From Halorhabdus sp. CBA1104 (lineage in GTDB: Archaea > Halobacteriota > Halobacteria > Halobacteriales > Haloarculaceae), in contig NZ_CP033878.1 in the NCBI RefSeq assembly GCF_009690625.1, positions 372,001 to 436,000 on the forward strand: DNA of 64,000 bases, written 5' to 3'. The stretch's first letter is position 1, and each line of letters begins with the position of its first letter. The translations under genes and the position numbers were made by a program. Shown here piece after piece: positions 1-64,000 of the stretch. The notes under the pieces were generated by a model that was given only the letters and a program-made list of their open reading frames with translations, searched no databases and had not been told where the DNA came from.

Positions 1-347
1 CCGGCGGTGGCGAACGCCGCGAGCCCCACCGCGTCGGCGACGAGCGTGATCGGATGTTCGTCCGGCGATTCGAGCAGGACGCTCAGCCCAAGCGCCAGCG
101 AGACACCCAGGATTCCCAGCCCCATCTCGCCGAGATTCTGGAGCGCCAGCGGCGTCCGCCCGACCAGCACGTCACGCGTCGCACCGCCGCCAAAGGCCGT
201 CACCAGGCCGACCACACCGATGCCGAAGACGTCGAACTCCTCGCGGATGCCCTTGGCCGATCCGACGAGGGCGAACGCGACGAGGCCGATCGTGTTCATC
301 ACCGCGAAGGGGTCAAGCAACGCGGAATCGAGCAGTTCGGCAAGCAC
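1..347 (-). CDS. TRIC/UPF0126 (YicG-like) membrane channel protein, partial
   Basis: The reverse strand encodes the first 115 or so residues of a membrane protein, and the gene runs off the left edge. The visible part has hydrophobic helices and the glycine-rich repeat motif of the UPF0126/TRIC family (GLVAFALVGS, then FGGGATRDVLVGR). Family members are trimeric cation channels of the cell membrane; bacterial YicG has also been linked to glycine. I chose the GTG at 347 because a TTTAGG box lies 26 bases upstream and the spacing fits a leaderless transcript. An internal ATG at 299 is a possible later start. The substrate cannot be told from the sequence. Confidence 0.85.
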   Translation of the reverse strand, partial: MLAELLDSALLDPFAVMNTIGLVAFALVGSAKGIREEFDVFGIGVVGLVTAFGGGATRDVLVGRTPLALQNLGEMGLGILGVSLALGLSVLLESPDEHPITLVADAVGLAAFATA

Positions 348-368
348 TAGTTGCGAGGATGCAACCGG

Positions 369-376
369 TCCTAAAG
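369..376 (-). promoter_or_regulatory. TATA-like box of the TRIC gene
   Basis: The reverse strand reads CTTTAGG here, centred 26 bases before the GTG start at 347. That is normal archaeal spacing for a leaderless start. Confidence 0.45.
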
Positions 377-800
377 AGCGCTCCGCTCCGCGGGCACTGT
401 GTCGGTCTCCGTCCGTCAGCCACGAGCTACGAATGGCAGTGTCAACGGACCCGTCCCGCTCGTGAACGCTGTGCTCGGTGCCCCGTGGCTGTCACAATTG
501 GGCTCGTGATAGTGTGATAGACCCGCTCCGATCGGAGTCGATCAACCGGTGGGTACACTGGCCGACGAGACGACCCGCTCGCGTTCGGTACTCGACGAAC
601 CCTCGGTTTCGACGTAACTGCGGCCGATGATCTCTGTCGAGATCACGGCGACTGCCCGCCGAACTTCGACGATCCGTACTTGGCGAACTTCCCACGGACC
701 CGGCACCGCCGCTGTCGTTTCGAGAACGATCCGCAGAGACGTTCACGCGAGTGGAGCGTCGGTCGTGGATTTTGGGCCAACCATTGCAGAACTGAGCGAC
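377..800. other. Intergenic stretch with no recognised gene
   Basis: About 420 bases between two reverse-strand genes. Frames on both strands show no family motif or haloarchaeal amino-acid bias that I recognise. The only structure noted is a perfect 12-base palindrome at 526-537 (CTCCGATCGGAG). Confidence 0.5.
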
Positions 801-1451
801 TCAGGCGTTGTCGGCGATGTCTGTGGAGGCGATCGTGTCTTCGCCGACGACGGTTTCGACGTCGATATCCTGGATCAGATCGACCAGTTCGACAAGTTTG
901 GGGAAGGTGTAGATCGTCAGCCCGACGTCACCCTCGCTCGCGGTCAACTCTGAGTCGATGACGAACGCGATGTCCTCCTCGGGCCAGCCACCCATCTTGT
1001 CGACGATGCCGCTGGCCGGCCCATACGCGAACGATGGTGTCGACATTCCGATCGTCGTGTCTAGTACGTTTGCCCACCCGTCGATGTAGCCGGAGGTCAT
1101 GATGTTGCCGACCTCTTGAATCGCCGATCGTTCCATATCAGAAAAGCCCTCGCTGTCGTCACTGCCGATGTCGCCGACCAGCAGGCTCGCCAGTTCTTTG
1201 GCGTCGTCGGATTCGAGCATGAACAGGACGTAGCCGTGGGGCGGTTCGGTCAATTCGACGTAGATACCAACACGGTCGCCCTCGCCCATGTGGGTGCGGA
1301 CGTCCTCGATATCGAGGAAGTTGATCTTCGAGACGGCAATCTCCGTCTGCAGACCAGCCATTTGATCGAGGTGGGCCGAGACCTTTTCGGACCCCTCCCG
1401 TGCGATCTTGTTGAAAAGATCGAGTTTCCGGATGTCCACTTCCAGACTCAT
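801..1451 (-). CDS. cheC: CheC-type chemotaxis phosphatase/adaptor
   Basis: A 216-residue CheC/CheX/FliY-family protein. CheC dephosphorylates CheY-P, and in haloarchaea CheC paralogues belong to the signalling network between the Che proteins and the archaellum. The second half carries the family phosphatase motif (SAIQEVGNIMTSG, residues near 108-120, S-x3-E-x2-N). The matching position in the first half (LDLFNKIAREG) lacks the Glu-Asn pair. Only one catalytic half-site is therefore obvious. No other che genes are in the window, so this is a stand-alone copy. The ATG at 1451 opens the conserved frame. The CheC assignment is firm; the paralogue number is not. Confidence 0.85.
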   Translation of the reverse strand: MSLEVDIRKLDLFNKIAREGSEKVSAHLDQMAGLQTEIAVSKINFLDIEDVRTHMGEGDRVGIYVELTEPPHGYVLFMLESDDAKELASLLVGDIGSDDSEGFSDMERSAIQEVGNIMTSGYIDGWANVLDTTIGMSTPSFAYGPASGIVDKMGGWPEEDIAFVIDSELTASEGDVGLTIYTFPKLVELVDLIQDIDVETVVGEDTIASTDIADNA

Positions 1452-1512
1452 GGCCCTCTCTACCCGGCGCGGCTACGTAAGTACTCCGCCATTCCCGGCG
1501 GTCGCCCCAGCG

Positions 1513-2262
1513 CTACTCGCTGTCGCCGCTTCTGATCGCTTGCTCGGCGGCGGCGAGAGTCGCCTCGGTGTCGAAGTCCGCGACGATCGCGCGCAATTGC
1601 TCGTCGTCGTGGGCTCGTAACTGACGGGCGTGGGCCGTCATGTTCGGGATGGCCCGGATCACGTTGTCGATAATCGGGACTGTGGCGGCCTGGGCCGATC
1701 GGGACAGCGGATTGAGGTCGATCACGATTTCGGTTTTGTCCATCTCGCCCAGTGCTTGGGCGCGGTCGCCGTCTTCTAGGGGGACGACGACCACATCGGC
1801 GTCGTAGATCCCGTCGGCGTCGACTTTCGCCCGCTCGTGGTCCAGGCCCGGGATCCGTTCGTCCGCCGCGAGGCCTTTGACTGACTCGGCACCGTGTTCA
1901 CGGAGGTGCTCGGCGATCGCCTGGATGCGTTGCTCGGTCCGGTTGAACAGGTTGACCTCCAGGTCGGCACCCGTCGCCGCGGCGAGTTCCACGACTTCCC
2001 CGGGAACGAGGGCGGCGACGTTGCCGTTGATCGAGAGCACGGGATGGTCGGCCAACAGCAGATGTGCGGCCGCGGCGCGTTCGGCCGCTTCGGCGCTGTC
2101 GATCGTCCGCTCGCCCAGCAGGTAATCGAAGGCTTCGCCGCGACCCTGGGCGATCAGCCCTTGCTGGCTCGTGATCCCTTTCTCGACCCCTGCCTCGATA
2201 CGGTGGCGGGTCAACAGCGACTCGTAGCGTGGGTGACTCTCCGGAACCTCGACATCGCTCAT
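1513..2262 (-). CDS. 4-phosphopantoate--beta-alanine ligase
   Basis: Archaeal phosphopantothenate synthetase (DUF137), which joins 4-phosphopantoate to beta-alanine with ATP in CoA biosynthesis. Visible family segments are SLLTRHRIEAGVEKGITSQQG near the N-terminus, LSINGNVAALVPGE in the middle, and EVNLFNRTEQR. The protein is about 249 residues, normal for the family. I set the start at the ATG at 2262; the open frame extends 13 codons upstream but that stretch is not conserved-looking. Pantoate kinase, which makes its substrate, lies just upstream on the same strand after a 74-base gap, so the two probably form an operon. Confidence 0.93.
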   Translation of the reverse strand: MSDVEVPESHPRYESLLTRHRIEAGVEKGITSQQGLIAQGRGEAFDYLLGERTIDSAEAAERAAAAHLLLADHPVLSINGNVAALVPGEVVELAAATGADLEVNLFNRTEQRIQAIAEHLREHGAESVKGLAADERIPGLDHERAKVDADGIYDADVVVVPLEDGDRAQALGEMDKTEIVIDLNPLSRSAQAATVPIIDNVIRAIPNMTAHARQLRAHDDEQLRAIVADFDTEATLAAAEQAIRSGDSE

Positions 2263-2336
2263 ATCACTCGGTCGGGTCCCGTCGGTGAAAAACGTCGGCA
2301 ACTCGCCGTCGCCGGGGCGGCCGCCCTGCTGGCCTG

Positions 2337-3218
2337 TTACTTCCCGTCGCTGGCGTGTGGTTGCAGCTCAGCCTGGTCGCGATGACTGCCTCCGAGTACT
2401 GTCGCACCTGTGGGATCGACACGACAGACGTGCGGGTCGTATCCGGCGTCCGAGAGGCCGGTCCCGAGTGCGAACACCGTCTCGCCGAGCATCGCCATCG
2501 ACGCTTCGCCACCGGCCTCTGTTACGTCCATGATCACGTCTTTGACGTCGGGTGTCAGGAGCCCAGCTTCGCGGGCGAAACGCCGCGAGGCGTACATGAA
2601 CTGCTCGACGGTCGGTTGCTCGACGACCCGTGAGAGGGCGTCGTCGCCGGCTGCCGAGAGGCGCTCGGTGTCGCCGCCGATCACGTCGCTCGTGTCGAGT
2701 TCGCCAAGTGTCAGGTATTCCACGCGAGGGCGGGCCGGTAGCCCGTCCAGTTCGTTCGCCCGAGGCCCACCCGCTTCGAGCCGTAACACCATGCCCCCGC
2801 GGGCCTGTGCGACCACGTCACCCAGACCGGTCCCGGCCTGGACCTCTGCGCCGTGGGCGACGGTCGTGAGTTCGGCCATCGAGAGTTCGAGATCGAATCC
2901 GTCAGTCGCTGCCAGTGCCGTTCCCAGTGCCATCGCCCCGGAGACGCCAAAGCCCGAACCGAGTGGCAGATCGGTCTCGCCGATCACCGTCGCCTCGATC
3001 CCGAGAGCTTCCAGAACACCCTCGACAGCCCCGATGTCAACGCTCACGTCGTCGAGGAGTATCTCGGTCTCCGTATCGGGCCTGACCGTCACTGTCACGC
3101 CGTCGGAAAGCGTCAGCCCGCCTCCACGCGAGCCTGTCGTCGTCGGATCGTCGGTCCGCTCGACGGCGAAAAATCCCGTCACGTGCCCCGGCACGAACGC
3201 TTTCGCCTCGTCGGTCAT
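2337..3218 (-). CDS. Pantoate kinase (GHMP family)
   Basis: Archaeal pantoate kinase phosphorylates pantoate to 4-phosphopantoate and replaces the bacterial PanK route to CoA. About 293 residues. It has the GHMP glycine-rich nucleotide loop (LPLGSGFGVSGAMA, near residue 90) and a second glycine-rich motif with GTGLGDVVAQARGG. The start was placed at the ATG at 3218 (MTDEAKAFVPGH) because this matches the usual N-terminus; the longer open frame adds 32 unlikely residues. It directly precedes the ligase gene for the next pathway step. Confidence 0.93.
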   Translation of the reverse strand: MTDEAKAFVPGHVTGFFAVERTDDPTTTGSRGGGLTLSDGVTVTVRPDTETEILLDDVSVDIGAVEGVLEALGIEATVIGETDLPLGSGFGVSGAMALGTALAATDGFDLELSMAELTTVAHGAEVQAGTGLGDVVAQARGGMVLRLEAGGPRANELDGLPARPRVEYLTLGELDTSDVIGGDTERLSAAGDDALSRVVEQPTVEQFMYASRRFAREAGLLTPDVKDVIMDVTEAGGEASMAMLGETVFALGTGLSDAGYDPHVCRVDPTGATVLGGSHRDQAELQPHASDGK

Positions 3219-3281
3219 CGACGGCTCTTCGATGGCCGTCCGGTAGAACCCTTCGAGACCGTTCCGGCGGTCGCCAGATTG

Positions 3282-3316
3282 ATGTGTGTTTACGCTGTCT
3301 CCGATTGTATACACAT
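3282..3316 (+). promoter_or_regulatory. Promoter and candidate operator of the toxin-antitoxin pair
   Basis: A GTTTACGC box at 3288-3295 lies about 25 bases before the antitoxin ATG at 3315. Two 6-base inverted arms flank the promoter: ATGTGT at 3282-3287 and ACACAT at 3311-3316. One arm touches the box and the other overlaps the start codon. That layout would suit autorepression by the ribbon-helix-helix antitoxin, which is an inference. Confidence 0.4.
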
Positions 3317-3617
3317 GCCATCAGTCAGCGTTCGCTTGCCCGACGAGGAGAAGGCCGAACTCGAATCAGTGGCCGAGTTACTGGAGGAAGACCGCAGTAC
3401 GACGATCCGTAAGGCCCTTCGCGAGGGCCTGTCTGACCTGCGGGTTCGGCTCGCTGTCGAGCGCTATCAGTCCGGTGACGTCGGCGTCGCCGAGGCGGCC
3501 AGGCTGGCGAACGTCACCGTCGGCGAGTGGCTGGCGATCGCCCGCGATCGAAATTTGACGGTCCAACTGACGCGGGAGGACATCGAGCGTGAGGTCGAGG
3601 CGGCCAGAGACCTATGA
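3315..3617 (+). CDS. UPF0175 family antitoxin (RHH/HTH)
   Basis: A 100-residue protein with an N-terminal ribbon-helix-helix segment (SVSVRLPDEEKAELESVAEL, then EDRSTTIRKALREGL). The C-terminal half is the UPF0175 helical domain (YQSGDVGVAEAARLANVTVGE). UPF0175 proteins pair with DUF3368/PIN proteins as toxin-antitoxin modules. The next gene starts inside this one with a 4-base ATGA overlap, showing translational coupling. The ATG at 3315 fits both the RHH motif and the promoter spacing; the longer open frame upstream is antisense to pantoate kinase. Confidence 0.85.
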   Translation: MPSVSVRLPDEEKAELESVAELLEEDRSTTIRKALREGLSDLRVRLAVERYQSGDVGVAEAARLANVTVGEWLAIARDRNLTVQLTREDIEREVEAARDL

Positions 3618-4126
3618 CTCGGATCTTCGTCGGGCCGGTGCCACTGGTCGATCTGGGGATTGTCGGGGAGACAAAACTGCTTGGTACCTTCGACGGCGAC
3701 ATCGTCGTCCCGCAACTGGTCGCCGAGGCGGTCTCGACCGAGCCAGCCAAGACGAACCTAGCGAAGTTCGTCGACGACGGCGGCGCGACGATCGAACCCA
3801 TCGATACCGAGTACGCCGAGCAGGCCCAGACAATCGTTGGCTTCTCTGAGCCCGTTGTCGAGAGTCGGCTGTTGGAACCGATTTTGGCAGCGATGGACGG
3901 CGACGAGGCGTCGGCAATCGGGCTCGTCACCGACGATCGCCCGTTTCGGACCATCGCCGACGGCCTCGGAGCGACAGTCACTGGGACCTTTGGCGTCGTG
4001 GTCCGGGCCGCAAGCGAGGACAAGTACCTCAAGACCACCCAGGCAAAGCGGATCGCTCGCCGGATCGACAGCCACGGGTTGCACTTGACGGGTGCACTCC
4101 GCGCCCAGGCAATTGGGGATCTCTGA
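3614..4126 (+). CDS. DUF3368/PIN-domain toxin
   Basis: A 170-residue PIN-like nuclease of the DUF3368 type, the usual partner of UPF0175 antitoxins. The conserved C-terminal core is visible: GDEASAIGLVTDDRPFR with acidic residues expected to bind metal, followed by LGATVTGTFGVVVRA. The first acidic position of the PIN site is near the N-terminus (PLVDLG). The gene overlaps its antitoxin by 4 bases. PIN toxins cleave RNA; the target here is unknown. Confidence 0.83.
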   Translation: MTRIFVGPVPLVDLGIVGETKLLGTFDGDIVVPQLVAEAVSTEPAKTNLAKFVDDGGATIEPIDTEYAEQAQTIVGFSEPVVESRLLEPILAAMDGDEASAIGLVTDDRPFRTIADGLGATVTGTFGVVVRAASEDKYLKTTQAKRIARRIDSHGLHLTGALRAQAIGDL

Positions 4127-4343
4127 CTCCTGGCTACACAAGCGCTCGACGGAGTGTGTCACTGGCCCCACCGTCTTCACCGCTCGTGTTTCGAGGCTAC
4201 ACTTCCTTCGACCTCGCTAGGGGCTCAGCCGCTGTCGGTCTCTGGCCGCTACGAGATCGGGCGACTCTACGGGGAGAGTCGCTGACGATCTCGCGGGAAC
4301 GCCGGAAGACGGTCCTGCTCGCCTCGCTCCGCTCGACTGCGCG

Positions 4344-4393
4344 AAAGGTCGGCTTTGCCGACCTTTAGGAACGTGGCCGGCTGCGCCGGCCAC
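4344..4393. repeat. Two perfect hairpins with 3-base loops
   Basis: First hairpin: 10-bp arms at 4344-4353 and 4357-4366 around a TTT loop. Second hairpin: 9-bp arms at 4373-4381 and 4385-4393 around a TGC loop. Both lie in the 311-base gap between the convergent toxin and aspS genes. No gene is recognised in that gap. They may act in transcript 3'-end formation for either gene. Confidence 0.6.
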
Positions 4394-4431
4394 GCGGGCT
4401 GTGACTTCCGAGCCTCCGCCGACAGGAACGT

Positions 4432-4448
4432 TCTCGCCTACGGCGAGA
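4432..4448 (-). terminator. Hairpin overlapping the aspS stop codon
   Basis: A 7-bp stem (4432-4438 with 4442-4448) and a 3-base loop TAC span the aspS stop codon, which ends at 4438. It is the third triplet-loop hairpin in about 100 bases. A role in ending or protecting the aspS transcript is possible but not shown. Confidence 0.35.
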
Positions 4449-5742
4449 GCCGTTGCCTGTCTCGCGGGAACAGCACCGCTTCGCGGATGTTCTCCAGCCC
4501 GAGCATCGTCATGACCAGGCGCTCGCCGCCAAGGCCCCAGCCAGCGTGTGGCGGCATGCCGTACTTGAACATCTTGGTGTAGTACTCGAAGGCTGACGGG
4601 TCCAGGCCCTGCTGTTCGAAGCCGTCGACGAGGTGGTCGTGGCGGTGTTCACGCTGCCCGCCCGAGACGAGTTCCATCGAGGGGTGCATCATGTCGAAGC
4701 CCGTCGAGAGTTCGGGATCGTCGTCGTGATCCTTGATGTAGAAGGGCTTGATCTCGCTGGGCCAGTCGGTGATGAAGTAGTGCTCGCCGACAGCCTGGCC
4801 GAGGGCGTGTTCGGCCTCCGTCGAGAGGTCGTCGCCCCACACCAGCACGTCATCGAGTTCGCCAGTGGCGTTGACGCGCTCGATGGCCTCCTCGTAGGTG
4901 AGCCGCGGGAAGTCGCCCCCGGGAACTTCGAAGTCCTCGGCCAGGCCGAGCGTTTCGAGTTCCTCGGCGCAGTTCTGTGCGACGCCTTCGTAGGCAGCTT
5001 TCACGACTGTCTCGCAAGCGTCCATCGCCTCGGTGTGGTCGTAGAAGGCCGACTCGAAGTCGATCGAGGTGGCTTCGTTGAGGTGCCGGGGCGTGTTGTG
5101 CTCTTCGGCACGGAAGATCGGGCCGATCTCGAAGACGCGTTCGAGGCCGGAGCCGACCATCAGCTGCTTGAACAGCTGGGGGCTCTGATTCATGAACGCC
5201 TCTTGGCCGAAGTACGTGATCGGGAACAATTCGGTTCCGCCCTCGGTCCCGGTCGCGACGATTTTCGGCGTGTTGATCTCCGTGGCGTCCAGGCTGCGGA
5301 ACGCCTCCCGGACGGAGCGAAGGATCTCCGCGCGGATCTCGAAGATGGCCTTGACCTCGGACTTGCGGAGGTCGAGCGTCCGGTTGTCCAGGCGAGTCGG
5401 GAGTTCGGCGTCGACCTTGCCCGACGGGTCCAGTGGGAGTTCGGGATCGGCGGGCGCGATCACGTCGAACTCCTCGGGCGTGATCTCGACACCGGTCGGC
5501 GCGCGTTCCTCGTCTTCGACTGGTCCGACCACGCGGACGACACTCTCCCGATGGACGTCGAGTGCACTCTCGACGATTTCCTCGGGCAGTTCGTCTTTCT
5601 CGATTTTGATCTGGATCTTGCCGGTCTGGTCACGGAGGATCAGGAACGCGATCCCGCCGAGGTCTCGGATCTCGTGTACCCAGCCCGCGACGGTCGCGGT
5701 CTCTCCTGATTTGGCTACAGCAGCGTACGTCCGATCGTGCAT
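4438..5742 (-). CDS. aspS: Aspartyl-tRNA synthetase
   Basis: Archaeal-type AspRS of 434 residues, charging tRNA with aspartate. The N-terminal OB-fold anticodon-binding domain is clear ([21 protein letters not shown]). Class II motif 2 appears as [17 protein letters not shown] and motif 3 as [20 protein letters not shown] with its invariant arginine. Length is normal for the archaeal form that lacks the bacterial insertion domain. Whether it also charges tRNA-Asn cannot be judged from these motifs alone; gatB at 20.5 kb means an amidotransferase is present. Monocistronic, with its own TATA-like box. Confidence 0.97.
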
Positions 5743-5764
5743 GCCCCCGTATTTTGCCGCCGGG

Positions 5765-5773
5765 GATTAAACT
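5765..5773 (-). promoter_or_regulatory. TATA-like box of aspS
   Basis: The reverse strand reads AGTTTAATC, centred 26-27 bases before the aspS ATG at 5742, consistent with a leaderless transcript. Confidence 0.55.
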
Positions 5774-5906
5774 CCACTTATCCTGACTCGCCCCGCAATG
5801 GTGTCGTGATATCGCCCGCCTCCTCGATTTCGTTGCGATACCAGCGGCGCGAACCGGACCGACGAACAAATGTATTTAAGTCACTCTCTCATGAAAGATC
5901 AGGTAT

Positions 5907-7085
5907 ATGGCACCCAAAATGGGTGAACCCCAGGCCGGGACGATCGAGCTCGTTCACTATCACGTTGGTGGCGACGGTGAGCGCGCACTCGAGGCGTTTC
6001 TGGAGGAATATCGGCGAACCCACACGACGGCCATCGACCCAATAAGTTACGACAATACGCGCCTTCAGGTCAAAAGTCGTATTCTGGACGGTGACCCACC
6101 GGATGTCTGGACCGGGTGGGCTGGGGCGAATCTCCGGGCTTACGACCAGGCGAACGTGCTCGCGGACGTGACAGACCTGTTCACGGAGACTGCGATGGAA
6201 CGCAACTACCGGGACGTGGCTCGTGACGCCGCCCAGGTCGATGGTGTGTATCGAGCGGTTCCGTACTCGATGCATCGGATCAACGACCTCTACGTGAACG
6301 TCGCTGCGGCCAAAGCAGCGGGCATCGATCCGTCGACGCCCGATTCCCCCCGCGAGTTTGCCACACTCGTGGCTGAGGCTGATATCGACGGCGCGGCGTT
6401 TCTGCTGCCGATGAAAGAACCGTGGCTCGTCTTGCAGCTTTGGGAACTCGTCTTGCTGGGGCAGTACGATCACGAAACCTTCGAGGCGGTGACCGGTGGC
6501 CGTGCTCGTCCAAACCGGGACGCTATCGTGGATTCGCTCGACATCGTGGCCACGTTCGCCGCCGCGGCACCCGACGATGCCGTCTACACGTCACTGGTCG
6601 AAGCCAACGAGCGGTTTATCGCCGGTGATGCCCCCTTCTACCAGCAGGGTGACTGGGCTGGTGGCGTCTTCGTCGGGACCACGGAGTTCACCTACGAGGA
6701 CGACTGGCAACGCGTCGCGTTCCCCGGGACCGAAGACATGTACGTCGTCAGCATCGACGCGATGACGCCCTCGAAAGCCGCAGACATGGCCCTCATCCGT
6801 CCGTTTCTGGAGTACACCGGTTCGCCCGACGGCCAAGTCGCGTTCACCCGGGCCAAGGGATCGCTCCCAGCCCGGAGTGACGCCCCGACGGACGCCCTTT
6901 CGGCGTTCGGACAGGATCAGGCCAGCGCCCTCGAGCGTGCCCGCGACCAGCCCCAGTCGATAGCCCATGGCCTCAGCGCCACCACCCAGACGCGTATCGA
7001 ACTGCTCGACGCCTTTGCGTCGTTCATGACCGACTGGGACAGCGACGCCGCTACAGACCAAATCATCGACGTCTTCGAACAGTAA
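5907..7085 (+). CDS. Family 1 solute-binding protein without signal peptide
   Basis: A 392-residue protein with the fold pattern of extracellular sugar-type solute-binding proteins: TIELVHYHVGGDGERALEAF at the N-terminus, DPPDVWTGW, a hinge region YRAVPYSMHRINDLYVNVAAA, and FYQQGDWAGG. Unlike the other binding proteins in this window it has no twin-arginine motif, no hydrophobic segment and no lipobox cysteine. The mature fold begins about 10 residues after the ATG. No permease or ATPase gene is adjacent. The next gene, 59 bases downstream, is an Lrp-type regulator. It may be a cytoplasmic ligand-binding protein or a remnant of a transporter; the ligand is unknown. A TATTTAAG box sits about 34 bases before the start. 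Confidence 0.8.
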   Translation: MAPKMGEPQAGTIELVHYHVGGDGERALEAFLEEYRRTHTTAIDPISYDNTRLQVKSRILDGDPPDVWTGWAGANLRAYDQANVLADVTDLFTETAMERNYRDVARDAAQVDGVYRAVPYSMHRINDLYVNVAAAKAAGIDPSTPDSPREFATLVAEADIDGAAFLLPMKEPWLVLQLWELVLLGQYDHETFEAVTGGRARPNRDAIVDSLDIVATFAAAAPDDAVYTSLVEANERFIAGDAPFYQQGDWAGGVFVGTTEFTYEDDWQRVAFPGTEDMYVVSIDAMTPSKAADMALIRPFLEYTGSPDGQVAFTRAKGSLPARSDAPTDALSAFGQDQASALERARDQPQSIAHGLSATTQTRIELLDAFASFMTDWDSDAATDQIIDVFEQ

Positions 7086-7144
7086 GACGCCCTCGCGGGA
7101 CGACGACCACAACGTTTCTTTTCGTCCACCCGGAACGAAGTCCA

Positions 7145-7612
7145 ATGGCGACTCACGACCTCGATGACCTCGATCGGGCCATCATCTACGCGTTGCAACA
7201 CGACGCCAGGAACATGTCGACGAGCACGATCGCCGAACGCATGGATGTCGCGCCGAGTACGGTCCGAACCCGAATCAAATGTCTCGAAGACGACGGGGTG
7301 TTGACGGGGTACCACGCAGAGATCAATTACGAACAAACCGGATTACAGTTACACACACTCATTCTCTGTACGGCCCCGGTTCCCCAACGGGAGCGGCTCG
7401 CGAACCAAGCCCAAGAAGTCGACGGTGTGGTCGCCGTCCGGGAAGTGATGACGGGCAACGAAAACGTTCACGTCGAGGCTGTCGGCCGGGACGGCGACGA
7501 CCTGAGCCGTATCGGTCGGGAACTCGACGAGATTGGCTTCACGATCGAAGACGAGGATATCATTCGCAACGAGTACGAGACGCCCTACGAGGGGTTTGCC
7601 GTCGAAGACTAG
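7145..7612 (+). CDS. Lrp/AsnC family transcriptional regulator
   Basis: A 155-residue regulator. Residues 6-60 form the AsnC-type winged helix (LDDLDRAIIYALQHDARNMS, then APSTVRTRIKCLEDDGVLTGY). The rest is an alpha-beta RAM-like ligand-binding domain (VVAVREVMTGNENVHVEAVG). Members bind DNA as dimers or octamers and often respond to amino acids. It lies directly downstream of the signal-less binding protein on the same strand, so a shared function is plausible but unproven. Confidence 0.9.
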   Translation: MATHDLDDLDRAIIYALQHDARNMSTSTIAERMDVAPSTVRTRIKCLEDDGVLTGYHAEINYEQTGLQLHTLILCTAPVPQRERLANQAQEVDGVVAVREVMTGNENVHVEAVGRDGDDLSRIGRELDEIGFTIEDEDIIRNEYETPYEGFAVED

Positions 7613-7948
7613 TCCCGTCGGTGGACGCCTCTGTGGCCCGGCCTGCCGTTCATTTCCTCACGATCTGGCTGTTTTCGTCCCGTCGCAGTCGGGGTCTGTA
7701 GACGGATATCGAAACGTCGTCGTGGTGGCCGCTCTGCCTGAGCGTCGTCGCTGTCTCCCATCGAGTTACGCCCCTCCTCAGTCATATTTGCCGATTTATT
7801 TGACGAACCGTCGAAAAAGGCGACTAGTTTATCACGCTCCGTGAATAACGGCTAACCGAATGCAGCAACGTGGTTCGACGTGCACAGGAGACTGTGTACA
7901 CAAGACGGTGATCGCCCTCCGAGACGACCCAGGAGCATGGCTGCCAGG
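7613..7948. other. Intergenic region, promoter-like AT-rich parts only
   Basis: About 335 bases after the Lrp gene. It contains AT-rich segments (GATTTATTTGACG near 7793 and AGTTTATC near 7827) that could be promoter boxes for the downstream operon. I see no coding signal on either strand. Confidence 0.4.
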
Positions 7949-8293
7949 ATGAGTCAGCGTAGCATCGATCGTGAAGACGTTCTCGCCGTCGAATCGACCA
8001 GTGACGTCAGAGGCGACCAGAAACGACGGGCCGAGCGCGCCAGTGTCTCGGCGCAACTGACTGAGGTCGATGGCGAGAAGTTGCGGACCGAGGTCGCCTT
8101 CCTCGGGACTCGGCGTGCATCAATCAAACCACTCCCCGCCCGACAGCTCCCCACCGGCCACGGTGTCGACCGACTGATCGCTCGTGTCGGCGATTCGGCC
8201 CAGGAGACCGCGTTCGACGATACCCCGGCAGCGACGATTCCTCCGATCGACCCCTTCGCGTACACTGCTCAGCGTTCGCTTGAGACTGCTTAA
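7949..8293 (+). CDS. Hypothetical protein upstream of the permease
   Basis: A 114-residue open frame with GC-rich third positions, ending 6 bases before the permease start, which suggests one transcript. I do not recognise a family. The sequence is charged with no membrane segment or signal peptide (begins MSQRSIDREDVLAVES, ends AYTAQRSLETA). An ATG at 7937 would add four residues. The reverse strand has an overlapping open frame of similar length with poorer composition. Treat as a probable but unproven gene. Confidence 0.4.
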   Translation: MSQRSIDREDVLAVESTSDVRGDQKRRAERASVSAQLTEVDGEKLRTEVAFLGTRRASIKPLPARQLPTGHGVDRLIARVGDSAQETAFDDTPAATIPPIDPFAYTAQRSLETA

Positions 8294-8299
8294 TTCACA

Positions 8300-10480
8300 A
8301 TGCCGAAAGAACTGGAACGAGACCTCGGATTAGCATCAGTACTGGCAATCAGCATCGGCGCGATGGTCGGCAGTGGCATTTTCATCCTGCCGGCCCTCGC
8401 GTTGAAGATGGCCGGCCCAGCGGTGGTACTGGCGTACGTTTTGGCCGCACTGGTCGTCCTTCCGGCTGCACTCAGCAAAGCAGAGATGGCGACCGCGATG
8501 CCCGAAGCCGGGGGCACCTACCTCTACATCGAACGTGGGATGGGACCGCTCCTCGGGACGATCGCGGGGATCGGGACGTGGTTCGCCCTCTCGTTCAAAG
8601 GCGCGCTCGCGCTCGTCGGCGGTGTCCCGTACCTGTTGTTGTACTTCGAGTTGCCGATCAAGCCGGTCGCCCTCGCGTTGGCAGCCGTCCTCATCCTCGT
8701 GAACCTCTTTGGGGCAAAACAGACGGGACGTCTCCAGGTCATTATCGTCGGGGTGATGCTCGCGGCGATGGCCTGGTTCGTCGGCGGGAGTCTCGGGTCG
8801 GTCCAGACTGCTTCCTTCGACGGGTTCCTGGGGTCGGGAGCCGGTGGTATCCTGGAGGCGACCGGGTTCGTCTTCGTCTCCTATGCGGGGGTGACGAAGA
8901 TCGCGAGCGTCGCCGAGGAGATCGAGGACCCCGATCGGATCATTCCCCGCGGGATGATCTGGTCGCTTGGCTTCACCACACTCCTATACGTCCTGGTCGT
9001 GGCAGTGATCGTCGGCGTCGATCCGTCAGGGATCGTCGGTTCGAAGACGCCGGTGGCCGACGTGGCTCAGGCGACGATGTCCACGCCCGGCGTCATCGCG
9101 GTGGTCATCGCGGCGATCTTCGCGCTGATTAGCACGGCCAACGCCGGATTGCTCTCCTCGTCGCGCTACCCCTTCGCGATGAGCCGCGACGACCTCGCGC
9201 CGCCGACCTTCGCCAACGTCAGCGACCGGTTCGGGACGCCCGTCACGGCGATCGCCCTGACGGGTCTCGTCATGCTGGGGCTGATCGCGTTCGTCCCGAT
9301 TATGGATATCGCCAAACTCGCGAGCGCGTTCCAGATTCTCGTGTTCGTGTTGATCAACGTGGCTCTGGTCGCATTCAGAGAGAGTGACATCGACTACGAT
9401 CCCAGCTACGAGTCACCGCTGTACCCCTGGTTGCAGGGATTCGGCGTCCTGGGTGGGCTCGTCTTGCTCACCCAGATGGGACTGATCCCGTTTGTCGGTG
9501 CGATCGCTATCATCGTCGGTAGCGTCGGCTGGTACTTCGCGTACGCTCACCGCAACGTGGCCCGGGAAGGCGCACTCACTGATGCGATCCGACGCGGCAT
9601 CGACAGGCGAGCCGTCGAGGAGACTCGCTCTGTCTGTCACGACGCCGATAAATCTGACGTCCTCGTGGCGCTCACCGAGGGCACCACGGCGGCCGCCGAG
9701 GAGCGACTGTTGGACGTGGCGGTCCCGGTCGCTCGCGCCCGAGACGGGACGGTCACGGTCGTCCAGTTCGATCAGGTGCCCGACCAGACGCCGCTGTCGT
9801 ACGCCGAGTCGACGCTCTCGGAAGCCGATCAGGTGTTCGAAGAACGGACAGCCACCCTCGCAGAGAACGCCGGTGTCCCCGTCGAGTACGGTGAGATCGT
9901 CAGCCACGACGTCGACCGGGCGGTGGCGAACGTCGCTGATCTCCACGGCTACGATCTTCTCGTCGTCGACGAATCCGGCCCGACGTTCACCGAGGGCCTT
10001 TCGGACGTCCTCTTCGGCCCAAACCGCTCGTTCGACGTATTGGGCGTCGACGCCGAGAGCCTCGATGGCATCGACCGTATCGCCCTAGTCGACGACGGCG
10101 GTCCCTTCGACCCCGAGAAAGTTCGGATCGCGAACCTGCTCGCGACGGCCCGTGAGGCGACGATCGAACTCGTCCACGGGATCGCGCCGGATGCGACCCA
10201 GGAACGGCGTGCTTCGGTCGACCAGTACCACGCCGAGATGGCGGATCTCTGTTCGGTCCCGACCGAATCGGCGATCGTCGAGAGCGACGACGACGCGGCC
10301 GCCCTCGTTCGGGCGACCGACGACGCCGATATCGTCGTCGTTGCCGATACGGGCGGTGCGATCCTCCGTACTGGTCCCGGGATCGACGTCGCGAAACGTG
10401 GAAACGCGCTCGTGTTACACCCCGGAGGCGACGGACAGCCCGGACTGATCGGGCGACTCATCCAGCGTATCGTGTACTGA
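8300..10480 (+). CDS. APC-family amino acid permease fused to UspA domains
   Basis: A 726-residue fusion. Residues 1-430 form an APC permease with about 12 membrane segments; the first contains the substrate-binding glycine motif (SIGAMVGSGIFILP). Residues 450-590 and 600-726 look like two UspA-type nucleotide-binding domains (SDVLVALTEG start; YDLLVVDESG; IDRIALVDDGG). This architecture is typical of haloarchaeal cationic or neutral amino acid transporters, where the cytoplasmic UspA part is thought to regulate transport. Substrate specificity cannot be read. A short hypothetical gene ends 6 bases upstream. Confidence 0.92.
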   Translation: MPKELERDLGLASVLAISIGAMVGSGIFILPALALKMAGPAVVLAYVLAALVVLPAALSKAEMATAMPEAGGTYLYIERGMGPLLGTIAGIGTWFALSFKGALALVGGVPYLLLYFELPIKPVALALAAVLILVNLFGAKQTGRLQVIIVGVMLAAMAWFVGGSLGSVQTASFDGFLGSGAGGILEATGFVFVSYAGVTKIASVAEEIEDPDRIIPRGMIWSLGFTTLLYVLVVAVIVGVDPSGIVGSKTPVADVAQATMSTPGVIAVVIAAIFALISTANAGLLSSSRYPFAMSRDDLAPPTFANVSDRFGTPVTAIALTGLVMLGLIAFVPIMDIAKLASAFQILVFVLINVALVAFRESDIDYDPSYESPLYPWLQGFGVLGGLVLLTQMGLIPFVGAIAIIVGSVGWYFAYAHRNVAREGALTDAIRRGIDRRAVEETRSVCHDADKSDVLVALTEGTTAAAEERLLDVAVPVARARDGTVTVVQFDQVPDQTPLSYAESTLSEADQVFEERTATLAENAGVPVEYGEIVSHDVDRAVANVADLHGYDLLVVDESGPTFTEGLSDVLFGPNRSFDVLGVDAESLDGIDRIALVDDGGPFDPEKVRIANLLATAREATIELVHGIAPDATQERRASVDQYHAEMADLCSVPTESAIVESDDDAAALVRATDDADIVVVADTGGAILRTGPGIDVAKRGNALVLHPGGDGQPGLIGRLIQRIVY

Positions 10481-10504
10481 CGATCGTGGGTGCCAGAACG
10501 GAAC

Positions 10505-13500
10505 TCAGGCGGACAACTCGGTCTGCCACTCCCGGATTCGATCCGCACTGACCCCCTGGACGTCACCGGCGATCGTGTCGGGATCGACAGCTTCGAGATC
10601 TTCGGGCGCTTCGACGCCAACGTCTTCGAGTTTTTCGGCAGTCGCCGGGCCGATGCCGTCGATGTCCTCCAGTTCTTCGACGGCATTGCGGGCCTGGAAC
10701 TCTTCGTAGTTGCAGATCGGACACCCCAGTTCCCAGGGCTCGTCGTCCCCGTCGTCGTGGACTTCGATGTGTGGTAACTCGTGGTCCTCGCAGGTCGCCT
10801 CGGTCACGACGATCTCCCCCCGGCGGGGCAGCGGCAGCGAGTACTCACAGTCGGGATAGCGCGTACACCCGACCAGGCGCGAGCCCGATCGAAGGTGTTT
10901 GATGGCCAACTCGCCGCCCTCATCTGTCTCGGCGGCTTCGCCGCCTCCGTTCCGGTGCTCCGCTGGAGCACCGCTAGCCCCGCACTCGGGACACGTCCCA
11001 ATCACCTCGTCCTCGCTCTCGTCGGCTGCCTCGGCCTTGCAACGCGGACAGCCGTGGACGAACGTGTCCCGACCAGCGAGCATCTTGACGTGCTGGAGGT
11101 CGTGATCCTCGCAGGTTTCGTCTATCACCTGTGGCTCGCCCGAACTCGGCAACGGGAGGGTGAATCGACATTCGGGGAACCCATCGCAACCGACGAAGTG
11201 CGAGCCGTGGCGGCTCTCCCGGACGAGCAGGTCCTCGCCACACTCCGGACAAGGCCCCAGGGTCCGATCGGCCTTCAGTGACTCTTGTAGGAAGTCGCCG
11301 ATCTCTTCGCGCGAGGCGCGAAGTTCCTCGAAGATCTCCCGGAGCATCTCTCGGGACTCGGCGGTCACGTCTTCCAGGGCCACGTCACCGTCGGCAATCG
11401 CTGTCATGTCAGCCTCCAGTTGGGCCGTCATCTCGTCGCTGACGACGTGATCGGCGTACTCTTCGGCGGCCGTGACGACCGCCTCTGCGAGTTTCGTCGG
11501 CCGGGGTGGGTCGTCCTCGACGTAGCCGCGGTCGTAGAGTTTCTCGATGATGTTGTGCCGTGTGGAGTTGTGAACTACGACTCCACCTTCGACGGCGAAG
11601 TTCGGCGCGTCTGGGTCGACGGTGAGGTCGTACACGGGCCCGTCGTATTCCCGTCCGATGACATCAATAACGGTCGAACCTGACGGGTAGCCGAGAACGG
11701 CGGCGAAAATCGAGTCAGCGAATCCGTCAGCTACGTATCGGTTTTGACTACCAGTTTCAACCTCACGCGTCGTGAGATAATCCTCCTCGCGGAGCGACCG
11801 TATCAACGCTTCGGTCCGACTTACGGACAGGCCGGTTCTGTCGGCGAGTTCGCTGCTTGAGCGCGGTGTCTCCGCAGCGGCTTCGAGAATCCGCGCCTTG
11901 TGGCGAGTCACGTCGTACTGCTTGAGTCCGTCCAACCCACGATAGAACTTCTCGTCCGCGGCAACCGGAATCGTATCGAAAAACTGCTCAAGGTTGTTTC
12001 GGCCCCTGATGTGTAGTTTGTGCTGCTCGGTCGACAGTGTCGTTTCGATGCCCCAGGACTCGAGCATCGTCGCGACTCCGGTCAACAGGTCGTGGTCCGT
12101 ATTCGAAATGAACGCCTTCCGTTCTCGAGAGGTGTGGCCCTCATCGTCGAACAGTGCACCGACAAACACCGGCTGTAGCGGCTCCGGGACTGTCGGACAT
12201 CCGTCAGTCGTTATCGTCTCGAGCAGATACTGGAGCACTCGGCCGACAGCTCCCGGCAGAGTTACCTGATACTTTGTCCGATGGGCCTCGTCCCGTTGTT
12301 GCCGTTCGGAAACCGTCGGTGCGATACCGAACAGCGCCTCAATGTCTCGGACGAATCGGTCGATGAGTCGTCGATCGGTGTTGTGGTACCGGACGTCGAC
12401 TGTGTTTTCGTCGGTGTTCACATGGATTGATCCATCGCCGAGAAGATTTGCCAGAATTCGTGCCAGCTCTGGACTCCACCGGACCGGGAACGGATTGTCG
12501 AACCGTAGATCGTAATTCAATCCGTGCAACTGCTCGGGCCGGATCCCGAGTTCGCCTAGCAACCACACTGGAACGTCTCGTTTTCCGGTTTCATACTCGC
12601 TGATGGCCGCTTGATCCGTCCCGTATCGCTCAGCGAACGACCGCTGTGTCTCGCCGAGATCTTCCCGATGGTCGCGAAGTTCATTCGCACATCCAGCCCC
12701 ATACAGCTTCGAGTGTATATCACAGCTGTTTGCGAACTCCATCCACTGGCAGACGACCGACGGGTCGTTGCGGTCCCAGCTTCCATCGACAGCTGGGCGT
12801 GTCGTCAGTACTTCGTCGCCGGGAGCGATCGTCCCAGCGTTCCGGACCTCGATCCCGGTATCGGATCGGACGTATACGGGGTGATCATCAGTGACTGAGA
12901 GTCGTCCATTCGTCGTCGTGATCTCGATGATCTGTTCGTCTTCCGCGAGCGGACGTTCGCTGACGAGCGTCTGTTCGCGCTCCTCCAACCTGCCGTGATC
13001 TTCGACGAACGACAGCGTCGTCGGCCCCTGTTCTGTCGTCGCAATATCCGTATCCCCGTCCGCCAGTACAACGCTCCCACGCTCGAACAATTCTGACACT
13101 GCTGTCCGTACGATGTCCCCGTTGCGATCCCTGTGTAGTACCTTCGTGTCCGATGTCAGGCACTTCGTTCCGATCCCCAGTTGTTCCATCCGCTCGATCA
13201 GCCGTGATTGGCCGTATCGCCGGGGTGGCTGGGTTTGCTTGGCTTCCAGTTCGACGTCGCTGATCGCGAGTTCGTCGCCCTCCTCGACGGCGGGGACGAA
13301 CGTCTCGCCGGCCGAGGAGTACGGGTAGACGGCGTGGTATCCCTCCTCGATCAGCCGCTTGCCGTTTGCCTTCAGCGATCGCCCCTCGCACTGGGCGACG
13401 ACGCGGAGGTGTGCCCAGGTGGCCGGTTGTGCGACAGTTGCGAAGAACCGCCGGACGACGAGTTCGTAGACTTCCCAGGCATCCGCACCGATTTCGTCGC

Positions 13501-14637
13501 GGTCGGGGATCTCGCCGGTCGGATGGATCGGCGGGTGGTCGGTCGACTCGTTGTCGCCGCGGGTCGGTTCGATGTCCTCGTTTTCGAGCAAGCTCTGGGC
13601 GTCGTCGCCGAACTCGTAGTTGCCTTCGAAGGCTTCGAGTAGCTCCTCGGGATCGAGATCGTCCGGATAGACCGTGTTGTCCGTCCGGGGGTAGGTCATG
13701 TACCCGTCGGTGTACAGTTCTTCGGCGATCGACATGGCGCGTTGAGCAGAGTAGCCCAGCGAGCCGGCCGCCGAAATGAACGCGGTCGTATCGAAGGGGG
13801 CCGGCGGGTCGTCGGTCCGCGTCCGTCGGCGGACTTCCGTGACAGTCACCCGATCTGTGTCCGCGAGATCCGCGTGTGCCGCTTTGGCGGCCGATTCGTC
13901 CCAGATGCGTTCGGCCTCGCTGCCGTCGTCGTCGTAGAAGTACTGGGCCTCGAAGGCGTCGCCGTCTTTCGCGAGGTCTGCGACGATCTCCCAGTAGTCG
14001 TCCGGCTCGAACGCTTGTATTTCGCGCTCGCGGTCGACGAGGATCTTCAGCGTCGGGCTCTGGACTCGGCCGACGGAGATGAAGTCGTTCCCCAGTTGCT
14101 TCGCTGAAAGGGAGAGAAACCGCGTCAGTGCTGCTCCCCAGATCAGATCGACGATTTGGCGGGCTTCCCCTGCCGCGGCGAGGTCGAAGTCGATCTCGTC
14201 CGGGTTCTCGAAGGCCTCACGGACTTCCCGCTCGGTGATCGAGGAGAAGCGGACGCGTTCGACGGGTGCTTCAGTCTCTTCGCGGATCAGCTCGTAGGCT
14301 TCTTTGCCGATGAGTTCGCCCTCGCGGTCGTAGTCTGTCGCGATGACGACCCCTCGGCCGTCCGCGCGAGACTCCGTAGCGTCGCGACGATGTTCTCGCG
14401 GGTTGGCGTCGTGACGACGTCGGCGTCGATCAACTCGACCGGTTCGACGTCCCGCCAGTCCTCGTATTCGGGCGGGAAATCGACGCCGACGACGTGTCCC
14501 GAGAGGCCGACGACACGCTGGCCGCCCCATCGGTAGACGTTGACGCCGTTTTGCCGCTCGGCGTTCGCTGATTCGCCACTGAGGATCTCGGCGATCCGCC
14601 GAGCGGCATTGTCCTTCTCGGTGACGATCAGGCGCAC
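10505..14637 (-). CDS. topA: DNA topoisomerase I (type IA), with intein and a frameshift
   Basis: Type IA topoisomerase that relaxes DNA by single-strand passage. The N-terminal Toprim domain starts at the GTG at 14637 (RLIVTEKDNAARRIAEIL). At the run of four C at 14350-14353 the frame shifts; adding one base joins it to VVIATDYDREGELIGKEAYE. The active-site tyrosine is in YMTYPRTDN. An intein (11567-13162) splits the conserved GIGTK/STRHNII region. The C-terminus has several C4 zinc ribbons (CPECGEDLL; CEDHDL with CPRC; CPECGAS; CPICN) and a helix-hairpin-helix end (IDGIGPATAEKLEDVG). The single open frame 10505-14665 begins with out-of-frame residues and is not the true start. Because the rest is intact, a base-calling error is more likely than loss of function. 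Confidence 0.93.
11567..13162 (-). other. Intein in TopA with LAGLIDADG endonuclease and HTH domains
   Basis: A 532-residue in-frame insertion beginning at Cys (CLTSDTKVL, block A, codon 13162-13160) and ending in His-Asn (VVVHN, codon 11569-11567), followed by Ser of the C-extein. Block B shows VTDDHPVYV. Between blocks B and C lies an XRE-like helix-turn-helix (TQRSFAERYGTDQAAISEYE). Two LAGLIDADG motifs follow (LANLLGDGSI and FVGALFDDEG) with both acidic residues kept, so the homing endonuclease may be active. A winged-helix-like part (SELADRTGLSVSRTEALIRS) precedes block F (YDLTVDPDAPNF), where the usual His before Asn-Phe is Pro. Removal restores the GIGTK-STRH topoisomerase motif. Confidence 0.93.
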
Positions 14638-14854
14638 CGCCGATCACCACCGGCAGGCTGGTCACTCATTATGCCTCGCTACGCGGAGAACGTCCCATAT
14701 GTCTTTCGGCGACAAAATCGCCCGACTGCGGCGGGACAAGACGCGCACGCGTTACTCGCGCGCATGCGCTGTCGACGTGTTGACCGATGTGAACTCGTCA
14801 CAATAATCGGTGTCGATCGACTCCATCGAGATAGCCGTCTCGCGCACAGGAACC

Positions 14855-16915
14855 TCACCTGCTGGTGTGTTCGCTCTCGACCGGGGGCTGTGTGCACTCG
14901 ATTTCGAACCTCGCGCCGCCGCTTTCGCTCTCCGCGAGTGAAATCTGCCAGCCGTGGGCCTGGACGATGTCCGAGACGATAGCGAGACCAAAGCCCGTCC
15001 CGTCTTGACTCGTCGTGTATCCTTGCTCGAATACACATTCACGCTCCTCGCTCGGAACGCCGCTGCCAGTGTCTTCGACGTAGAACCCACGCTCCTCGGA
15101 GAGGGGACCAACTCTGACGGTCAGACTAGCCGACTCATTATGCTCGATACTGTTTCGAAAGAGGTTCTCGAAGACGTTGCGCAGACGATTCTTGTCTCCG
15201 TTCAGTTGCAGGGACTGTTCGATCACGAGCGCTCCGTTAGCGGTTTCGACACTGCTCCAGGCGTCACGGGCGAGCGTTTCGAGATCCACGGGTGTCCTCT
15301 CAGTTACCGTCTCTCCGGATCGGGCCAGCGTGAGTGAATCCTCGATGATCTGTTCCATGCGGTCGAGTTGGCGCTGGATCGTCTCAATAGAGTCCGAATG
15401 ACCCTCGCCAACGTCTGCCGTGAGCATTTCGAGGCGCCCAGTGGCGACGTTCAGCGGATTCCGGAGATCGTGAGAGACGATGCTGGCGAATTGATCGAGA
15501 CGTTCGTTCTGCCGTTCGAGTTTTCGCTTTTGCTGTTGAGTCTTCGTTATATCCCGCACATTTAGCACGACCCCTTCGACAAACGGGTCCTCGAGTAAGT
15601 TTCTCGCTCGTGCTTCGATAACTCTCCACTCCTCGGCCGAGTTGCGGACCCTCACTCTGTACGTACTGGTGTATCCGTCCTCGTCGATGTATTCGGCCAG
15701 ATCCGAGCGGATCGTCTCTCTATCAGCAGGATGGACGCGTTTGGCGACGTTTTCACCGATCAAATCGTCCGTTTCGTACCCGAGTATCTCCTCGACCGAT
15801 TGACTGACGTGTGTTATTGTTCCGTCTCCGTCGATAATCGCAACCATATCCGAGGACTGCTCGATGAGTCGCTTGAATCGCTCCTCGACAGCGTGGCGCT
15901 CTGTCACGTCACGGTAGATGAATATCGACCCTCTCGGTGTGCCGGTCCTGTCGGTCAGTGTCGTCCGGCTACTATCGAAAAACCGGACGGTATCGTCGGT
16001 CTCGACGGTCACGTCAGTACTGGAATTCTCATCGCTGTCACGCAAGCAGTCGAACGAGGGAATGACCTCAGCAGCGGGCTGTCCGAGAAAGTCCTGCTTT
16101 TGGGTGCCCAAGAGTTCTATCCCTGCTTTGTTTATATCGATGACACGATCGTCGATGTCGACGACGAAAACCGGATCGCTCATCTCGTCGACGAGCGTGT
16201 GTCTCGCGACGGGAACCAAATCAAGGAAGTCAAACCGAAACAGTGCGATTGCGACGACGATACCGGTAATCGTACTCGCGAACGCTGTTGGATCCCAGGC
16301 TGCCGATGGGTTCCCGTACAGCAACAGTATCATCGAACCCACGAACGGCAGCACGCCGCCAGACAGTATCAGCAGGACTTACGTGCGATACCGACCGCCT
16401 CGGTTGAGTCCGACTTCCGCTATCAGCCCATACGTCACAACGATCAACACGTATGTATATGCGATATTCACCCAGACGAGTGGGCTGTCGACGCGGTTGA
16501 CCGATGCAACTGGTGCTGTTGTGGCGAATCCCTTTACGGTCCACAGGAGATCGTGCATCGGTGCGGTCACGACGAGGACGAAGGCGATGGCTGGCCACGC
16601 CAGCAACAGTATCCACCGCCGCGTGGTGAGCAGCGAATCTCTCCCGGTGTAGGTTACGCCGAACCAAAGTTGCGTGGGTCCGAGTCCAAGGATGCCGGCA
16701 TATTTGACGACGGTCCCAGCTCGATACAGTGTAAGGGTCTCACTCGCTGCTCGGACGCCGGCTCCTAGCGTGTACAGTGATATAGCGACCATCACGGCAG
16801 CAAACGGGATCGCGCCCCGGACTCCCTGCCGGCGCGCAGCGATAATCGCAATGCCTATATTGATACCGGAGACGACGAGTAAAATCCACGTTGGTAGCCC
16901 AGCTGTGAATCCCAC
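14855..16915 (-). pseudogene. 7TM-PAS-PAS histidine kinase interrupted by an in-frame stop
   Basis: One histidine kinase gene cut by a TAA at 16381-16379 in an otherwise continuous frame. The N-terminal part is a 7TM histidine-kinase sensor domain (LPTWILLVVSGINIGIAIIA onward) ending at NRGGRYRT before the stop. The frame continues VLLILSGGVLPFVGSM, then two PAS domains (VDEMSDPVFVVDI; LIEQSSDMVAIIDGDG), the H-box SIVSHDLRNPL and an ATPase domain with DTGSGVP and GTGFGLAIV. A CAA codon (Gln) would restore the reading, so this is a substitution, not an indel. The start is uncertain: GTG at 16915 fits the first helix, and ATG at 17041 is upstream in frame. The ATG at 16354 could still make a 499-residue kinase lacking most of the 7TM domain. 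Confidence 0.8.
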
Positions 16916-17047
16916 ACTTCTAAATATCAGAAGCGATTCCCTTATCAGTTCTATCACTTTTATGACAACTTTGCATCGGCCGGATCTGCCGATCAGCAGT
17001 AGCTTGCACCGGGTTGTAGACCCATCTAGTTTGGAAACCATCGATAT

Positions 17048-17260
17048 ATGACAGCAGACGACACCCCGAGCAGAGACGACCCACTCCTGGAGTGACACGA
17101 CGACAGCCTCGACTCGATCACCGACTGGATCGTCAAACGCGACGAAACCCCTCGCTCACGGGCGGTGTGCCGGGAAGCCGCGATAGTTTGCTCGGACGGC
17201 CACGAAGTCCGTGTCGACGAGTCGTCGGGGCTTTGCGGTCAGGCAGGGGGCTACTCTTGG
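17048..17260 (+). pseudogene. Possible broken small gene
   Basis: A forward frame from ATG 17048 reads MTADDTPSRDDPLLE, a TGA, then HDDSLDSITDWIVKRDETPR and RAVCREAAIVCSDGHEV. The amino-acid composition after the stop is convincingly haloarchaeal, and TGG in place of TGA would give LEWHDDS. The frame ends in GYSWACLKS, close to the end of the convergent ATPase gene. I do not recognise the family. It sits beside the interrupted kinase gene, so this 2-kb stretch may be decaying. Confidence 0.3.
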
Positions 17261-17267
17261 GCCTGCC

Positions 17268-19967
17268 TCAAGAGTCGAACAGCCGGTCGAGTCCCAAGAC
17301 CAGTGCAGTTCCGAGCATCGTAAACGCACCGACTGCTGCGGTCATCCACAGCCAGTGGGTCCAGCCCAGCGGCTCGACGCTGAAGAACGTGTTCACGGGC
17401 GTGTACAGCACACCCAGGTGGAGGACGATCGAACTCGCAAGTGCCCCGACGAGCCATTTGTTCGAGAACAACGACAGGCCGTAGGGCCACCGCAGGATTT
17501 GGGCCTGGATAATCTCCCCGATGACGATGAAGGTGAACAGCAGCGTCTGTGCGACGACGAGATCGTCACTCACGGAGAGACCGTGGAAGAACAGCGGCAG
17601 GCCAATTGCCGCGTAGATCAGACCGAAAGCCACGATCAAAACCAGGCTGTGGCGATTGATCACCGGTTCGTCCGCGCCACGTGGCGGTCGCTCCATGATC
17701 CCGTCGGTCTTGGGGTCGACGCCGAGTGCCAGCGCCGGAAGGCCGTCGGTCACGAGGTTGATCCACAGCAGCATGACGGGCGTCAGGATCAGTGCCTGGG
17801 ACTCGCTGGCAAACTGGGACGGAAACAGTGCACTACCGATCAGGACGCCGAAGAACACCGCGAGTACCTCGCCGGCGTTGGCCGACAGCAGGAAGTTGAC
17901 GAACTTTCGGATGTTGTCGAAGACGCCCCGACCCTCGGCAACCGCGTCTCTGATCGACGCGAAGTTATCGTCGAGTAACACCATGTCGCTGGATTGCTGG
18001 GCGACGTCGGTCCCGCGTTCGCCCATCGAGACGCCGACGTCGGCGCGTTTGAGGGCGGGGGCGTCGTTGACGCCGTCGCCGGTCATCGCGACGTTGTGGT
18101 CGTTTTCGAGTACGGCTTCGAGGACCCGTACTTTCTGGTCGGGGGCCATCCGCGCGAAGAGTTCGACGTCCTCGACGGCCTCGGAAAGTTCCTCGTCCGA
18201 GAGGGTCTCGACCTCCGTGCCGGTCATCGCGCCCGCCGGATCGAACCCGACTTCCTCGCCGATCGCGATGGCCGTCTCGCGATTGTCCCCAGTGACCATG
18301 ATCACGTCGATCCCGGCGCTCCGGCAGTCGGCGACGGCGTCGGGGACCTCCGCGCGGGCGGGGTCGATCATCCCCTGCAGGCCCAAAAAGACCATGCCGG
18401 ACTCGATCTCGTCGGCTTCGGCTTCAGGGTCGGCCCCGGACTTCTCGGCGAACCCGAGGACGCGCAGAGCGTCGGTCGCGAAAGACTGGTTGCGATCGAG
18501 GATTTCCTGGCGACGCTCGTCGGTGAGTTCCACGACCTCGCCGCCCTCGCGGATCCGGTCACAGCGTTCGAGGACGATCTCTGGTGCCCCTTTCATGTAG
18601 GCGGTCTCGTCGTCAGTCACGACGGTCATCCGCTTGCGTGCCGAGGAGAAGGGGACCTCACGGACACGCTCGCCAGTGGATTCGATGCCGGCTTTCTCCG
18701 CTGCGACCTTGAGTGCGACCTCAGTTGGGTCGCCGAAGAAGGCCTCCTCTTCCTCGGCCGGCGCGCGTTCGGCGTTGTTACACACCGTCCCGCAGCGCAG
18801 GATCGCTTCGAGGGGTTCGGTATCGACTGCTTGGCCGTCGCGCTCGAATTCGCCGGTCGGGGTCGTCCCCGTCCCGGTCACGTCGTACTCTCGCCCGTCC
18901 GTGTAGAGTCGCCGGACGGTCATCTCGTCTTCGGTCAGTGTTCCGGTCTTGTCCGTCAGGATGACGTCGACTGATCCGAGACTCTCGACGACCGGCAGTC
19001 GCCGCACGAGGGCGTTGTCGTCGAGTAGCCGCCGCGAACCCAGCGCCAGGGTTAGCGTCACGACCGCAGGGAGTCCTTCCGGCACGGCGGCGACAGCGAG
19101 CGTGATCGCCACCAGCAGCGTCGAGATCGGGCCGGCGCCCGTAAACAGCAACTGGATGATCCCGACCAAGACGATGATCGCCATGATCCCGAGGCCGATC
19201 GTCCGACCGAGCCGGTCGACCTCCTTTTGGAAGGGCGTCTGCGTGTCTTCGGTCTCGCTGAGTTGCTCGGCGATGGCCCCGACCTCGGTATCCATTCCGG
19301 TCTCGGTCACGACGGCCCGACCTCGGCCCCGGACGGCCGAGGTGTTCATGTACACCATGCCGGTCCGTTCGGCGATCGGCGCGTCTTCGTCGGTCGGAGC
19401 GATGTCCTTCGTGACCTGGGCGCTCTCACCGGTCAGGGCCGACTCGTCGGTTTCGAGGCTCGCGGTCTCGATGAGGCGGGCGTCGGCGGGGATCGCGTCG
19501 CCGCCTTCGACGACGATGACGTCGCCTGGGACGACTTCCGAAGAGTCGACGACGTGACGTTCGCCCTCCCTGATGACCGTCGCGTCTGGCGTCGAGAGGT
19601 CTTTCAGCGCCTCGATGGACTTCTCTGCCTGGTAGTCCTGGACGAACCCGAATATCCCGTTGGCCAATAGGATGAGGCCGATCAGTGCCGCGTCGATGTA
19701 TTCGGGTTCGTGACCGGGGAGCAACCCGACGCCAAGCGAGATCAGCATGGCGAAAATCAGCAGGTAGATCAGGACGTCCCGGAACTGATCGACGAAGATC
19801 GCCAACGGCGAGATCTCTTCGTCGTCACGGATCTCGTTGGGGCCGTATTCGTCGCGTCGACGACTGGCTTCGGCCTCGCTGAGCCCGTCCGGACCCGAAT
19901 TCACGGCATCGAGGACATCCGCGCCGGGCTGGCTGTGCCAGGCTGTCTCCGTGTGTGCGTCGCTCAT
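17268..19967 (-). CDS. P-type ATPase, Ca2+-transporting type (P2A-like)
   Basis: An 899-residue P-type ATPase with the N-terminal cation ATPase domain, actuator motif TGES, the phosphorylation site DKTGTLT (Asp near 340), a nucleotide-binding KGAPE motif, and [12 protein letters not shown] hinge. Membrane segment 4 has PEGLP, segment 5 NAGE, segment 6 [13 protein letters not shown], and segment 8 a glutamate in IGEIIQA. These match the calcium-ligand positions of SERCA pumps. The best call is ATP-driven Ca2+ export, though manganese or other cations are possible. It is single and convergent with the small broken gene. Confidence 0.9.
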
Positions 19968-20289
19968 CGTCCTTTCAGATCTGCCTGTGGCGGTTCACGG
20001 CCGGTGCTGGCTGGTGGGTGCTCGTTGTAGCGCGACGTATCGGGGAGACAACTCGAAACGTGGATCGGTGGCTTCCTGGCTCGGTCATCGACAATCGTTC
20101 CCCAAGACGACGGTCGGAGTAATAAATCACCTATTTCGACAGTACTGTCCGTTTTCCGGCCATTTGGGCGTTCTCGGCACGGATGTCCCGAACAGTCGGC
20201 TTATCGAGGAATCTCCCGTCTCGGGCCGCGACATGGGCGATACTGACCGACACAGCGATATCCTCGTGACACTCCGCTCTGATGGTGAG
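19968..20289. other. Intergenic region upstream of the P-type ATPase
   Basis: About 320 bases between the ATPase start and the end of the DUF1508 gene. An AT-rich stretch near 20118-20130 (GTAATAAATCACC) could hold a promoter. I see no supported gene. Confidence 0.4.
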
Positions 20290-20487
20290 TCATTCCCGAT
20301 CCGAGGTATCGACGACGGTCGCGCCCCCGGCGACCCGCTTGACGCTGTCGATCCCGCGCTTTGCCCCTTGTTTCGAGACGTATCCCTCGGCGCTATCGGC
20401 GATGATCTCCCCGTTTGCCGCAACGAGCCGCCAGCGCCATTCGTCGGCTCGATCGAGAAACAGTTCAAACCGTGGTTCGGCTGGCAC
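20290..20487 (-). CDS. DUF1508 (YegP-like) protein
   Basis: A 65-residue protein matching the DUF1508 pattern: FELFLDRADEWRWRLVAANG, then GEGY-like AEGYVSKQGAKRGIDSVK. The family is small, beta-rich and of unknown biochemical role; proteins carry one or two such repeats and this has one. It begins 2 bases after the gatB stop codon, so it is almost certainly co-transcribed with gatB. No functional tie to tRNA amidation is known to me. Confidence 0.82.
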   Translation of the reverse strand: MPAEPRFELFLDRADEWRWRLVAANGEIIADSAEGYVSKQGAKRGIDSVKRVAGGATVVDTSDRE

Positions 20488-20489
20488 GG

Positions 20490-21977
20490 TTACTCCGCTA
20501 GCTCTTCTCGCAACAACGCGTTCACGTCACCGGGGTCCGCACTGCCGCCGGTCTTTTGCATTACCTGGCCGACCAGGAAGTTGATCGCGCCGCCATCGCC
20601 GTCGTGGTAGTCCGCGACGGCATCGGGGTTCTCCTCGATGGTCTCCTCGACTGCACCTCGGAGTTCGTCGCCGCCGGTCTTGCCCAGGCCCTCCCGGTCG
20701 ACGATCGTGTCGGGGTCCTCGCCGTCGTCGAGCACTCCCCGGAGAACGGTCTCGCGAGCGTTCTTGGCGGTGATCTCCTCGCGAGCGACGAGTTCGACCA
20801 GGCGCTCGATCTCGTCGAGTCGCTCGGTCACGTCGGTGATCGCCATGTCGCGGTAGTTGAGTTCGCCCAGCAGTTCGTCGGCGACCCAGGTCGCCACGAG
20901 GTCGGGATCGAACTCCGCAGCCAGGTCCTCATAGAAGTCTGCGACCTGCTTGGTCGTGGTGAGCTTCGAGGCGGCCTCCTCGTTGAGCCCGTACTCCTCG
21001 CCGAAGCGTTCGCGCCGAGCGTCCGGAAGCTCCGGGATCGATAGCTCTTCTTTCCAGTGGCTGACCTCCAGGGGCGGCAGGTCGGCCTCCCGGAAGTAGC
21101 GGTAGTCCTTTTCTTCTTCCTTCGAGCGCATCGAGACGGTGATCCCGCGGGACTCGTCCCAATGGCGGGTCTCCTGCTCGACCTCGCGGCCGCGCTGGAC
21201 GGCGTTTTTCTGCCGTTGGGCCTCGTAGGCCAGTGCCTTCTCTGCGCCCTTGTGACTGGAGATGTTCTTGACCTCCGTCCGGTTGGCCTCGGCCAGCACG
21301 TCGTCGTCGATCTCCCCAGCCTCGTCGACTTCTTCGGCCTCGACCAGCGAGAGGTTGGCGTCGATTCGAAGCGAGCCGTCCCGCGTCGCGTCGAAGATAC
21401 CCAAGTATTCGAGGACCTCCTCCAGCTTCGCGAGGAAAGCTCTGACTTCCGTCGCGTCACGGAAGTCGGGCTCGGTGACGACCTCCATCAGGGGGACGCC
21501 GGCGCGGTTGTAGTTGACGAGCGTGTACTCAGCGGTGTCGATGTTCCCGCCCTGGTGTTGGAGGCTCCCCGGATCTTCCTCCAGGTGAGCGCGTTCGATC
21601 CCGACCGTGCGGCGCTCGCCCTCGACAGTGAATTCGAGTTCGCCGTCCTGGCAAATCGGCGCGTCGTACTGGCTGATCTGGAAGTTCTTCGGCAGGTCGG
21701 GGTAGTAGTAGTTCTTCCGGTGAAAGCGGGTTTGCTCTGGAATCGACGCATCGATGGCCTTGCCGACTCGCACGGCCGCCTCGACGGCCGCTTCGTTGAG
21801 GACGGGCAACGCGCCGGGGAGGCCAAGACAGACCGGGCAGGTATGGGTGTTGGGCTCGGCCTCGGCGAGGTCGGTCGAACAGCCACAGAAGATCTTCGTG
21901 TCGGTTTCGAGCTGGACGTGAACTTCCAGCCCGATCACGACCGCGTGTTCGTGTTCTTGGGTAGCTTGGGGAGTCAT
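20490..21977 (-). CDS. gatB: Aspartyl/glutamyl-tRNA amidotransferase subunit B
   Basis: A 495-residue GatB. It activates mischarged Asp-tRNA-Asn or Glu-tRNA-Gln for amidation in the GatCAB complex. Family signatures are present: VVIGLEVHVQLETDTKIFCGC, HTCPVCLGLPGALPVLN, and YYPDLPKNFQISQYD. The metal and kinase site region contains HLEEDPG, and DYRYFREADLPPL precedes the C-terminal tail domain (GatB/YqeY, MQKTGGSADPG). Length is standard. gatA and gatC are not in the window. A CTTTAG box lies 28 bases before the ATG. Confidence 0.97.
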   Translation of the reverse strand: MTPQATQEHEHAVVIGLEVHVQLETDTKIFCGCSTDLAEAEPNTHTCPVCLGLPGALPVLNEAAVEAAVRVGKAIDASIPEQTRFHRKNYYYPDLPKNFQISQYDAPICQDGELEFTVEGERRTVGIERAHLEEDPGSLQHQGGNIDTAEYTLVNYNRAGVPLMEVVTEPDFRDATEVRAFLAKLEEVLEYLGIFDATRDGSLRIDANLSLVEAEEVDEAGEIDDDVLAEANRTEVKNISSHKGAEKALAYEAQRQKNAVQRGREVEQETRHWDESRGITVSMRSKEEEKDYRYFREADLPPLEVSHWKEELSIPELPDARRERFGEEYGLNEEAASKLTTTKQVADFYEDLAAEFDPDLVATWVADELLGELNYRDMAITDVTERLDEIERLVELVAREEITAKNARETVLRGVLDDGEDPDTIVDREGLGKTGGDELRGAVEETIEENPDAVADYHDGDGGAINFLVGQVMQKTGGSADPGDVNALLREELAE

Positions 21978-22001
21978 TGCCCGCGATTGTCAGCGCCGCG
22001 G

Positions 22002-22008
22002 CTAAAGG
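22002..22008 (-). promoter_or_regulatory. TATA-like box of gatB
   Basis: The reverse strand reads CCTTTAG, about 28 bases before the gatB ATG at 21977, normal for a leaderless haloarchaeal start. Confidence 0.45.
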
Positions 22009-22227
22009 CTAACGACCCGGGCGGCCGCGACGGGCGCCGAGACACTGTCTCTCCTGACGACGACAGCGACCGGCTTCTTCGAAAATCAGGGATACGAACC
22101 AGTTTCTCGGGAAGCAGTTCCGGAGCCGATCCGACAAACGTCACCGTTCACCGAGCTGTGTCCAGACTCAGCGATGTGTTTGGGTCGATCTCTGGATTAG
22201 ATAACGACCATTGTCACCGGGCGCGTG

Positions 22228-23607
22228 TTACTCCAAGAACGTGACGTCGGTGAATACGAACCGAGTTCCGCCGTCGCGTCCGTCTGTGATTTCACTATCC
22301 CACCCGTGGGCGGAGGCGATCTGCTGGACGATCGACAGCCCCATGCCAGTGCCGTCGTCCGCCGTCGAGTATCCCAGTTCGAACACCTCTTCCCGTCGGT
22401 CGCTTGGAATGCCGGGGCCGTCGTCTTCGACGTAAAACCCGTCCCGATCAGCGACGCCAACACGGACCGTCACGTCTTCTGCACCGTGCGTGACAGCGTT
22501 GTTGAAGAGGTTTTCGAGCAGTTCCTGTAATCGGCCCGGGTCCGCTTCGATCATTCCACTATCGGCAATGTCGATCCGGGCGGACTCGGTCCTGACGCTC
22601 GCCCAGGCTTCTTCAGCGATATGAGCGAGATCGACCGCGTCGGGCTGATGGGCGGCCTTTCCCTGTCGAGCGAGCGTGAGAACGTCGTCTATCAGCCGAT
22701 CCATCCGGGTCAGTGCACGATCCATCCGATCGACTGCGTCGGTCTCGTCACACTCATCGGCAATCAGTTGCGCCGACCCCCGTGCCACTCCCAGTGGGTT
22801 TCTGAGGTCGTGGCTGACCACGCTGGCAAACTTCTCTAGCCGTTCGTTCTGGCGCTGGAGCTCCCGTTCGCGTTCCTTCTGCTCGGTGATGTCCCGAGAG
22901 ATGAGCTGAAAGGTGTCGTGATCGCTATCGAAATCGACCGGGACGAAGATGTTGTGGAAGTGCTTGCCCTCGTAGACGTCCTCGCTTCGCTTCGGTTTGC
23001 CATCTGCGATCACGGCTCGTCCCGTCTCGAGACGCTCGTTGCCGACATCGCCGAAGACTTGCGGGAGGGTACTGCCGATGACGGTCTCGCGTTCCGAGCC
23101 GACAGTAGCCGCAAGTGACGGGTTCGCCGTGAGTACCGTCCCATCGCTGGCTACGTGGGCGACGCCATCCGGTGAGGACGTGACCAGGAGCTCGTACTTT
23201 TGCTGGGCACGGTTCTCGCTGACGACGCTCCGGATGCGATTTGCAAGTCGGCCATACTCCTCGTCTTCGACGACGTTGAGCTTCAGAAAGTAGTCATCGA
23301 CGCCCGAGGCGATCGCTTCGCTTGCGACCTCCTCGTCACCGCGACCAGTGAGCAAGAGGAACGGAATCTCCTCGTCGACCGTCTCTCTGACGGTTTCGAG
23401 GAATTTGAGGCCGTTCTGCTCGGGCATCTCGTAATCGCTGACGATACAATCTACCCGCTCGTCCGCGAGGAATTCGATCCCTTCGTGGGCACTCTTTCGG
23501 GCGAACGTTTCGAACCCATGTTCTGTCTCCAGGGTCTTGGCAGTCATCTCGGCGAAGAACTCGCTGTCGTCGACGACGAGAACGCGGATCGGCCCACGCT
23601 CTATCAT
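22228..23607 (-). CDS. REC-PAS-histidine kinase hybrid
   Basis: A 459-residue cytoplasmic kinase with no membrane segment. Residues 8-125 form a receiver domain with phospho-acceptor Asp58 (VSDYEMP) and a conserved Lys near 110. A PAS domain follows (SSPDGVAHVASDGTV). The H-box is SVVSHDLRNPLG with His near 265, and the HATPase domain has ENLFNNAVTHG, DDGPGIP and GTGMGLSIV. In haloarchaea such REC-first kinases may receive phosphate from another kinase before signalling on. No partner regulator is adjacent, so its pathway is unknown. Confidence 0.92.
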   Translation of the reverse strand: MIERGPIRVLVVDDSEFFAEMTAKTLETEHGFETFARKSAHEGIEFLADERVDCIVSDYEMPEQNGLKFLETVRETVDEEIPFLLLTGRGDEEVASEAIASGVDDYFLKLNVVEDEEYGRLANRIRSVVSENRAQQKYELLVTSSPDGVAHVASDGTVLTANPSLAATVGSERETVIGSTLPQVFGDVGNERLETGRAVIADGKPKRSEDVYEGKHFHNIFVPVDFDSDHDTFQLISRDITEQKERERELQRQNERLEKFASVVSHDLRNPLGVARGSAQLIADECDETDAVDRMDRALTRMDRLIDDVLTLARQGKAAHQPDAVDLAHIAEEAWASVRTESARIDIADSGMIEADPGRLQELLENLFNNAVTHGAEDVTVRVGVADRDGFYVEDDGPGIPSDRREEVFELGYSTADDGTGMGLSIVQQIASAHGWDSEITDGRDGGTRFVFTDVTFLE

Positions 23608-23758
23608 GGTGGACGCCTATTTCCCAGACACATACCTATACGTATTTTCTCTGGCCGGCACAAAAATCATTTCCCGTTCGTTCGAGCCCTCTCTCAAAAT
23701 GGCACACGGCCCCTCACTGCTGAGACGTATCAGAAAGGATGTGAATGTCTGACGCAAG

Positions 23759-23764
23759 TTTAAG
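23759..23764 (+). promoter_or_regulatory. TATA-like box of the coiled-coil/smc/scpA operon
   Basis: TTTAAG at 23759-23764 (within AAGTTTAAGCGG) lies 27 bases before the ATG at 23789, a strong match to haloarchaeal core promoters. Confidence 0.55.
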
Positions 23765-23788
23765 CGGACAGAGGCAGGTGATGGACGT

Positions 23789-24052
23789 ATGAGCGACAAT
23801 CGCGTCGAGGAACTGGAAGCGAAAGTCAAGGATCTCGAAGCCACCGTCGAGGGACTCACAGACGAACTCGTCGAGTCCAAAGTCCGCTTGCGGGAACTCG
23901 AAAACGTCGTCGACGACAACACTGGATTCAAGGAGCCAGCCGAGATCGAACACGAGTCAGTCCCCGAGTCGGATGCGGCCGAAGCCGATAAGGGCCAGGG
24001 GGACGACATCCCTGACGACGCCGAGACAGAATCGGATATCATCATCGCCTGA
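23789..24052 (+). CDS. Small coiled-coil protein upstream of smc
   Basis: An 87-residue acidic protein. Residues 1-45 form a heptad coiled coil (RVEELEAKVKDLEATVEGL), and the rest is a disordered acidic tail ending in DIIIA. It resembles the small bZIP-like proteins that sit before smc in haloarchaeal genomes. It starts the probable smc-scpA operon, with a 48-base gap to smc. A role with SMC is suggested by position only. Confidence 0.8.
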   Translation: MSDNRVEELEAKVKDLEATVEGLTDELVESKVRLRELENVVDDNTGFKEPAEIEHESVPESDAAEADKGQGDDIPDDAETESDIIIA

Positions 24053-24100
24053 GGTCCGACAGGGTGCCCGGATCTCAGCCGGAAGGAGTCGTCTCACCAT

Positions 24101-27100
24101 ATGCACATCACAGAGGTCGTCCTGGACAATTTCAAGAGCTTCGGGCGCAAGACACGGATCCCCTTCTACGAGGACTTCACGACGATTAGTGGCCCGAACG
24201 GCTCGGGTAAGTCCAACATCGTCGACGCGATTCTCTTTGCACTCGGGTTGGCCCGCACGTCGGGGATCCGTGCCGAGAAACTGACTGATCTCATCTACAA
24301 CCCCGGTCATCAGGATGGACAGCGACCGGACGGCGAGCGCGAAGCCAGCGTCACCGTCGTTTTAGACAACGCAGACGGAACCCTCTCCCGATCGCAGGTC
24401 GAAAATGCCGCCGGCAGCCAGAACGTCGGTGACATCGAGGACATCGAGATCAGGCGCCGCGTCAAAGAGACCGAAGACAACTACTACTCGTATTATTACA
24501 TCAACGGTCGGTCTGTCAATCTCGGAGATATTCAGGACTTACTCGCCCAGGCCGGGGTGGCTCCGGAAGGGTACAACGTCGTCATGCAGGGCGACGTCAC
24601 CGAGATCATCAACATGACCGCGGGTGCTCGCCGGGAGATCATCGACGAGATCGCCGGCGTCGCGGAGTTCGACAAGAAAAAAGAGCAGGCCTTTGCGGAA
24701 CTGGAGACCGTCCAAGACCGTATCGACGAGGCCGAACTCCGTATCGAAGAAAAGGAGACACGCCTCGAACAACTCGAAGACGAGCGCGAGACGGCCCTAG
24801 AATACCAGGAACTCAAAGACGAGAAAGACGAATACGAGGCCTACAAGAAGGCCGCCGAACTGGAAGACAAACGCGACGATCTGGCCGAGATCGACGCCGA
24901 GATCGACGAGCTGGAGGCGACCCTCGAAAAGCGCCAGCGTGAACTCGACGAACGCCAGGGCAAAGTCCTCCGGCTCGAAGCGGAGCTAGAAGACCTGAAC
25001 GCGGAGATCGAGCGGAAAGGCGAAGACGAGCAACTCCAACTCAAACGCGAGATCGAGGAGATCAAAGGCGAGATCGCTCGCCTCGAAGACGCCGTCGAGA
25101 GTGCGACCGAGAAACGCGAGGCCGCCGAGACCGACCGCCGTGAGGCTTTTGTCCAGATCGACCGCAAGCAGGAGACTGTCGACGACCTGGAGACCGAGAT
25201 CCGGGAGACCAAAGTCGAGAAATCCTCCGTGAAAGCCGAGATCGACGACCTGCAGGTCGACCTTGCGGCCGTCGAGGAAGAGATCGAAGAAGTCGGCGCT
25301 GAATACGAGGAAGTCCGCGCGGAACTCGACGCAAAGAAGGCCGATCTGGAGGAGGCAAAGGAGCGCCGGAACGACCGCCAGCGCGAGCAGGATCGCCTGC
25401 TCGATGAGGCCCGGCGGCGCTCGAACCAGCAACGAGAGATCGAATCGACCATCGAGAGTCAGCGGGAGTCGATTCCCGAAATCGATGCCGAGATCGACGA
25501 TCTCGAAGACGAACGCCGGAAGGCACGGAAGAACCGCGAGACGATCGACGAGGTAGTCGAGGACCTTCAAGACGAGAAACGCGATCTGCAAGCCGACATC
25601 GAGGAAATCGAAGACGATCTAGAGGCGGCCCGTCAGGAGTACGCCGAACTCGAAGCTCGCGCCGAGGAGTCCGGTGATGGCTCCTATGGCCGGGCGGTCA
25701 CGACGATCCAGAAGGCCGATGTCGCGGGCGTTCACGGGCCGGTCGGCGACCTCGGTGGCGTCGATCCCGAGTATGCAGACGCCTGTGAGACGGCCGCAGG
25801 CGGGCGACTGGCAAACGTCGTCGTCGCGGACGACGGGGTCGGGCAGCGTTGCATCGAACACCTCAAGTCCCGCAACGCCGGGCGGGCAACCTTCCTGCCG
25901 ATGACCGAGATGCACGACCGGTCGCTGCCCTCGCCGCCCGATTTGCCAGGCGTCGTCGATTTCGCGTACAACCTCGTCGACTTCGACGCGCAGTATTCGG
26001 GCGTGTTCAGCTACGTCCTCGGCGACACGCTCGTCGTCGAAGACATGGAGACAGCCCGCGACCTCATGGGCGAGTTTCGCCTGGTGACCCTGGACGGCGA
26101 TCTCGTCGAGAAGAGCGGTGCGATGACTGGTGGCTCCTCGAGCGGGTCCCGGTACTCCTTTTCGGGTGGCGAAGGCCGCCTCAAGCGAGTTGCCGAGCGG
26201 ATCACGGACCTAGAGGACGAACGCACGTCCGTTCGCGAGGAGCTGCGTGACGTCGAGGAGCGCTTGGAAGATGCCCGTGATCGTCGCTCGGAGGCGGCCG
26301 AGCAACTCCGGGAGATCCAGGCCGAGATCGAGCGCCGCGAACGCGAACGCGAGGAGGCCGACGAGCGCATCGAAGCGCTGGAAAGCGAGCTGGACGAAAT
26401 CGAGAGAGAGCGCGAGGACGTCTCCGCACAGATGGACGAGATCGAGGCAGAGATCGAGGCTATCGAGGCCGAGATCGAAGACGCCGAGGCGACGATCGCC
26501 CAGCTTGAAAGCGAGATCGAAGACTCCGAGCTGCCGGCACTGACCGACGAGGCAGAGACGATCCGGGCGGCGATCGACGAGCGCGAGGACGAACTCGAAG
26601 ATCTAGACGCCCAGCTGAACGAACTCCAGCTCGAGAACCAATACGCCGAGGAGGCCATCGAGGACCTCCACGACGAGATCGAGTCGGCCCAGAATCGCAA
26701 GGCCGAGCAGGACGAGCGCATCGAGGAGCTGGAGGGCGAAATCGACGAACAAGAGGCGTTGCTGGCCGACAAAGAGGACGCAGTCGCCGAACTCGAAGCG
26801 GAACTCGCCGAGCTGAAGGGCGAACGCGAGGAGCTCCGTGAGGACGTGCGAGCGGCTCGCGAGGCCCGCGACGAGCACCGAGAGCGCGTCAACGCCGTCC
26901 AGAGCGAATTAGAGAGCGAGCGCGAGACCCAACAGCGCTTGCAGTGGGAGATCGAGGAACTGGCGTCGGCGGTCGGGGAGTACGATCCCGACGAGATTCC
27001 CGATCATCACACCGTCCAGACGCGGATCGGCCAGCTCGAATCTCGAATGGAGGCCTTAGAGCCGGTGAACATGCTCGCGATCGAGGAGTACGACGCGGTC

Positions 27101-27676
27101 AACGAGGATCTCGAGGATCTGCAGGCCAAACGGGAGACGTTAGTCGAGGAGGCCGATGGGATCCGCGAGCGGATCGAGACCTACGAGGCCCGCAAGAAGG
27201 AGACGTTCATGGACGCCTACGAGGCGATCGACGAGCACTTCCAGGATATCTTCGAACGACTCTCGAACGGAACGGGGCGGCTCCATCTCGAAAACGAGGA
27301 CGATCCCTTCGACGGTGGGCTGACGATGAAGGCCCAGCCGGGCGATAAGCCGATCCAGCGACTCGCCGCGATGAGCGGCGGCGAGAAGTCACTGACGGCA
27401 CTAGCCTTCATTTTCGCGATCCAGCGGCACAACCCGGCCCCGTTCTACGCCCTAGACGAGGTGGACGCGTTCCTTGATGCGGCCAACGCCGACCTCGTTG
27501 GCGAAATGGTCGACGACCTCGCGGGTGAGGCCCAGTTCGTCGTCGTCTCCCATCGCTCGGCCATGCTCGAACGCTCAGAGCGGGCCATCGGCGTGACGAT
27601 GGGCGAAGATAACGTCAGTGCCGTCACCGGGATCGACCTGAGCGATACCGCTGGGGAGGTGTCTGCCGATGACTGA
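24101..27676 (+). CDS. smc: Chromosome segregation protein SMC
   Basis: A 1191-residue SMC ATPase that organises chromosomal DNA. The head Walker A motif is GPNGSGKSN at residues 31-39. Long coiled coils flank a hinge at about 515-680 (SYGRAVTTIQKADVAGVHGP onward; glycines GGSSSGSRYSFSGGEG close the hinge region). The C-terminal head has signature LAAMSGGEKS near 1088 and Walker B FYALDEVDAFLD near 1115. Length and layout are those of archaeal SMC. The gene is followed 48 bases later by scpA, its kleisin partner. ScpB is not in the window. Confidence 0.98.
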   Translation: MHITEVVLDNFKSFGRKTRIPFYEDFTTISGPNGSGKSNIVDAILFALGLARTSGIRAEKLTDLIYNPGHQDGQRPDGEREASVTVVLDNADGTLSRSQVENAAGSQNVGDIEDIEIRRRVKETEDNYYSYYYINGRSVNLGDIQDLLAQAGVAPEGYNVVMQGDVTEIINMTAGARREIIDEIAGVAEFDKKKEQAFAELETVQDRIDEAELRIEEKETRLEQLEDERETALEYQELKDEKDEYEAYKKAAELEDKRDDLAEIDAEIDELEATLEKRQRELDERQGKVLRLEAELEDLNAEIERKGEDEQLQLKREIEEIKGEIARLEDAVESATEKREAAETDRREAFVQIDRKQETVDDLETEIRETKVEKSSVKAEIDDLQVDLAAVEEEIEEVGAEYEEVRAELDAKKADLEEAKERRNDRQREQDRLLDEARRRSNQQREIESTIESQRESIPEIDAEIDDLEDERRKARKNRETIDEVVEDLQDEKRDLQADIEEIEDDLEAARQEYAELEARAEESGDGSYGRAVTTIQKADVAGVHGPVGDLGGVDPEYADACETAAGGRLANVVVADDGVGQRCIEHLKSRNAGRATFLPMTEMHDRSLPSPPDLPGVVDFAYNLVDFDAQYSGVFSYVLGDTLVVEDMETARDLMGEFRLVTLDGDLVEKSGAMTGGSSSGSRYSFSGGEGRLKRVAERITDLEDERTSVREELRDVEERLEDARDRRSEAAEQLREIQAEIERREREREEADERIEALESELDEIEREREDVSAQMDEIEAEIEAIEAEIEDAEATIAQLESEIEDSELPALTDEAETIRAAIDEREDELEDLDAQLNELQLENQYAEEAIEDLHDEIESAQNRKAEQDERIEELEGEIDEQEALLADKEDAVAELEAELAELKGEREELREDVRAAREARDEHRERVNAVQSELESERETQQRLQWEIEELASAVGEYDPDEIPDHHTVQTRIGQLESRMEALEPVNMLAIEEYDAVNEDLEDLQAKRETLVEEADGIRERIETYEARKKETFMDAYEAIDEHFQDIFERLSNGTGRLHLENEDDPFDGGLTMKAQPGDKPIQRLAAMSGGEKSLTALAFIFAIQRHNPAPFYALDEVDAFLDAANADLVGEMVDDLAGEAQFVVVSHRSAMLERSERAIGVTMGEDNVSAVTGIDLSDTAGEVSADD

Positions 27677-27724
27677 CCGTGACGGGGCTGGCTGTGGACA
27701 GACAGCATACGGAGGGTCGAATCG

Positions 27725-28624
27725 ATGACAGAGGACGTCCCACTCGACATCGCTGGCCACGAGGGACGCGAGCGACCGGACGGCGGCACGGAGGTCCTGA
27801 CGGACGCGAGTCCGCCGACCGACGGGCCGTCGATCGACGACGAGGCAGACGTCGAACCGGTCGAAGTACTGGTGACGATGGCTGAGGAGGACGAGATCGA
27901 GCCCTGGGACATCGACGTCGTGGTCGTGACGGACAAATTCCTGGACCGTCTCGACGAGGCAGATCTTCGCACCTCCGGGCGGGCGCTGTTTTACGCGAGT
28001 GTCCTCCTCCGGATGAAAAGCGACGCGTTGCTGGAGGACGACGACGAGCCAGAACCCGAACCGGAACCCGACCCCTTCGTCGGTGCGCCGGGCGAGACCG
28101 TGGATGGCGATCCGTTCGACGCCTTGGAAGACGAGATGGATCGGCGGCTCGATCGCAAGCGTGCTCGCGGGACGCCACAGACACTGGACGAACTCGTCAG
28201 GGAGTTACGCGAGGCCGAACGCGACACCTGGTGGAAAGACTCCAGAGAGTACGACACCAGTGACTCCCCGCGCGGGTTCCAGCGTGGCACCCAGCAACTG
28301 GACTATCGAGCCAGCGACGACTTCCGGGACGATTCAGAACCGACGGCGGCCGACGTGACCGGTACGGCCCACGGCGAGAACGTCGAGGAACTGGTCGAGT
28401 CGGTGGCCGAGAAACTGGAATCTCACTACGAAGCCGGCCGCGAGGAGGTCTTGTTCGCTGAAGTCGAGGCAGTCGGCGGCTCCCGCATCGAGACGTTCCT
28501 CGGTGTCCTCTTTTTGGCCGATACGGGCCGAGTCGAACTCCAGCAAGACACACTCTTTGGCGACCTCTGGCTCAGAAATCCCGACGTGACCCAGCAAAGC
28601 GACGTGGCCGCTGCCGACGACTGA
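27725..28624 (+). CDS. scpA: Segregation and condensation protein A (kleisin)
   Basis: A 299-residue ScpA, the kleisin that bridges SMC heads. It has the N-terminal family region (VEVLVTMAEEDEIEPWDIDV and VVTDKFLDRL), a central acidic Pro-Glu linker (PEPEPEPDP), and a C-terminal winged-helix (ETFLGVLFLADTGRVELQQD). An insert of haloarchaeal acidic sequence makes it longer than bacterial ScpA. It follows smc on the same strand, so the two are expected to act in one complex. Confidence 0.93.
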   Translation: MTEDVPLDIAGHEGRERPDGGTEVLTDASPPTDGPSIDDEADVEPVEVLVTMAEEDEIEPWDIDVVVVTDKFLDRLDEADLRTSGRALFYASVLLRMKSDALLEDDDEPEPEPEPDPFVGAPGETVDGDPFDALEDEMDRRLDRKRARGTPQTLDELVRELREAERDTWWKDSREYDTSDSPRGFQRGTQQLDYRASDDFRDDSEPTAADVTGTAHGENVEELVESVAEKLESHYEAGREEVLFAEVEAVGGSRIETFLGVLFLADTGRVELQQDTLFGDLWLRNPDVTQQSDVAAADD

Positions 28625-28673
28625 GTTCGTGAGGAATCAGTACGGTTCTGGCCGTGCTACTCCCACACACGGC

Positions 28674-28778
28674 ATGACCCCGGAACGTGTCAGCGAGCGC
28701 CTGGCCGAACTGGACGATCGATTCGACCGGAATCGCTACTACGCGGCACTCGAGTACGTTCACGACGACGGGCGGTGA
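28674..28778 (+). CDS. 34-residue small protein
   Basis: A short frame downstream of scpA with strong haloarchaeal codon use. The product begins MTPERVSERLAELDDRFD and ends in YYAALEYVHDDGR, predicted as two helices. I do not know a named family. The codon bias and compact helix pattern make it a probable real gene, perhaps part of the smc transcript. Confidence 0.5.
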   Translation: MTPERVSERLAELDDRFDRNRYYAALEYVHDDGR

Positions 28779-28785
28779 GGGAGAC

Positions 28786-29110
28786 TTAGACGACGGCTTC
28801 GCGGAGCGCGATCAGGACCGTCAGTATTGGGATCGATAGCAGCGTCGAGGTGAGGATAGCGCTGCTCGCGAATTCCGTGGGGGAAACCGGACCGTCGGCA
28901 GGGCCGCTGAACGCCCCCAGCAGAATGATCGGCGTCACGGCCGACGGGCCAGCGCATGCAAGCACGAACACGCGCGACTGTCTCGTTCTCGAATTCCAGC
29001 ACGACGACGCCGGAGCTGAGCACGAGCGCGATGGCGATTCCGACCAGTCGGCCGTCAGCTGAGATGGCGGGCACGCCCCGGGGTTGGTCACCTCGCCTCT
29101 CAATCGCCTC
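28786..29110 (-). pseudogene. AEC-family transporter remnant
   Basis: The reverse strand keeps the C-terminal end of an auxin-efflux-carrier type permease. One frame gives PAISADGRLVGIAIALVLSS and another gives CAGPSAVTPIILLGAF followed by SSAILTSTLLSIPILTVLIAL. The two frames are offset near 28985, and the N-terminal two thirds of the usual 300-residue protein are missing. This looks like a truncated and frameshifted relic. The left end is the stop codon; the right end is approximate. Confidence 0.6.
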
Positions 29111-29194
29111 GGATTCCGAACGCAAACCACTGCCATCTCACCGACGGTTCGTCCATTACTGTCGACGATATTGACCACTCGATCGGCCTCTCAT

Positions 29195-29672
29195 TCAGTC
29201 AGATTCGCCTTCGGTCGTGAGTGTCAGTGCGGGACAGCGCTCGTTCGCGAGGTCGCCATTGAACAGAGCCACCGCATCGCCGTCCGATCGCTCGACAACG
29301 TCGAACTTCAGGCCGACACACGTGAACGACTTCCCATCGTACATCGCGGGGCCGTCCCATTCGTCACTTCCGGCGAGACGCCACCTGACCGTGTAGACAG
29401 CTCGCTCGTGTAGTTCTTCGTGAGTGATTTTTCGTAGGTAGACTCCTGGAAGCTATCGTCTTCCACATCCTGCCCGGAGAGCGGGATGCTCTGTCCGATC
29501 ACTGACCGTCCCGGTCGATCCGATATTCGACTGTCCGGCGTTCACTCAATCGGTTCAGAAACTCTCGCTTCTGGATCGCAACGCCCGGCGGCTCGGACGA
29601 AAGCACCGAACAGCCCGCGAGGAGGGCCGAACTCTCGCCGAGCGTCGAGAGTAGTTTGGGGCGTGAAACCAT
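29195..29672 (-). pseudogene. Lipoprotein gene with two frameshifts
   Basis: Three successive reverse-strand frames give one plausible product. It starts at ATG 29672 with a lipobox signal (MVSRPKLLSTLGESSALLAG then Cys-Ser). The first frame runs to RTVEYRIDRDGQ, and a stop follows at 29501. The second reads VIGQSIPLSGQDVEDDSFQ. The third reads GVYLRKITHEELHERAVYTV to the stop at 29195, including SDEWDGPAMYDGKSF. Each switch is healed by adding one base, at 29506-29507 and 29445-29446. The rebuilt protein is about 160 residues, exported and membrane-anchored; I know no function for it. Sequencing error and true decay are both possible. Confidence 0.55.
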
Positions 29673-29738
29673 ACCATCCTCACTCTCGTGTGACTAAACC
29701 AAAACCAGTAGATCGCTGTGCTGATGTCTGTCCCGTGG

Positions 29739-30206
29739 TCATCCGTCGTTCCTGAACAGTCCAACAGTCAGGTCGCCGTCGATCGACCGACTGCGCCACT
29801 CGCCCACTTTCGCGGCCGTGTACCCGCCGACGAGAAACAGGAACGGGATCGTTGCCACGAAGATGGGGCTGTTCACCGCCACGACGAGGAAGACGACGTC
29901 CGCCCGCTGTGCGAGCGAGAGGCCGTCGAGCATCGCCGCTTTGAGCACGGCCCACGCGAGGATACCCGCTGCCGTCCCACAGATAGCAGCGAAGCCGCCC
30001 TCGATCAGATGACGGTCGTACTCGCGACTCGACAGCCCCACGACGACGCCAGCGGGAACGGCTGCGATGCCGACCGCCACGACCAACGTGTTACTCGTTG
30101 CGGTGGTAATCTCACTGCTACTGGTAGCAACGTGTCCGAACGCGATCGCTCCGGCCACCGCCGTCGCGAACCCGACTGCCCGACGATCGCCTCCACTGGT
30201 GGGCAT
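29739..30206 (-). CDS. Hypothetical membrane protein
   Basis: A 155-residue protein with four predicted membrane segments (for example AVGFATAVAGAIAFGHVA and VVFLVVAVNSPIFVATIPFL). I do not recognise the family. The ATG at 30206 was preferred over one at 30224 because a TTTAATAG box at 30231-30238 lies 29 bases upstream of it. The phosphoribosyltransferase gene lies upstream on the same strand but is separated by this promoter. Confidence 0.7.
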   Translation of the reverse strand: MPTSGGDRRAVGFATAVAGAIAFGHVATSSSEITTATSNTLVVAVGIAAVPAGVVVGLSSREYDRHLIEGGFAAICGTAAGILAWAVLKAAMLDGLSLAQRADVVFLVVAVNSPIFVATIPFLFLVGGYTAAKVGEWRSRSIDGDLTVGLFRNDG

Positions 30207-30230
30207 GTCTTCGATAGACGACACGACGGG

Positions 30231-30238
30231 CTATTAAA
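30231..30238 (-). promoter_or_regulatory. TATA-like box of the 29.7-30.2 kb membrane protein gene
   Basis: TTTAATAG on the reverse strand, 29 bases before the ATG at 30206. This box is what decides the start codon. Confidence 0.5.
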
Positions 30239-30244
30239 TGTTCC

Positions 30245-30937
30245 TCAGGCTACCGTCCAACAATCTTCGCCGGCGTACTCGATCACGCCGCGGCGCTCCA
30301 TCTCTGTCAGGACTTCCTCGATGCGATCGGGCTGTGCGATCTCCATCTCGATAGGATCGATCTCGTGGTAGGAGCGCAGCAGCGAGCGAACGTCGTCTTC
30401 GCTGAACTGCTGGGCGTCAGCTTTCTCCATGACGCTCTCGGTCAGCTCGATCATGTCCTCGATAAAGTTCCACGGGTAGACGACCCAGGTCCACTCTTCG
30501 AGCCGCTCGCCGACGAAGTCGGGTTCGACCTCGCTGGTCTGTAACAGCTGTAGCGTGGCGGTTCGGACGGCGTTCGGATCGCGCTCGTTGACGTACTCGG
30601 AGGCGTGTGCGATCGATTGGCCGGTGTCGGCGATATCGTCGACGATCAGCACGTCCTTGCCTTCGACCGACCCTTCGGGCATCGGATAGCGGACCTCTGG
30701 CTCGTCGCCCTTGGCGGCGGTCCCGACGTAGTGTTCGATCTTGAGGCTCGTCAGGTCGTCCAGGCCCAGAAAGTCACACAGCGTCCGGCCGGCAAACCAG
30801 CCCCCGCGGGCCAGCGCGACGACGACGTCCGGCTCGAAGTCGTCGGCTTTGACGTCGTCACTGACCGTCCGACAGAGGCCGTATATGTACTCCCAGTTCG
30901 TGATCGTACAGGGGAACTCCTCCGGCAGATCGCCCAT
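30245..30937 (-). CDS. Phosphoribosyltransferase family protein
   Basis: A 230-residue type I phosphoribosyltransferase. The PRPP-binding loop is DVLIVDDIADTGQS near residue 95-108, and the N-terminal substrate region contains PDVVVALARGGWFAGRTL. The C-terminal 70 residues form a haloarchaeal extension with a winged-helix feel (VRSLLRSYHEIDPIEMEI). Members are annotated as purine or xanthine PRTases involved in nucleobase salvage. That role would fit the nucleoside locus at the end of the window, but substrate is not determinable. Confidence 0.88.
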   Translation of the reverse strand: MGDLPEEFPCTITNWEYIYGLCRTVSDDVKADDFEPDVVVALARGGWFAGRTLCDFLGLDDLTSLKIEHYVGTAAKGDEPEVRYPMPEGSVEGKDVLIVDDIADTGQSIAHASEYVNERDPNAVRTATLQLLQTSEVEPDFVGERLEEWTWVVYPWNFIEDMIELTESVMEKADAQQFSEDDVRSLLRSYHEIDPIEMEIAQPDRIEEVLTEMERRGVIEYAGEDCWTVA

Positions 30938-31053
30938 CAGGTAGTCACCGATCGAAGCCTGGTGACGACGACAATTAGGGTTTTACATGCGCATCGACGG
31001 CCCGTCGTGTCACACAGTGGTCTTTTTGTTGTCGCGTCCGAACGTTCGTACCG

Positions 31054-32250
31054 ATGCGACGCCGCCGCTTCCTCCAGGTTTGTGGGACGCTTCCGACGGT
31101 CGCCCTCACTGGCTGTACGGGAACCGAAGAGAGGGCAGCCGACTCGATTGTCTCCGAACGGTCCCCACGCGTTCCCGATCCATCGGTCACGACGACTCCC
31201 ACAAGCACGCGGACGACAGCGACGACTGACGACGATCTCCCTCCCTACGCCGATGCCGACGCCTACACTGCGGAGACGAGATCGATCGAGGCGACCGAGC
31301 ACTGCGATCTCGGGGCGACGCTGACGATTCCCGACGGCGAGGACACCGCTCCCGGTGTCGTCATCGTCCATGGGTCCGGCCCGAGCGACCGGAACGGCAC
31401 CGTCGGAGCGGTCCAACTGTATCGTGATCTTGCCGTCGGGCTTGCGAGTCGCGGGATCGCGGTCCTCCGCTACGAGAAGCGAACGTACGCCTGCCCGCTC
31501 GTGGTCGACGCCACGGAACTGACGATCGACGACGAAGTGACCGACGACGCACTGGCGGCAGTCGATCGGCTCCGTAACCACGATCGCGTCGCCGCTGGGG
31601 ATGTAGTCGTTGCCGGGCACAGTCTCGGCGGCATGCTGGCGCCGAGAATCGCCCGTCGAGATCCGTCTCTGGCCGGCATCGCGATGCTTGCCCCACCGGC
31701 CCGCTCGTTGGCGACCCTCATTGCCTCTCAGCGACGGTATGCCTTCCAGCGGGATGGTCCTCTCTCGGATAGCGAACGCGAGCGCCTCGAACGCATCGAG
31801 TCGATCGCCGACCGTGTGAGGGCTGGCGATGTCGGCGAAAACGAGACTGTCTGGGGTGGCGGTCGGCCGTACTGGCGGAGTCTGGCCGCTTACGATCAGG
31901 TCGCGACGGCCCGAAAGCTGGACGTGCCCATGCTCATCCAGCAGGGATCGAACGACGTACAGGTGCCCCCGGACACGGAACTGTCCCGCTGGCGGGACGC
32001 GCTGGGCGATCGGTCGTCCGTGACGATCCAGACCTACGAGGGCGTGAACCATCTCTTGACGACCGGTCCGGGACCGCTGGCGACTGGTACTGCCCCGAGT
32101 CGGGACACGTCACCGAACCCGTCGTGGCAGATCTGGCCGCCTGGAGCAGGCGGATCACTCGCTAATCGCAGTTGTGTCCTCGCGGAACCGCTTTGCATTC
32201 ACTCGATGGTCGGTAAGCATATTCGTCCCCTGGCCCGAGAGCGTGTATGA
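31054..32250 (+). CDS. Alpha/beta hydrolase lipoprotein, C-terminus frameshifted
   Basis: An exported hydrolase with a Tat-type lipobox signal (RRRRFLQVCGTLPTVALTGC) and a Thr-rich linker. The hydrolase domain includes VIVHGSGPSDRNG, the nucleophile elbow GHSLGG and a late acidic residue in QGSNDVQVPP. After VNHLLTTGPG the frame is wrong: one added G in the GGG at 32070-32072 gives GTAGDWYCPESGHVTEPVV and a stop at 32165. This matches the usual family ending. As sequenced the frame instead runs into the next gene and stops at 32250. Substrate unknown; an acyl-ester hydrolase or dienelactone-type activity is likely. Confidence 0.8.
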   Translation: MRRRRFLQVCGTLPTVALTGCTGTEERAADSIVSERSPRVPDPSVTTTPTSTRTTATTDDDLPPYADADAYTAETRSIEATEHCDLGATLTIPDGEDTAPGVVIVHGSGPSDRNGTVGAVQLYRDLAVGLASRGIAVLRYEKRTYACPLVVDATELTIDDEVTDDALAAVDRLRNHDRVAAGDVVVAGHSLGGMLAPRIARRDPSLAGIAMLAPPARSLATLIASQRRYAFQRDGPLSDSERERLERIESIADRVRAGDVGENETVWGGGRPYWRSLAAYDQVATARKLDVPMLIQQGSNDVQVPPDTELSRWRDALGDRSSVTIQTYEGVNHLLTTGPGPLATGTAPSRDTSPNPSWQIWPPGAGGSLANRSCVLAEPLCIHSMVGKHIRPLARERV

Positions 32251-33149
32251 CCGCCCAAGATCGACGCGAGGTACACCTCGTCGACGCGTTCACGACCGAA
32301 CCGTTTTCGGGCAACCCGGCAGGGGTCGTCCCCGACGCCGACGGACTCGAGGCCGACCAGATGCAGGCGATCGCGGCCGAGATGGGTGCCAGCGAGACGG
32401 TCTTCGTTCAGGAGACCGGGGACGCCGATCGGCGGCTCCGCTATTTTACACCCGAACAGGAGGCCGACCTCTGTGGCCACGCGACGATCGCTGCCTACGC
32501 CCGTCTGTTCGACCGGGCGGCGGTCGAGGCTGGCACCGAGACAGTCGCGACGGGTGCCGGCAAAGTGTCGGTCGACGTCGAGTCTGACGGGACAGTCTGG
32601 CTCGATGGGGCCGAGCCGTCGGTCGAGGCGGTCGACATCGATTACGACGAACTCGCGGCCGCGCTGGGACTCACTGAGACCGCCTTCGCCGGCGTCGGCG
32701 AGGACCTGCCGGTCGCCCGCGCTTCGACCGGCATGCCGTTTCTGATCGTTCCCGTCAACTACTTCGAGCAACTCGGGGACGTCTCGCCCGATCTAGCGGC
32801 GATCGAGGCGCTTGCCGAGGCCCACGACGCGGCCGGGATCTACGCGTTCACCTTCGACACGCTGGATCGTGAATCGACGGTTCACGGACGACTGTTCGCC
32901 CCGACGCTGGGAGTCAGTGAGGATCCGGTGACGGGGACCGCGAGCGGTGCCGTCGGGGCGTACCTGCGACGATTCAGCGGCGTGGAGGGAACGGAGTTTC
33001 GGTGTGAACAGGGTGATTTCCTCGATCGGTCCGGGCGTGTTCGCGTCCGGACTGCCAACGGCGTCCGTGTCGGTGGGCGTGCGGTGACGACGCTCTCGGG
33101 CCAGATCGCCCTCCCGGAGACAGCAGACAGTGAGATCATCGAAGCGTGA
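32247..33149 (+). CDS. PhzF family isomerase/epimerase
   Basis: A 300-residue PhzF-family protein of the diaminopimelate-epimerase fold. Conserved points are HLVDAFTTEPFSGNPAGVV at the N-terminus, the glutamate in GASETVFV expected to be the catalytic acid/base, FTPEQEADLCGHATIA, and EDPVTGTASGAVGAYL. Members catalyse proton shifts on small substrates. In most genomes outside phenazine clusters the substrate is unknown, and nothing nearby indicates one. The apparent overlap with the hydrolase gene is due to that gene's frameshift. Confidence 0.9.
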   Translation: MTAQDRREVHLVDAFTTEPFSGNPAGVVPDADGLEADQMQAIAAEMGASETVFVQETGDADRRLRYFTPEQEADLCGHATIAAYARLFDRAAVEAGTETVATGAGKVSVDVESDGTVWLDGAEPSVEAVDIDYDELAAALGLTETAFAGVGEDLPVARASTGMPFLIVPVNYFEQLGDVSPDLAAIEALAEAHDAAGIYAFTFDTLDRESTVHGRLFAPTLGVSEDPVTGTASGAVGAYLRRFSGVEGTEFRCEQGDFLDRSGRVRVRTANGVRVGGRAVTTLSGQIALPETADSEIIEA

Positions 33150-33221
33150 CGATCGCCGGACGTGCCAGGACGCACACAGCGAGCGGAACGGATAAACGGG
33201 ACTAGCCCGTATCCAACGAGC

Positions 33222-34271
33222 ATGCAGCGGGCCGTGCCGCAGGACTTCGACCGTGTGCTCTCGTCGATGTGTACTGAGCCCCATCCAGCGGCTCGCGAGA
33301 CAGCCCAACAGTTCCTCGCGACCAACCCTGGCGACCCGGGAACCTATCAGACGGTCGCCAGGCTCGAAGAACGTGCAGTCGAGCTCTTAGGCGAGATAAC
33401 GGCACTTGACGATCCGGCTGGATACATCACCAGCGGCGGCACGGAGGCAAACATCCAGGCTGTCCGGATCGCCCGCAATTACGCCGACGCCGACGAACCG
33501 AACGTCGTCGTGCCAGAGAGTGCACACTTCAGCTTCCGGAAGGCGGCGGAGATGCTCGATGTCGAACTTCGGGACGTGCCGACGACTGACTACCGGGCGG
33601 ACGTGGATGCGGTGGCTGACGCCCTCGACGACCAAACGGTCGGGATCGTCGCCGTCGCGGGCACGACCGAGTACGGCCACGTCGATCCCATCCCTGCGCT
33701 GGCGGACCTGGCCGCGGACGCTGGCGCACTCCTCCACGTCGATGCGGCCTTCGGTGGGTTCTTTTTGCCTTTTACCGACATCGAGTGGAACTTCGCCCAC
33801 GCCGGTGTCGATACGATGACGATCGATCCGCACAAGGCCGGTCAGGCGGCCGTCCCGGCTGGGGGCTTTCTGGCGCGATCGACGGACTACTTAGACGAGT
33901 TGACCATCGATACGCCCTACCTCGAATCGGAGTCACAGTTCACCCTGACCGGGACCCGGAGCGGAGCCGGCGTGGCCAGTGCCGTCGAGGCCATGGAAAC
34001 GCTGTGGCCGGAGGGCTATCGCGAGCAGTATCAGGCCTCGATGGACAACGCCCACTGGCTTGCCAAGCGCTTCCAAGAGCGCGGCTACAACGTCGTCGGC
34101 CCGGAACTACCCCTCCTCGCTGCGGATGTCTCCCTGGAACTCGTCGAACAACTCCGGGATCGTGGCTGGCGGGTTACCAAAACGGGCTCGGGTGAAATGC
34201 GCGTCGTCTGTATGCCCCACGTCACGCGCTCGATGTTGCAGACGTTCGTCGCGGATCTGGACTGGTTTTGA
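33222..34271 (+). CDS. mfnA: Tyrosine/aspartate decarboxylase (MfnA type)
   Basis: A 349-residue PLP-dependent group II decarboxylase. The cofactor lysine is in [10 protein letters not shown], and the PLP-contacting region shows [16 protein letters not shown] and [11 protein letters not shown]. In archaea without methanofuran this enzyme makes beta-alanine from aspartate for CoA, which ties it to pantoate kinase and the phosphopantoate ligase at 1.5-3.2 kb. The ATG at 33222 gives the family N-terminus; the longer frame adds 20 unlike residues. A GGATAAAC element sits about 30 bases upstream. Confidence 0.92.
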
Positions 34272-34298
34272 GTAGCTGCAGTGGGACGGAAACAGGAA

Positions 34299-34306
34299 GG
34301 TTTACC
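34299..34306 (+). promoter_or_regulatory. TATA-like box of the DedA-type gene
   Basis: GGTTTACC lies about 28 bases before the GTG at 34331 and is the reason that GTG was preferred as the start. Confidence 0.4.
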
Positions 34307-34330
34307 CTACACGCGCTAAATCGGGCATCC

Positions 34331-34951
34331 GTGACTGTCCCTCTCTCGTTTGCACTCCTCGGTGACGTCGCAATCGGCCTGCTTGGCCCGCTTCAGGACG
34401 CTCTGGCAGCCGGTGGGGACTTCCTGTCGTGGCTCTATGGCGCGCTCGAGGGATCGGTACAATCAGCGACAGGGCCACTCGGCCTCCTCATCATCGCGAT
34501 TTACTCGTTTTTGATCGCGTTCGTCCTCCCACTTCCCAGTGAGATCGTCCTCGCGCCGGCTGGGCAGATGCAACTCGGCCTCCCATACGGGCCGACGCTC
34601 GCGGTGATCATCCTCGTCAGCGGGATCGGGAAGGCAGCGGGCAGTGTCTTTGCCTTCCATATCGGGCAAGAGGCCAAGGAGTACGGCCCGCTCGTCAGAC
34701 GAATCAAGGCTTCTCGATTCGACGTCATCGGGTGGTCCGAACGGAAGACCGTCCAACTCGCTCGCCGTTTCGGGTACGTCGGTCTCGCGATGGCGCTTTC
34801 GGTCCCGTTTTTCCCCGATACGATATCGATCTATGCGTTCACGATCCTCGAAGAGGACTATTTCAAGTTCGCGCTGGCGACGTTCGCGGGCAGCGTTGGC
34901 CGGCTACTGGTGACAATCGGGGCCTTCGGTAGCGTCTTCGTGCTGTTTTGA
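34331..34951 (+). CDS. DedA/SNARE-associated (YqaA-like) membrane protein
   Basis: A 206-residue membrane protein of the VTT/DedA superfamily. Core features are VLPLPSEIVLAPAGQMQLG in the first re-entrant region and GIGKAAGSVFAFHIGQEA, followed by two further membrane segments (YVGLAMALSVPFFPDTISIY). Family members flip or scramble lipids or help with membrane potential, and archaeal roles are little studied. Start is the GTG at 34331 by promoter spacing; the longer frame from 34268 overlaps the previous gene's stop. Confidence 0.85.
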   Translation: MTVPLSFALLGDVAIGLLGPLQDALAAGGDFLSWLYGALEGSVQSATGPLGLLIIAIYSFLIAFVLPLPSEIVLAPAGQMQLGLPYGPTLAVIILVSGIGKAAGSVFAFHIGQEAKEYGPLVRRIKASRFDVIGWSERKTVQLARRFGYVGLAMALSVPFFPDTISIYAFTILEEDYFKFALATFAGSVGRLLVTIGAFGSVFVLF

Positions 34952-35183
34952 CGGGGAAACACGACTGCCCTGCCTCGACGGTACTGGGCTCACGTTCGGT
35001 GAGCAGTGCCTGCTCGGGCCGAAACGACCGACCCGGACAACACCGAAACACGGCGCTGACACGTCGTTGTGGGTCGTCTTCATCATCCCCGGCAAGCGAG
35101 CATCCAAATGCCCTGGCGGCGTCACCGACACTGGTTGGGCGGCGCCTTCATTCGGCTGCCGGCGACGTCCGGAAACCGGCGGG

Positions 35184-35190
35184 TTTTAGG
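35184..35190 (+). promoter_or_regulatory. TATA-like box of metG
   Basis: TTTTAGG lies 27 bases before the metG ATG at 35214, supporting that start over the GTG at 35208. Confidence 0.45.
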
Positions 35191-35213
35191 CTGGAATAGC
35201 GATACTGGTGGAT

Positions 35214-37283
35214 ATGAGCCACGACGAGTTCCCGACCGACAACCCGGCTGTGGTGACCTGCGGGTTGCCCTACGCCAACGGCGATCTGCACATCGGTCAC
35301 TTGCGGACGTACGTCGGCGGCGACGTGTTGACTCGTGCCCTAGAGAAACTCGGCCAGGAGACGACTTTCGTCTCCGGGTCTGACATGCACGGGACGCCGA
35401 TCGCCGTCCAGGCGATCGAAGACGACATCGACCCCGAAGCGTTCGCCTTGGAGTACCACCAACAGTACGAGGAGACGTTCCCGCGCTTTTCGGTCGACTT
35501 CGATAACTACGGCCACACCCACCAAGAGACCAACCGCGAGCTGACCCACGAGATCGTCGAAGCCCTCGAAGCCGAGGGCTACGTCGACGAACAGCAGATC
35601 AAGGTCGCCTGGGACCCCGAAGACGACCAGCCACTCCCCGACCGCTACGTCGTCGGGACCTGTCCCTACTGCGGTGAGCAAGCACGGGGCGACGAGTGTG
35701 ACGAGGGCTGTGGTCGCCACCTCGAACCCGGCGAGATCGAGGACCCCGTCTCGAAGATCTCGGGCAACCCCGCCGAGTATCGCGAGCGCACCCACAAGTT
35801 CTTCAAAGTCTCCGAACTCGCCGACTATCTCTCCGGGTTCCTCGACCGTCTCGAGGGGACGCCGAACGCCCAGAACCAGCCCCGCCAGTGGATCGAAGAG
35901 GGGTTGCAGGACTGGTGTATCACCCGGGACCTCGATTGGGGCTTCGACTACCCCGGCGACGAGGCCGAGAGCGAAGATCTCGTCCTGTACGTCTGGGTCG
36001 ATGCGCCGATCGAGTACATCGCCTCGACGAAGCAATACACCGAGCGCGTCGGTCCCGACACCTACGACTGGGCCGAAACCTGGAAGGAGAGTGGCGAGAT
36101 CGTCCACGTCATCGGGCGGGACATCATCCAGCACCACACGATCTTCTGGCCCGCCATGCTCCAGGTCGCCGAGTACAACGAACCACGGGCCGTCGTCGCA
36201 AGCGGGTTCATGAGTCTGGACGGCGACGCCTTCTCGACGAGTCGAAACCGGGCGATCTGGGCAGAGGAGTACCTCGATGAAGGGTTCCACCCCGATCTCT
36301 TGCGGTACTATCTGACGACTGTCGGTGGCTTTCAGGACGACATCGACTTCTCGTGGGATCGGTTCCGCGAGCGCGTCAACGGCGAGTTGGTCGGGACGGT
36401 CGGCAACTTCGCTTACCGATCGCTCCTCTTTGCCTACCGCAATTTCGAGGGGACACCCGACGTCGAACTGTCCACAGAAGTCGAGGATCGGATCGCGGAC
36501 GCGATCGCCGACTTCGAGGCCGGCGTCAACGATTACTCGATCCGGAAAGCCACGCAGGCCGCGGTCGAACTGGCGACGTTCGGCAACGAGTACATCCAGC
36601 GCCACGAACCCTGGAATCTCGACGACGAGGCGGCCGCGCCGGTCATTCGAGACTGTGTTCAGATCGCCAAGGCTGTCGCCGTCCTCATGCAACCGACCAC
36701 GCCCGAGACGGCACGGCGGCTCTGGGACCAGCTCGATGAAGACGGGTCGGTCGCCGAGGTTACACTCGACGCCGCGCTGGAAGCGCCGCCCGTCGCCTTC
36801 GGTGAACCGACCGAACTCTTCGAGAAAATCCCAGCCGAACGTGTCGCGGACCTCAACGAGAAACTCGAACAGCGAGTCCAAGCGACCACCGCAGACGCGG
36901 AAACCGAAAACGACGATACGGCTGGAGACGACGGGACCGTTATGGACCTCGAACCACTCGCCGAGGAACGGATCGACTTCGACGACTTCCAGGCGTTGGA
37001 CATCCGCGTCGGGCAGATCGTCGAGGCCGAGCCGATCGAAGACAGCGACGATCTCGTTCGGCTTGACGTCGATATCGGGCTAGAGACGCGCCAAGTTGTC
37101 GCCGGGATCAAGCAACTGCACGACGTCGAAACGCTTCCGGAGACGCGGGTCGTCCTACTGGCGAACATGGAGAAAGCAGAACTGTTTGGCTACGAGTCCA
37201 ACGGCATGGTGCTTGCTGCCGGCGAGGAAGCTGATCTGTTGACGACCCAGGCAGATGCACCGCTCGGGTCGAAGATCCGCTGA
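35214..37283 (+). CDS. metG: Methionyl-tRNA synthetase
   Basis: A 689-residue class I MetRS. The HIGH motif appears as NGDLHIGHLRTYVGGD. The zinc knuckle region has CPYCGEQARGDECDEGCG. The KMSKS-equivalent is DAFSTSRNRAIW, where the first lysine is replaced by alanine. After an acidic linker the C-terminal EMAP/Trbp111 tRNA-binding domain is fused (DFQALDIRVGQIVEAEPI to GSKIR). The fusion is as in many archaea. Monocistronic by context. Confidence 0.97.
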   Translation: MSHDEFPTDNPAVVTCGLPYANGDLHIGHLRTYVGGDVLTRALEKLGQETTFVSGSDMHGTPIAVQAIEDDIDPEAFALEYHQQYEETFPRFSVDFDNYGHTHQETNRELTHEIVEALEAEGYVDEQQIKVAWDPEDDQPLPDRYVVGTCPYCGEQARGDECDEGCGRHLEPGEIEDPVSKISGNPAEYRERTHKFFKVSELADYLSGFLDRLEGTPNAQNQPRQWIEEGLQDWCITRDLDWGFDYPGDEAESEDLVLYVWVDAPIEYIASTKQYTERVGPDTYDWAETWKESGEIVHVIGRDIIQHHTIFWPAMLQVAEYNEPRAVVASGFMSLDGDAFSTSRNRAIWAEEYLDEGFHPDLLRYYLTTVGGFQDDIDFSWDRFRERVNGELVGTVGNFAYRSLLFAYRNFEGTPDVELSTEVEDRIADAIADFEAGVNDYSIRKATQAAVELATFGNEYIQRHEPWNLDDEAAAPVIRDCVQIAKAVAVLMQPTTPETARRLWDQLDEDGSVAEVTLDAALEAPPVAFGEPTELFEKIPAERVADLNEKLEQRVQATTADAETENDDTAGDDGTVMDLEPLAEERIDFDDFQALDIRVGQIVEAEPIEDSDDLVRLDVDIGLETRQVVAGIKQLHDVETLPETRVVLLANMEKAELFGYESNGMVLAAGEEADLLTTQADAPLGSKIR

Positions 37284-37326
37284 GTTGTGCCACAGCACTT
37301 TAGCCGACCGCTCGATTAACGCAGGT

Positions 37327-37620
37327 ATGACCGACGACGAGTGGCAGTACGATACCAACGACTTCGAAGAGCCACCGGCTGGCGACCGCGCGGTCGAGGA
37401 GCCGTCTGACGACGACCCCCAAGCGGCTGCTGACGATAGCGGCTGGCGGTTCTCTGTAGACGAGGTCGACGAAGATGGAACGGTGGCTGGGGACGAGGAG
37501 GGCGGGTGGTCGAGCCTGCACGAAGAGGTCGAAGCTGGCTCGCCGAACCCGGAGAACGTCGCCTTCGTCGCGATCGGCCTGCTGCTCGGTCTCGTTCTCG
37601 CCTGGCAACTGGTCCTGTGA
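37327..37620 (+). CDS. Acidic protein with C-terminal membrane anchor
   Basis: A 97-residue haloarchaeal protein. The first 70 residues are highly acidic and low in complexity; residues about 77-97 are a single membrane helix (FVAIGLLLGLVLAWQLVL). It looks like a tail-anchored small protein of unknown function common in this class. It lies between metG and the nfeD-like gene on the same strand. Confidence 0.75.
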   Translation: MTDDEWQYDTNDFEEPPAGDRAVEEPSDDDPQAAADDSGWRFSVDEVDEDGTVAGDEEGGWSSLHEEVEAGSPNPENVAFVAIGLLLGLVLAWQLVL

Positions 37621-37661
37621 TCGCCCCGAACTGTTAACCCATCCCGGACCGAAACGCGTGT

Positions 37662-38249
37662 ATGGCGCTGGTCTTTGGCATGGACCTCTCGTTGTTACTG
37701 TTGCTGGCCGGAGCGTCGCTGATCATCGGCGAGGCCTTCGCGCCCGGAGCGCACTTTATCGTCCTCGGGATCGCGCTGCTGGCTGCGGGACTGGTTGGGC
37801 TTGCCCTTCCCTCCTCGCTGGGCGTCCTGTCGGTGGTGCTCATGGCCGGCGTGGTGATCGCCGTGGGGAGCGTCTCGCTGTATGTCTACCGGCAGTTCGA
37901 CTTTTACGGCGGGAAAGGTGCTGGTCGGACGAGTGACTCGGACTCGTTGAAGGGGCTGACCGGCCGTGTGACCGAACGTGTCACTAGCACGGATGGGGAA
38001 GTGAAACTCGACGGTGGTGGCTTCAACCCGTATTACCGGGCCCGTGCGTTCGACGAGGAGATCCCAGTCGATCAAGAAGTGATCGTCGTCGACCCCGGTG
38101 GCGGCAACGTCATCACCGTCGAATCGATGGCAGCCCTGGCGACGGACGACATCGACGACGAACTCGAAGCCGACCGCCAGGCAACGACACCGGACGACGA
38201 TACCACTCCCTCCCCGGCAGACCGGGAAACCGAATCGGAGACCGTCTGA
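37662..38249 (+). CDS. NfeD-like membrane protein
   Basis: A 195-residue NfeD-type protein. Three close hydrophobic segments in residues 1-75 (LLLLLAGASLIIGEAFAPGA; LPSSLGVLSVVLMAGVVIAV) precede an OB-fold domain (LKGLTGRVTERVTSTDGEV; YRARAFDEEIPVDQEVIVV). NfeD partners with SPFH/stomatin proteins in membrane quality control, but no SPFH gene is next to it here. The ATG at 37680 is an alternative start. Confidence 0.85.
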   Translation: MALVFGMDLSLLLLLAGASLIIGEAFAPGAHFIVLGIALLAAGLVGLALPSSLGVLSVVLMAGVVIAVGSVSLYVYRQFDFYGGKGAGRTSDSDSLKGLTGRVTERVTSTDGEVKLDGGGFNPYYRARAFDEEIPVDQEVIVVDPGGGNVITVESMAALATDDIDDELEADRQATTPDDDTTPSPADRETESETV

Positions 38250-38344
38250 GAACTGTTCCCGTCGGCGGGCTCTCCCCCGAGCGGGGGATCGAAACGATAG
38301 CCAGGAACAGCAGCTATTTCAGTCGTCGCGAAATCCGTCCAGAC

Positions 38345-39031
38345 ATGGACGAATCCACACGCAAGGCAGCGAAGCGACGCGCCAGTGAACGTGCTGTCGA
38401 GGCCGTCACGGACGGCGATATGGTTGGTCTTGGCAGCGGGAGTACGGCCGAACACGCGATTCGCCTGCTCGGGGATAAAGTTGAAGACGGCCTGGATATC
38501 GTCGGTGTCCCGACTTCCTTCCAGGCTCGGGAAGTCGCAACCGACGTTGGGATCGAATTGACGACCCTCGAAGAGACAGCAGGCCGCCTCGACGTGGCGA
38601 TCGATGGGGCCGATCAGTTCGCGGGCGGCGATCTGATAAAAGGCGGTGGCGCGGCCCACGCTCGTGAGAAAATCGTGGACAGTGCAGCCCAAGAGTTGGT
38701 CATCGTCGTCGACCCGACGAAACGAGCGGACGTCCTCGACGCCGCGGTCCCGGTCGAGGTCCTCCCTGATGCCCGCCGGACCGCTGCCGACGCAATTCGT
38801 GCACTCGATGGCGAACCGACACTGCGCCGGGCCAAACACAAGAGCGGTCCCGTCGTAACCGATAACGGAAACCTCGTCTTTGACTGTGACTTTGGCGAGC
38901 TCACCGATCCAGCGACGCTTGCTTCAGCCCTCTCGGAGCTGCCTGGCGTCGTCGAACACGGACTCTTCCTCGATCTCGCTGACGTCGTCTACCTGGGAAC
39001 CGAAACGGGTGTCGAACGGATCGAGCCGTAG
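38345..39031 (+). CDS. rpiA: Ribose-5-phosphate isomerase A
   Basis: A 228-residue RpiA, interconverting ribose 5-phosphate and ribulose 5-phosphate. Motifs: GLGSGSTAEHAIRLLG for phosphate binding, DGADQF with the catalytic aspartate region, KGGGAAHAREKIV, and KHKSGPVVTDNGNLVFD. Length is standard. It is monocistronic; the T-rich tract downstream probably ends its transcript. Confidence 0.96.
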   Translation: MDESTRKAAKRRASERAVEAVTDGDMVGLGSGSTAEHAIRLLGDKVEDGLDIVGVPTSFQAREVATDVGIELTTLEETAGRLDVAIDGADQFAGGDLIKGGGAAHAREKIVDSAAQELVIVVDPTKRADVLDAAVPVEVLPDARRTAADAIRALDGEPTLRRAKHKSGPVVTDNGNLVFDCDFGELTDPATLASALSELPGVVEHGLFLDLADVVYLGTETGVERIEP

Positions 39032-39069
39032 TCCATCTGGGCGCTGCATCTGTTGTTCATGGTTGATTG

Positions 39070-39079
39070 TTTTTCTTTT
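39070..39079 (+). terminator. T-rich transcription terminator after rpiA
   Basis: TTTTTCTTTT begins 39 bases after the rpiA stop. T-rich tracts are the usual archaeal termination signal. A small hairpin (6-bp arms 39094-39099 and 39106-39111) follows. Confidence 0.45.
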
Positions 39080-39189
39080 CAAAACTGAAGTAGGAGCCTA
39101 CACACAGGCTCTTCCGGTTGTTTGGCGCCCTCTGCTGGTTCGCAGCCAAAATACTTAATACCGTCCGGCGGACGAGTTCCACGTGGACT

Positions 39190-41064
39190 ATGGTGGACAA
39201 CCAGCAGTTAGACGACTATAGTACGATCAGCCGCCGCCGGTTCGCTCAGATCGCTGGAGCGACCGGGGCGGCAGCCCTCGCGGGTTGTGGTGGCGGCGAT
39301 ACGACCACTGAAGGGGGCGGCCAAGAAGACACGCCGGCGGACGGTGGCGAGACGGACGACGGTACGTCCGATTCCTCGACACAGGTTTACGACGCTGAAT
39401 ACGACAACCTCAACCAGTCGGCGGCGACCGCTGATCTACAGTACAACCATCTCAACAGCTCCTCGTATGCGGGTTGGATCGCGTGGACCCTGACCGACCG
39501 CCTCATCGCGTACAACTTCAACGAGCGGGAGTATCAACCCTACGCGCTCGAAGAGTACACCATCGAACCCCAGCGGGCAGAACTCACTATTCGGGGCGAT
39601 TATGCGTGGGTCGATGGGACGGATTATACGTCCACGCACCTCAAACAGGAGATCGCTGCCAGTTACATCGTCGGTGGTGGGCTCTGGGACTACATCGAAA
39701 CTCTGGACAACATCAAGACGCCCGACGAGAAGACGCTGGTTCTGGAGCTTCCCGAGGCTGCAAACCCGACAGCGCTGGAGCACGAGATCGGTGCCATCCA
39801 GACGAACATTCGCGCAAAGGATGGGACCCCGTTTGCGACCCTTTGGAACGAGATGCAAGAGAACGGGGTTGACGGAGTCAGTGACTCCACCCGCGAGGAA
39901 GTGTCGAACTTCTCGCCTTCGAGCCCGCCGATGACGGCCGCGCCGTGGACGTTCGAAAGCGGTGACGCCAACGGCGTTCGGCTGTCGCGCAACGAGGAAC
40001 ACCCCGACGCCGACAACATCAACTTTTCAAACTACTACTGGGGCGCTTCGCCGGGTAACGAACACAAGCAGTCCCAGCTGGTTTCGGGCAAAGTCAACAG
40101 TGTAATGAGTCTGTACTGCCCGCCACGGATCGCGGCAAACGTGCCGGACGAGTTCGAAGAGGCACGTCCGCCGGCGTACTGGGGCTACGGGCTCATGCCG
40201 AACCACGAGCGCCCGCACGTCGAACACCGGGAAGTCCGCCAGGCAATCCAGCATGCGATCGACCGCAGTGTCGTAAAGCAAAACGCTGGCCCGCGGACCA
40301 AAGAGATGGCGGCAACTCCGGGTGCCCTCTGTCCGGGCCAACCTGAAGAAGAATGGCTCGGTGACACCATGGACAGCTACCTCCGCTTTGAGGATCCGGA
40401 ACGCGGTGCGGAGCTACTCGAAGAAGCTGGCTATACGAAAGACAGCGGCACCTGGAAAGACTCAAACGGCAAGACTGCATCCCTCGAAGTCAGCGTCTTC
40501 GCTGGCTGGTCTGACTGGGTGACGGCCTCCCAGACGATTGTCAGCCAGCTCAACGACTTCGGCTTCGATGCCTCGTTGAACACCGTGCCCGGTGGGTCTG
40601 CCTGGGGCGACATTTTGCCCAACAGCAAGTTCCAGATCCACACCTACTCCTGGATGTCCGGCGGACCCCGCGGTGCGTTCCCCTACTATTCGGCCCGACG
40701 TCAGGTCGGTTACGTCTGGGGTGCTGGAAATATCCACAACTATCCTGGCTGGAACGGTGGTGACGGGCAAGAGATCACCGTGCCCGACGGTAACGGTGGC
40801 GAACTGTCTGCGAACCCAGTCGAACTGGTCGACAGTCTCCCACGGATCACTGACGAAGAGGAACTCACGCAGACGGTGCGCGACCTCCACCGCGTGTTGA
40901 ACGTCGATCAGCCGTTCATGCCACTCTCGACGAAGCTCGAACAGTCGTGGTACGAGCAGAGTGACACGTGGGCCGCGCCTGACGAAGACTCGACGAAAGC
41001 CGGGGTCAAGTGGCCGTCGTGTTGGTTGCCAAAGCAGGGCGACATCTCCTACAAAGGAGACTAG
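39190..41064 (+). CDS. Opp/Dpp-type solute-binding lipoprotein
   Basis: A 624-residue family 5 binding protein. The N-terminus has a Tat lipobox signal (SRRRFAQIAGATGAAALAGC) followed by a Gly/Thr/Asp-rich linker. The body shows family 5 features such as TDRLIAYNFNEREYQPYALE and HVEHREVRQAIQHAIDRSVV. It is the ligand-capturing part of the ABC importer encoded by the next four genes. Family 5 proteins bind peptides, nickel or oligosaccharides; the ligand cannot be assigned. The ATG at 39190 is right before the signal; the AT-rich TACTTAATACC lies 35-40 bases upstream. Confidence 0.92.
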   Translation: MVDNQQLDDYSTISRRRFAQIAGATGAAALAGCGGGDTTTEGGGQEDTPADGGETDDGTSDSSTQVYDAEYDNLNQSAATADLQYNHLNSSSYAGWIAWTLTDRLIAYNFNEREYQPYALEEYTIEPQRAELTIRGDYAWVDGTDYTSTHLKQEIAASYIVGGGLWDYIETLDNIKTPDEKTLVLELPEAANPTALEHEIGAIQTNIRAKDGTPFATLWNEMQENGVDGVSDSTREEVSNFSPSSPPMTAAPWTFESGDANGVRLSRNEEHPDADNINFSNYYWGASPGNEHKQSQLVSGKVNSVMSLYCPPRIAANVPDEFEEARPPAYWGYGLMPNHERPHVEHREVRQAIQHAIDRSVVKQNAGPRTKEMAATPGALCPGQPEEEWLGDTMDSYLRFEDPERGAELLEEAGYTKDSGTWKDSNGKTASLEVSVFAGWSDWVTASQTIVSQLNDFGFDASLNTVPGGSAWGDILPNSKFQIHTYSWMSGGPRGAFPYYSARRQVGYVWGAGNIHNYPGWNGGDGQEITVPDGNGGELSANPVELVDSLPRITDEEELTQTVRDLHRVLNVDQPFMPLSTKLEQSWYEQSDTWAAPDEDSTKAGVKWPSCWLPKQGDISYKGD

Positions 41065-41138
41065 CATCACACAGAACGCACTGTCCGCGTTCTGAACTAA
41101 CTATAATCGTTAAAATACCACAAACTGACTAGCTGCAC

Positions 41139-42152
41139 ATGGTAAATTACTACATAAAACGGACTGGACAGATGGTAGTGACGCTCTATGCCGTCGTTAC
41201 CATCGCATTCGCACTGGTGCGTTTCCTCCCAGGGGGGCCCGCAACGGCGTTACGAGCGCAGTTGATGCAAGAAGACGTTCCCTCGGAAGTCATCGCCCAG
41301 CGTATCGAACTGTATCTCAGTGTCAATCCCGACGCCCCGCTGTTGGATCAGTACATAAGCTACATGAGCAATATCTTCTTGGAGGGGAGCCTCGGCAAAT
41401 CCGTCTTTATCCAGCGCCAGACCCCAGTCACAGAGATCCTGGCAGAGGCACTCCCGTGGACGCTGTTTATCGTCATTTCGTCTATCATTCTCTTCCACAT
41501 CATGGCTGTCGTAATCGGTGCGCTGATGGCCTACTGGGAGGGGAGTCTGTTCGACACGGTGAATTCAGCTATCGCGATCGTGTTCACGTCGATCCCGTTC
41601 TACGTGCTCGCCATCGTGCTCGTCTGGATCCTCGGGTACGAGATGAGCTTGTTCCCGGTCGGAAACCGGTACGGGGACGCCATCGAGCCAGGACTCTCAG
41701 TGACGTACATCCTCGATGTGATCTATCACGGAGCGTTGCCGATCGCCTCGATGGTGATAACCCAGTACGGTGTTCGCGCACTGTCGTTCCGTGGGAACAG
41801 TATCCAGATCCTCGGCGAGGACTTCGTTCGGGTCGCCCGGCTGCGTGGCTTGTCCGACTCCCGGATCGCGCTCTGGTATGTCGGACGGAACGCGATCTTG
41901 CCGCTGTATACGGGCTTTCTGCTCTCGCTCGGGTGGCTGCTCGGTGGCACCGTGATCCTCGAAGAGATCTTCAACTATCCCGGTATCGGGCTCAAGTTTA
42001 TCGAAGCGCTCGAAGTCCGCGACTATCCGGTGATCATGGGCGTGTTCATCATGATCACGGTCGCACTGGTCGTCGGTATCTATGTCGCCGACCTGACCTA
42101 CGGGAAGATCGATCCGCGCATCGAAACGGGTGATCAAAGTGAAGCATTCTGA
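41139..42152 (+). CDS. Opp/Dpp-type ABC permease, first subunit
   Basis: A 337-residue DppB-like permease with six membrane segments. It has the N-terminal family pattern YYIKRTGQMVVTLYAVVTIA, FLPGGPATAL, and the EAA coupling loop near ALSFRGNSIQILGEDFVRVARLRG shortened here to its key GxxxxxxxxRAR-like spacing. It forms the membrane channel with the next gene, which starts before this one ends. The operon order is binding protein, two permeases, two ATPases. Confidence 0.94.
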   Translation: MVNYYIKRTGQMVVTLYAVVTIAFALVRFLPGGPATALRAQLMQEDVPSEVIAQRIELYLSVNPDAPLLDQYISYMSNIFLEGSLGKSVFIQRQTPVTEILAEALPWTLFIVISSIILFHIMAVVIGALMAYWEGSLFDTVNSAIAIVFTSIPFYVLAIVLVWILGYEMSLFPVGNRYGDAIEPGLSVTYILDVIYHGALPIASMVITQYGVRALSFRGNSIQILGEDFVRVARLRGLSDSRIALWYVGRNAILPLYTGFLLSLGWLLGGTVILEEIFNYPGIGLKFIEALEVRDYPVIMGVFIMITVALVVGIYVADLTYGKIDPRIETGDQSEAF

Positions 42153-43167
42153 CACTGATTCCGAAGACGGACTCGAATGGACCTACGACGCCTCCCAAGA
42201 AGTCGGGATGACGCGTCGTGAGAAGCTACGTGAGTATTATCAGGAGTATCTCTACAAGCCGGCCCTCGTCGCCTGGTCAGACTGGCGAACGCGGATCGGC
42301 TACGCGATCGTCGGCTTGTATCTCGCTATCGCTCTGATCGCACAGTTCAATCTCTACCGCCCGCCAGAGGCAAATCAGGAGATGCCGATGCTACAGGCCT
42401 TCCAGGAAGGGTCCGCAATCCTCGGCTCGAACACGATCGGCCAGGATATCCTCTCGTTGATGATCCACGCGACCCCGGAGATGCTCATCATGATCGTCTC
42501 TGGGGCAGTCTTCGCGATCGTCATCGCCGTGCTCGTCGGCACCTTCGCTGGATTCAAAGGCGGCCGAGTCGATAGCGCGTTGATGTTCGCCGCTGACGTC
42601 GGGATGTCGATCCCGGGGCTCCCGCTCGTGCTGGTGTTGACCTCGACGCTGCGGCCGACGAATCCCGCTGTCATCGGGATCATTATCACGATCAACTACT
42701 GGGCCGGTCTCTCGCGAGCGATTCGAGCACAGACTCTCTCGATCCGTGAGAACAGTTACGTGGAGGCCTCTCGAGTAATGGGCGTCAGCACGCCCCGCAT
42801 CATGTTCAAGGATATCATCCCGAACCTGATGCCGTACATTACCGTTAACTTCGTCAACGCGTGCCGAGCCGTGATCTTCTTCTCGGTCGGGTTGTACTAC
42901 CTTGGGTTCCTTCCCTACACGAACGCGAACTGGGGTGTTGTCCTCAACAACGCCTACACTCAGGGCGCAATCCTCGGCGGTTCGTACGTCTGGCTCATGG
43001 CGCCGATCGTGATGATCATGCTCCTGTCGCTCGGGCTGATTCTCATCGCTCAGGGGATGGACCGCGTGTTCAACCCGCGTGTCCGGACCCGGCTGGCCGG
43101 CGAGTCAGAATCCGTCGAAGGTGACGCTGAGGAAGACGATGTCGACACCTTCGGAGGTGCTATGTAA
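42130..43167 (+). CDS. Opp/Dpp-type ABC permease, second subunit
   Basis: A 345-residue DppC-like permease. After a long acidic N-terminus it has the OppC N-terminal segment and a first membrane helix, then GSNTIGQDILSLMIHATPEM and an EAA loop at SYVEASRVMGVSTPRIMFKD. The GTG at 42130 gives a 23-base overlap with the upstream permease; GTG at 42139 is an alternative. Overlap suggests coupled translation. Confidence 0.92.
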   Translation: MIKVKHSDTDSEDGLEWTYDASQEVGMTRREKLREYYQEYLYKPALVAWSDWRTRIGYAIVGLYLAIALIAQFNLYRPPEANQEMPMLQAFQEGSAILGSNTIGQDILSLMIHATPEMLIMIVSGAVFAIVIAVLVGTFAGFKGGRVDSALMFAADVGMSIPGLPLVLVLTSTLRPTNPAVIGIIITINYWAGLSRAIRAQTLSIRENSYVEASRVMGVSTPRIMFKDIIPNLMPYITVNFVNACRAVIFFSVGLYYLGFLPYTNANWGVVLNNAYTQGAILGGSYVWLMAPIVMIMLLSLGLILIAQGMDRVFNPRVRTRLAGESESVEGDAEEDDVDTFGGAM

Positions 43168-43169
43168 CG

Positions 43170-44303
43170 ATGAGTACTGATTACGACGATACGGCGACTG
43201 ACGATGAGATGGACATGACTGTGACGAGTCTCGATGCCGAGGATCCGATCATGCAGATCCACGACGCGCGGGTCACCTACGATATGGATCGTGGGGAATC
43301 GCGCGTCTTGGACGACGTCCACCTCGAACTCGAACGTGAGGAGATCATCGGTGTCGTGGGGGAATCGGGCTCGGGCAAGTCGATGCTAGCCTCGGCGATG
43401 CTGGACTCTGTGCCGGACCCTGGAAAGTTGGCCGGCCAGATCCGCTACAATCCCGAGGATCGCGACCAGATCGATCTGCTGTCCCTTTCGAAAGAGGAGC
43501 TACGGCAGGTTCGCTGGGCGGATATCTCGATGGTCTTCCAGGGGGCGATGAGTTCGTTCAATCCGGTGTTGACGGTCAAAGCGCACTTCAAGGAAACCCT
43601 GGAAACCCACGATTACGACGTCGAAGAGGGGATGCAACGGGCGCGGGATCTCCTCTCTGACCTGTACCTCCAGCCCGAGCGCGTCCTCAAATCCTATCCG
43701 CACGAGTTGTCCGGTGGTATGCGCCAGCGGGCGTTGCTGGCGCTGTCGGTCGTTCTGGAGCCGGACGTACTGGTGATGGACGAGCCGACGGCGGCCCTCG
43801 ACTTGCTGATGCAGCGGTCGATCCTCATGCTGATGGAGGAGCTGCAGGAGTCTTACGACCTGACGATGCTGTTTATCACCCACGACCTGCCGCTGGTGGC
43901 CTCCCTTGCCGACCGGATGGCAATCATGTACGCCTTCCAACTCGTCGAAATCGGTCCGACCCGGGCGTTGCTCGAACAGCCCGCCCATCCGTACACGCGC
44001 GCTCTTCTCAATTCGACACCGAACCTAGATGCACCTCTCGACGAGATGCAGTCCATCGAAGGTTCGAGCCCGGATCCGGTGAACGTCCCCGAAGGGTGTT
44101 CCTATCATCCGCGGTGTCCGTTCGCCGAAGAGAAGTGTATCGAATCCGAACCTAACTACTTCTTGCCAGAGTCCGATCACGGCGTCGCGTGTTTCAATTG
44201 GCGGGAAGCCAAAGAGCGACTGTCACTCAACCACCTGCAGGCACGCGACGACAGCGGCAAGCAGGTGCGTGACACCGACGACGAACGTGGAGGTGAGCAC
44301 TGA
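43170..44303 (+). CDS. Opp/Dpp-type ABC ATPase, first subunit
   Basis: A 377-residue DppD-like ATPase. Walker A is GESGSGKSM, the ABC signature is LSGGMRQRALLAL, and Walker B is VLVMDEPTAAL. The C-terminal oligopeptide domain has the four-cysteine cluster pattern (GCSYHPRCPFAEEKC, later Cys in VACFNW), often seen in this family. It begins 2 bases after the permease stop and overlaps the next ATPase. Confidence 0.95.
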   Translation: MSTDYDDTATDDEMDMTVTSLDAEDPIMQIHDARVTYDMDRGESRVLDDVHLELEREEIIGVVGESGSGKSMLASAMLDSVPDPGKLAGQIRYNPEDRDQIDLLSLSKEELRQVRWADISMVFQGAMSSFNPVLTVKAHFKETLETHDYDVEEGMQRARDLLSDLYLQPERVLKSYPHELSGGMRQRALLALSVVLEPDVLVMDEPTAALDLLMQRSILMLMEELQESYDLTMLFITHDLPLVASLADRMAIMYAFQLVEIGPTRALLEQPAHPYTRALLNSTPNLDAPLDEMQSIEGSSPDPVNVPEGCSYHPRCPFAEEKCIESEPNYFLPESDHGVACFNWREAKERLSLNHLQARDDSGKQVRDTDDERGGEH

Positions 44304-45367
44304 TGAGCTCCGAGGAACCGTTACTCTCCTTAGAGAACGTCGAGGTCCACTTCGAAAACCAGGGCGGCTTCCTGGATCTCTTTGACGAACCGGAAATCGT
44401 CCGAGCGGTCGACGGCGTTAACCTCGACATCTACGAGGAAGACGTCGTGGCGCTGGTCGGCGAATCCGGCTGCGGGAAAACGACGCTGGGCAAGACCGCA
44501 ATCGGCCTGCAGGAGCCGACTGGTGGCAGTGTGAAGTTCCGCGGTACGGATATCTGGGAAGCACGACGTGGCAACGCCGATATCCCCTTCTCGGAGATCC
44601 GCAATTCCCTACAGATCATTCACCAGGACCCCGGGTCGTCGCTGAACCCCAACCGACGGGTAAAATCGATCCTGCAAGTCCCGCTCGAGCAGACCCACCC
44701 GGAGATGAGCACCAACGAAATGTTGGAGCGCATTTACTCCCTGCTAGAGCACGTCGGGATGACGCCGGCAACGGACTACGCCGAGCGCTATCCCCACCAG
44801 CTCTCCGGTGGCGAGAAACAGCGCGTTGCGCTGAGCCGGGCGCTGTTGATGAATCCGGACATGATCCTGGCTGATGAGGCCATTTCGGCCCTCGACGTCT
44901 CCTTGCGCGTCGAGATGATGGATCTCATGTTGGACCTGCAAGAACAGTTCAGCACGTCGTTCCTGTTCATCAGTCACGACCTCTCGAACGCGCGGTACTT
45001 CACCGAACACGGCGACGGCCGCATCGGTGGGATGTATCTGGGCGAACTCGTCGAGGTCGGCCCACCCGAACAGGTGACCCAAAACCCGCGCCATCCGTAC
45101 ACGGAGGTGCTGCGCTGGGCGACGCCGAATCTCAATCTCGACGAGCAATCGACGGACATGCCGATGCGAAAGATCGATATTCCGGATCCGGTCGACCCGC
45201 CGTCTGGCTGTCGATTCCACACGCGGTGTCCGGAAGCACGTGACGCGTGTAAACACGAGACTCCCCAGCCCCAGTCGATCGAACACGGGGACATCGAACA
45301 CTGGGCGTCGTGCTTCCGCGAGTACGACGATCACGAGTACTGGCAGAGCCAGCCCTTACAGGACTGA
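44303..45367 (+). CDS. Opp/Dpp-type ABC ATPase, second subunit
   Basis: A 354-residue DppF-like ATPase. Walker A is GESGCGKTTLGK, signature LSGGEKQRVALSRA, Walker B MILADEAISALD. The C-terminal domain carries GCRFHTRCPEARDACK. It starts in a TGATG overlap with the stop of the previous gene, so it is translationally coupled. With the four upstream genes it completes an importer. Confidence 0.95.
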   Translation: MSSEEPLLSLENVEVHFENQGGFLDLFDEPEIVRAVDGVNLDIYEEDVVALVGESGCGKTTLGKTAIGLQEPTGGSVKFRGTDIWEARRGNADIPFSEIRNSLQIIHQDPGSSLNPNRRVKSILQVPLEQTHPEMSTNEMLERIYSLLEHVGMTPATDYAERYPHQLSGGEKQRVALSRALLMNPDMILADEAISALDVSLRVEMMDLMLDLQEQFSTSFLFISHDLSNARYFTEHGDGRIGGMYLGELVEVGPPEQVTQNPRHPYTEVLRWATPNLNLDEQSTDMPMRKIDIPDPVDPPSGCRFHTRCPEARDACKHETPQPQSIEHGDIEHWASCFREYDDHEYWQSQPLQD

Positions 45368-45507
45368 GTACCCGGCCTGGCTCTCTGTCGAACTCAGTAC
45401 CGTCGTCGGTGCTGTTGCCCGACGAACTGCAGTCCTGTTGCTCGTTGGATCTTGCGCCACGTTCGAGAACCGACGGTATCAGGCTCGATCGTCTTTCAGT
45501 GGCTGTA

Positions 45508-45741
45508 TCAGCCGACAGTCACGTCTTCACGCTGTAGACACTTCCGGTAGACAAGCGTGGTGATCCCGAAAGCAACCACGACAAGCACGAGGTCGAAGAT
45601 CGCTATCGTGTACGACATCGTGCCCGGTTCGCCAAAGAAAAGCGCAAACAACGTGAGCAACAGCGCCATGAACAACGCGATGATGAGTGTGTAGAGATAC
45701 TGCGTCTGGCTACAGACGTACGACCACTTGTCCTCGGCCAT
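45508..45741 (-). CDS. Small two-helix membrane protein
   Basis: A 77-residue protein with two strong hydrophobic helices (LYTLIIALFMALLLTLFALFF and IAIFDLVLVVVAFGITTLVY). Both helices lie in the middle of the protein and the ends are polar. Family unknown to me. It is convergent with the transporter operon and divergent from the UspA gene. Confidence 0.7.
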   Translation of the reverse strand: MAEDKWSYVCSQTQYLYTLIIALFMALLLTLFALFFGEPGTMSYTIAIFDLVLVVVAFGITTLVYRKCLQREDVTVG

Positions 45742-45893
45742 AGTGACGCTTGGCAGTACCGTCTCATAAACATCAGGAATCTCACTTCGAATCGACGTGT
45801 TTGTCCCTGCAAGCTCACCTCGAAGACGACTTCTGGTGTTGTCATCGTCGGAGAAACCACTAGATTCACATGACCTTCGTTAGAAGAGGTCTC

Positions 45894-46355
45894 ATGGAAC
45901 GAGGATTAGCCGTTTTGTTGTCCGAAAGTGACGCGGAGAAGGAACTCTTACAGCAAGCCGCCACCTTTAGCGACTGCTCGGACGCCCCACTTACCGTCCT
46001 GGCGGTCGTTTCGCCTTCGGAGTACGATTCCGTCGCAGAGACGATGGATCTCATCGGCGAGATCGAGCATACGAGCTACGATGACGACGCGATCTTCGAG
46101 GGGTTGCGCAAGAACACGCGTGATATCGTCGAAGACGCGATCGGTGACATGGATGTCCCCTACGAGATTGCCGTCCAGGTCGAAGACGAGAGCGATCGGG
46201 CAGACGTTGTGCTTACGGCTGCCCGTGAACACGACTGCGATCACGTCTTCCTCGTCGGCCAGCGCCGATCGCCGACCGGCAAGGCGCTGTTCGGTGACCT
46301 CACCCAGAAGATCATTCTCAACTTCGAGGGCGATATCACGCTCTCGATGGAATAG
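45894..46355 (+). CDS. Universal stress protein (UspA family)
   Basis: A 153-residue UspA-type protein with the alpha/beta nucleotide-binding fold: GLAVLLSESDAEKELLQQAA at the start, ADVVLTAAREHDCDHVFLVG and the glycine pattern GQRRSPTGKALFGDLTQKII that fits the ATP-binding G-2x-G-9x-G(S/T) signature. The ATG at 45894 is preferred to 45870, which adds eight residues of unrelated type. Its stress role is general and not specified by neighbours. Confidence 0.87.
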   Translation: MERGLAVLLSESDAEKELLQQAATFSDCSDAPLTVLAVVSPSEYDSVAETMDLIGEIEHTSYDDDAIFEGLRKNTRDIVEDAIGDMDVPYEIAVQVEDESDRADVVLTAAREHDCDHVFLVGQRRSPTGKALFGDLTQKIILNFEGDITLSME

Positions 46356-46556
46356 CCCCATCACGACGGGCATTCGGTCTGTTCGAACCCTTCGCCTCTC
46401 GTCGCGATGGCGGACGAGTGTCGGTGTGTCGCCGGGGCTGGCTTGTGGCGTCGATGGCAGATCGATTTCTGCGTAGTACTCGACATATGCCACAGCAGTC
46501 TTCTCTCCCTGGTCGCATGCAGTAGCAGACAGTGATCGAACCGTCACGTATTTCCA

Positions 46557-46576
46557 GACTGCCTGGGTAGGCAGTC
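46557..46576. promoter_or_regulatory. 8-bp perfect dyad before the HEAT-repeat gene
   Basis: Arms GACTGCCT (46557-46564) and AGGCAGTC (46569-46576) enclose GGGT. The dyad sits between an AT-rich box (GTATTTCC near 46548) and the ATG at 46579, so it overlaps the expected transcription start. It could be an operator or a start-site hairpin. Confidence 0.4.
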
Positions 46577-46578
46577 AC

Positions 46579-47508
46579 ATGCGACACGAAGACATGGATG
46601 TCGTTGAGGATCTCCTCGAGACGGCCCGAGAAGATCCCAGCCACGTCGACTGGGCGGATGTTGAGCCGTATTTGGCCCACGAGAACAACGACGTCAGGGC
46701 GAGAGGGGCCGAAACAGCGGCCGAACTCGTCGATGCAGAGCCGGAAGTTGCCCTCCGGAACAACTCGCAGTTGCTCGACCTTGCAGCGGACGACTATATC
46801 GCCGTCCGTCAACAGGCCCTCGCCGCGTTAGCTGCCGTCGTCCCCGAGTACACGGACGAATTTACCGACGATATCGAGACGTTTATCGATGCTCTCACCG
46901 CACAGGTCGGGACGATCCGCGTTCTCGCTGCCCAATCGTATTCGGCAATTGCCAGCGAGCACCCTGGGGCACTGGCGGCTCACACCGACGCGATTGCGAC
47001 CGTGGTTGCTGAGGCCCACGATGCAGATATTTTCGAGGCAGCCGGCGACGTGTTCGACATGTCTGAGCGGGAAACCCTCCGAACCCACAACAGGGAGGAA
47101 CAACAGAAATACAGCGTCACGAAGGAAGTTGCAGTTAACAGCCTGGTTGAAATCGCCCGCAAGCAGCCGGATGCCGTGTCAGAACACGTGGACGTGGCCC
47201 TCGAGGCGACGACTGCATCCAATCCCCTCGTCGCTGGTGCGGCGATCGACGTTATCAGCGAACTGGCAAAGCAGGGTTATGCAGTTCCCGAAGCCGCACC
47301 GACGGTCATCGAGGAGCAATTAGCGACCGAGTCTGTCTTCGTTCAGGCCCGGGCGGTTCGTGCTCTGGGCAATCTCGGAGCGATCGATGCAGCCGACTCG
47401 ATCGCGGACCTGGCCACAGACGCGACCGACGAAGACCTGCAGGTGCTGGCTGAGGAGACTGCCGAGTGGCTCCAAGAGCGGGCCGATTCCGCCCCGGCCA
47501 GCACTTAG
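46579..47508 (+). CDS. HEAT-repeat protein
   Basis: A 309-residue all-helical protein built of HEAT/ARM-like repeats of about 35-40 residues, such as DVRARGAETAAELVDAEPEV, YIAVRQQALAALAAVVPEY and VFVQARAVRALGNLGAIDAA. HEAT scaffolds bind partner proteins; PBS-lyase-type HEAT proteins also occur in archaea. No catalytic motif is visible and the partner is unknown. A short hairpin lies right before the start. Confidence 0.82.
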   Translation: MRHEDMDVVEDLLETAREDPSHVDWADVEPYLAHENNDVRARGAETAAELVDAEPEVALRNNSQLLDLAADDYIAVRQQALAALAAVVPEYTDEFTDDIETFIDALTAQVGTIRVLAAQSYSAIASEHPGALAAHTDAIATVVAEAHDADIFEAAGDVFDMSERETLRTHNREEQQKYSVTKEVAVNSLVEIARKQPDAVSEHVDVALEATTASNPLVAGAAIDVISELAKQGYAVPEAAPTVIEEQLATESVFVQARAVRALGNLGAIDAADSIADLATDATDEDLQVLAEETAEWLQERADSAPAST

Positions 47509-47562
47509 AGCGGGCAGACTGTCAGTAAACACTTATGTGGGATCCCGGGACACTTCACCAGT

Positions 47563-47709
47563 ATGGGCGAGCGAAGTGCGGGACCCGAGCGGGGACGATC
47601 CGATCGGGCACCGATTGTGCTTGATGTTGGGTGTGGCAACTTACGATCGTACAGCGACCGCGATCGTTCGGCTTCGACGTTACTGACTCCTGTGGGTGGT
47701 GTGCGATGA
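47563..47709 (+). CDS. Possible 48-residue leader protein before the receptor gene
   Basis: A short frame whose TGA overlaps the receptor ATG as ATGA. It reads MGERSAGPERGRSDRAPIVL followed by DVGCGN. The AT-rich ACACTTATG lies about 30 bases upstream. The overlap suggests coupled translation, but composition is only moderately coding-like and no family is recognised. Confidence 0.25.
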   Translation: MGERSAGPERGRSDRAPIVLDVGCGNLRSYSDRDRSASTLLTPVGGVR

Positions 47710-49583
47710 GCGACGACGAGGAGGCACCGACTAGCAACGTCTTCGTCCGTGCCCTGCGGGCGGTGACTCCCAATGTGCTTCGGCGGCGATTCGCATTGAA
47801 GTTCGCTGTCGTCCTGCTCGTGATGGCTGCCTCGGTCGGCGTTATCGGCATCGCTGCGACGCAGGGGCTGACGAATCAGGTACAGGACAACGTCGCAAAC
47901 GAATACGAAAATCTCGCCGCACAGGAGGCCGACTTGATCGCAAACGAGCTGGATCGTCACAAGTTGACGACCCAGCTCTTCTCGACGAACCCGGAGTGGG
48001 GAGCCAACAGGACCGAAGATCTGCGTCGGGATCTTCGGATCGAGCGGTCTGATCTGGATGCTGTCTCTGATATCTTGATTATCGACCGCCGGGCCACGAC
48101 GGGCGAACGCTACGTCGCCGCCGGTGCCGGGACAGAGGCAGATCAAGCTGTGACCCAAGCCGACAGAGGGTGGGTGAGCGATCTCTCGTTTCGACGAACC
48201 AGTGAGACGAGGGTCTCGGGCGTCTATCAGGTCGACGGTGAGCACGTCGTCGGTATCGTGAGTCCGGTCACCGTCTCACAGCAACGACTGCTCTTGGTGG
48301 AAGTGTCCGTCGCTGATATCGCGGCGACACTCCGTGGCGCCGAGCGTGCGGAGGGCGGATTCACCGAAGTTGTCAACGGTTCCGGGGCCGTACAGATGTC
48401 CGAGCGGTCCTCGGGGCTGTTAGCACCGTATGCGACCAACGAGCGTACGCTGGCCCCGCTCGAAAACGCAAAGCAGCTCCGTCTGGATGGCGCCCAACGC
48501 GCCGGCGCGATCTCAGACATGGCTGCCTCGACTGCGGTCATCGACGAACCGTACATCGTCGGGTACGCGCCTGTCGAAGGGGTTGACTGGTACGTCTTAT
48601 CTCACGCCCCCAAAAGTAGCGTCTTCGGCCTCGTCCAGACTGTCTCCAATTGGGGGACGATCGCCACCGTGGCTGGTGTGTTGCTCATCGCCCTCGTCGG
48701 GGCGACCCTCGGAGTGAGTACGTCTCGGTCGATCAATCGGCTCCGGGACCGTGCTGAAGCGATGGAGTCCGGGAACCTCGATGTCACGATCCACTCCAAT
48801 CGGATCGACGATATCGGTCGCCTCTACGATAGCTTCGAGAACATGCGTGATGCACTCACACGGCAGATACAGGAGGCCGAACAGGCCCAGAAGGAAGCGG
48901 AAGTGTCCCGGGCTGAGGCGATGGAACTGAGCAACTACCTTCAGGACAAAGCTGAGGAATACTCGGCCATCATGCAACGGTGCTCGAAGGGCGATCTCAC
49001 CCAACGGATGGAACCCGACGGCGAGAACGAGGCGATGGATCGCATCGCCGAGGATTTCAACGGGATGATCGACGAGTTAGAGAAGACGACCGGCCAGCTC
49101 AAACGCTTCGCCGAGGAGGTCAACGACGCGGGTGACGTGGTCCAACAATCCGCCGAAAGCGTCCGTGACGCCTCCGAACAGGTCGCCGATTCGGTCCAGA
49201 AAATCTCTGACGATGCTCACGAGGAGATGGATCGCCTCGACACGCTATCCGAAACGATGGACGAGACGATTCAGCAACTCGAAACAGTCGCTGACGACAA
49301 CGATATCGACGTTACCGCCCAGCTTGCCGCACTTCGGGACGTCGCCGAGACCGTCAACGACATCGCCGAGCTAACTGAGCAGACGATGGCCGAAGCCGAG
49401 ACCGTTGCTGGTGCGGCCGAAGAGCAGGCTGCAGAACTCAGTGAAGTCTCACAGCAGGCCGAGGACCTCACGCGCTACGCTCGGCCACTGGGTGACGTCC
49501 TCGGGAGTTTCGAAACGGAAGCTGAACACGAGTTTTACTTCCCTACTGGGCCTGGGTCGCCGTCCACTGAGGAGGAACCGTAA
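47706..49583 (+). CDS. Membrane receptor of transducer type lacking the usual signalling tip
   Basis: A 625-residue protein. Membrane helix 1 is near residues 31-52 and helix 2 near 314-337, with a Cache-like extracellular sensor between them. A HAMP domain follows (SINRLRDRAEAMESGNLDV) and a second HAMP-like unit (CSKGDLTQRMEPDGENEAMD). The rest is coiled coil ending in the C-terminal style of haloarchaeal transducers (EEQAAELSEVSQQAEDLTRY). The conserved hairpin tip that contacts CheA/CheW ([16 protein letters not shown]-type block) is absent; the transducer at 58.3 kb has it. A shortened or altered output is inferred. The next gene encodes an exported binding protein without permease, so the two may form a sensing pair. 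Confidence 0.85.
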   Translation: MSDDEEAPTSNVFVRALRAVTPNVLRRRFALKFAVVLLVMAASVGVIGIAATQGLTNQVQDNVANEYENLAAQEADLIANELDRHKLTTQLFSTNPEWGANRTEDLRRDLRIERSDLDAVSDILIIDRRATTGERYVAAGAGTEADQAVTQADRGWVSDLSFRRTSETRVSGVYQVDGEHVVGIVSPVTVSQQRLLLVEVSVADIAATLRGAERAEGGFTEVVNGSGAVQMSERSSGLLAPYATNERTLAPLENAKQLRLDGAQRAGAISDMAASTAVIDEPYIVGYAPVEGVDWYVLSHAPKSSVFGLVQTVSNWGTIATVAGVLLIALVGATLGVSTSRSINRLRDRAEAMESGNLDVTIHSNRIDDIGRLYDSFENMRDALTRQIQEAEQAQKEAEVSRAEAMELSNYLQDKAEEYSAIMQRCSKGDLTQRMEPDGENEAMDRIAEDFNGMIDELEKTTGQLKRFAEEVNDAGDVVQQSAESVRDASEQVADSVQKISDDAHEEMDRLDTLSETMDETIQQLETVADDNDIDVTAQLAALRDVAETVNDIAELTEQTMAEAETVAGAAEEQAAELSEVSQQAEDLTRYARPLGDVLGSFETEAEHEFYFPTGPGSPSTEEEP

Positions 49584-49756
49584 TCGATCGCCTTCTGTCT
49601 TTGAGAACTGCCGCTGTGCCGTTCTGGGTGTCCGAGGTTTCTTCTCCGCTGGTCTCTCTCCTATCAGACCGGCGACCAGCCTGACTGGAGTGCGGGCGAG
49701 CCTAGACGGTAAGATAACTCCAAACATTGATGTAAGCTGCCATAGGATACCTGGGC

Positions 49757-51103
49757 ATGGGGCGAGGAAACGACTCGAATGCTGCCGAGCCGTCGCGGCG
49801 CACGTTCCTTCAGGCGGCGACGGGTATCGGGGCGATCGCCACGGCGGGGTGTCTTGGCTCGCGTTCGGAGACGACGACACAGCCGGGACCGGCGGCTGGC
49901 GAGACCGTGACGGTCGGGATTACTGTGGCGACGTCGGGTGAGTATGCCGTCCAGGGTGAAGAAGAGCGTCGGGGTGCGGAACTGGCCGTCAAACACATCA
50001 ACGAGGGTGGAGGGTGGGTTGAAGAGGACTTCTTCGATGAGCTTTCGGGGGATGGCTTACTCGGGAAGACCGTCGACGTTGCCGTCCGCAACACCGCAAG
50101 CGATCCTGAGACAGCCCGTAGTGCGGCCCAGGACGCGTTCGATGCCGACCACGCGGTCATGCTTTGTGGGGGCACTGCGGGCCAGCCAGCCCTCGCTCAG
50201 GCCGATGTGGCAGCCAACAGAGAACGCATCCATATGGTCACGGGCGCCCAGATCGATGCGATCACGAGCGGGGAGTGCTCGCAGTACTCGTTTCGCGAGA
50301 TGTTCAATTCCTATTCGACGGCCAAAGTGCTCCGGGCAGAGTTAGCAGATCGTCTCGGGAGCGACGACATCTGGTTCCACCAGATCCACGCTAACAACGA
50401 CTGGGGCAGAGAGATGCAATCCCACATCCAGACCGAGCTTGCAGAGCTGGGCTGGAACTCGGCTGGGACTGCGGAAGTGATGGTTGGAACCCAAGAGTTC
50501 GGGCCAATGCTGGAGACGGTCGACCAAGAAAGTCCCGACGTGTTGTTCCTCAATCTCCCGGGGTTCGACGCTGCGACCGCTATCCCACAAGCAAAAGACA
50601 AGCTAGGCGACGACATGACGATCGTCGTCCCGCGGTTGACTCGACGCATCGCCGAAACGGCTGGCTCGAAGATCACTGGCGTCTTGGGAACGATACCGTG
50701 GGATCCCGTCATGGCTCGCTTCGATCCGACGTCGCTGTCCCGCACGTTGGTTAACGCCTACGGGAACGAATACACCGGCGAAGGCCAGTACGATGCCGTC
50801 CCGGCGGGACCGACACATCTGGCTTATTCACAGGTCATGCAGTACGCCGCGGCGGTCGAACGCGCCGGGACCTTCGATGCCGACGCCGTTAGCAGTGCGC
50901 TCACCGACCACTCCTACAACGTCGGTATGTCAGTCGAGCAGACCCTCCGAGCGTGTGACCACCAGTCGACGCGGCCGGCACCCATCGTCGAGGGACGTAT
51001 CCCTGGTCGACAGCGGTTTGGCCATTATTTCGCGTTGGATACGATCAGCACCGAGACTGCGTACGAGTGTGACACTGGTCCAGCAACTGATTGCTCGCTC
51101 TAG
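49757..51103 (+). CDS. Family 6 (Leu/Ile/Val type) solute-binding lipoprotein
   Basis: A 448-residue periplasmic-binding-type protein. It has a Tat lipobox signal (SRRTFLQAATGIGAIATAGC). The fold I sequence pattern is TVGITVATSGEYAVQGEEER, RRGAELAVKHINEGGG, then GGTAGQPALAQADVAANRER. No transporter genes are nearby. It follows the receptor gene by 173 bases on the same strand. In Halobacterium, BasB/BasT and CosB/CosT couple a binding protein to a transducer, and this may be a similar pair. Ligand unknown. Confidence 0.9.
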   Translation: MGRGNDSNAAEPSRRTFLQAATGIGAIATAGCLGSRSETTTQPGPAAGETVTVGITVATSGEYAVQGEEERRGAELAVKHINEGGGWVEEDFFDELSGDGLLGKTVDVAVRNTASDPETARSAAQDAFDADHAVMLCGGTAGQPALAQADVAANRERIHMVTGAQIDAITSGECSQYSFREMFNSYSTAKVLRAELADRLGSDDIWFHQIHANNDWGREMQSHIQTELAELGWNSAGTAEVMVGTQEFGPMLETVDQESPDVLFLNLPGFDAATAIPQAKDKLGDDMTIVVPRLTRRIAETAGSKITGVLGTIPWDPVMARFDPTSLSRTLVNAYGNEYTGEGQYDAVPAGPTHLAYSQVMQYAAAVERAGTFDADAVSSALTDHSYNVGMSVEQTLRACDHQSTRPAPIVEGRIPGRQRFGHYFALDTISTETAYECDTGPATDCSL

Positions 51104-51183
51104 GTCGCCCGCTTGCCGGTTCCAGTTTCCCTTCGCTGCCGTTTCGCCGTCACGGCTAAGAGCGTACAGCCGTCATATCCTGT

Positions 51184-51390
51184 ATGGGCGAAGACGCGAC
51201 GCTGAACGACTTTCACTCCGTGGCCGACGATCCACCGACTGATACGACGGTAGCGCCAGCGATCCAACCAGCGACGCTCACGTATGCGTATTCGCCACGC
51301 GGCGTCGAGTGTGAGGCCTGTGGCACGGTCACCCAGCGTCGATGGGCCGCCGAGGACGGTCTGGTCTGTCCCTCTTGTGTGGAGTGGTGA
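51184..51390 (+). CDS. Small zinc-ribbon-type protein
   Basis: A 68-residue protein with two Cys pairs (CEACGTVTQRRW then CPSCVEW), a CPxCG-like zinc ribbon common in haloarchaeal small proteins. The N-terminal half is acidic and unstructured. Function unknown; many such proteins affect growth or stress phenotypes. The next gene begins 3 bases after its stop. Confidence 0.78.
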   Translation: MGEDATLNDFHSVADDPPTDTTVAPAIQPATLTYAYSPRGVECEACGTVTQRRWAAEDGLVCPSCVEW

Positions 51391-51393
51391 CCT

Positions 51394-51618
51394 GTGGACC
51401 AAGGTGTTTTCCAGCCCGCTGGATCGAAGCGATACGGACGCCTCGCCTTCGTCGCGGTGGCACTCGCCGGGATCGTCGGGTTCGGCCTCGCGGATTACGC
51501 ACTCACGAGTGCAGGCTACTCGACGGCAGGCATGGTCGTCTGGGGTGGTGGCTATCTCGGCACGATCGTGCTCCTGTGGTATGGCTGGTTGCGTCCGCTG
51601 GATCTGGACGGGAACTGA
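51394..51618 (+). CDS. Small membrane protein
   Basis: A 74-residue protein with two membrane helices (LAFVAVALAGIVGFGLADYAL and MVVWGGGYLGTIVLLWYGWL). It starts with GTG at 51394, only 3 bases after the zinc-ribbon gene, so both are likely one transcript. Haloarchaeal family of unknown function. Confidence 0.72.
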   Translation: MDQGVFQPAGSKRYGRLAFVAVALAGIVGFGLADYALTSAGYSTAGMVVWGGGYLGTIVLLWYGWLRPLDLDGN

Positions 51619-51706
51619 TCTTCGGGGCCGGCATCTCGCCGCGTGGCGGCGATTCCGGTGGGTAGCGGAAGTTTAAAGGCCGTATCAGAGCCAATCACGG
51701 ACAGGA

Positions 51707-51997
51707 ATGAACGGGCTCCTACCGTTGCAGCTAATCGACAGCGTCCTGCTGCAGTACAACGTGGGGGACGTGTTGCTGTTGTTGCTCGGGCTCTCTGTGT
51801 TGGGCGCGCTCGTGGTGCGATCCCGGAAAGTGTTCTCGATGCAGGCGCTTGGGTTCGGTCTGCTGCTCGTCCTCACGCCGGGGGGTGCACTCGAACCGGG
51901 CGATGGCAGTCTGCTCGGCTCCGTTATCCAATACAAGTTCTTCGGTCTCGTCTTGTTGCTTGCTGCCCCAATGTTGTACGTGACGGCACGGCGATAA
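51707..51997 (+). CDS. Small membrane protein
   Basis: A 96-residue protein with three hydrophobic stretches (VGDVLLLLLGLSVLGALVV, MQALGFGLLLVLTPGG, FFGLVLLLAAPMLYVTARR). Typical of conserved haloarchaeal membrane proteins without known role. It is separate from the preceding pair by 88 bases and convergent with nadK. Confidence 0.72.
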   Translation: MNGLLPLQLIDSVLLQYNVGDVLLLLLGLSVLGALVVRSRKVFSMQALGFGLLLVLTPGGALEPGDGSLLGSVIQYKFFGLVLLLAAPMLYVTARR

Positions 51998-52110
51998 CCA
52001 CTCCGGCCACGTCTAGATCGCGTTCGTGGACTGCTCGTGAGTGCGTATTCTCGTTGGGCTCGATAGCCCCGGGGACGGTAGTTTCTACGCCCTGCCAACT
52101 GCAGTGCCGG

Positions 52111-52978
52111 TTATTCGAGTTTGCCCAGTGCAGTGAAGAATTCGAGGGCAGGCCCGGCAACGTGGACTGGTTGTGCGGCCCGCTGTAGTGTAATCTGTGT
52201 CGGTGGTTCGATTTCCTGGGTCGTTCGCCCGTCGCTGACCACAGAGGCACTCGTTGCGTCCTCGATCCGGATCGTGATCGTCGTGTCGTCTTCGACGACG
52301 AGAGGCGGCATCGGGCGTTCGGCAGCCATCTCGGTGACAACCCAGACGGGAACGTTGGGATGGACGAGCGGGCCGCCTTCGCTGAGATTGTAGGCCGTGC
52401 TGCCGGTTGGCGTAGCGATGAGGACACCGTCGGCGTGACCGCTGGTATACAGGGCATCGTCTGCCCGGATCGTGACGCCGACGCCGTTGCCGTGGCCACG
52501 CTGGGGGCCTTGGACGACGACTTCGTTGAGTGCGGGCGGTAACGTCCAGTCGTCACCACTGGCTTCCAACCGGGGGAGCTTCCGGGTCGCTGTCTCGCCA
52601 TCGCCTCGGAGGTCGGCGACGACGTCTTGGATCGTCTCGATGGCATCGTTCGGTGATACGGCGTTGAGAAAGCCAACCTCTCCCAGATTGACCCCCATGA
52701 TCGGCGTTCCGGCTGCCCCGCGGGCGGCGTGCAGAAAGGTCCCATCGCCGCCGATCGAGACGACGAGATCACAGCTAGCCATCTCAGCGACCGGAACGCA
52801 CTTGGGGTGTCTAGCTCCGGCGTGGCGACGCCGCCATAGGTTTCCTCGCGGTCGGTGGCGAGTGCCTCGGCAGTCACGTCGTCGACGACGATATCGATGT
52901 CACCCAGCTCCATGCGAACAGCTTCGACAAGCGAGCGGGCCCGCGGATTGTCTTTTGGCCAACGAGTCCGAGCTTCAT
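52111..52978 (-). pseudogene. nadK: NAD kinase, frameshifted twice as sequenced
   Basis: NAD kinase makes NADP from NAD with ATP. The catalytic core is intact in one frame from 52782 down: LVVSIGGDGTFLHAARGAAG with the GGDG motif, NEVVVQGP and ATPTGSTAYNLSEGG. The N-terminus lies in two other frames: MKLGLVGQ from ATG 52978, then DNPRARSLVEAVRMELGDID onward to ATPELDTP. Adding one T at 52953-52956 and one G at 52804-52807 (forward strand) joins them all. Because the encoded protein then has full family length of about 289 residues, base undercalling is likely; a true pseudogene is the alternative. Confidence 0.85.
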
Positions 52979-53097
52979 GCCATCGACTTGCCGGCCCCGA
53001 CAGATAAAATCGCCTCATATCCCTCGCGTGGCACGGATAGAGTTATTGAACCCTGGGCCTAACGATAGTTCATGGTCGCGGGCCGGAGGCGTGCTCG

Positions 53098-54087
53098 ATG
53101 AGCGAAGACGACGAGGACTGGTTCGAACAGGCCCTCTCCGAGAGCGATCGGGACGACGAAGCCGACGCTCCGATGGAGAGCCCAGCGAACGCAGAGCGTC
53201 CTGACGCTGACTCGACTGGGGAAGCGTGGCTTGGAGACGAGGCTGACAGTGAAGAAGCTGTAGCGACGGAAGCTGATGACTCGTTGTTCGACGAAGACTT
53301 CGCGAGTGCCCTGCAGTCGGCGGGCGGGCCGGGCGAAGACAGTGGTGCGGACGGCGGTGAGGACACCTTCGACGAGGAAGGCTTCGAGTCCGAGATCCCA
53401 CGGATCGATCTCGGTATCGAAGGACTCGACGAGATGATCCAGGGCGGTGTTCCCCAGCGCCATCTGATGGTCGTTATCGGCTCGCCGGGGACTGGCAAGA
53501 CCACTTTCGGACTGCAATTCCTTCAACATGGACTCGTAAACGGCGAGAATGCGGTGTTTATCACTCTCGAGCAGAGTCGTGAGAGTATCCTCGACACGGC
53601 CGACGAACGCGGCTGGGATTTCAGGCAATACGAACGAGACGAGAACCTCGCCATCGTCGATCTCGATCCGGTCGAGATGGCAAATAGCCTCAAGAACATC
53701 CGCGCGGAGTTTCCCGAACTCGTCCAGGAATTCGATGCCGACCGGCTGGTACTCGATTCCGTCTCGCTGCTTGAGATGATGTACGACAACCAGGCAAAGC
53801 GCCGGACGGAAGTGTTCGACTTTACCCGTTCGTTGAAAGAGGCTGGCGTGACAACGATGCTGACAAGCGAGGCCAACGAGGACAATCCCTATGCCTCCCG
53901 GCACGGTATTATCGAGTACTTGACTGATGCCGTGTTCGTTCTTCAGTACGTCCGTGGAGATACCCAGGAAACGCGTCTAGCTGTCGAGATCCAGAAGATC
54001 CGCAACGCCAACCACTCCCGACAGACCAAACCCTACGCCATCACCCTCGATGGTATCGACGTCTACCAGCAGGCAAGTATTTTCTAG
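53098..54087 (+). CDS. KaiC-like RecA-superfamily ATPase
   Basis: A 329-residue protein. Residues 1-95 are a very acidic low-complexity tail. The RecA core follows: IDLGIEGLDEMIQGGVPQ, Walker A GSPGTGKTTFGLQF, Walker B LVLDSVSLLEMM, and a C-terminal strand LTDAVFVLQYVRGDTQETRL. Single-domain KaiC proteins are numerous in archaea; several affect motility or signalling. Role here is unknown. It is not RadA, which has an N-terminal HhH domain absent here. Confidence 0.88.
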   Translation: MSEDDEDWFEQALSESDRDDEADAPMESPANAERPDADSTGEAWLGDEADSEEAVATEADDSLFDEDFASALQSAGGPGEDSGADGGEDTFDEEGFESEIPRIDLGIEGLDEMIQGGVPQRHLMVVIGSPGTGKTTFGLQFLQHGLVNGENAVFITLEQSRESILDTADERGWDFRQYERDENLAIVDLDPVEMANSLKNIRAEFPELVQEFDADRLVLDSVSLLEMMYDNQAKRRTEVFDFTRSLKEAGVTTMLTSEANEDNPYASRHGIIEYLTDAVFVLQYVRGDTQETRLAVEIQKIRNANHSRQTKPYAITLDGIDVYQQASIF

Positions 54088-54136
54088 GCGTCACTGTTTC
54101 CGCCTCGGATCCGATCGATCCATCCGTCGCGATCGA

Positions 54137-54235
54137 ACCGCGTAGCGGTCGGGGTAGTGAAACCGTCCCGACCGGAGACGGCGAACGCCGTCTCCTCCGC
54201 TATGTGATCCGGTTGCGGGCCATCGACCCGCAACC
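54137..54235. repeat. Three hairpins between convergent genes
   Basis: A 5-bp stem at 54137-54149 (loop GTA), a 10-bp perfect stem at 54174-54183 with 54186-54195 (2-base loop), and a 9-bp stem at 54211-54219 with 54227-54235 (7-base loop). They lie in the 261-base gap between the KaiC-like gene and deoC, which converge. No gene is seen there. They may define both transcript ends. Confidence 0.55.
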
Positions 54236-54348
54236 CGCTCGTCACAAAATGTGGGAAACGTAGCTGCGCACTCGCGATGCTCGTGCGTAGCAACCGTCTC
54301 GCTTCGCTGGGCGATGCAACGGATAGGGAACGGACCCGCTGTAGAGTA

Positions 54349-54990
54349 CTACTCTTCTCGCTGGTCTACGTATTCCTGGGCGATCTTGTCGCCACTGGAG
54401 GCACCGATGCGGTCGGCCCCGGCCTCGAACATCGCCTCGGCGTCCGCCCAGGAGCCGACGCCGCCGCTGGCCTTGACTGGGAGATACTCGCTCATGAGTT
54501 CGACGTCCGGGACGGTCGCCCCACCGCCACCGAAGCCGGTCGCCGTCTTGAGGAAGTCTGCGCCGGCCTCAGCCACGAGCTGACTGGCGCGGTGTTTCTC
54601 CTCGTCGGTCAACAGCGGTGTCTCGATGATCACTTTCACCGGCTGGGTGGTCGCTGCCACGACGGCCTCGATATCTTCCTGGACTGCATCGTCCTCGCCT
54701 GCCTTGAGTCGGCCGACGTTCACCACCATATCGAGCTCGTCGGCACCGGCTTCGACCGCATCGACTGCTTCTTGGGCCTTGACTTCGGGTGTGTTGTTCC
54801 CGTGTGGGAAGCCGATCACGGTCGCAAGTTCCACCTCGGGAGTGTACTCACTGGCCATCTCCAGATAGCACGGTGGAATACACGCGCGCAAGCCGTATTC
54901 ACTCGCCTCGTCCAGCAGTGTCCGCACGTCGTCGGGTGTCGTTTCCGGGCCGAGTACGGTGTGCTCGATCCGGGAGGGTACGTCATCCAT
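54349..54990 (-). CDS. deoC: Deoxyribose-phosphate aldolase
   Basis: A 213-residue DeoC that splits deoxyribose 5-phosphate into acetaldehyde and glyceraldehyde 3-phosphate. Markers are [26 protein letters not shown], the Schiff-base lysine in [11 protein letters not shown] and [13 protein letters not shown]. It is next to ribose-1,5-bisphosphate isomerase and opposite the phosphorylase genes, so it fits deoxynucleoside breakdown. A TTTTATATG box lies 28 bases upstream. Confidence 0.96.
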
Positions 54991-55014
54991 ACGTTCTTAT
55001 TAAGTAGGGCTTTG

Positions 55015-55023
55015 CATATAAAA
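55015..55023 (-). promoter_or_regulatory. TATA-like box of deoC
   Basis: TTTTATATG on the reverse strand, 28 bases before the deoC ATG at 54990; a strong match to archaeal core promoters. Confidence 0.55.
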
Positions 55024-55049
55024 GACCTGTTCAGTCATCCCTCTGTGCC

Positions 55050-55997
55050 CTAGTGGCTTTCGAGCCATGGGTCTCTGGTCGAGCCGCCGTAGAGCTCTCT
55101 CATTAGCGTCACGATGCTCTCGGGTGGATACTGCCCGCGTTCCGTGACGATCGCGTCGACGTACCGCGGCGGGGTGACGTCGAACGCAGGGTTTTCGACG
55201 TCTATCTTACCGATCTGTTCGCGAGTCGGTTCGTCGAGAACTTCTCGGTCTTCGCGCATCTGGATGTCCACGCTGTGGCCAGTCAGCGAGTCCGGATGGA
55301 GGCGGAGCGTCTGGGCGGCGACGGTGACCGGCACTCCACGTTCGCGGGCGACGACAGCTAGGTCGCTCGTTCCGATCTGATTGATGACTGAGCCATCCGC
55401 GGCGATGCTATCTGCGCCCACGATGACGTGATCGGCGTCGTCGAGGTATCGCCGAGCCGCACTGTCGACGATCAGTGTGACCGTGATCCCCCATTCTTGG
55501 AGTTGCTGGGCGGCGATGTGGCCCTGTTTCCGGGGGCGAGTCTCCTTGACGATTGCCTCGATCTCCTTGTCGTCTGCCAGTGCACGCTCTATGGCCGCGA
55601 GTGCGTCCGCGGAATGGGAGTGGACCATGATCGTGTCGCCGTCCCGAAGCCGCCGCGAACCAATCTGTCCGAGCTTCTCGCGTGCGTTCTCGATGTTTTC
55701 TTGAAAGGTTCGAGCTGCGGCCGTCGTCGATTCCCGCAACTCTTCGACGGTCTCACCCTCGATACGCTGAAAGACGTAGCGGAGTGCGTTCGAGAGACTA
55801 TCGTCCTCAGGGCGTGCCCCGTGAAGAATTCTGGCAGTTTCCCGCATCGTCGCCCGGAAGGCCTCGGGGCTGTCGGCCTCTGCATCCGCCGCTTGGGCCT
55901 GTAGTGCCTGCGTCGTTTCGCGAGCGATCGTTGCGGCCCCACGGATGTCCCGGTTTTCGATCTGCGTCGACACCGAGCGGACTCGCTGGTGGGTCAT
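55050..55997 (-). CDS. Ribose-1,5-bisphosphate isomerase (eIF2B-like)
   Basis: A 315-residue protein of the eIF2B-alpha/MTNA-like superfamily. It has IRGAATIARETTQALQ, TIMVHSHSADALAAI, VIVGADSIAADGSVINQIGT and AFDVTPPRYVDAIVTERG, matching archaeal R15P isomerase more than initiation factor 2B. The enzyme turns ribose 1,5-bisphosphate into ribulose 1,5-bisphosphate in the archaeal nucleoside/pentose bisphosphate pathways. Its place among phosphorylase, deaminase and transport genes supports that role. No RuBisCO or ribose-1-phosphate kinase is in the window. Confidence 0.88.
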   Translation of the reverse strand: MTHQRVRSVSTQIENRDIRGAATIARETTQALQAQAADAEADSPEAFRATMRETARILHGARPEDDSLSNALRYVFQRIEGETVEELRESTTAAARTFQENIENAREKLGQIGSRRLRDGDTIMVHSHSADALAAIERALADDKEIEAIVKETRPRKQGHIAAQQLQEWGITVTLIVDSAARRYLDDADHVIVGADSIAADGSVINQIGTSDLAVVARERGVPVTVAAQTLRLHPDSLTGHSVDIQMREDREVLDEPTREQIGKIDVENPAFDVTPPRYVDAIVTERGQYPPESIVTLMRELYGGSTRDPWLESH

Positions 55998-56082
55998 TAC
56001 GTGACACCACTCTCGCTACCACTAAGAATCCGCCGCCTTCGTCCCGTGGGTGCGCCCGCAAACGGCGCTCGCCAGCAACGGC

Positions 56083-56089
56083 TATATGA
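56083..56089 (+). promoter_or_regulatory. TATA-like box of the purine nucleoside phosphorylase gene
   Basis: TATATGA lies about 26 bases before the ATG at 56111 and supports that start over the in-frame ATG at 56090. Confidence 0.4.
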
Positions 56090-56110
56090 TTGGCGACGAT
56101 AGCTTCCAGT

Positions 56111-56974
56111 ATGCCGATTGGATTTATCGGTGGGAGCGGTATCTACGATGCACTCCCCCTCGAGGAGACACGAACTGTCGACGTCGAGACGCCGTTTGGC
56201 GAGCCGAGCGCACCGATCACGATCGGGACGCTCGACGGGACGGGCCGAGAACTCGCGTTCGTTCCCCGCCACGGCCGGAACCACGAGTACTCGCCGACAG
56301 AGGTCCCCTATCGGGCGAATATGTACGCGCTCAAAGACCTCGGCGTTAGCCACGTTATCGCGACAAACGCGGTCGGAAGCCTTTCGACGGATATCCCGCC
56401 CCGGAGCATCGTCGTCCCGGACCAGCTGTTCGATCGTACGCGCCACCGGGAGTATTCTTTCTTCGGGGACGGGATCGTCGTCCATCAGGGGTTCGCCGAT
56501 CCGTTCTGTTCGGACCTGGCCAGCCACCTCGCCGATGCTGTCGACGAGGCCACGGACGAAACTGCGCGCCGCGGTGGCACGTACGTCTGCATCGAAGGCC
56601 CCCAGTATTCGACGCGTGCCGAGAGTGAGTTCTATCGGGCACAGGGTTGGGATGTCATCGGCATGACTGCAATCCCGGAGGCCAAACTCGCTCGTGAGGC
56701 CGAGCTGAGCTACGCGACGATCACTGGAGTGACCGACTGGGACGTCTGGAAGGACGATGCCGAAGTCACGCTCGAAGAAGTCCTCGAAAACGCGGCCAAA
56801 AACGAATCCGTCCTCAAAGAGGCCGTCCAACACGCCGTCGAGACCTTCCCGGACGGGCACTCGTGTGACTGTCACAGTGCTCTTGCCGGGACTGTCAACA
56901 CAGAACCCGAGGCCATTCCCGAAGAAACCTACCAGCGTGTCGAGCCGCTCGTCTCCGAGTACGTCGACCGCTGA
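56111..56974 (+). CDS. MTAP-type purine nucleoside phosphorylase
   Basis: A 287-residue phosphorylase of the 5'-methylthioadenosine phosphorylase family. Motifs: IGFIGGSGIYD, AFVPRHGRNHEYSP, IATNAVGSLS, CIEGPQYSTRAESEF and MTAIPEAKLARE. Where classic MTAPs have TDYDCWK this has TDWDVWK. It cleaves a purine nucleoside with phosphate to base plus ribose 1-phosphate; guanosine or MTA are likely substrates. It is divergent from the R15P isomerase gene, which could use its product after phosphorylation. Confidence 0.92.
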   Translation: MPIGFIGGSGIYDALPLEETRTVDVETPFGEPSAPITIGTLDGTGRELAFVPRHGRNHEYSPTEVPYRANMYALKDLGVSHVIATNAVGSLSTDIPPRSIVVPDQLFDRTRHREYSFFGDGIVVHQGFADPFCSDLASHLADAVDEATDETARRGGTYVCIEGPQYSTRAESEFYRAQGWDVIGMTAIPEAKLAREAELSYATITGVTDWDVWKDDAEVTLEEVLENAAKNESVLKEAVQHAVETFPDGHSCDCHSALAGTVNTEPEAIPEETYQRVEPLVSEYVDR

Positions 56975-57092
56975 CCGATTCGGAACTGCAGCGGGAGACG
57001 AGACTGTCCCCGCAGCGGACTCTTTTCGACGAGAGGCGGCAACCCGCACGATCGGACATAGTCTTTTGTCCGTCCACCGAGAATGGGAGAAC

Positions 57093-57818
57093 ATGCTGAA
57101 ACAGTCCCACCTGCAGATCGAGATGGATCAGCTATCCGACCTCGTTTTGACGCCGGGTGACCCCGATCGTGTCGACCGGATCGCTTCCTATTGTCGGAAC
57201 GTCGAGACGGTCGCGACAAACAGAGAGTACAAGGTCGTCAACGCAACCTACGAGGGTCGACAGCTGACGATCGCTTCGACGGGAATCGGGTCGCCGTCGG
57301 CTGCCATCGCAATCGAGGAGTTGGCCAACGTCGGCGTCGAGACGCTCATTCGGGTCGGGACGACCGGTGGCCTCCAGCGGGGGATCGAGATCGGCGATAT
57401 GGTCGTCGCGACCGCCGCGGCGAAAAACGAGGGGACGAGCGACCGCTACGAGGCGGCCGAGTTCCCGGCCGTCGCGGACTACGATGTCCTCTCTACGCTA
57501 GTCGACACTGCCCAGGCAAACGACGAAGCGGTCCACGTTGGTCCGATCGCCACGGACGATGCCTTTTACAACGAGACCGAAGAGATCATCACGACCTGGG
57601 AAGAGGCTGGCATCCTTTCGGTCGAAATGGAAGCTTCGGCCCTATTCACACTCGCACGTCGTCGAGGTGTCCGAGCAGGCGCGATCTGTACGGTCGACGG
57701 CAACCTCGTCGAAGGGACCCAAAAGGGAGCAACCGACGAACGCGAACTCCCCGACAAAGCCAAGAACAACGTTGGACGGGCGATCGAGATCGCGCTCGAC
57801 GCGGCGACACAGCTCTAA
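57093..57818 (+). CDS. udp: Uridine phosphorylase (NP-1 family)
   Basis: A 241-residue nucleoside phosphorylase. Family points: SDLVLTPGDPDRVDRIA, TIASTGIGSPSAAIAIEEL, RVGTTGGLQ, and the ribose-binding VEMEASALF near the C-terminal third. It splits uridine, and perhaps thymidine, to base and pentose 1-phosphate. It lies 118 bases after the purine phosphorylase gene on the same strand. The ATG at 57093 gives the family N-terminus; the longer frame upstream is out of register with the phosphorylase gene it overlaps. Confidence 0.92.
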   Translation: MLKQSHLQIEMDQLSDLVLTPGDPDRVDRIASYCRNVETVATNREYKVVNATYEGRQLTIASTGIGSPSAAIAIEELANVGVETLIRVGTTGGLQRGIEIGDMVVATAAAKNEGTSDRYEAAEFPAVADYDVLSTLVDTAQANDEAVHVGPIATDDAFYNETEEIITTWEEAGILSVEMEASALFTLARRRGVRAGAICTVDGNLVEGTQKGATDERELPDKAKNNVGRAIEIALDAATQL

Positions 57819-57902
57819 CTCGCCCCGGCTACCTTTATACGATAGTGTCCTTATAATGGATCGCAGTGTTTATCAGTGAAATTCCGCTAAACGGCCATGT
57901 AC

Positions 57903-58076
57903 ATGACGAAAATTGCACAGACTCCCCGATCGCATTCTCGGATCGCGTCAGCGTCGCCGACTCACGGCGCCCGCCGTGACGATACGGCCGCCGACTCCGA
58001 GCGTCCGCGGTCGGCCCACAACGAGTACAGCCAGCCCACAGTCGACGCGAACACACGGAGTGATCAGGACGCATGA
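57903..58076 (+). CDS. Possible small protein overlapping xapX
   Basis: A 57-residue frame (MTKIAQTPRSHSRIASASPT onward) whose TGA overlaps the XapX start as ATGA. Composition is polar with no recognised family. The coupling-style overlap is the main support; codon bias is only moderate. Confidence 0.3.
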   Translation: MTKIAQTPRSHSRIASASPTHGARRDDTAADSERPRSAHNEYSQPTVDANTRSDQDA

Positions 58077-58266
58077 ACGCGACACTCGTCGGCCTCGCGA
58101 CGCTAACCGGGCTCGTTACCGGCCTCGTCTTCGGATTTTGGAGGTTCCCATTCCGGCTCCACCGAGTCTCGCTGGCGTCATGGGGATCGTCGGGATCTTC
58201 CTGGGGTACCGTATCATGGACTACTTCGATTACGGTATCAACCTGCTCGACGTCCTCGGCATCTGA
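58073..58266 (+). pseudogene. XapX-family small membrane protein, frameshifted as sequenced
   Basis: The first frame reads ATLVGLATLTGLVTGLVFGFW, and the second PIPAPPSLAGVMGIVGIFLG, which is the XapX (DUF1427) signature. One added C in the CCC at 58147-58149 makes a single protein of about 64 residues ending in LLDVLGI. XapX proteins are small two-helix membrane proteins of unknown role, first seen beside xanthosine genes in bacteria. Its place in a nucleoside locus is therefore suggestive. Confidence 0.7.
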
Positions 58267-58287
58267 TTGACGCCGTTTAGCACCGTT

Positions 58288-59745
58288 CTATTCGCTATCC
58301 AGTTCTTCGACGAGCTCGGCGAGCTGTTCGATCGATTGCCGTTGCTGTTCGGTCTGCTCGCTGATCGCGCGGCTCGCAGTTTTTGCTTGCTGGGCCCGGT
58401 CGCGAACCGTCTCCAACATCGTCGTCACCTCTTCGATTGCCGCTGCTTGATCGTCGTTCGCTGCAGCGATTTCGTTGATCCCAGTTGAAACGTCCTCGAT
58501 CTCGTGTTCGATGTCGGCGAATGCGTCCCGAGCTGTTTCGACCTCCTCGATCGTCGCCTCGATTTCGTCTGTTGCCCGCTCGATCTCTTCGACTGTCCGA
58601 TCGGTCTGTGTTTCGACGTCGTCGATCTGTGTCGCGATCTCTTCGGCGTTTCTGGTCGTCTGCTCGGCGAGGTCTTTGACCTCGTCGGCGACGACTTCGA
58701 AGCCTTCGCCCGCTTCACCGGCGCGGGCAGCCTCGATGGAGGCGTTCAGCGCGAGCATGTTCGTCTGGTCGGCAACGTCTTGGATGATCTCGACAATCGT
58801 CCCGATCTCCGACATCCGCTCTTCTAAGGTGGCAACCGTCTGGGCGAGTGCCTCTCCAGTTTCGGCGAGTTCACTGGCGCTTTTACGGGCCTGCTTTCCA
58901 GATTCGAGCCCCCGCTTTGCCGTCTCACGACTCGTCTCGGCGGCTGTTGCCACTTCGTCGGCGTTGGCCGCGACTTCTTCCATCCTGGCACTGAAGTTTT
59001 CCATTTCGGTGACTGCCTCGTCGAGGTCGTCGGCTTGGTTCCCGACGAGTTCGGTGATTCGACTGGCTTCCGAAGCGCTTTCTCCGGCCGATTCGGTCAG
59101 TGATTCGGCTTGGTTGTCGACCTGCTCGACGAGTGTTTCCAGTCGGCTCGCGGTTTCGTTTACTTGCTTGAGAACAGCCAGCAAGTGCTGTTCGACGTAG
59201 TCGGTTTCCTCGAAGGACGCTCGTGCCCCCAGCGAGCCCTCGCTCAGGGCGGCCATCGTGTCGATTACTTCTTCGACGAGTGCCTCTGTATGTTCCTGGC
59301 GACGCTGGCGATCAGTCTCGTCTCGACAGAGTTGGATGACCGCTGAGAGCTCTCCGTCCTCGAAGATCGGCATCGCGTTGAACCGGATGTACCGCTCTTG
59401 GCCCGCGTCGTTTTCCAGCCAGTGGACGGATTCGTAAACCGGCGCGTCTGTATATTCTGAATCGACCCGCTCAGTTCGCTCCTGCGTTTCGGCTTCAAAG
59501 GGATTCTCGATGACGCGGTTTGCGAGTACTTTGATCTGGTTTCCCTCTTCGTCCCGGCCGAAGTACTCGTCGGTCCCCAGCATCTCGTCCCGGGACAAGC
59601 CAAGCAGCGGCTCCAGCCCGTCACTCCAGTGGATCACTGTGTGGTCGCTGTCGAGTATGTACGCCGGAATCGGCATGGCGTTTAGCACCGCTCGCACAGC
59701 CGGCCCGTTCGACGCCCCCTCCTCCTCAGTGGGTGGTGCTGTCAT
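58288..59745 (-). CDS. Soluble PAS-transducer (methyl-accepting chemotaxis type)
   Basis: A 485-residue cytoplasmic transducer with no membrane helix. A PAS domain covers about residues 18-135 ([18 protein letters not shown]). The C-terminal signalling domain is complete, including the CheA/CheW-contacting tip ([20 protein letters not shown]) and flanking methylation helices. It would report an internal signal such as redox or a metabolite to the Che system. It sits between uridine phosphorylase and cytidine deaminase genes, divergent from the latter. The ATG at 59745 lies 26 bases after a TTTTATC box and removes 27 unlikely residues. Confidence 0.92.
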
Positions 59746-59767
59746 TGCCTCCTCTATACGCTTGAGA

Positions 59768-59816
59768 GATAAAAGAGTATTATATACCTGATTTCTTATA
59801 AACCATCGTTTTATTT
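59768..59816. promoter_or_regulatory. Divergent promoters of the transducer and cdd genes
   Basis: Reverse strand TTTTATC at 59768-59774 is about 26 bases before the transducer ATG. Forward strand TTTTATTT at 59809-59816 is about 30 bases before the cdd ATG at 59842. The AT-rich TATTATATACC between them could be a further box. Confidence 0.5.
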
Positions 59817-59841
59817 GTGGACCCACTCCCTAGGGACGGAC

Positions 59842-60240
59842 ATGGACGACGAACAACTAATCGAGATCGCACACGAAGCCCGAACGGATGCCTACGTTCC
59901 GTACTCCGAGTACCCGGTCGGGGCAGCGCTCGAAACAGCGGATGGTGAGATCTATCGCGGTTTCAACGTCGAGATTGTCAACTACTCGAACAGCTTCCAC
60001 GCCGAGGAACTCGCTGTCACCGGCGCGATCCGTGACGGCGTCACCGATTTCGAGCGGGTCGCAGTCGTCTCGGCAGAACACGACGGTGTCACGCCCTGTG
60101 GAATGTGCCGACAGACCTTCGCCGAGTTCTGTGATGACTCCTTTGAGATCATCACCGAAGACGATGGCGAGATCCAGCGGTACACGCTCGGGGAACTGCT
60201 CCCTGACGCGATGAAGCCTGGGAACCTGCAGGACCGATAG
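59842..60240 (+). CDS. cdd: Cytidine deaminase
   Basis: A 132-residue homotetramer-type cytidine deaminase converting cytidine and deoxycytidine to uridine forms. The zinc site shows HAEELAVTGAI and PCGMCRQTFAEF, and the N-terminus YVPYSEYPVGAAL matches the family. The ATG at 59842 gives the normal start. It lies next to the nucleoside importer genes (convergent) and feeds uridine phosphorylase. Confidence 0.96.
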   Translation: MDDEQLIEIAHEARTDAYVPYSEYPVGAALETADGEIYRGFNVEIVNYSNSFHAEELAVTGAIRDGVTDFERVAVVSAEHDGVTPCGMCRQTFAEFCDDSFEIITEDDGEIQRYTLGELLPDAMKPGNLQDR

Positions 60241-60326
60241 AACCAGTTGTCGACAAGAATCGAAGCGGCCAAAATCAGCTTTTCTCAAAACGCCACTCGT
60301 CGAATCCCGGAACCCGAATCGGCGGG

Positions 60327-61436
60327 TTACTCCTCGCCGGATTCGTAGTGCTCGCCGACTTCACTCGGGATTCGGGTGTACCCGACGAACGCGAGCACGA
60401 TGATGACTGCGACGTACGGCACGAGCTGGATGAGTTGTGTCGGCACTGGGACGAACGCGATTTGCTGGAGGCGGATCTGCAAGGCGTCCAGTCCCGCAAA
60501 CAGGATCCCCGCTGCGGCAGTCCCGAGCGGGTTGTAGTTGCCAAACAGGTAGGTCGTGATCGCGATGAACCCGTCCCCGGCGATCATCGTCTGGCCACTT
60601 CCGATGAAGCGACCGGCGCGACCGACGACCAGGCCCGCACCGCCAAACCCGGAGAGGACCCCCGAGAGGACAACGCCGACGTACCGGACGCGGTGGACGT
60701 CGATACCGGCGGTGTCGAGCGCGGAGGGGTTCTCCCCGCTTGCCTCGATCCAGCGGCCGAAGCTCGTCCGGTTGAGGACGAACCACGAGAGGACGATCGT
60801 CACCAGCATCAGGATGACGATCGGGCTGGCGTCGAAGATGATCGGCCCGACGACCGGGATTTGAGAGAGTCCCGGGACCGTCACCGTATTCAGCGTCGCG
60901 ATACTCTCGCTGTTGACCGAGCCCCAGATCACGATGCTGAGGAACGGCCCGAGGCCGAGTCCGACCAGCCAGACGGCGAGGCCCGCGATGATCTGGTCTG
61001 CCTTGAACTCGATCACGAGCACGGCAAAGACCAGTGCCAACAGCGTACTCGCGAGGACACCGGCGAACAGCCCAATCCAGGCTGCCGACTGGGCGTCCCC
61101 GCCGAGCAGGTGTGTGACCGCGGCGGCGGTAAACGCCGAGATGATCAACAGGCCTTCGAGACCGATGTTGATGACGCCGCTTTTCTCGGCGAAGATACCG
61201 CCAATCCCGGCGAAGACGAGCGGGACCGAGATTCGAAGTGTCGATTCGACGAAGCTGACATTGAACAGGCCGGCGATGGTGGCCGGACGCGTCCCTGGCA
61301 TCGTGATGTTGATGACCGCACCGAAGACCGCGGCGACGAGCAACGTCCCAAAGACGAGCCGCGGGATGCGCCCGATGTTTGCGGCCCAGTTGCGAACGCT
61401 TCCGAGTGCACCGCTGTCGGCGGGGGCGTTACTCAT
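60327..61436 (-). CDS. Nucleoside ABC transporter permease (second subunit)
   Basis: A 369-residue permease of the BPD_transp_2/RbsC-NupQ type with about ten membrane segments. Family signals are GIGGIFAEKSGVINIGLEG, and SPSALDTAGID-like ENPSALDTAGIDVHRVRYVG before the last helices. It pairs with the next upstream permease; the ATG at 61436 overlaps that gene's stop in an 8-base ATGAGTAA. Sugar import is possible by family, but neighbours point to nucleosides. Confidence 0.93.
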   Translation of the reverse strand: MSNAPADSGALGSVRNWAANIGRIPRLVFGTLLVAAVFGAVINITMPGTRPATIAGLFNVSFVESTLRISVPLVFAGIGGIFAEKSGVINIGLEGLLIISAFTAAAVTHLLGGDAQSAAWIGLFAGVLASTLLALVFAVLVIEFKADQIIAGLAVWLVGLGLGPFLSIVIWGSVNSESIATLNTVTVPGLSQIPVVGPIIFDASPIVILMLVTIVLSWFVLNRTSFGRWIEASGENPSALDTAGIDVHRVRYVGVVLSGVLSGFGGAGLVVGRAGRFIGSGQTMIAGDGFIAITTYLFGNYNPLGTAAAGILFAGLDALQIRLQQIAFVPVPTQLIQLVPYVAVIIVLAFVGYTRIPSEVGEHYESGEE

Positions 61437-62646
61437 CGCCACCACCTCCAGTCACCGCAGCCGGCTCCGGTTTGACGCCCAGCCGGTTGCCGAGCATCCG
61501 GAATGCTTCCGGCATCGCGATGAACAGGATAATCATTCCTCGGAGGACCGCGACCAGCTCCGGCGGGACGCCGAGCTGGAAGTTGATAGCGTTCGAACCG
61601 CCCTTCAGGACGCCAAAGAGCAGCGACGCCGGAATCACGCCGACCGGGTTGTTCCCGGCCAGCACCGACACGGTAATGCCGTCGAACCCGATCGAGGGGA
61701 CGCCCTGTCGCCAGGCGCCGATGACCATCATCGACCACATCGCGCCGGCGATGCCGCCCAGGGCACCCGACAGCGACATCGTCGAGACGACCATCTGCTC
61801 GGCGTTGGCACCGCCATACAGCGCTGCTTTGGCCTGTTTTCCGGAGACGCGCAGGTCGTACCCGAAGCTCGTGTACCGCAGGAGGTAGTAGATGCCCACC
61901 GTCGCAAGGAGTGCGAGGACGAGCGCCACCAGTGTGAACTGGCCCCCCTCCGGGAAGATGATCCCGTTGAGCCGGGCGCTGTCCGGGATCGTCTTGGTTT
62001 TGACGCTCTGTAGCGTCGGATCGGCGAAATACGACGAAACCAGGAAGAAGGCCATCCCCGTCGCGATACTGTTGAGCATGATCGTCGTGATCACCTCGTT
62101 GGCGTCGGCGTAGGCCTTCAGTGCCCCCGGTATTGCCCCGTAGAGCCCGCCGACAATCGCGCCGACGAGAAGACCAAACGGGATCAACAGGACCGATCCG
62201 ACCAGTCCACCCGGCACGAACGGTCCGACCCAGACGAGCGCGAGTGCGGCCGCGAGCCCGCCAAGGACGAGCTGACCCTGAACACCGATGTTGAAAAGGT
62301 CACCTCGGAACGCCACGGCGACGGCGAGTCCGGAGAAGATCAACAGTGTCGTTTCTTTCAGAGTAGTCCCCATCGAGAAGTTGATCGGTGACCACCCTTC
62401 GGTGAACAGCCGCGCTGAGTCGAGGTCGAACGGCGAGCCGAAAGCCCCGTTGACCAGCACAGCGAAGATCTCGAGGGGGTTGTACGCTTCCCCGGACAGA
62501 TATCCTGCTACGAGAACGATGAGGCTGCTGACGATAACGGCCGTCATCAGCGCGGCGATGCTGATCAGGATCCGCTCGGCGACCGAATTGCCGACGAAAA
62601 ACCGGAAGAACCGCTGTATCGGTTCGGGGTACTGGCGATCGCTCAT
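61429..62646 (-). CDS. Nucleoside ABC transporter permease (first subunit)
   Basis: A 405-residue permease (NupP/YufP-like). About ten membrane segments with the family motifs AVAFRGDLFNIGVQGQLVLG, LKAYADANEVITTIMLNSIA, and SGKQAKAALYGGANAEQMV. It overlaps the ATPase gene by 4 bases (ATGA) and the other permease by 8, so the three are one tightly coupled operon. Confidence 0.93.
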   Translation of the reverse strand: MSDRQYPEPIQRFFRFFVGNSVAERILISIAALMTAVIVSSLIVLVAGYLSGEAYNPLEIFAVLVNGAFGSPFDLDSARLFTEGWSPINFSMGTTLKETTLLIFSGLAVAVAFRGDLFNIGVQGQLVLGGLAAALALVWVGPFVPGGLVGSVLLIPFGLLVGAIVGGLYGAIPGALKAYADANEVITTIMLNSIATGMAFFLVSSYFADPTLQSVKTKTIPDSARLNGIIFPEGGQFTLVALVLALLATVGIYYLLRYTSFGYDLRVSGKQAKAALYGGANAEQMVVSTMSLSGALGGIAGAMWSMMVIGAWRQGVPSIGFDGITVSVLAGNNPVGVIPASLLFGVLKGGSNAINFQLGVPPELVAVLRGMIILFIAMPEAFRMLGNRLGVKPEPAAVTGGGGDE

Positions 62647-64000
62647 TCCTCGCCACCTCCATACTCGTCGGGGACCTCACCGGCCATCAGCAGGCCGACG
62701 TCACGGTCGGTCACTTCCTCTGGGTCGACGATATCCATGATCTCGCCCTCGTAGATGACGGCGAGGCGATCGGAGAGCTGCTGGACTTCGTCCAGCTTCG
62801 AGGAGACCAGCAGGACGCCTTTGCCCTCGTCGCGAAGCTCGACCAACTGGTCGTGGATGAACTCGATACTCCCGACGTCGACCCCGCGGGTCGGGTGGGA
62901 CGCGACGATCACGTCCGGATCCCGGAGGATCTCTCGGCCGACGATGACCTTCTGTTGATTCCCGCCCGAAAGGGACTCCGAGGCGGTATCAGCGCCCGGG
63001 GTCCGTACGTCGTATCGATCGATGATCGTCTCAGCGTGGTCGCGGGTCGCTTTCCAATCGACGCGAGGGCCGCTCGTGAAGTCGGGATCGTACTGGTTGC
63101 CAAGCAGCGCGTTCTCGACGAGATCGAAGTCCATTACGAGTCCACGCGCCTGGCGGTCCTCGGGGACGAACGACATCCCACGCTCGATATGCTTACGCCT
63201 GGAGATTTCGGTCACGTCCTCTCCGTTCAGCGTGACAGTGCCTTCGTCGGGTACTTCCAGGCCAACGACCGAGTCGACGAGTTGTGACTGGCCGTTGCCG
63301 TCGACGCCGGCGATCCCGAGAACTTCGCCCTCGTGGACCGTCAGATCGACCTCGTTTACCTGTCGCACTCCGTCGTCGTTCTCGACAACGAGGTCGGAGA
63401 TTCCCAGGGCAGACTCCCCTGGTTGACTGTCTTCTTTTTCGACTTCGAGCATCACTTGCCGGCCGACCATCAGCTCCGCGAGACTCTCTCGCGTCGCCGT
63501 CTCTGGGTCGACCGTCCCGACGTTTTCGCCGTCCCGGAGGACGGTGATGTCGTCGGAGATCTCCATCGCCTCGTCGAGTTTGTGCGTGATGAAGATTAGC
63601 GTCTTCCCCTGGGCGGTCAACTCGTCGACGATCCGGAACAGTTCGTCGACCTCCTGGGGCGTGAGTACGGCCGTCGGCTCGTCGAAGATCAACACGTCGG
63701 CTCCGCGATAGAGCGTCTTGAGGATCTCGACGCGCTGTTTCTCACCCACACTGATGTCTTCGATCTTTGCGGTCGGATCGAGATCGAAATTGTACGTATC
63801 ACTTAGTTCGCGGACTGCCTCGCGGGCGCTCTTTGCATCGTACGCAAGCCCATTCCACTTGCGTGGTTCGTTGCCGAGCGTGACGTTCTCGGCGACAGTC
63901 ATTGTATCGACCAGCATGAAGTGCTGGTGGATCATCCCGATCCCGGCGTCGATCGCGTCCTGGGGCGTCTGGAACGTCCGCTCCTGGCCGTTCAGGTAGA
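62643..64000 (-). CDS. Nucleoside ABC transporter ATPase, double domain, partial
   Basis: The visible 452 residues belong to a two-domain sugar/nucleoside-type ATPase (NupO/RbsA-like); the start lies beyond the right edge. Domain 1 shows ISVGEKQRVEILKTL and Walker B VLIFDEPTAVL. Domain 2 shows Walker A-like GVDGNGQSQ and a signature LSGGNQQKVIVGREI. As is common in the family, domain 2 has a degenerate site: Walker B ends in VIVASHPTRG instead of Asp-Glu-Pro. It is first in the operon seen here; a BmpA-type binding protein gene is expected to the right. Confidence 0.94.
   Translation of the reverse strand, partial: YLNGQERTFQTPQDAIDAGIGMIHQHFMLVDTMTVAENVTLGNEPRKWNGLAYDAKSAREAVRELSDTYNFDLDPTAKIEDISVGEKQRVEILKTLYRGADVLIFDEPTAVLTPQEVDELFRIVDELTAQGKTLIFITHKLDEAMEISDDITVLRDGENVGTVDPETATRESLAELMVGRQVMLEVEKEDSQPGESALGISDLVVENDDGVRQVNEVDLTVHEGEVLGIAGVDGNGQSQLVDSVVGLEVPDEGTVTLNGEDVTEISRRKHIERGMSFVPEDRQARGLVMDFDLVENALLGNQYDPDFTSGPRVDWKATRDHAETIIDRYDVRTPGADTASESLSGGNQQKVIVGREILRDPDVIVASHPTRGVDVGSIEFIHDQLVELRDEGKGVLLVSSKLDEVQQLSDRLAVIYEGEIMDIVDPEEVTDRDVGLLMAGEVPDEYGGGEE

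Follow-up and report, generated by a model that had tools for sequence, protein, structure and literature searches.

The topA gene of Halorhabdus sp. CBA1104 is interrupted by a complete intein of 532 amino acids in which a LAGLIDADG homing endonuclease lies between an XRE-type helix-turn-helix (HTH) on its N-terminal side and a MarR-like winged helix on its C-terminal side. Its motifs identify the element, found in the 64,000-nucleotide stretch of DNA analyzed here (the window), as a mobile-type intein that is predicted to splice TopA. The best explanation of its architecture, and one that we regard as probable, is a homing intein whose XRE and winged-helix arms aid binding to the homing site and influence the choice of cleavage sites. 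Three points on the window allele are new: a derived Ser at the +1 position, an altered wing, and a frame break in the host gene.

Layout and splicing domains of the TopA intein

The intein occupies positions 11567..13162 on the minus strand. Translation of the frame from 13162 to 11567 meets no stop codon and gives a protein of 532 residues that starts with CLTSDTKV and ends with VVVHN, and which could be aligned with 18 full-length relatives. The flanking TopA sequences read LGIGTK upstream and STRHNIIEK downstream. An earlier sequence-only reading had placed an intein of this length here, and the open translation bears it out. The order of domains is Hint-N, XRE HTH, LAGLIDADG endonuclease, winged helix, and Hint-C.

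The Hint-N splicing half (residues 1-125; 12788..13162, minus strand) carries Cys1 and the T91xxH94 motif and is β-rich in the structural model. The Hint-C half (residues 486-532; 11567..11707, minus strand) holds block F with Pro520 and the terminal H531-N532. All motifs of a class 1 intein are thus present, namely Cys1, T91-D-D-H94 in block B, H531-N532, and Ser+1, in agreement with the splicing blocks A, B, and F/G recognized before. The NCBIfam profile intein_Cterm scored 23.6 against a cut-off of 15.6, while intein_Nterm stayed 0.1 bit under its cut-off (24.4 against 24.5) and the Pfam profile Intein_splicing was also under (29.1 against 35.8). In a fold search the window intein matched mini-inteins with Z of about 20 and an rmsd of about 2. 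The AlphaFold model used for this purpose was built with 19 sequences and had a mean pLDDT of 86.3 over the whole intein and a pTM of 0.87; in blocks of ten residues the HTH helices were mostly at or above 90 and the wing (461-480) at 73 and 78. The proline in block F was earlier singled out as unusual. It is indeed there, as P520, but it is invariant in 19 of 19 aligned alleles, so it is no oddity of this intein and could be ruled out as a defect.

The endonuclease and the two HTH domains

The homing endonuclease domain (residues 223-410; 11933..12496, minus strand) was recognized by the Pfam profile LAGLIDADG_3 in two stretches with an E-value of 7e-14 and 52.3 bits (cut-off 22.5). Its acidic residues D243 and D339/D340 support the two LAGLIDADG motifs described earlier, and D243, D339, and D340 are invariant across the 19 aligned TopA inteins. 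Columns were called near-invariant if at least 17 of the other 18 alleles agree; at none of the 70 such columns in the endonuclease did the window allele differ, and we predict from this that its endonuclease is intact.

The XRE/Cro-type HTH (residues 158-205; 12548..12691, minus strand) is located between block B and the endonuclease. Two Pfam profiles scored above their cut-offs, HTH_31 at residues 160-198 (28.5 against 27) and HTH_3 at residues 162-196 (25.4 against 23). A profile of the 19 alleles searched against the PDB matched this first HTH to HipB, the ICEBs1 Xre regulator (ImmR), C.BclI, and a 434-repressor variant, and the AlphaFold model has helices at residues 159-168, 173-180, 184-192, and 199-205. 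When the XRE part was predicted alone, using 10 of the 19 alleles, the pLDDT was 88 and nearly all of the matches listed were XRE/Cro-CI-type HTH proteins. These fold matches had Z scores of at most 7.3, in the range below 8 that may reflect a mere common arrangement, and the Foldseek matches were modest (best E-value 0.017). Profile and model together confirm an XRE-type HTH fold in the TopA intein.

The winged helix (residues 415-480; 11723..11920, minus strand) sits between the endonuclease and Hint-C. Here Pfam HTH_IclR scored just above its cut-off (22.3 against 22) and MarR_2 under it (23.3 against 27). The 19-allele profile matched this second HTH to the MarR-type regulator AdcR (E-value 2.8e-5) and to ZitR, and the MarR/ArsR-type winged-helix proteins ST1710 and SmtB matched the model of the whole intein with E-values of about 0.01. 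In the AlphaFold model, residues 417-478 follow the order helix-helix-helix-strand-strand. A MarR-like winged-helix fold after the endonuclease is therefore confirmed by Pfam, PDB profile searches, and AlphaFold. For the two segments in which the sequence-only reading had suspected an XRE-like HTH and a winged helix, structure prediction and HMMs thus agree on an HTH fold.

The wing itself (residues 460-479; 11726..11785, minus strand) is altered. It has six residues less than the shortest of the 18 other alleles, and the motif GSNRS, present in all 18 of these and followed by NR in most of them, is absent; the window allele has GSQNR. Five of the 17 near-invariant columns of the winged helix are changed, all in the wing; in the allele with the next most changes the figure is 3 of 18. 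An alternative gap placement aligns GSQNR with GSNRS and gives fewer changed columns, leaving the shortening unaffected. With its helices kept but its wing shortened and GSNRS lost, the winged-helix arm of the window allele has probably changed its contact with DNA, and its binding is probably different or weaker.

Distribution and spread of the TopA inteins

The alignment of 19 full-length TopA inteins comprised the window allele, one from a Haloarcula MAG, and those of 17 genomes; one intein identical to another in the set and two partial matches were left out. The Pfam profiles HTH_31 and HTH_24 (E-value ≤0.01) matched all 19. Matched residues were given for the window allele only, and the alignment shows both HTH regions in every member, so the comparison with other haloarchaeal TopA inteins proposed at the outset places both domains throughout the family. 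Mean pairwise identity was 65% for the endonuclease, 47% for the XRE part, and 51% for the winged helix.

Among 392 genomes of the haloarchaeal order, the TopA site was filled in 19, by a full-length intein in 18 and by a mini-intein in one. Intein-free alleles, which the earlier reading had proposed to look for, are common: the other 373 genomes each gave at least one strong match to the joined flanks, the matches listed being contiguous over residues 1-135 and the rest judged by E-value. These include the six congeners in the genome sample, all intein-free at this site. A single insertion site in topA was used among the carriers found.

Conflicts between the intein tree and the TopA tree indicate horizontal spread. 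The intein L010, from family f1, groups with f7 inteins (support 100/98) and its TopA groups with f1, while L020 has a TopA within f7 (100/100) and an intein outside the f7 group. For homing itself, this conflict and the patchy occurrence of the intein are indirect evidence. A virus or plasmid as carrier of the intein was rejected, as no homologue was found at E-values ≤1e-5 in 50,697 phage and 72,556 plasmid records and none of 132 pattern stretches in viral contigs was confirmed as an intein homologue. A phylum-wide search at E-values ≤1e-25 matched six of 392 genomes, and each of these belongs to the haloarchaeal order already sampled. At this threshold it did not recover more remote TopA inteins, for instance that of Methanotorris, which appears in the accessible text of PMC4071816.

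Proposed role of the HTH domains

In the mechanism that we propose, the Hint halves would splice TopA back together, as their motifs suggest, and the LAGLIDADG domain would cut intein-free topA at GTK|(S/A)TRH. Repair from a filled allele would then copy the intein into the cut gene. On either side of the endonuclease, the N-terminal XRE domain and the C-terminal MarR-like winged helix may act as accessory arms that contact the DNA surrounding the homing site and adjust the set of sites that the endonuclease cuts. The intein would have entered a lineage with an Ala+1 topA, and the Ser most likely came in with a short co-converted patch.

The most likely role of the HTH domains is homing-site recognition. 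A natural mini-intein at the TopA site of another genome (G013, contig C146, about 4976-5476) runs from Hint-N to Hint-C without XRE, endonuclease, or winged helix, and their joint absence implies that all three most likely form a homing module. In the TliVMA intein, deletion or grafting of the accessory domain changes the cleavage sites, according to the available part of the study by Beyer and Iwai (2022, PMC8966425). Together these observations fit target recognition better than autoregulation. The same part of that report describes the TliVMA accessory domain as directing an extra cleavage site and as seemingly adding no affinity alone, so for the TopA arms the term specificity arm may have the wrong sign.

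Extra DNA-binding modules could instead form an autoregulatory device, with the excised or unspliced intein binding and repressing the topA promoter and so tying intein expression to that of the topoisomerase. XRE and MarR domains mostly occur in transcription regulators, which speaks for such a device, as does the appearance in the fold search of WhiA, a LAGLIDADG-HTH transcription factor (Z 12.7, 193 residues aligned, rmsd 3.2). A precedent for an endonuclease that represses its own promoter is I-TevI, as far as the accessible text of PMC3943268 goes. WhiA is a stand-alone LAGLIDADG-HTH protein, whereas the version in the TopA intein is embedded in Hint, and the WhiA profile was not among the Pfam matches listed for the intein at E-values ≤1. 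No inverted repeat of at least 10 bases with arms within 40 bases was present upstream of topA (window positions 14600-14860), which is weak evidence against repressor binding. The only mini-intein found lacks the HTH domains together with the endonuclease, a pattern not expected if the HTH domains brought a regulatory advantage of their own, and we regard autoregulation as quite improbable.

Another possibility is that the HTH domains have no part in DNA binding and only keep Hint and endonuclease apart, as passive scaffolding or as remnants. The shortened wing without GSNRS would fit this, as would the XRE part, with few conserved columns (6) and an identity below that of the endonuclease. 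In a comparison of the window allele with its relative L007, dN/dS was 0.36 for the XRE part and 0.63 for the winged helix, at a dS close to 1. Against mere spacing, the eight other relative pairs, which are close and share members, gave ratios well below 1 for both domains (XRE 0.08-0.20 in seven pairs and undefined in one; winged helix 0.00-0.24 in all eight), values that fit purifying selection on both HTH domains among close relatives. The wing motif GSNRS is kept in every other allele and full HTH folds are retained in the AlphaFold model. Scaffolding therefore appears unlikely, and binding at the homing site is the role that we prefer. HTH accessory domains have been proposed to help inteins find new sites and solved examples are few; the TopA family offers a comparison set with the two-arm version in 19 alleles, a mini-intein, and the window allele with its changed winged-helix arm.

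Origin of the +1 serine

Splicing chemistry demands Cys, Ser, or Thr at the +1 position. In the window this residue is encoded by the TCC codon at 11564..11566 (minus strand), and Ser+1 was found in every filled allele read, that is in the 19 full-length alleles and in that with the mini-intein. The 30 empty alleles that were read had Ala in 16 cases and Ser in 14, and all six congeners sampled combine an empty site with Ala+1. In the tree, the window TopA is nested among these Ala congeners, with L036 as its sister (100/98), so its Ser+1 is derived.

A DNA pattern for GTK-Ala-TRH matched 163 of 392 genomes and none of the 19 with a filled site (Fisher p 4e-5, which overstates independence because the genomes are related). 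The pattern agreed with direct reading at all 30 loci that were inspected, the other matches being taken from the pattern alone. A backwards control pattern matched 7 genomes, and the 163 may accordingly include a few chance hits.

To trace the flanks we used 41 diagnostic sites within 300 bp, each with one base common to all six congeners and a different one common to three f7 carriers. The window equals the congeners at 38 of these sites and the f7 carriers at three (-7, 0, and +227), of which -7 and 0 are the two that flank the insertion. In the bin from -15 to 0 the average identity was 96% to the three filled f7 alleles (100% to one of them) and 83% to the congeners; from 0 to 15 it was 89% and 80%, respectively. 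Ten of the 14 bins beyond ±15 favor the congeners, three tie, and one (-45 to -30) favors f7. Since site 0 is forced by splicing, independent support for a patch consists of one synonymous site (-7) and the local identity, and the distant site +227 also matches f7.

Our preferred reading is that co-conversion during homing most likely brought Ser+1 into the window topA, judging from these sequence comparisons; a point mutation from GCC to TCC could also have produced it. A bolder and tentative proposal, possible at best in our view, is that the intein crossed a splice barrier: it would have invaded a topA with Ala+1, a residue that cannot support splicing, and brought along its own Ser in a tiny co-converted patch, with diagnostic sites at -30 and +16 as its bounds. 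The homing apparatus that tolerates such acceptors would be a bipartite address, with the XRE domain on the N-side and the winged helix on the C-side of the endonuclease. If this were true, the Ala+1 alleles (163 of 392 genomes by the pattern) would act as a natural but leaky defense against the TopA intein. With both Ala and Ser occurring at empty sites, one can test whether a splicing residue limits intein spread and whether co-conversion bypasses that limit.

The host topA gene

The C-extein, with zinc ribbons, HHH, and the stop codon, covers 10505..11566 on the minus strand, and the N-extein covers 13163..14637. Comparison with congeners revealed a frame break in the N-extein near 14350-14353, where the window has one base fewer than the six congeners, next to a GGGG run. 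The frame of the TopA start (14637) is consequently not that of the toprim part. When ORFs of congeners were compared with the window, topA was split across frames and several long ORFs were matched unbroken; two other congener ORFs, one in each of two loci (L066 and L084), likewise gave fragmentary matches in more than one frame. Because of the adjoining G run a sequence error is possible, and the break is either that or a real lesion. With topA out of frame in the assembly, its expression is uncertain.

The missing base and the altered wing could together point to decay of both the intein and its host gene, with topA frameshifted and mobility lost. That all 70 near-invariant endonuclease columns are kept argues against decay of the intein, and the position of the break beside the G run weakens the case for a decaying host gene. 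A flank search of the window genome returned two matches, the number expected from a single topA in two halves, and so indicates no spare copy. Degeneration of this kind is in our judgment rather unlikely.

Comparison with other HTH-containing inteins

The nearest solved intein chains in Foldseek were PI-TkoII, PI-PfuI, and TliVMA. The best whole-chain match was PI-TkoII (PDB 2cw7), intein homing endonuclease II of Thermococcus kodakarensis (E-value 1.4e-17), which aligned with the window intein with a Z of 21.6 over 410 residues, but with an rmsd of 20.8 and 16% identity. It shares Hint, LAGLIDADG, and an HTH-like accessory domain with the TopA intein and has a further domain IV, as stated in the accessible part of PMC8966425; its host is a DNA polymerase, unlike that of the TopA intein. 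TliVMA (PDB 7qss) likewise combines Hint and LAGLIDADG with an HTH accessory domain, which the same part of that source likens to the 434 repressor.

The TopA intein belongs with the homing endonuclease inteins that carry an HTH, as its HTH is joined to Hint and endonuclease and an accessory domain is located between endonuclease and Hint-C. In VMA inteins, so far as the accessible text of PMC8966425 describes them, the accessory domain occurs between the endonuclease and Hint-C, in TliVMA only there, and the winged helix of the TopA intein (residues 415-480) is in the same place. The link between Hint and the first LAGLIDADG helix of TliVMA is, by the same description, a loop of 28-32 residues, whereas in the TopA inteins this place is taken by the folded XRE domain.

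No intein with the order XRE, endonuclease, and winged helix was found in the literature searched, in which subscription journals were thinly covered. DNA topoisomerase I inteins are known from Halobacteria, with four listed in the accessible part of Soucy et al. (2014, PMC4071816). The comparison of that survey's topA allele with ours extends to the host gene.

The MCM (cdc21) inteins share Hint, LAGLIDADG, and HTH_3 with the TopA intein. Twelve non-TopA intein stretches from the same order were translated; eight of them, all from MCM inteins, were scanned, and in each HTH_3 scored above its cut-off. Their similarity to the window intein is remote and mostly in the endonuclease. The best HTH_3 stretches are C-terminal to an endonuclease domain, and no bracket of XRE, endonuclease, and winged helix occurred in the eight MCM stretches scanned. 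HTH accessory domains are thus of a known kind, familiar from VMA and MCM inteins, of which the two-armed layout represents a variant. The suggestion that the novelty of the window intein lies in its accessory domains accordingly holds for the layout only, given that both domains are family-wide (19 of 19) and that HTH domains occur in MCM inteins and in an intein already studied by experiment. The MCM inteins at loci L025-L034 have HTH_3 after the endonuclease domain, with three matched stretches in L031. The window genome has an MCM gene as well (contig C1, around 2320711), with a frame of 2608 amino acids that contains several intein splicing matches and HTH_3.
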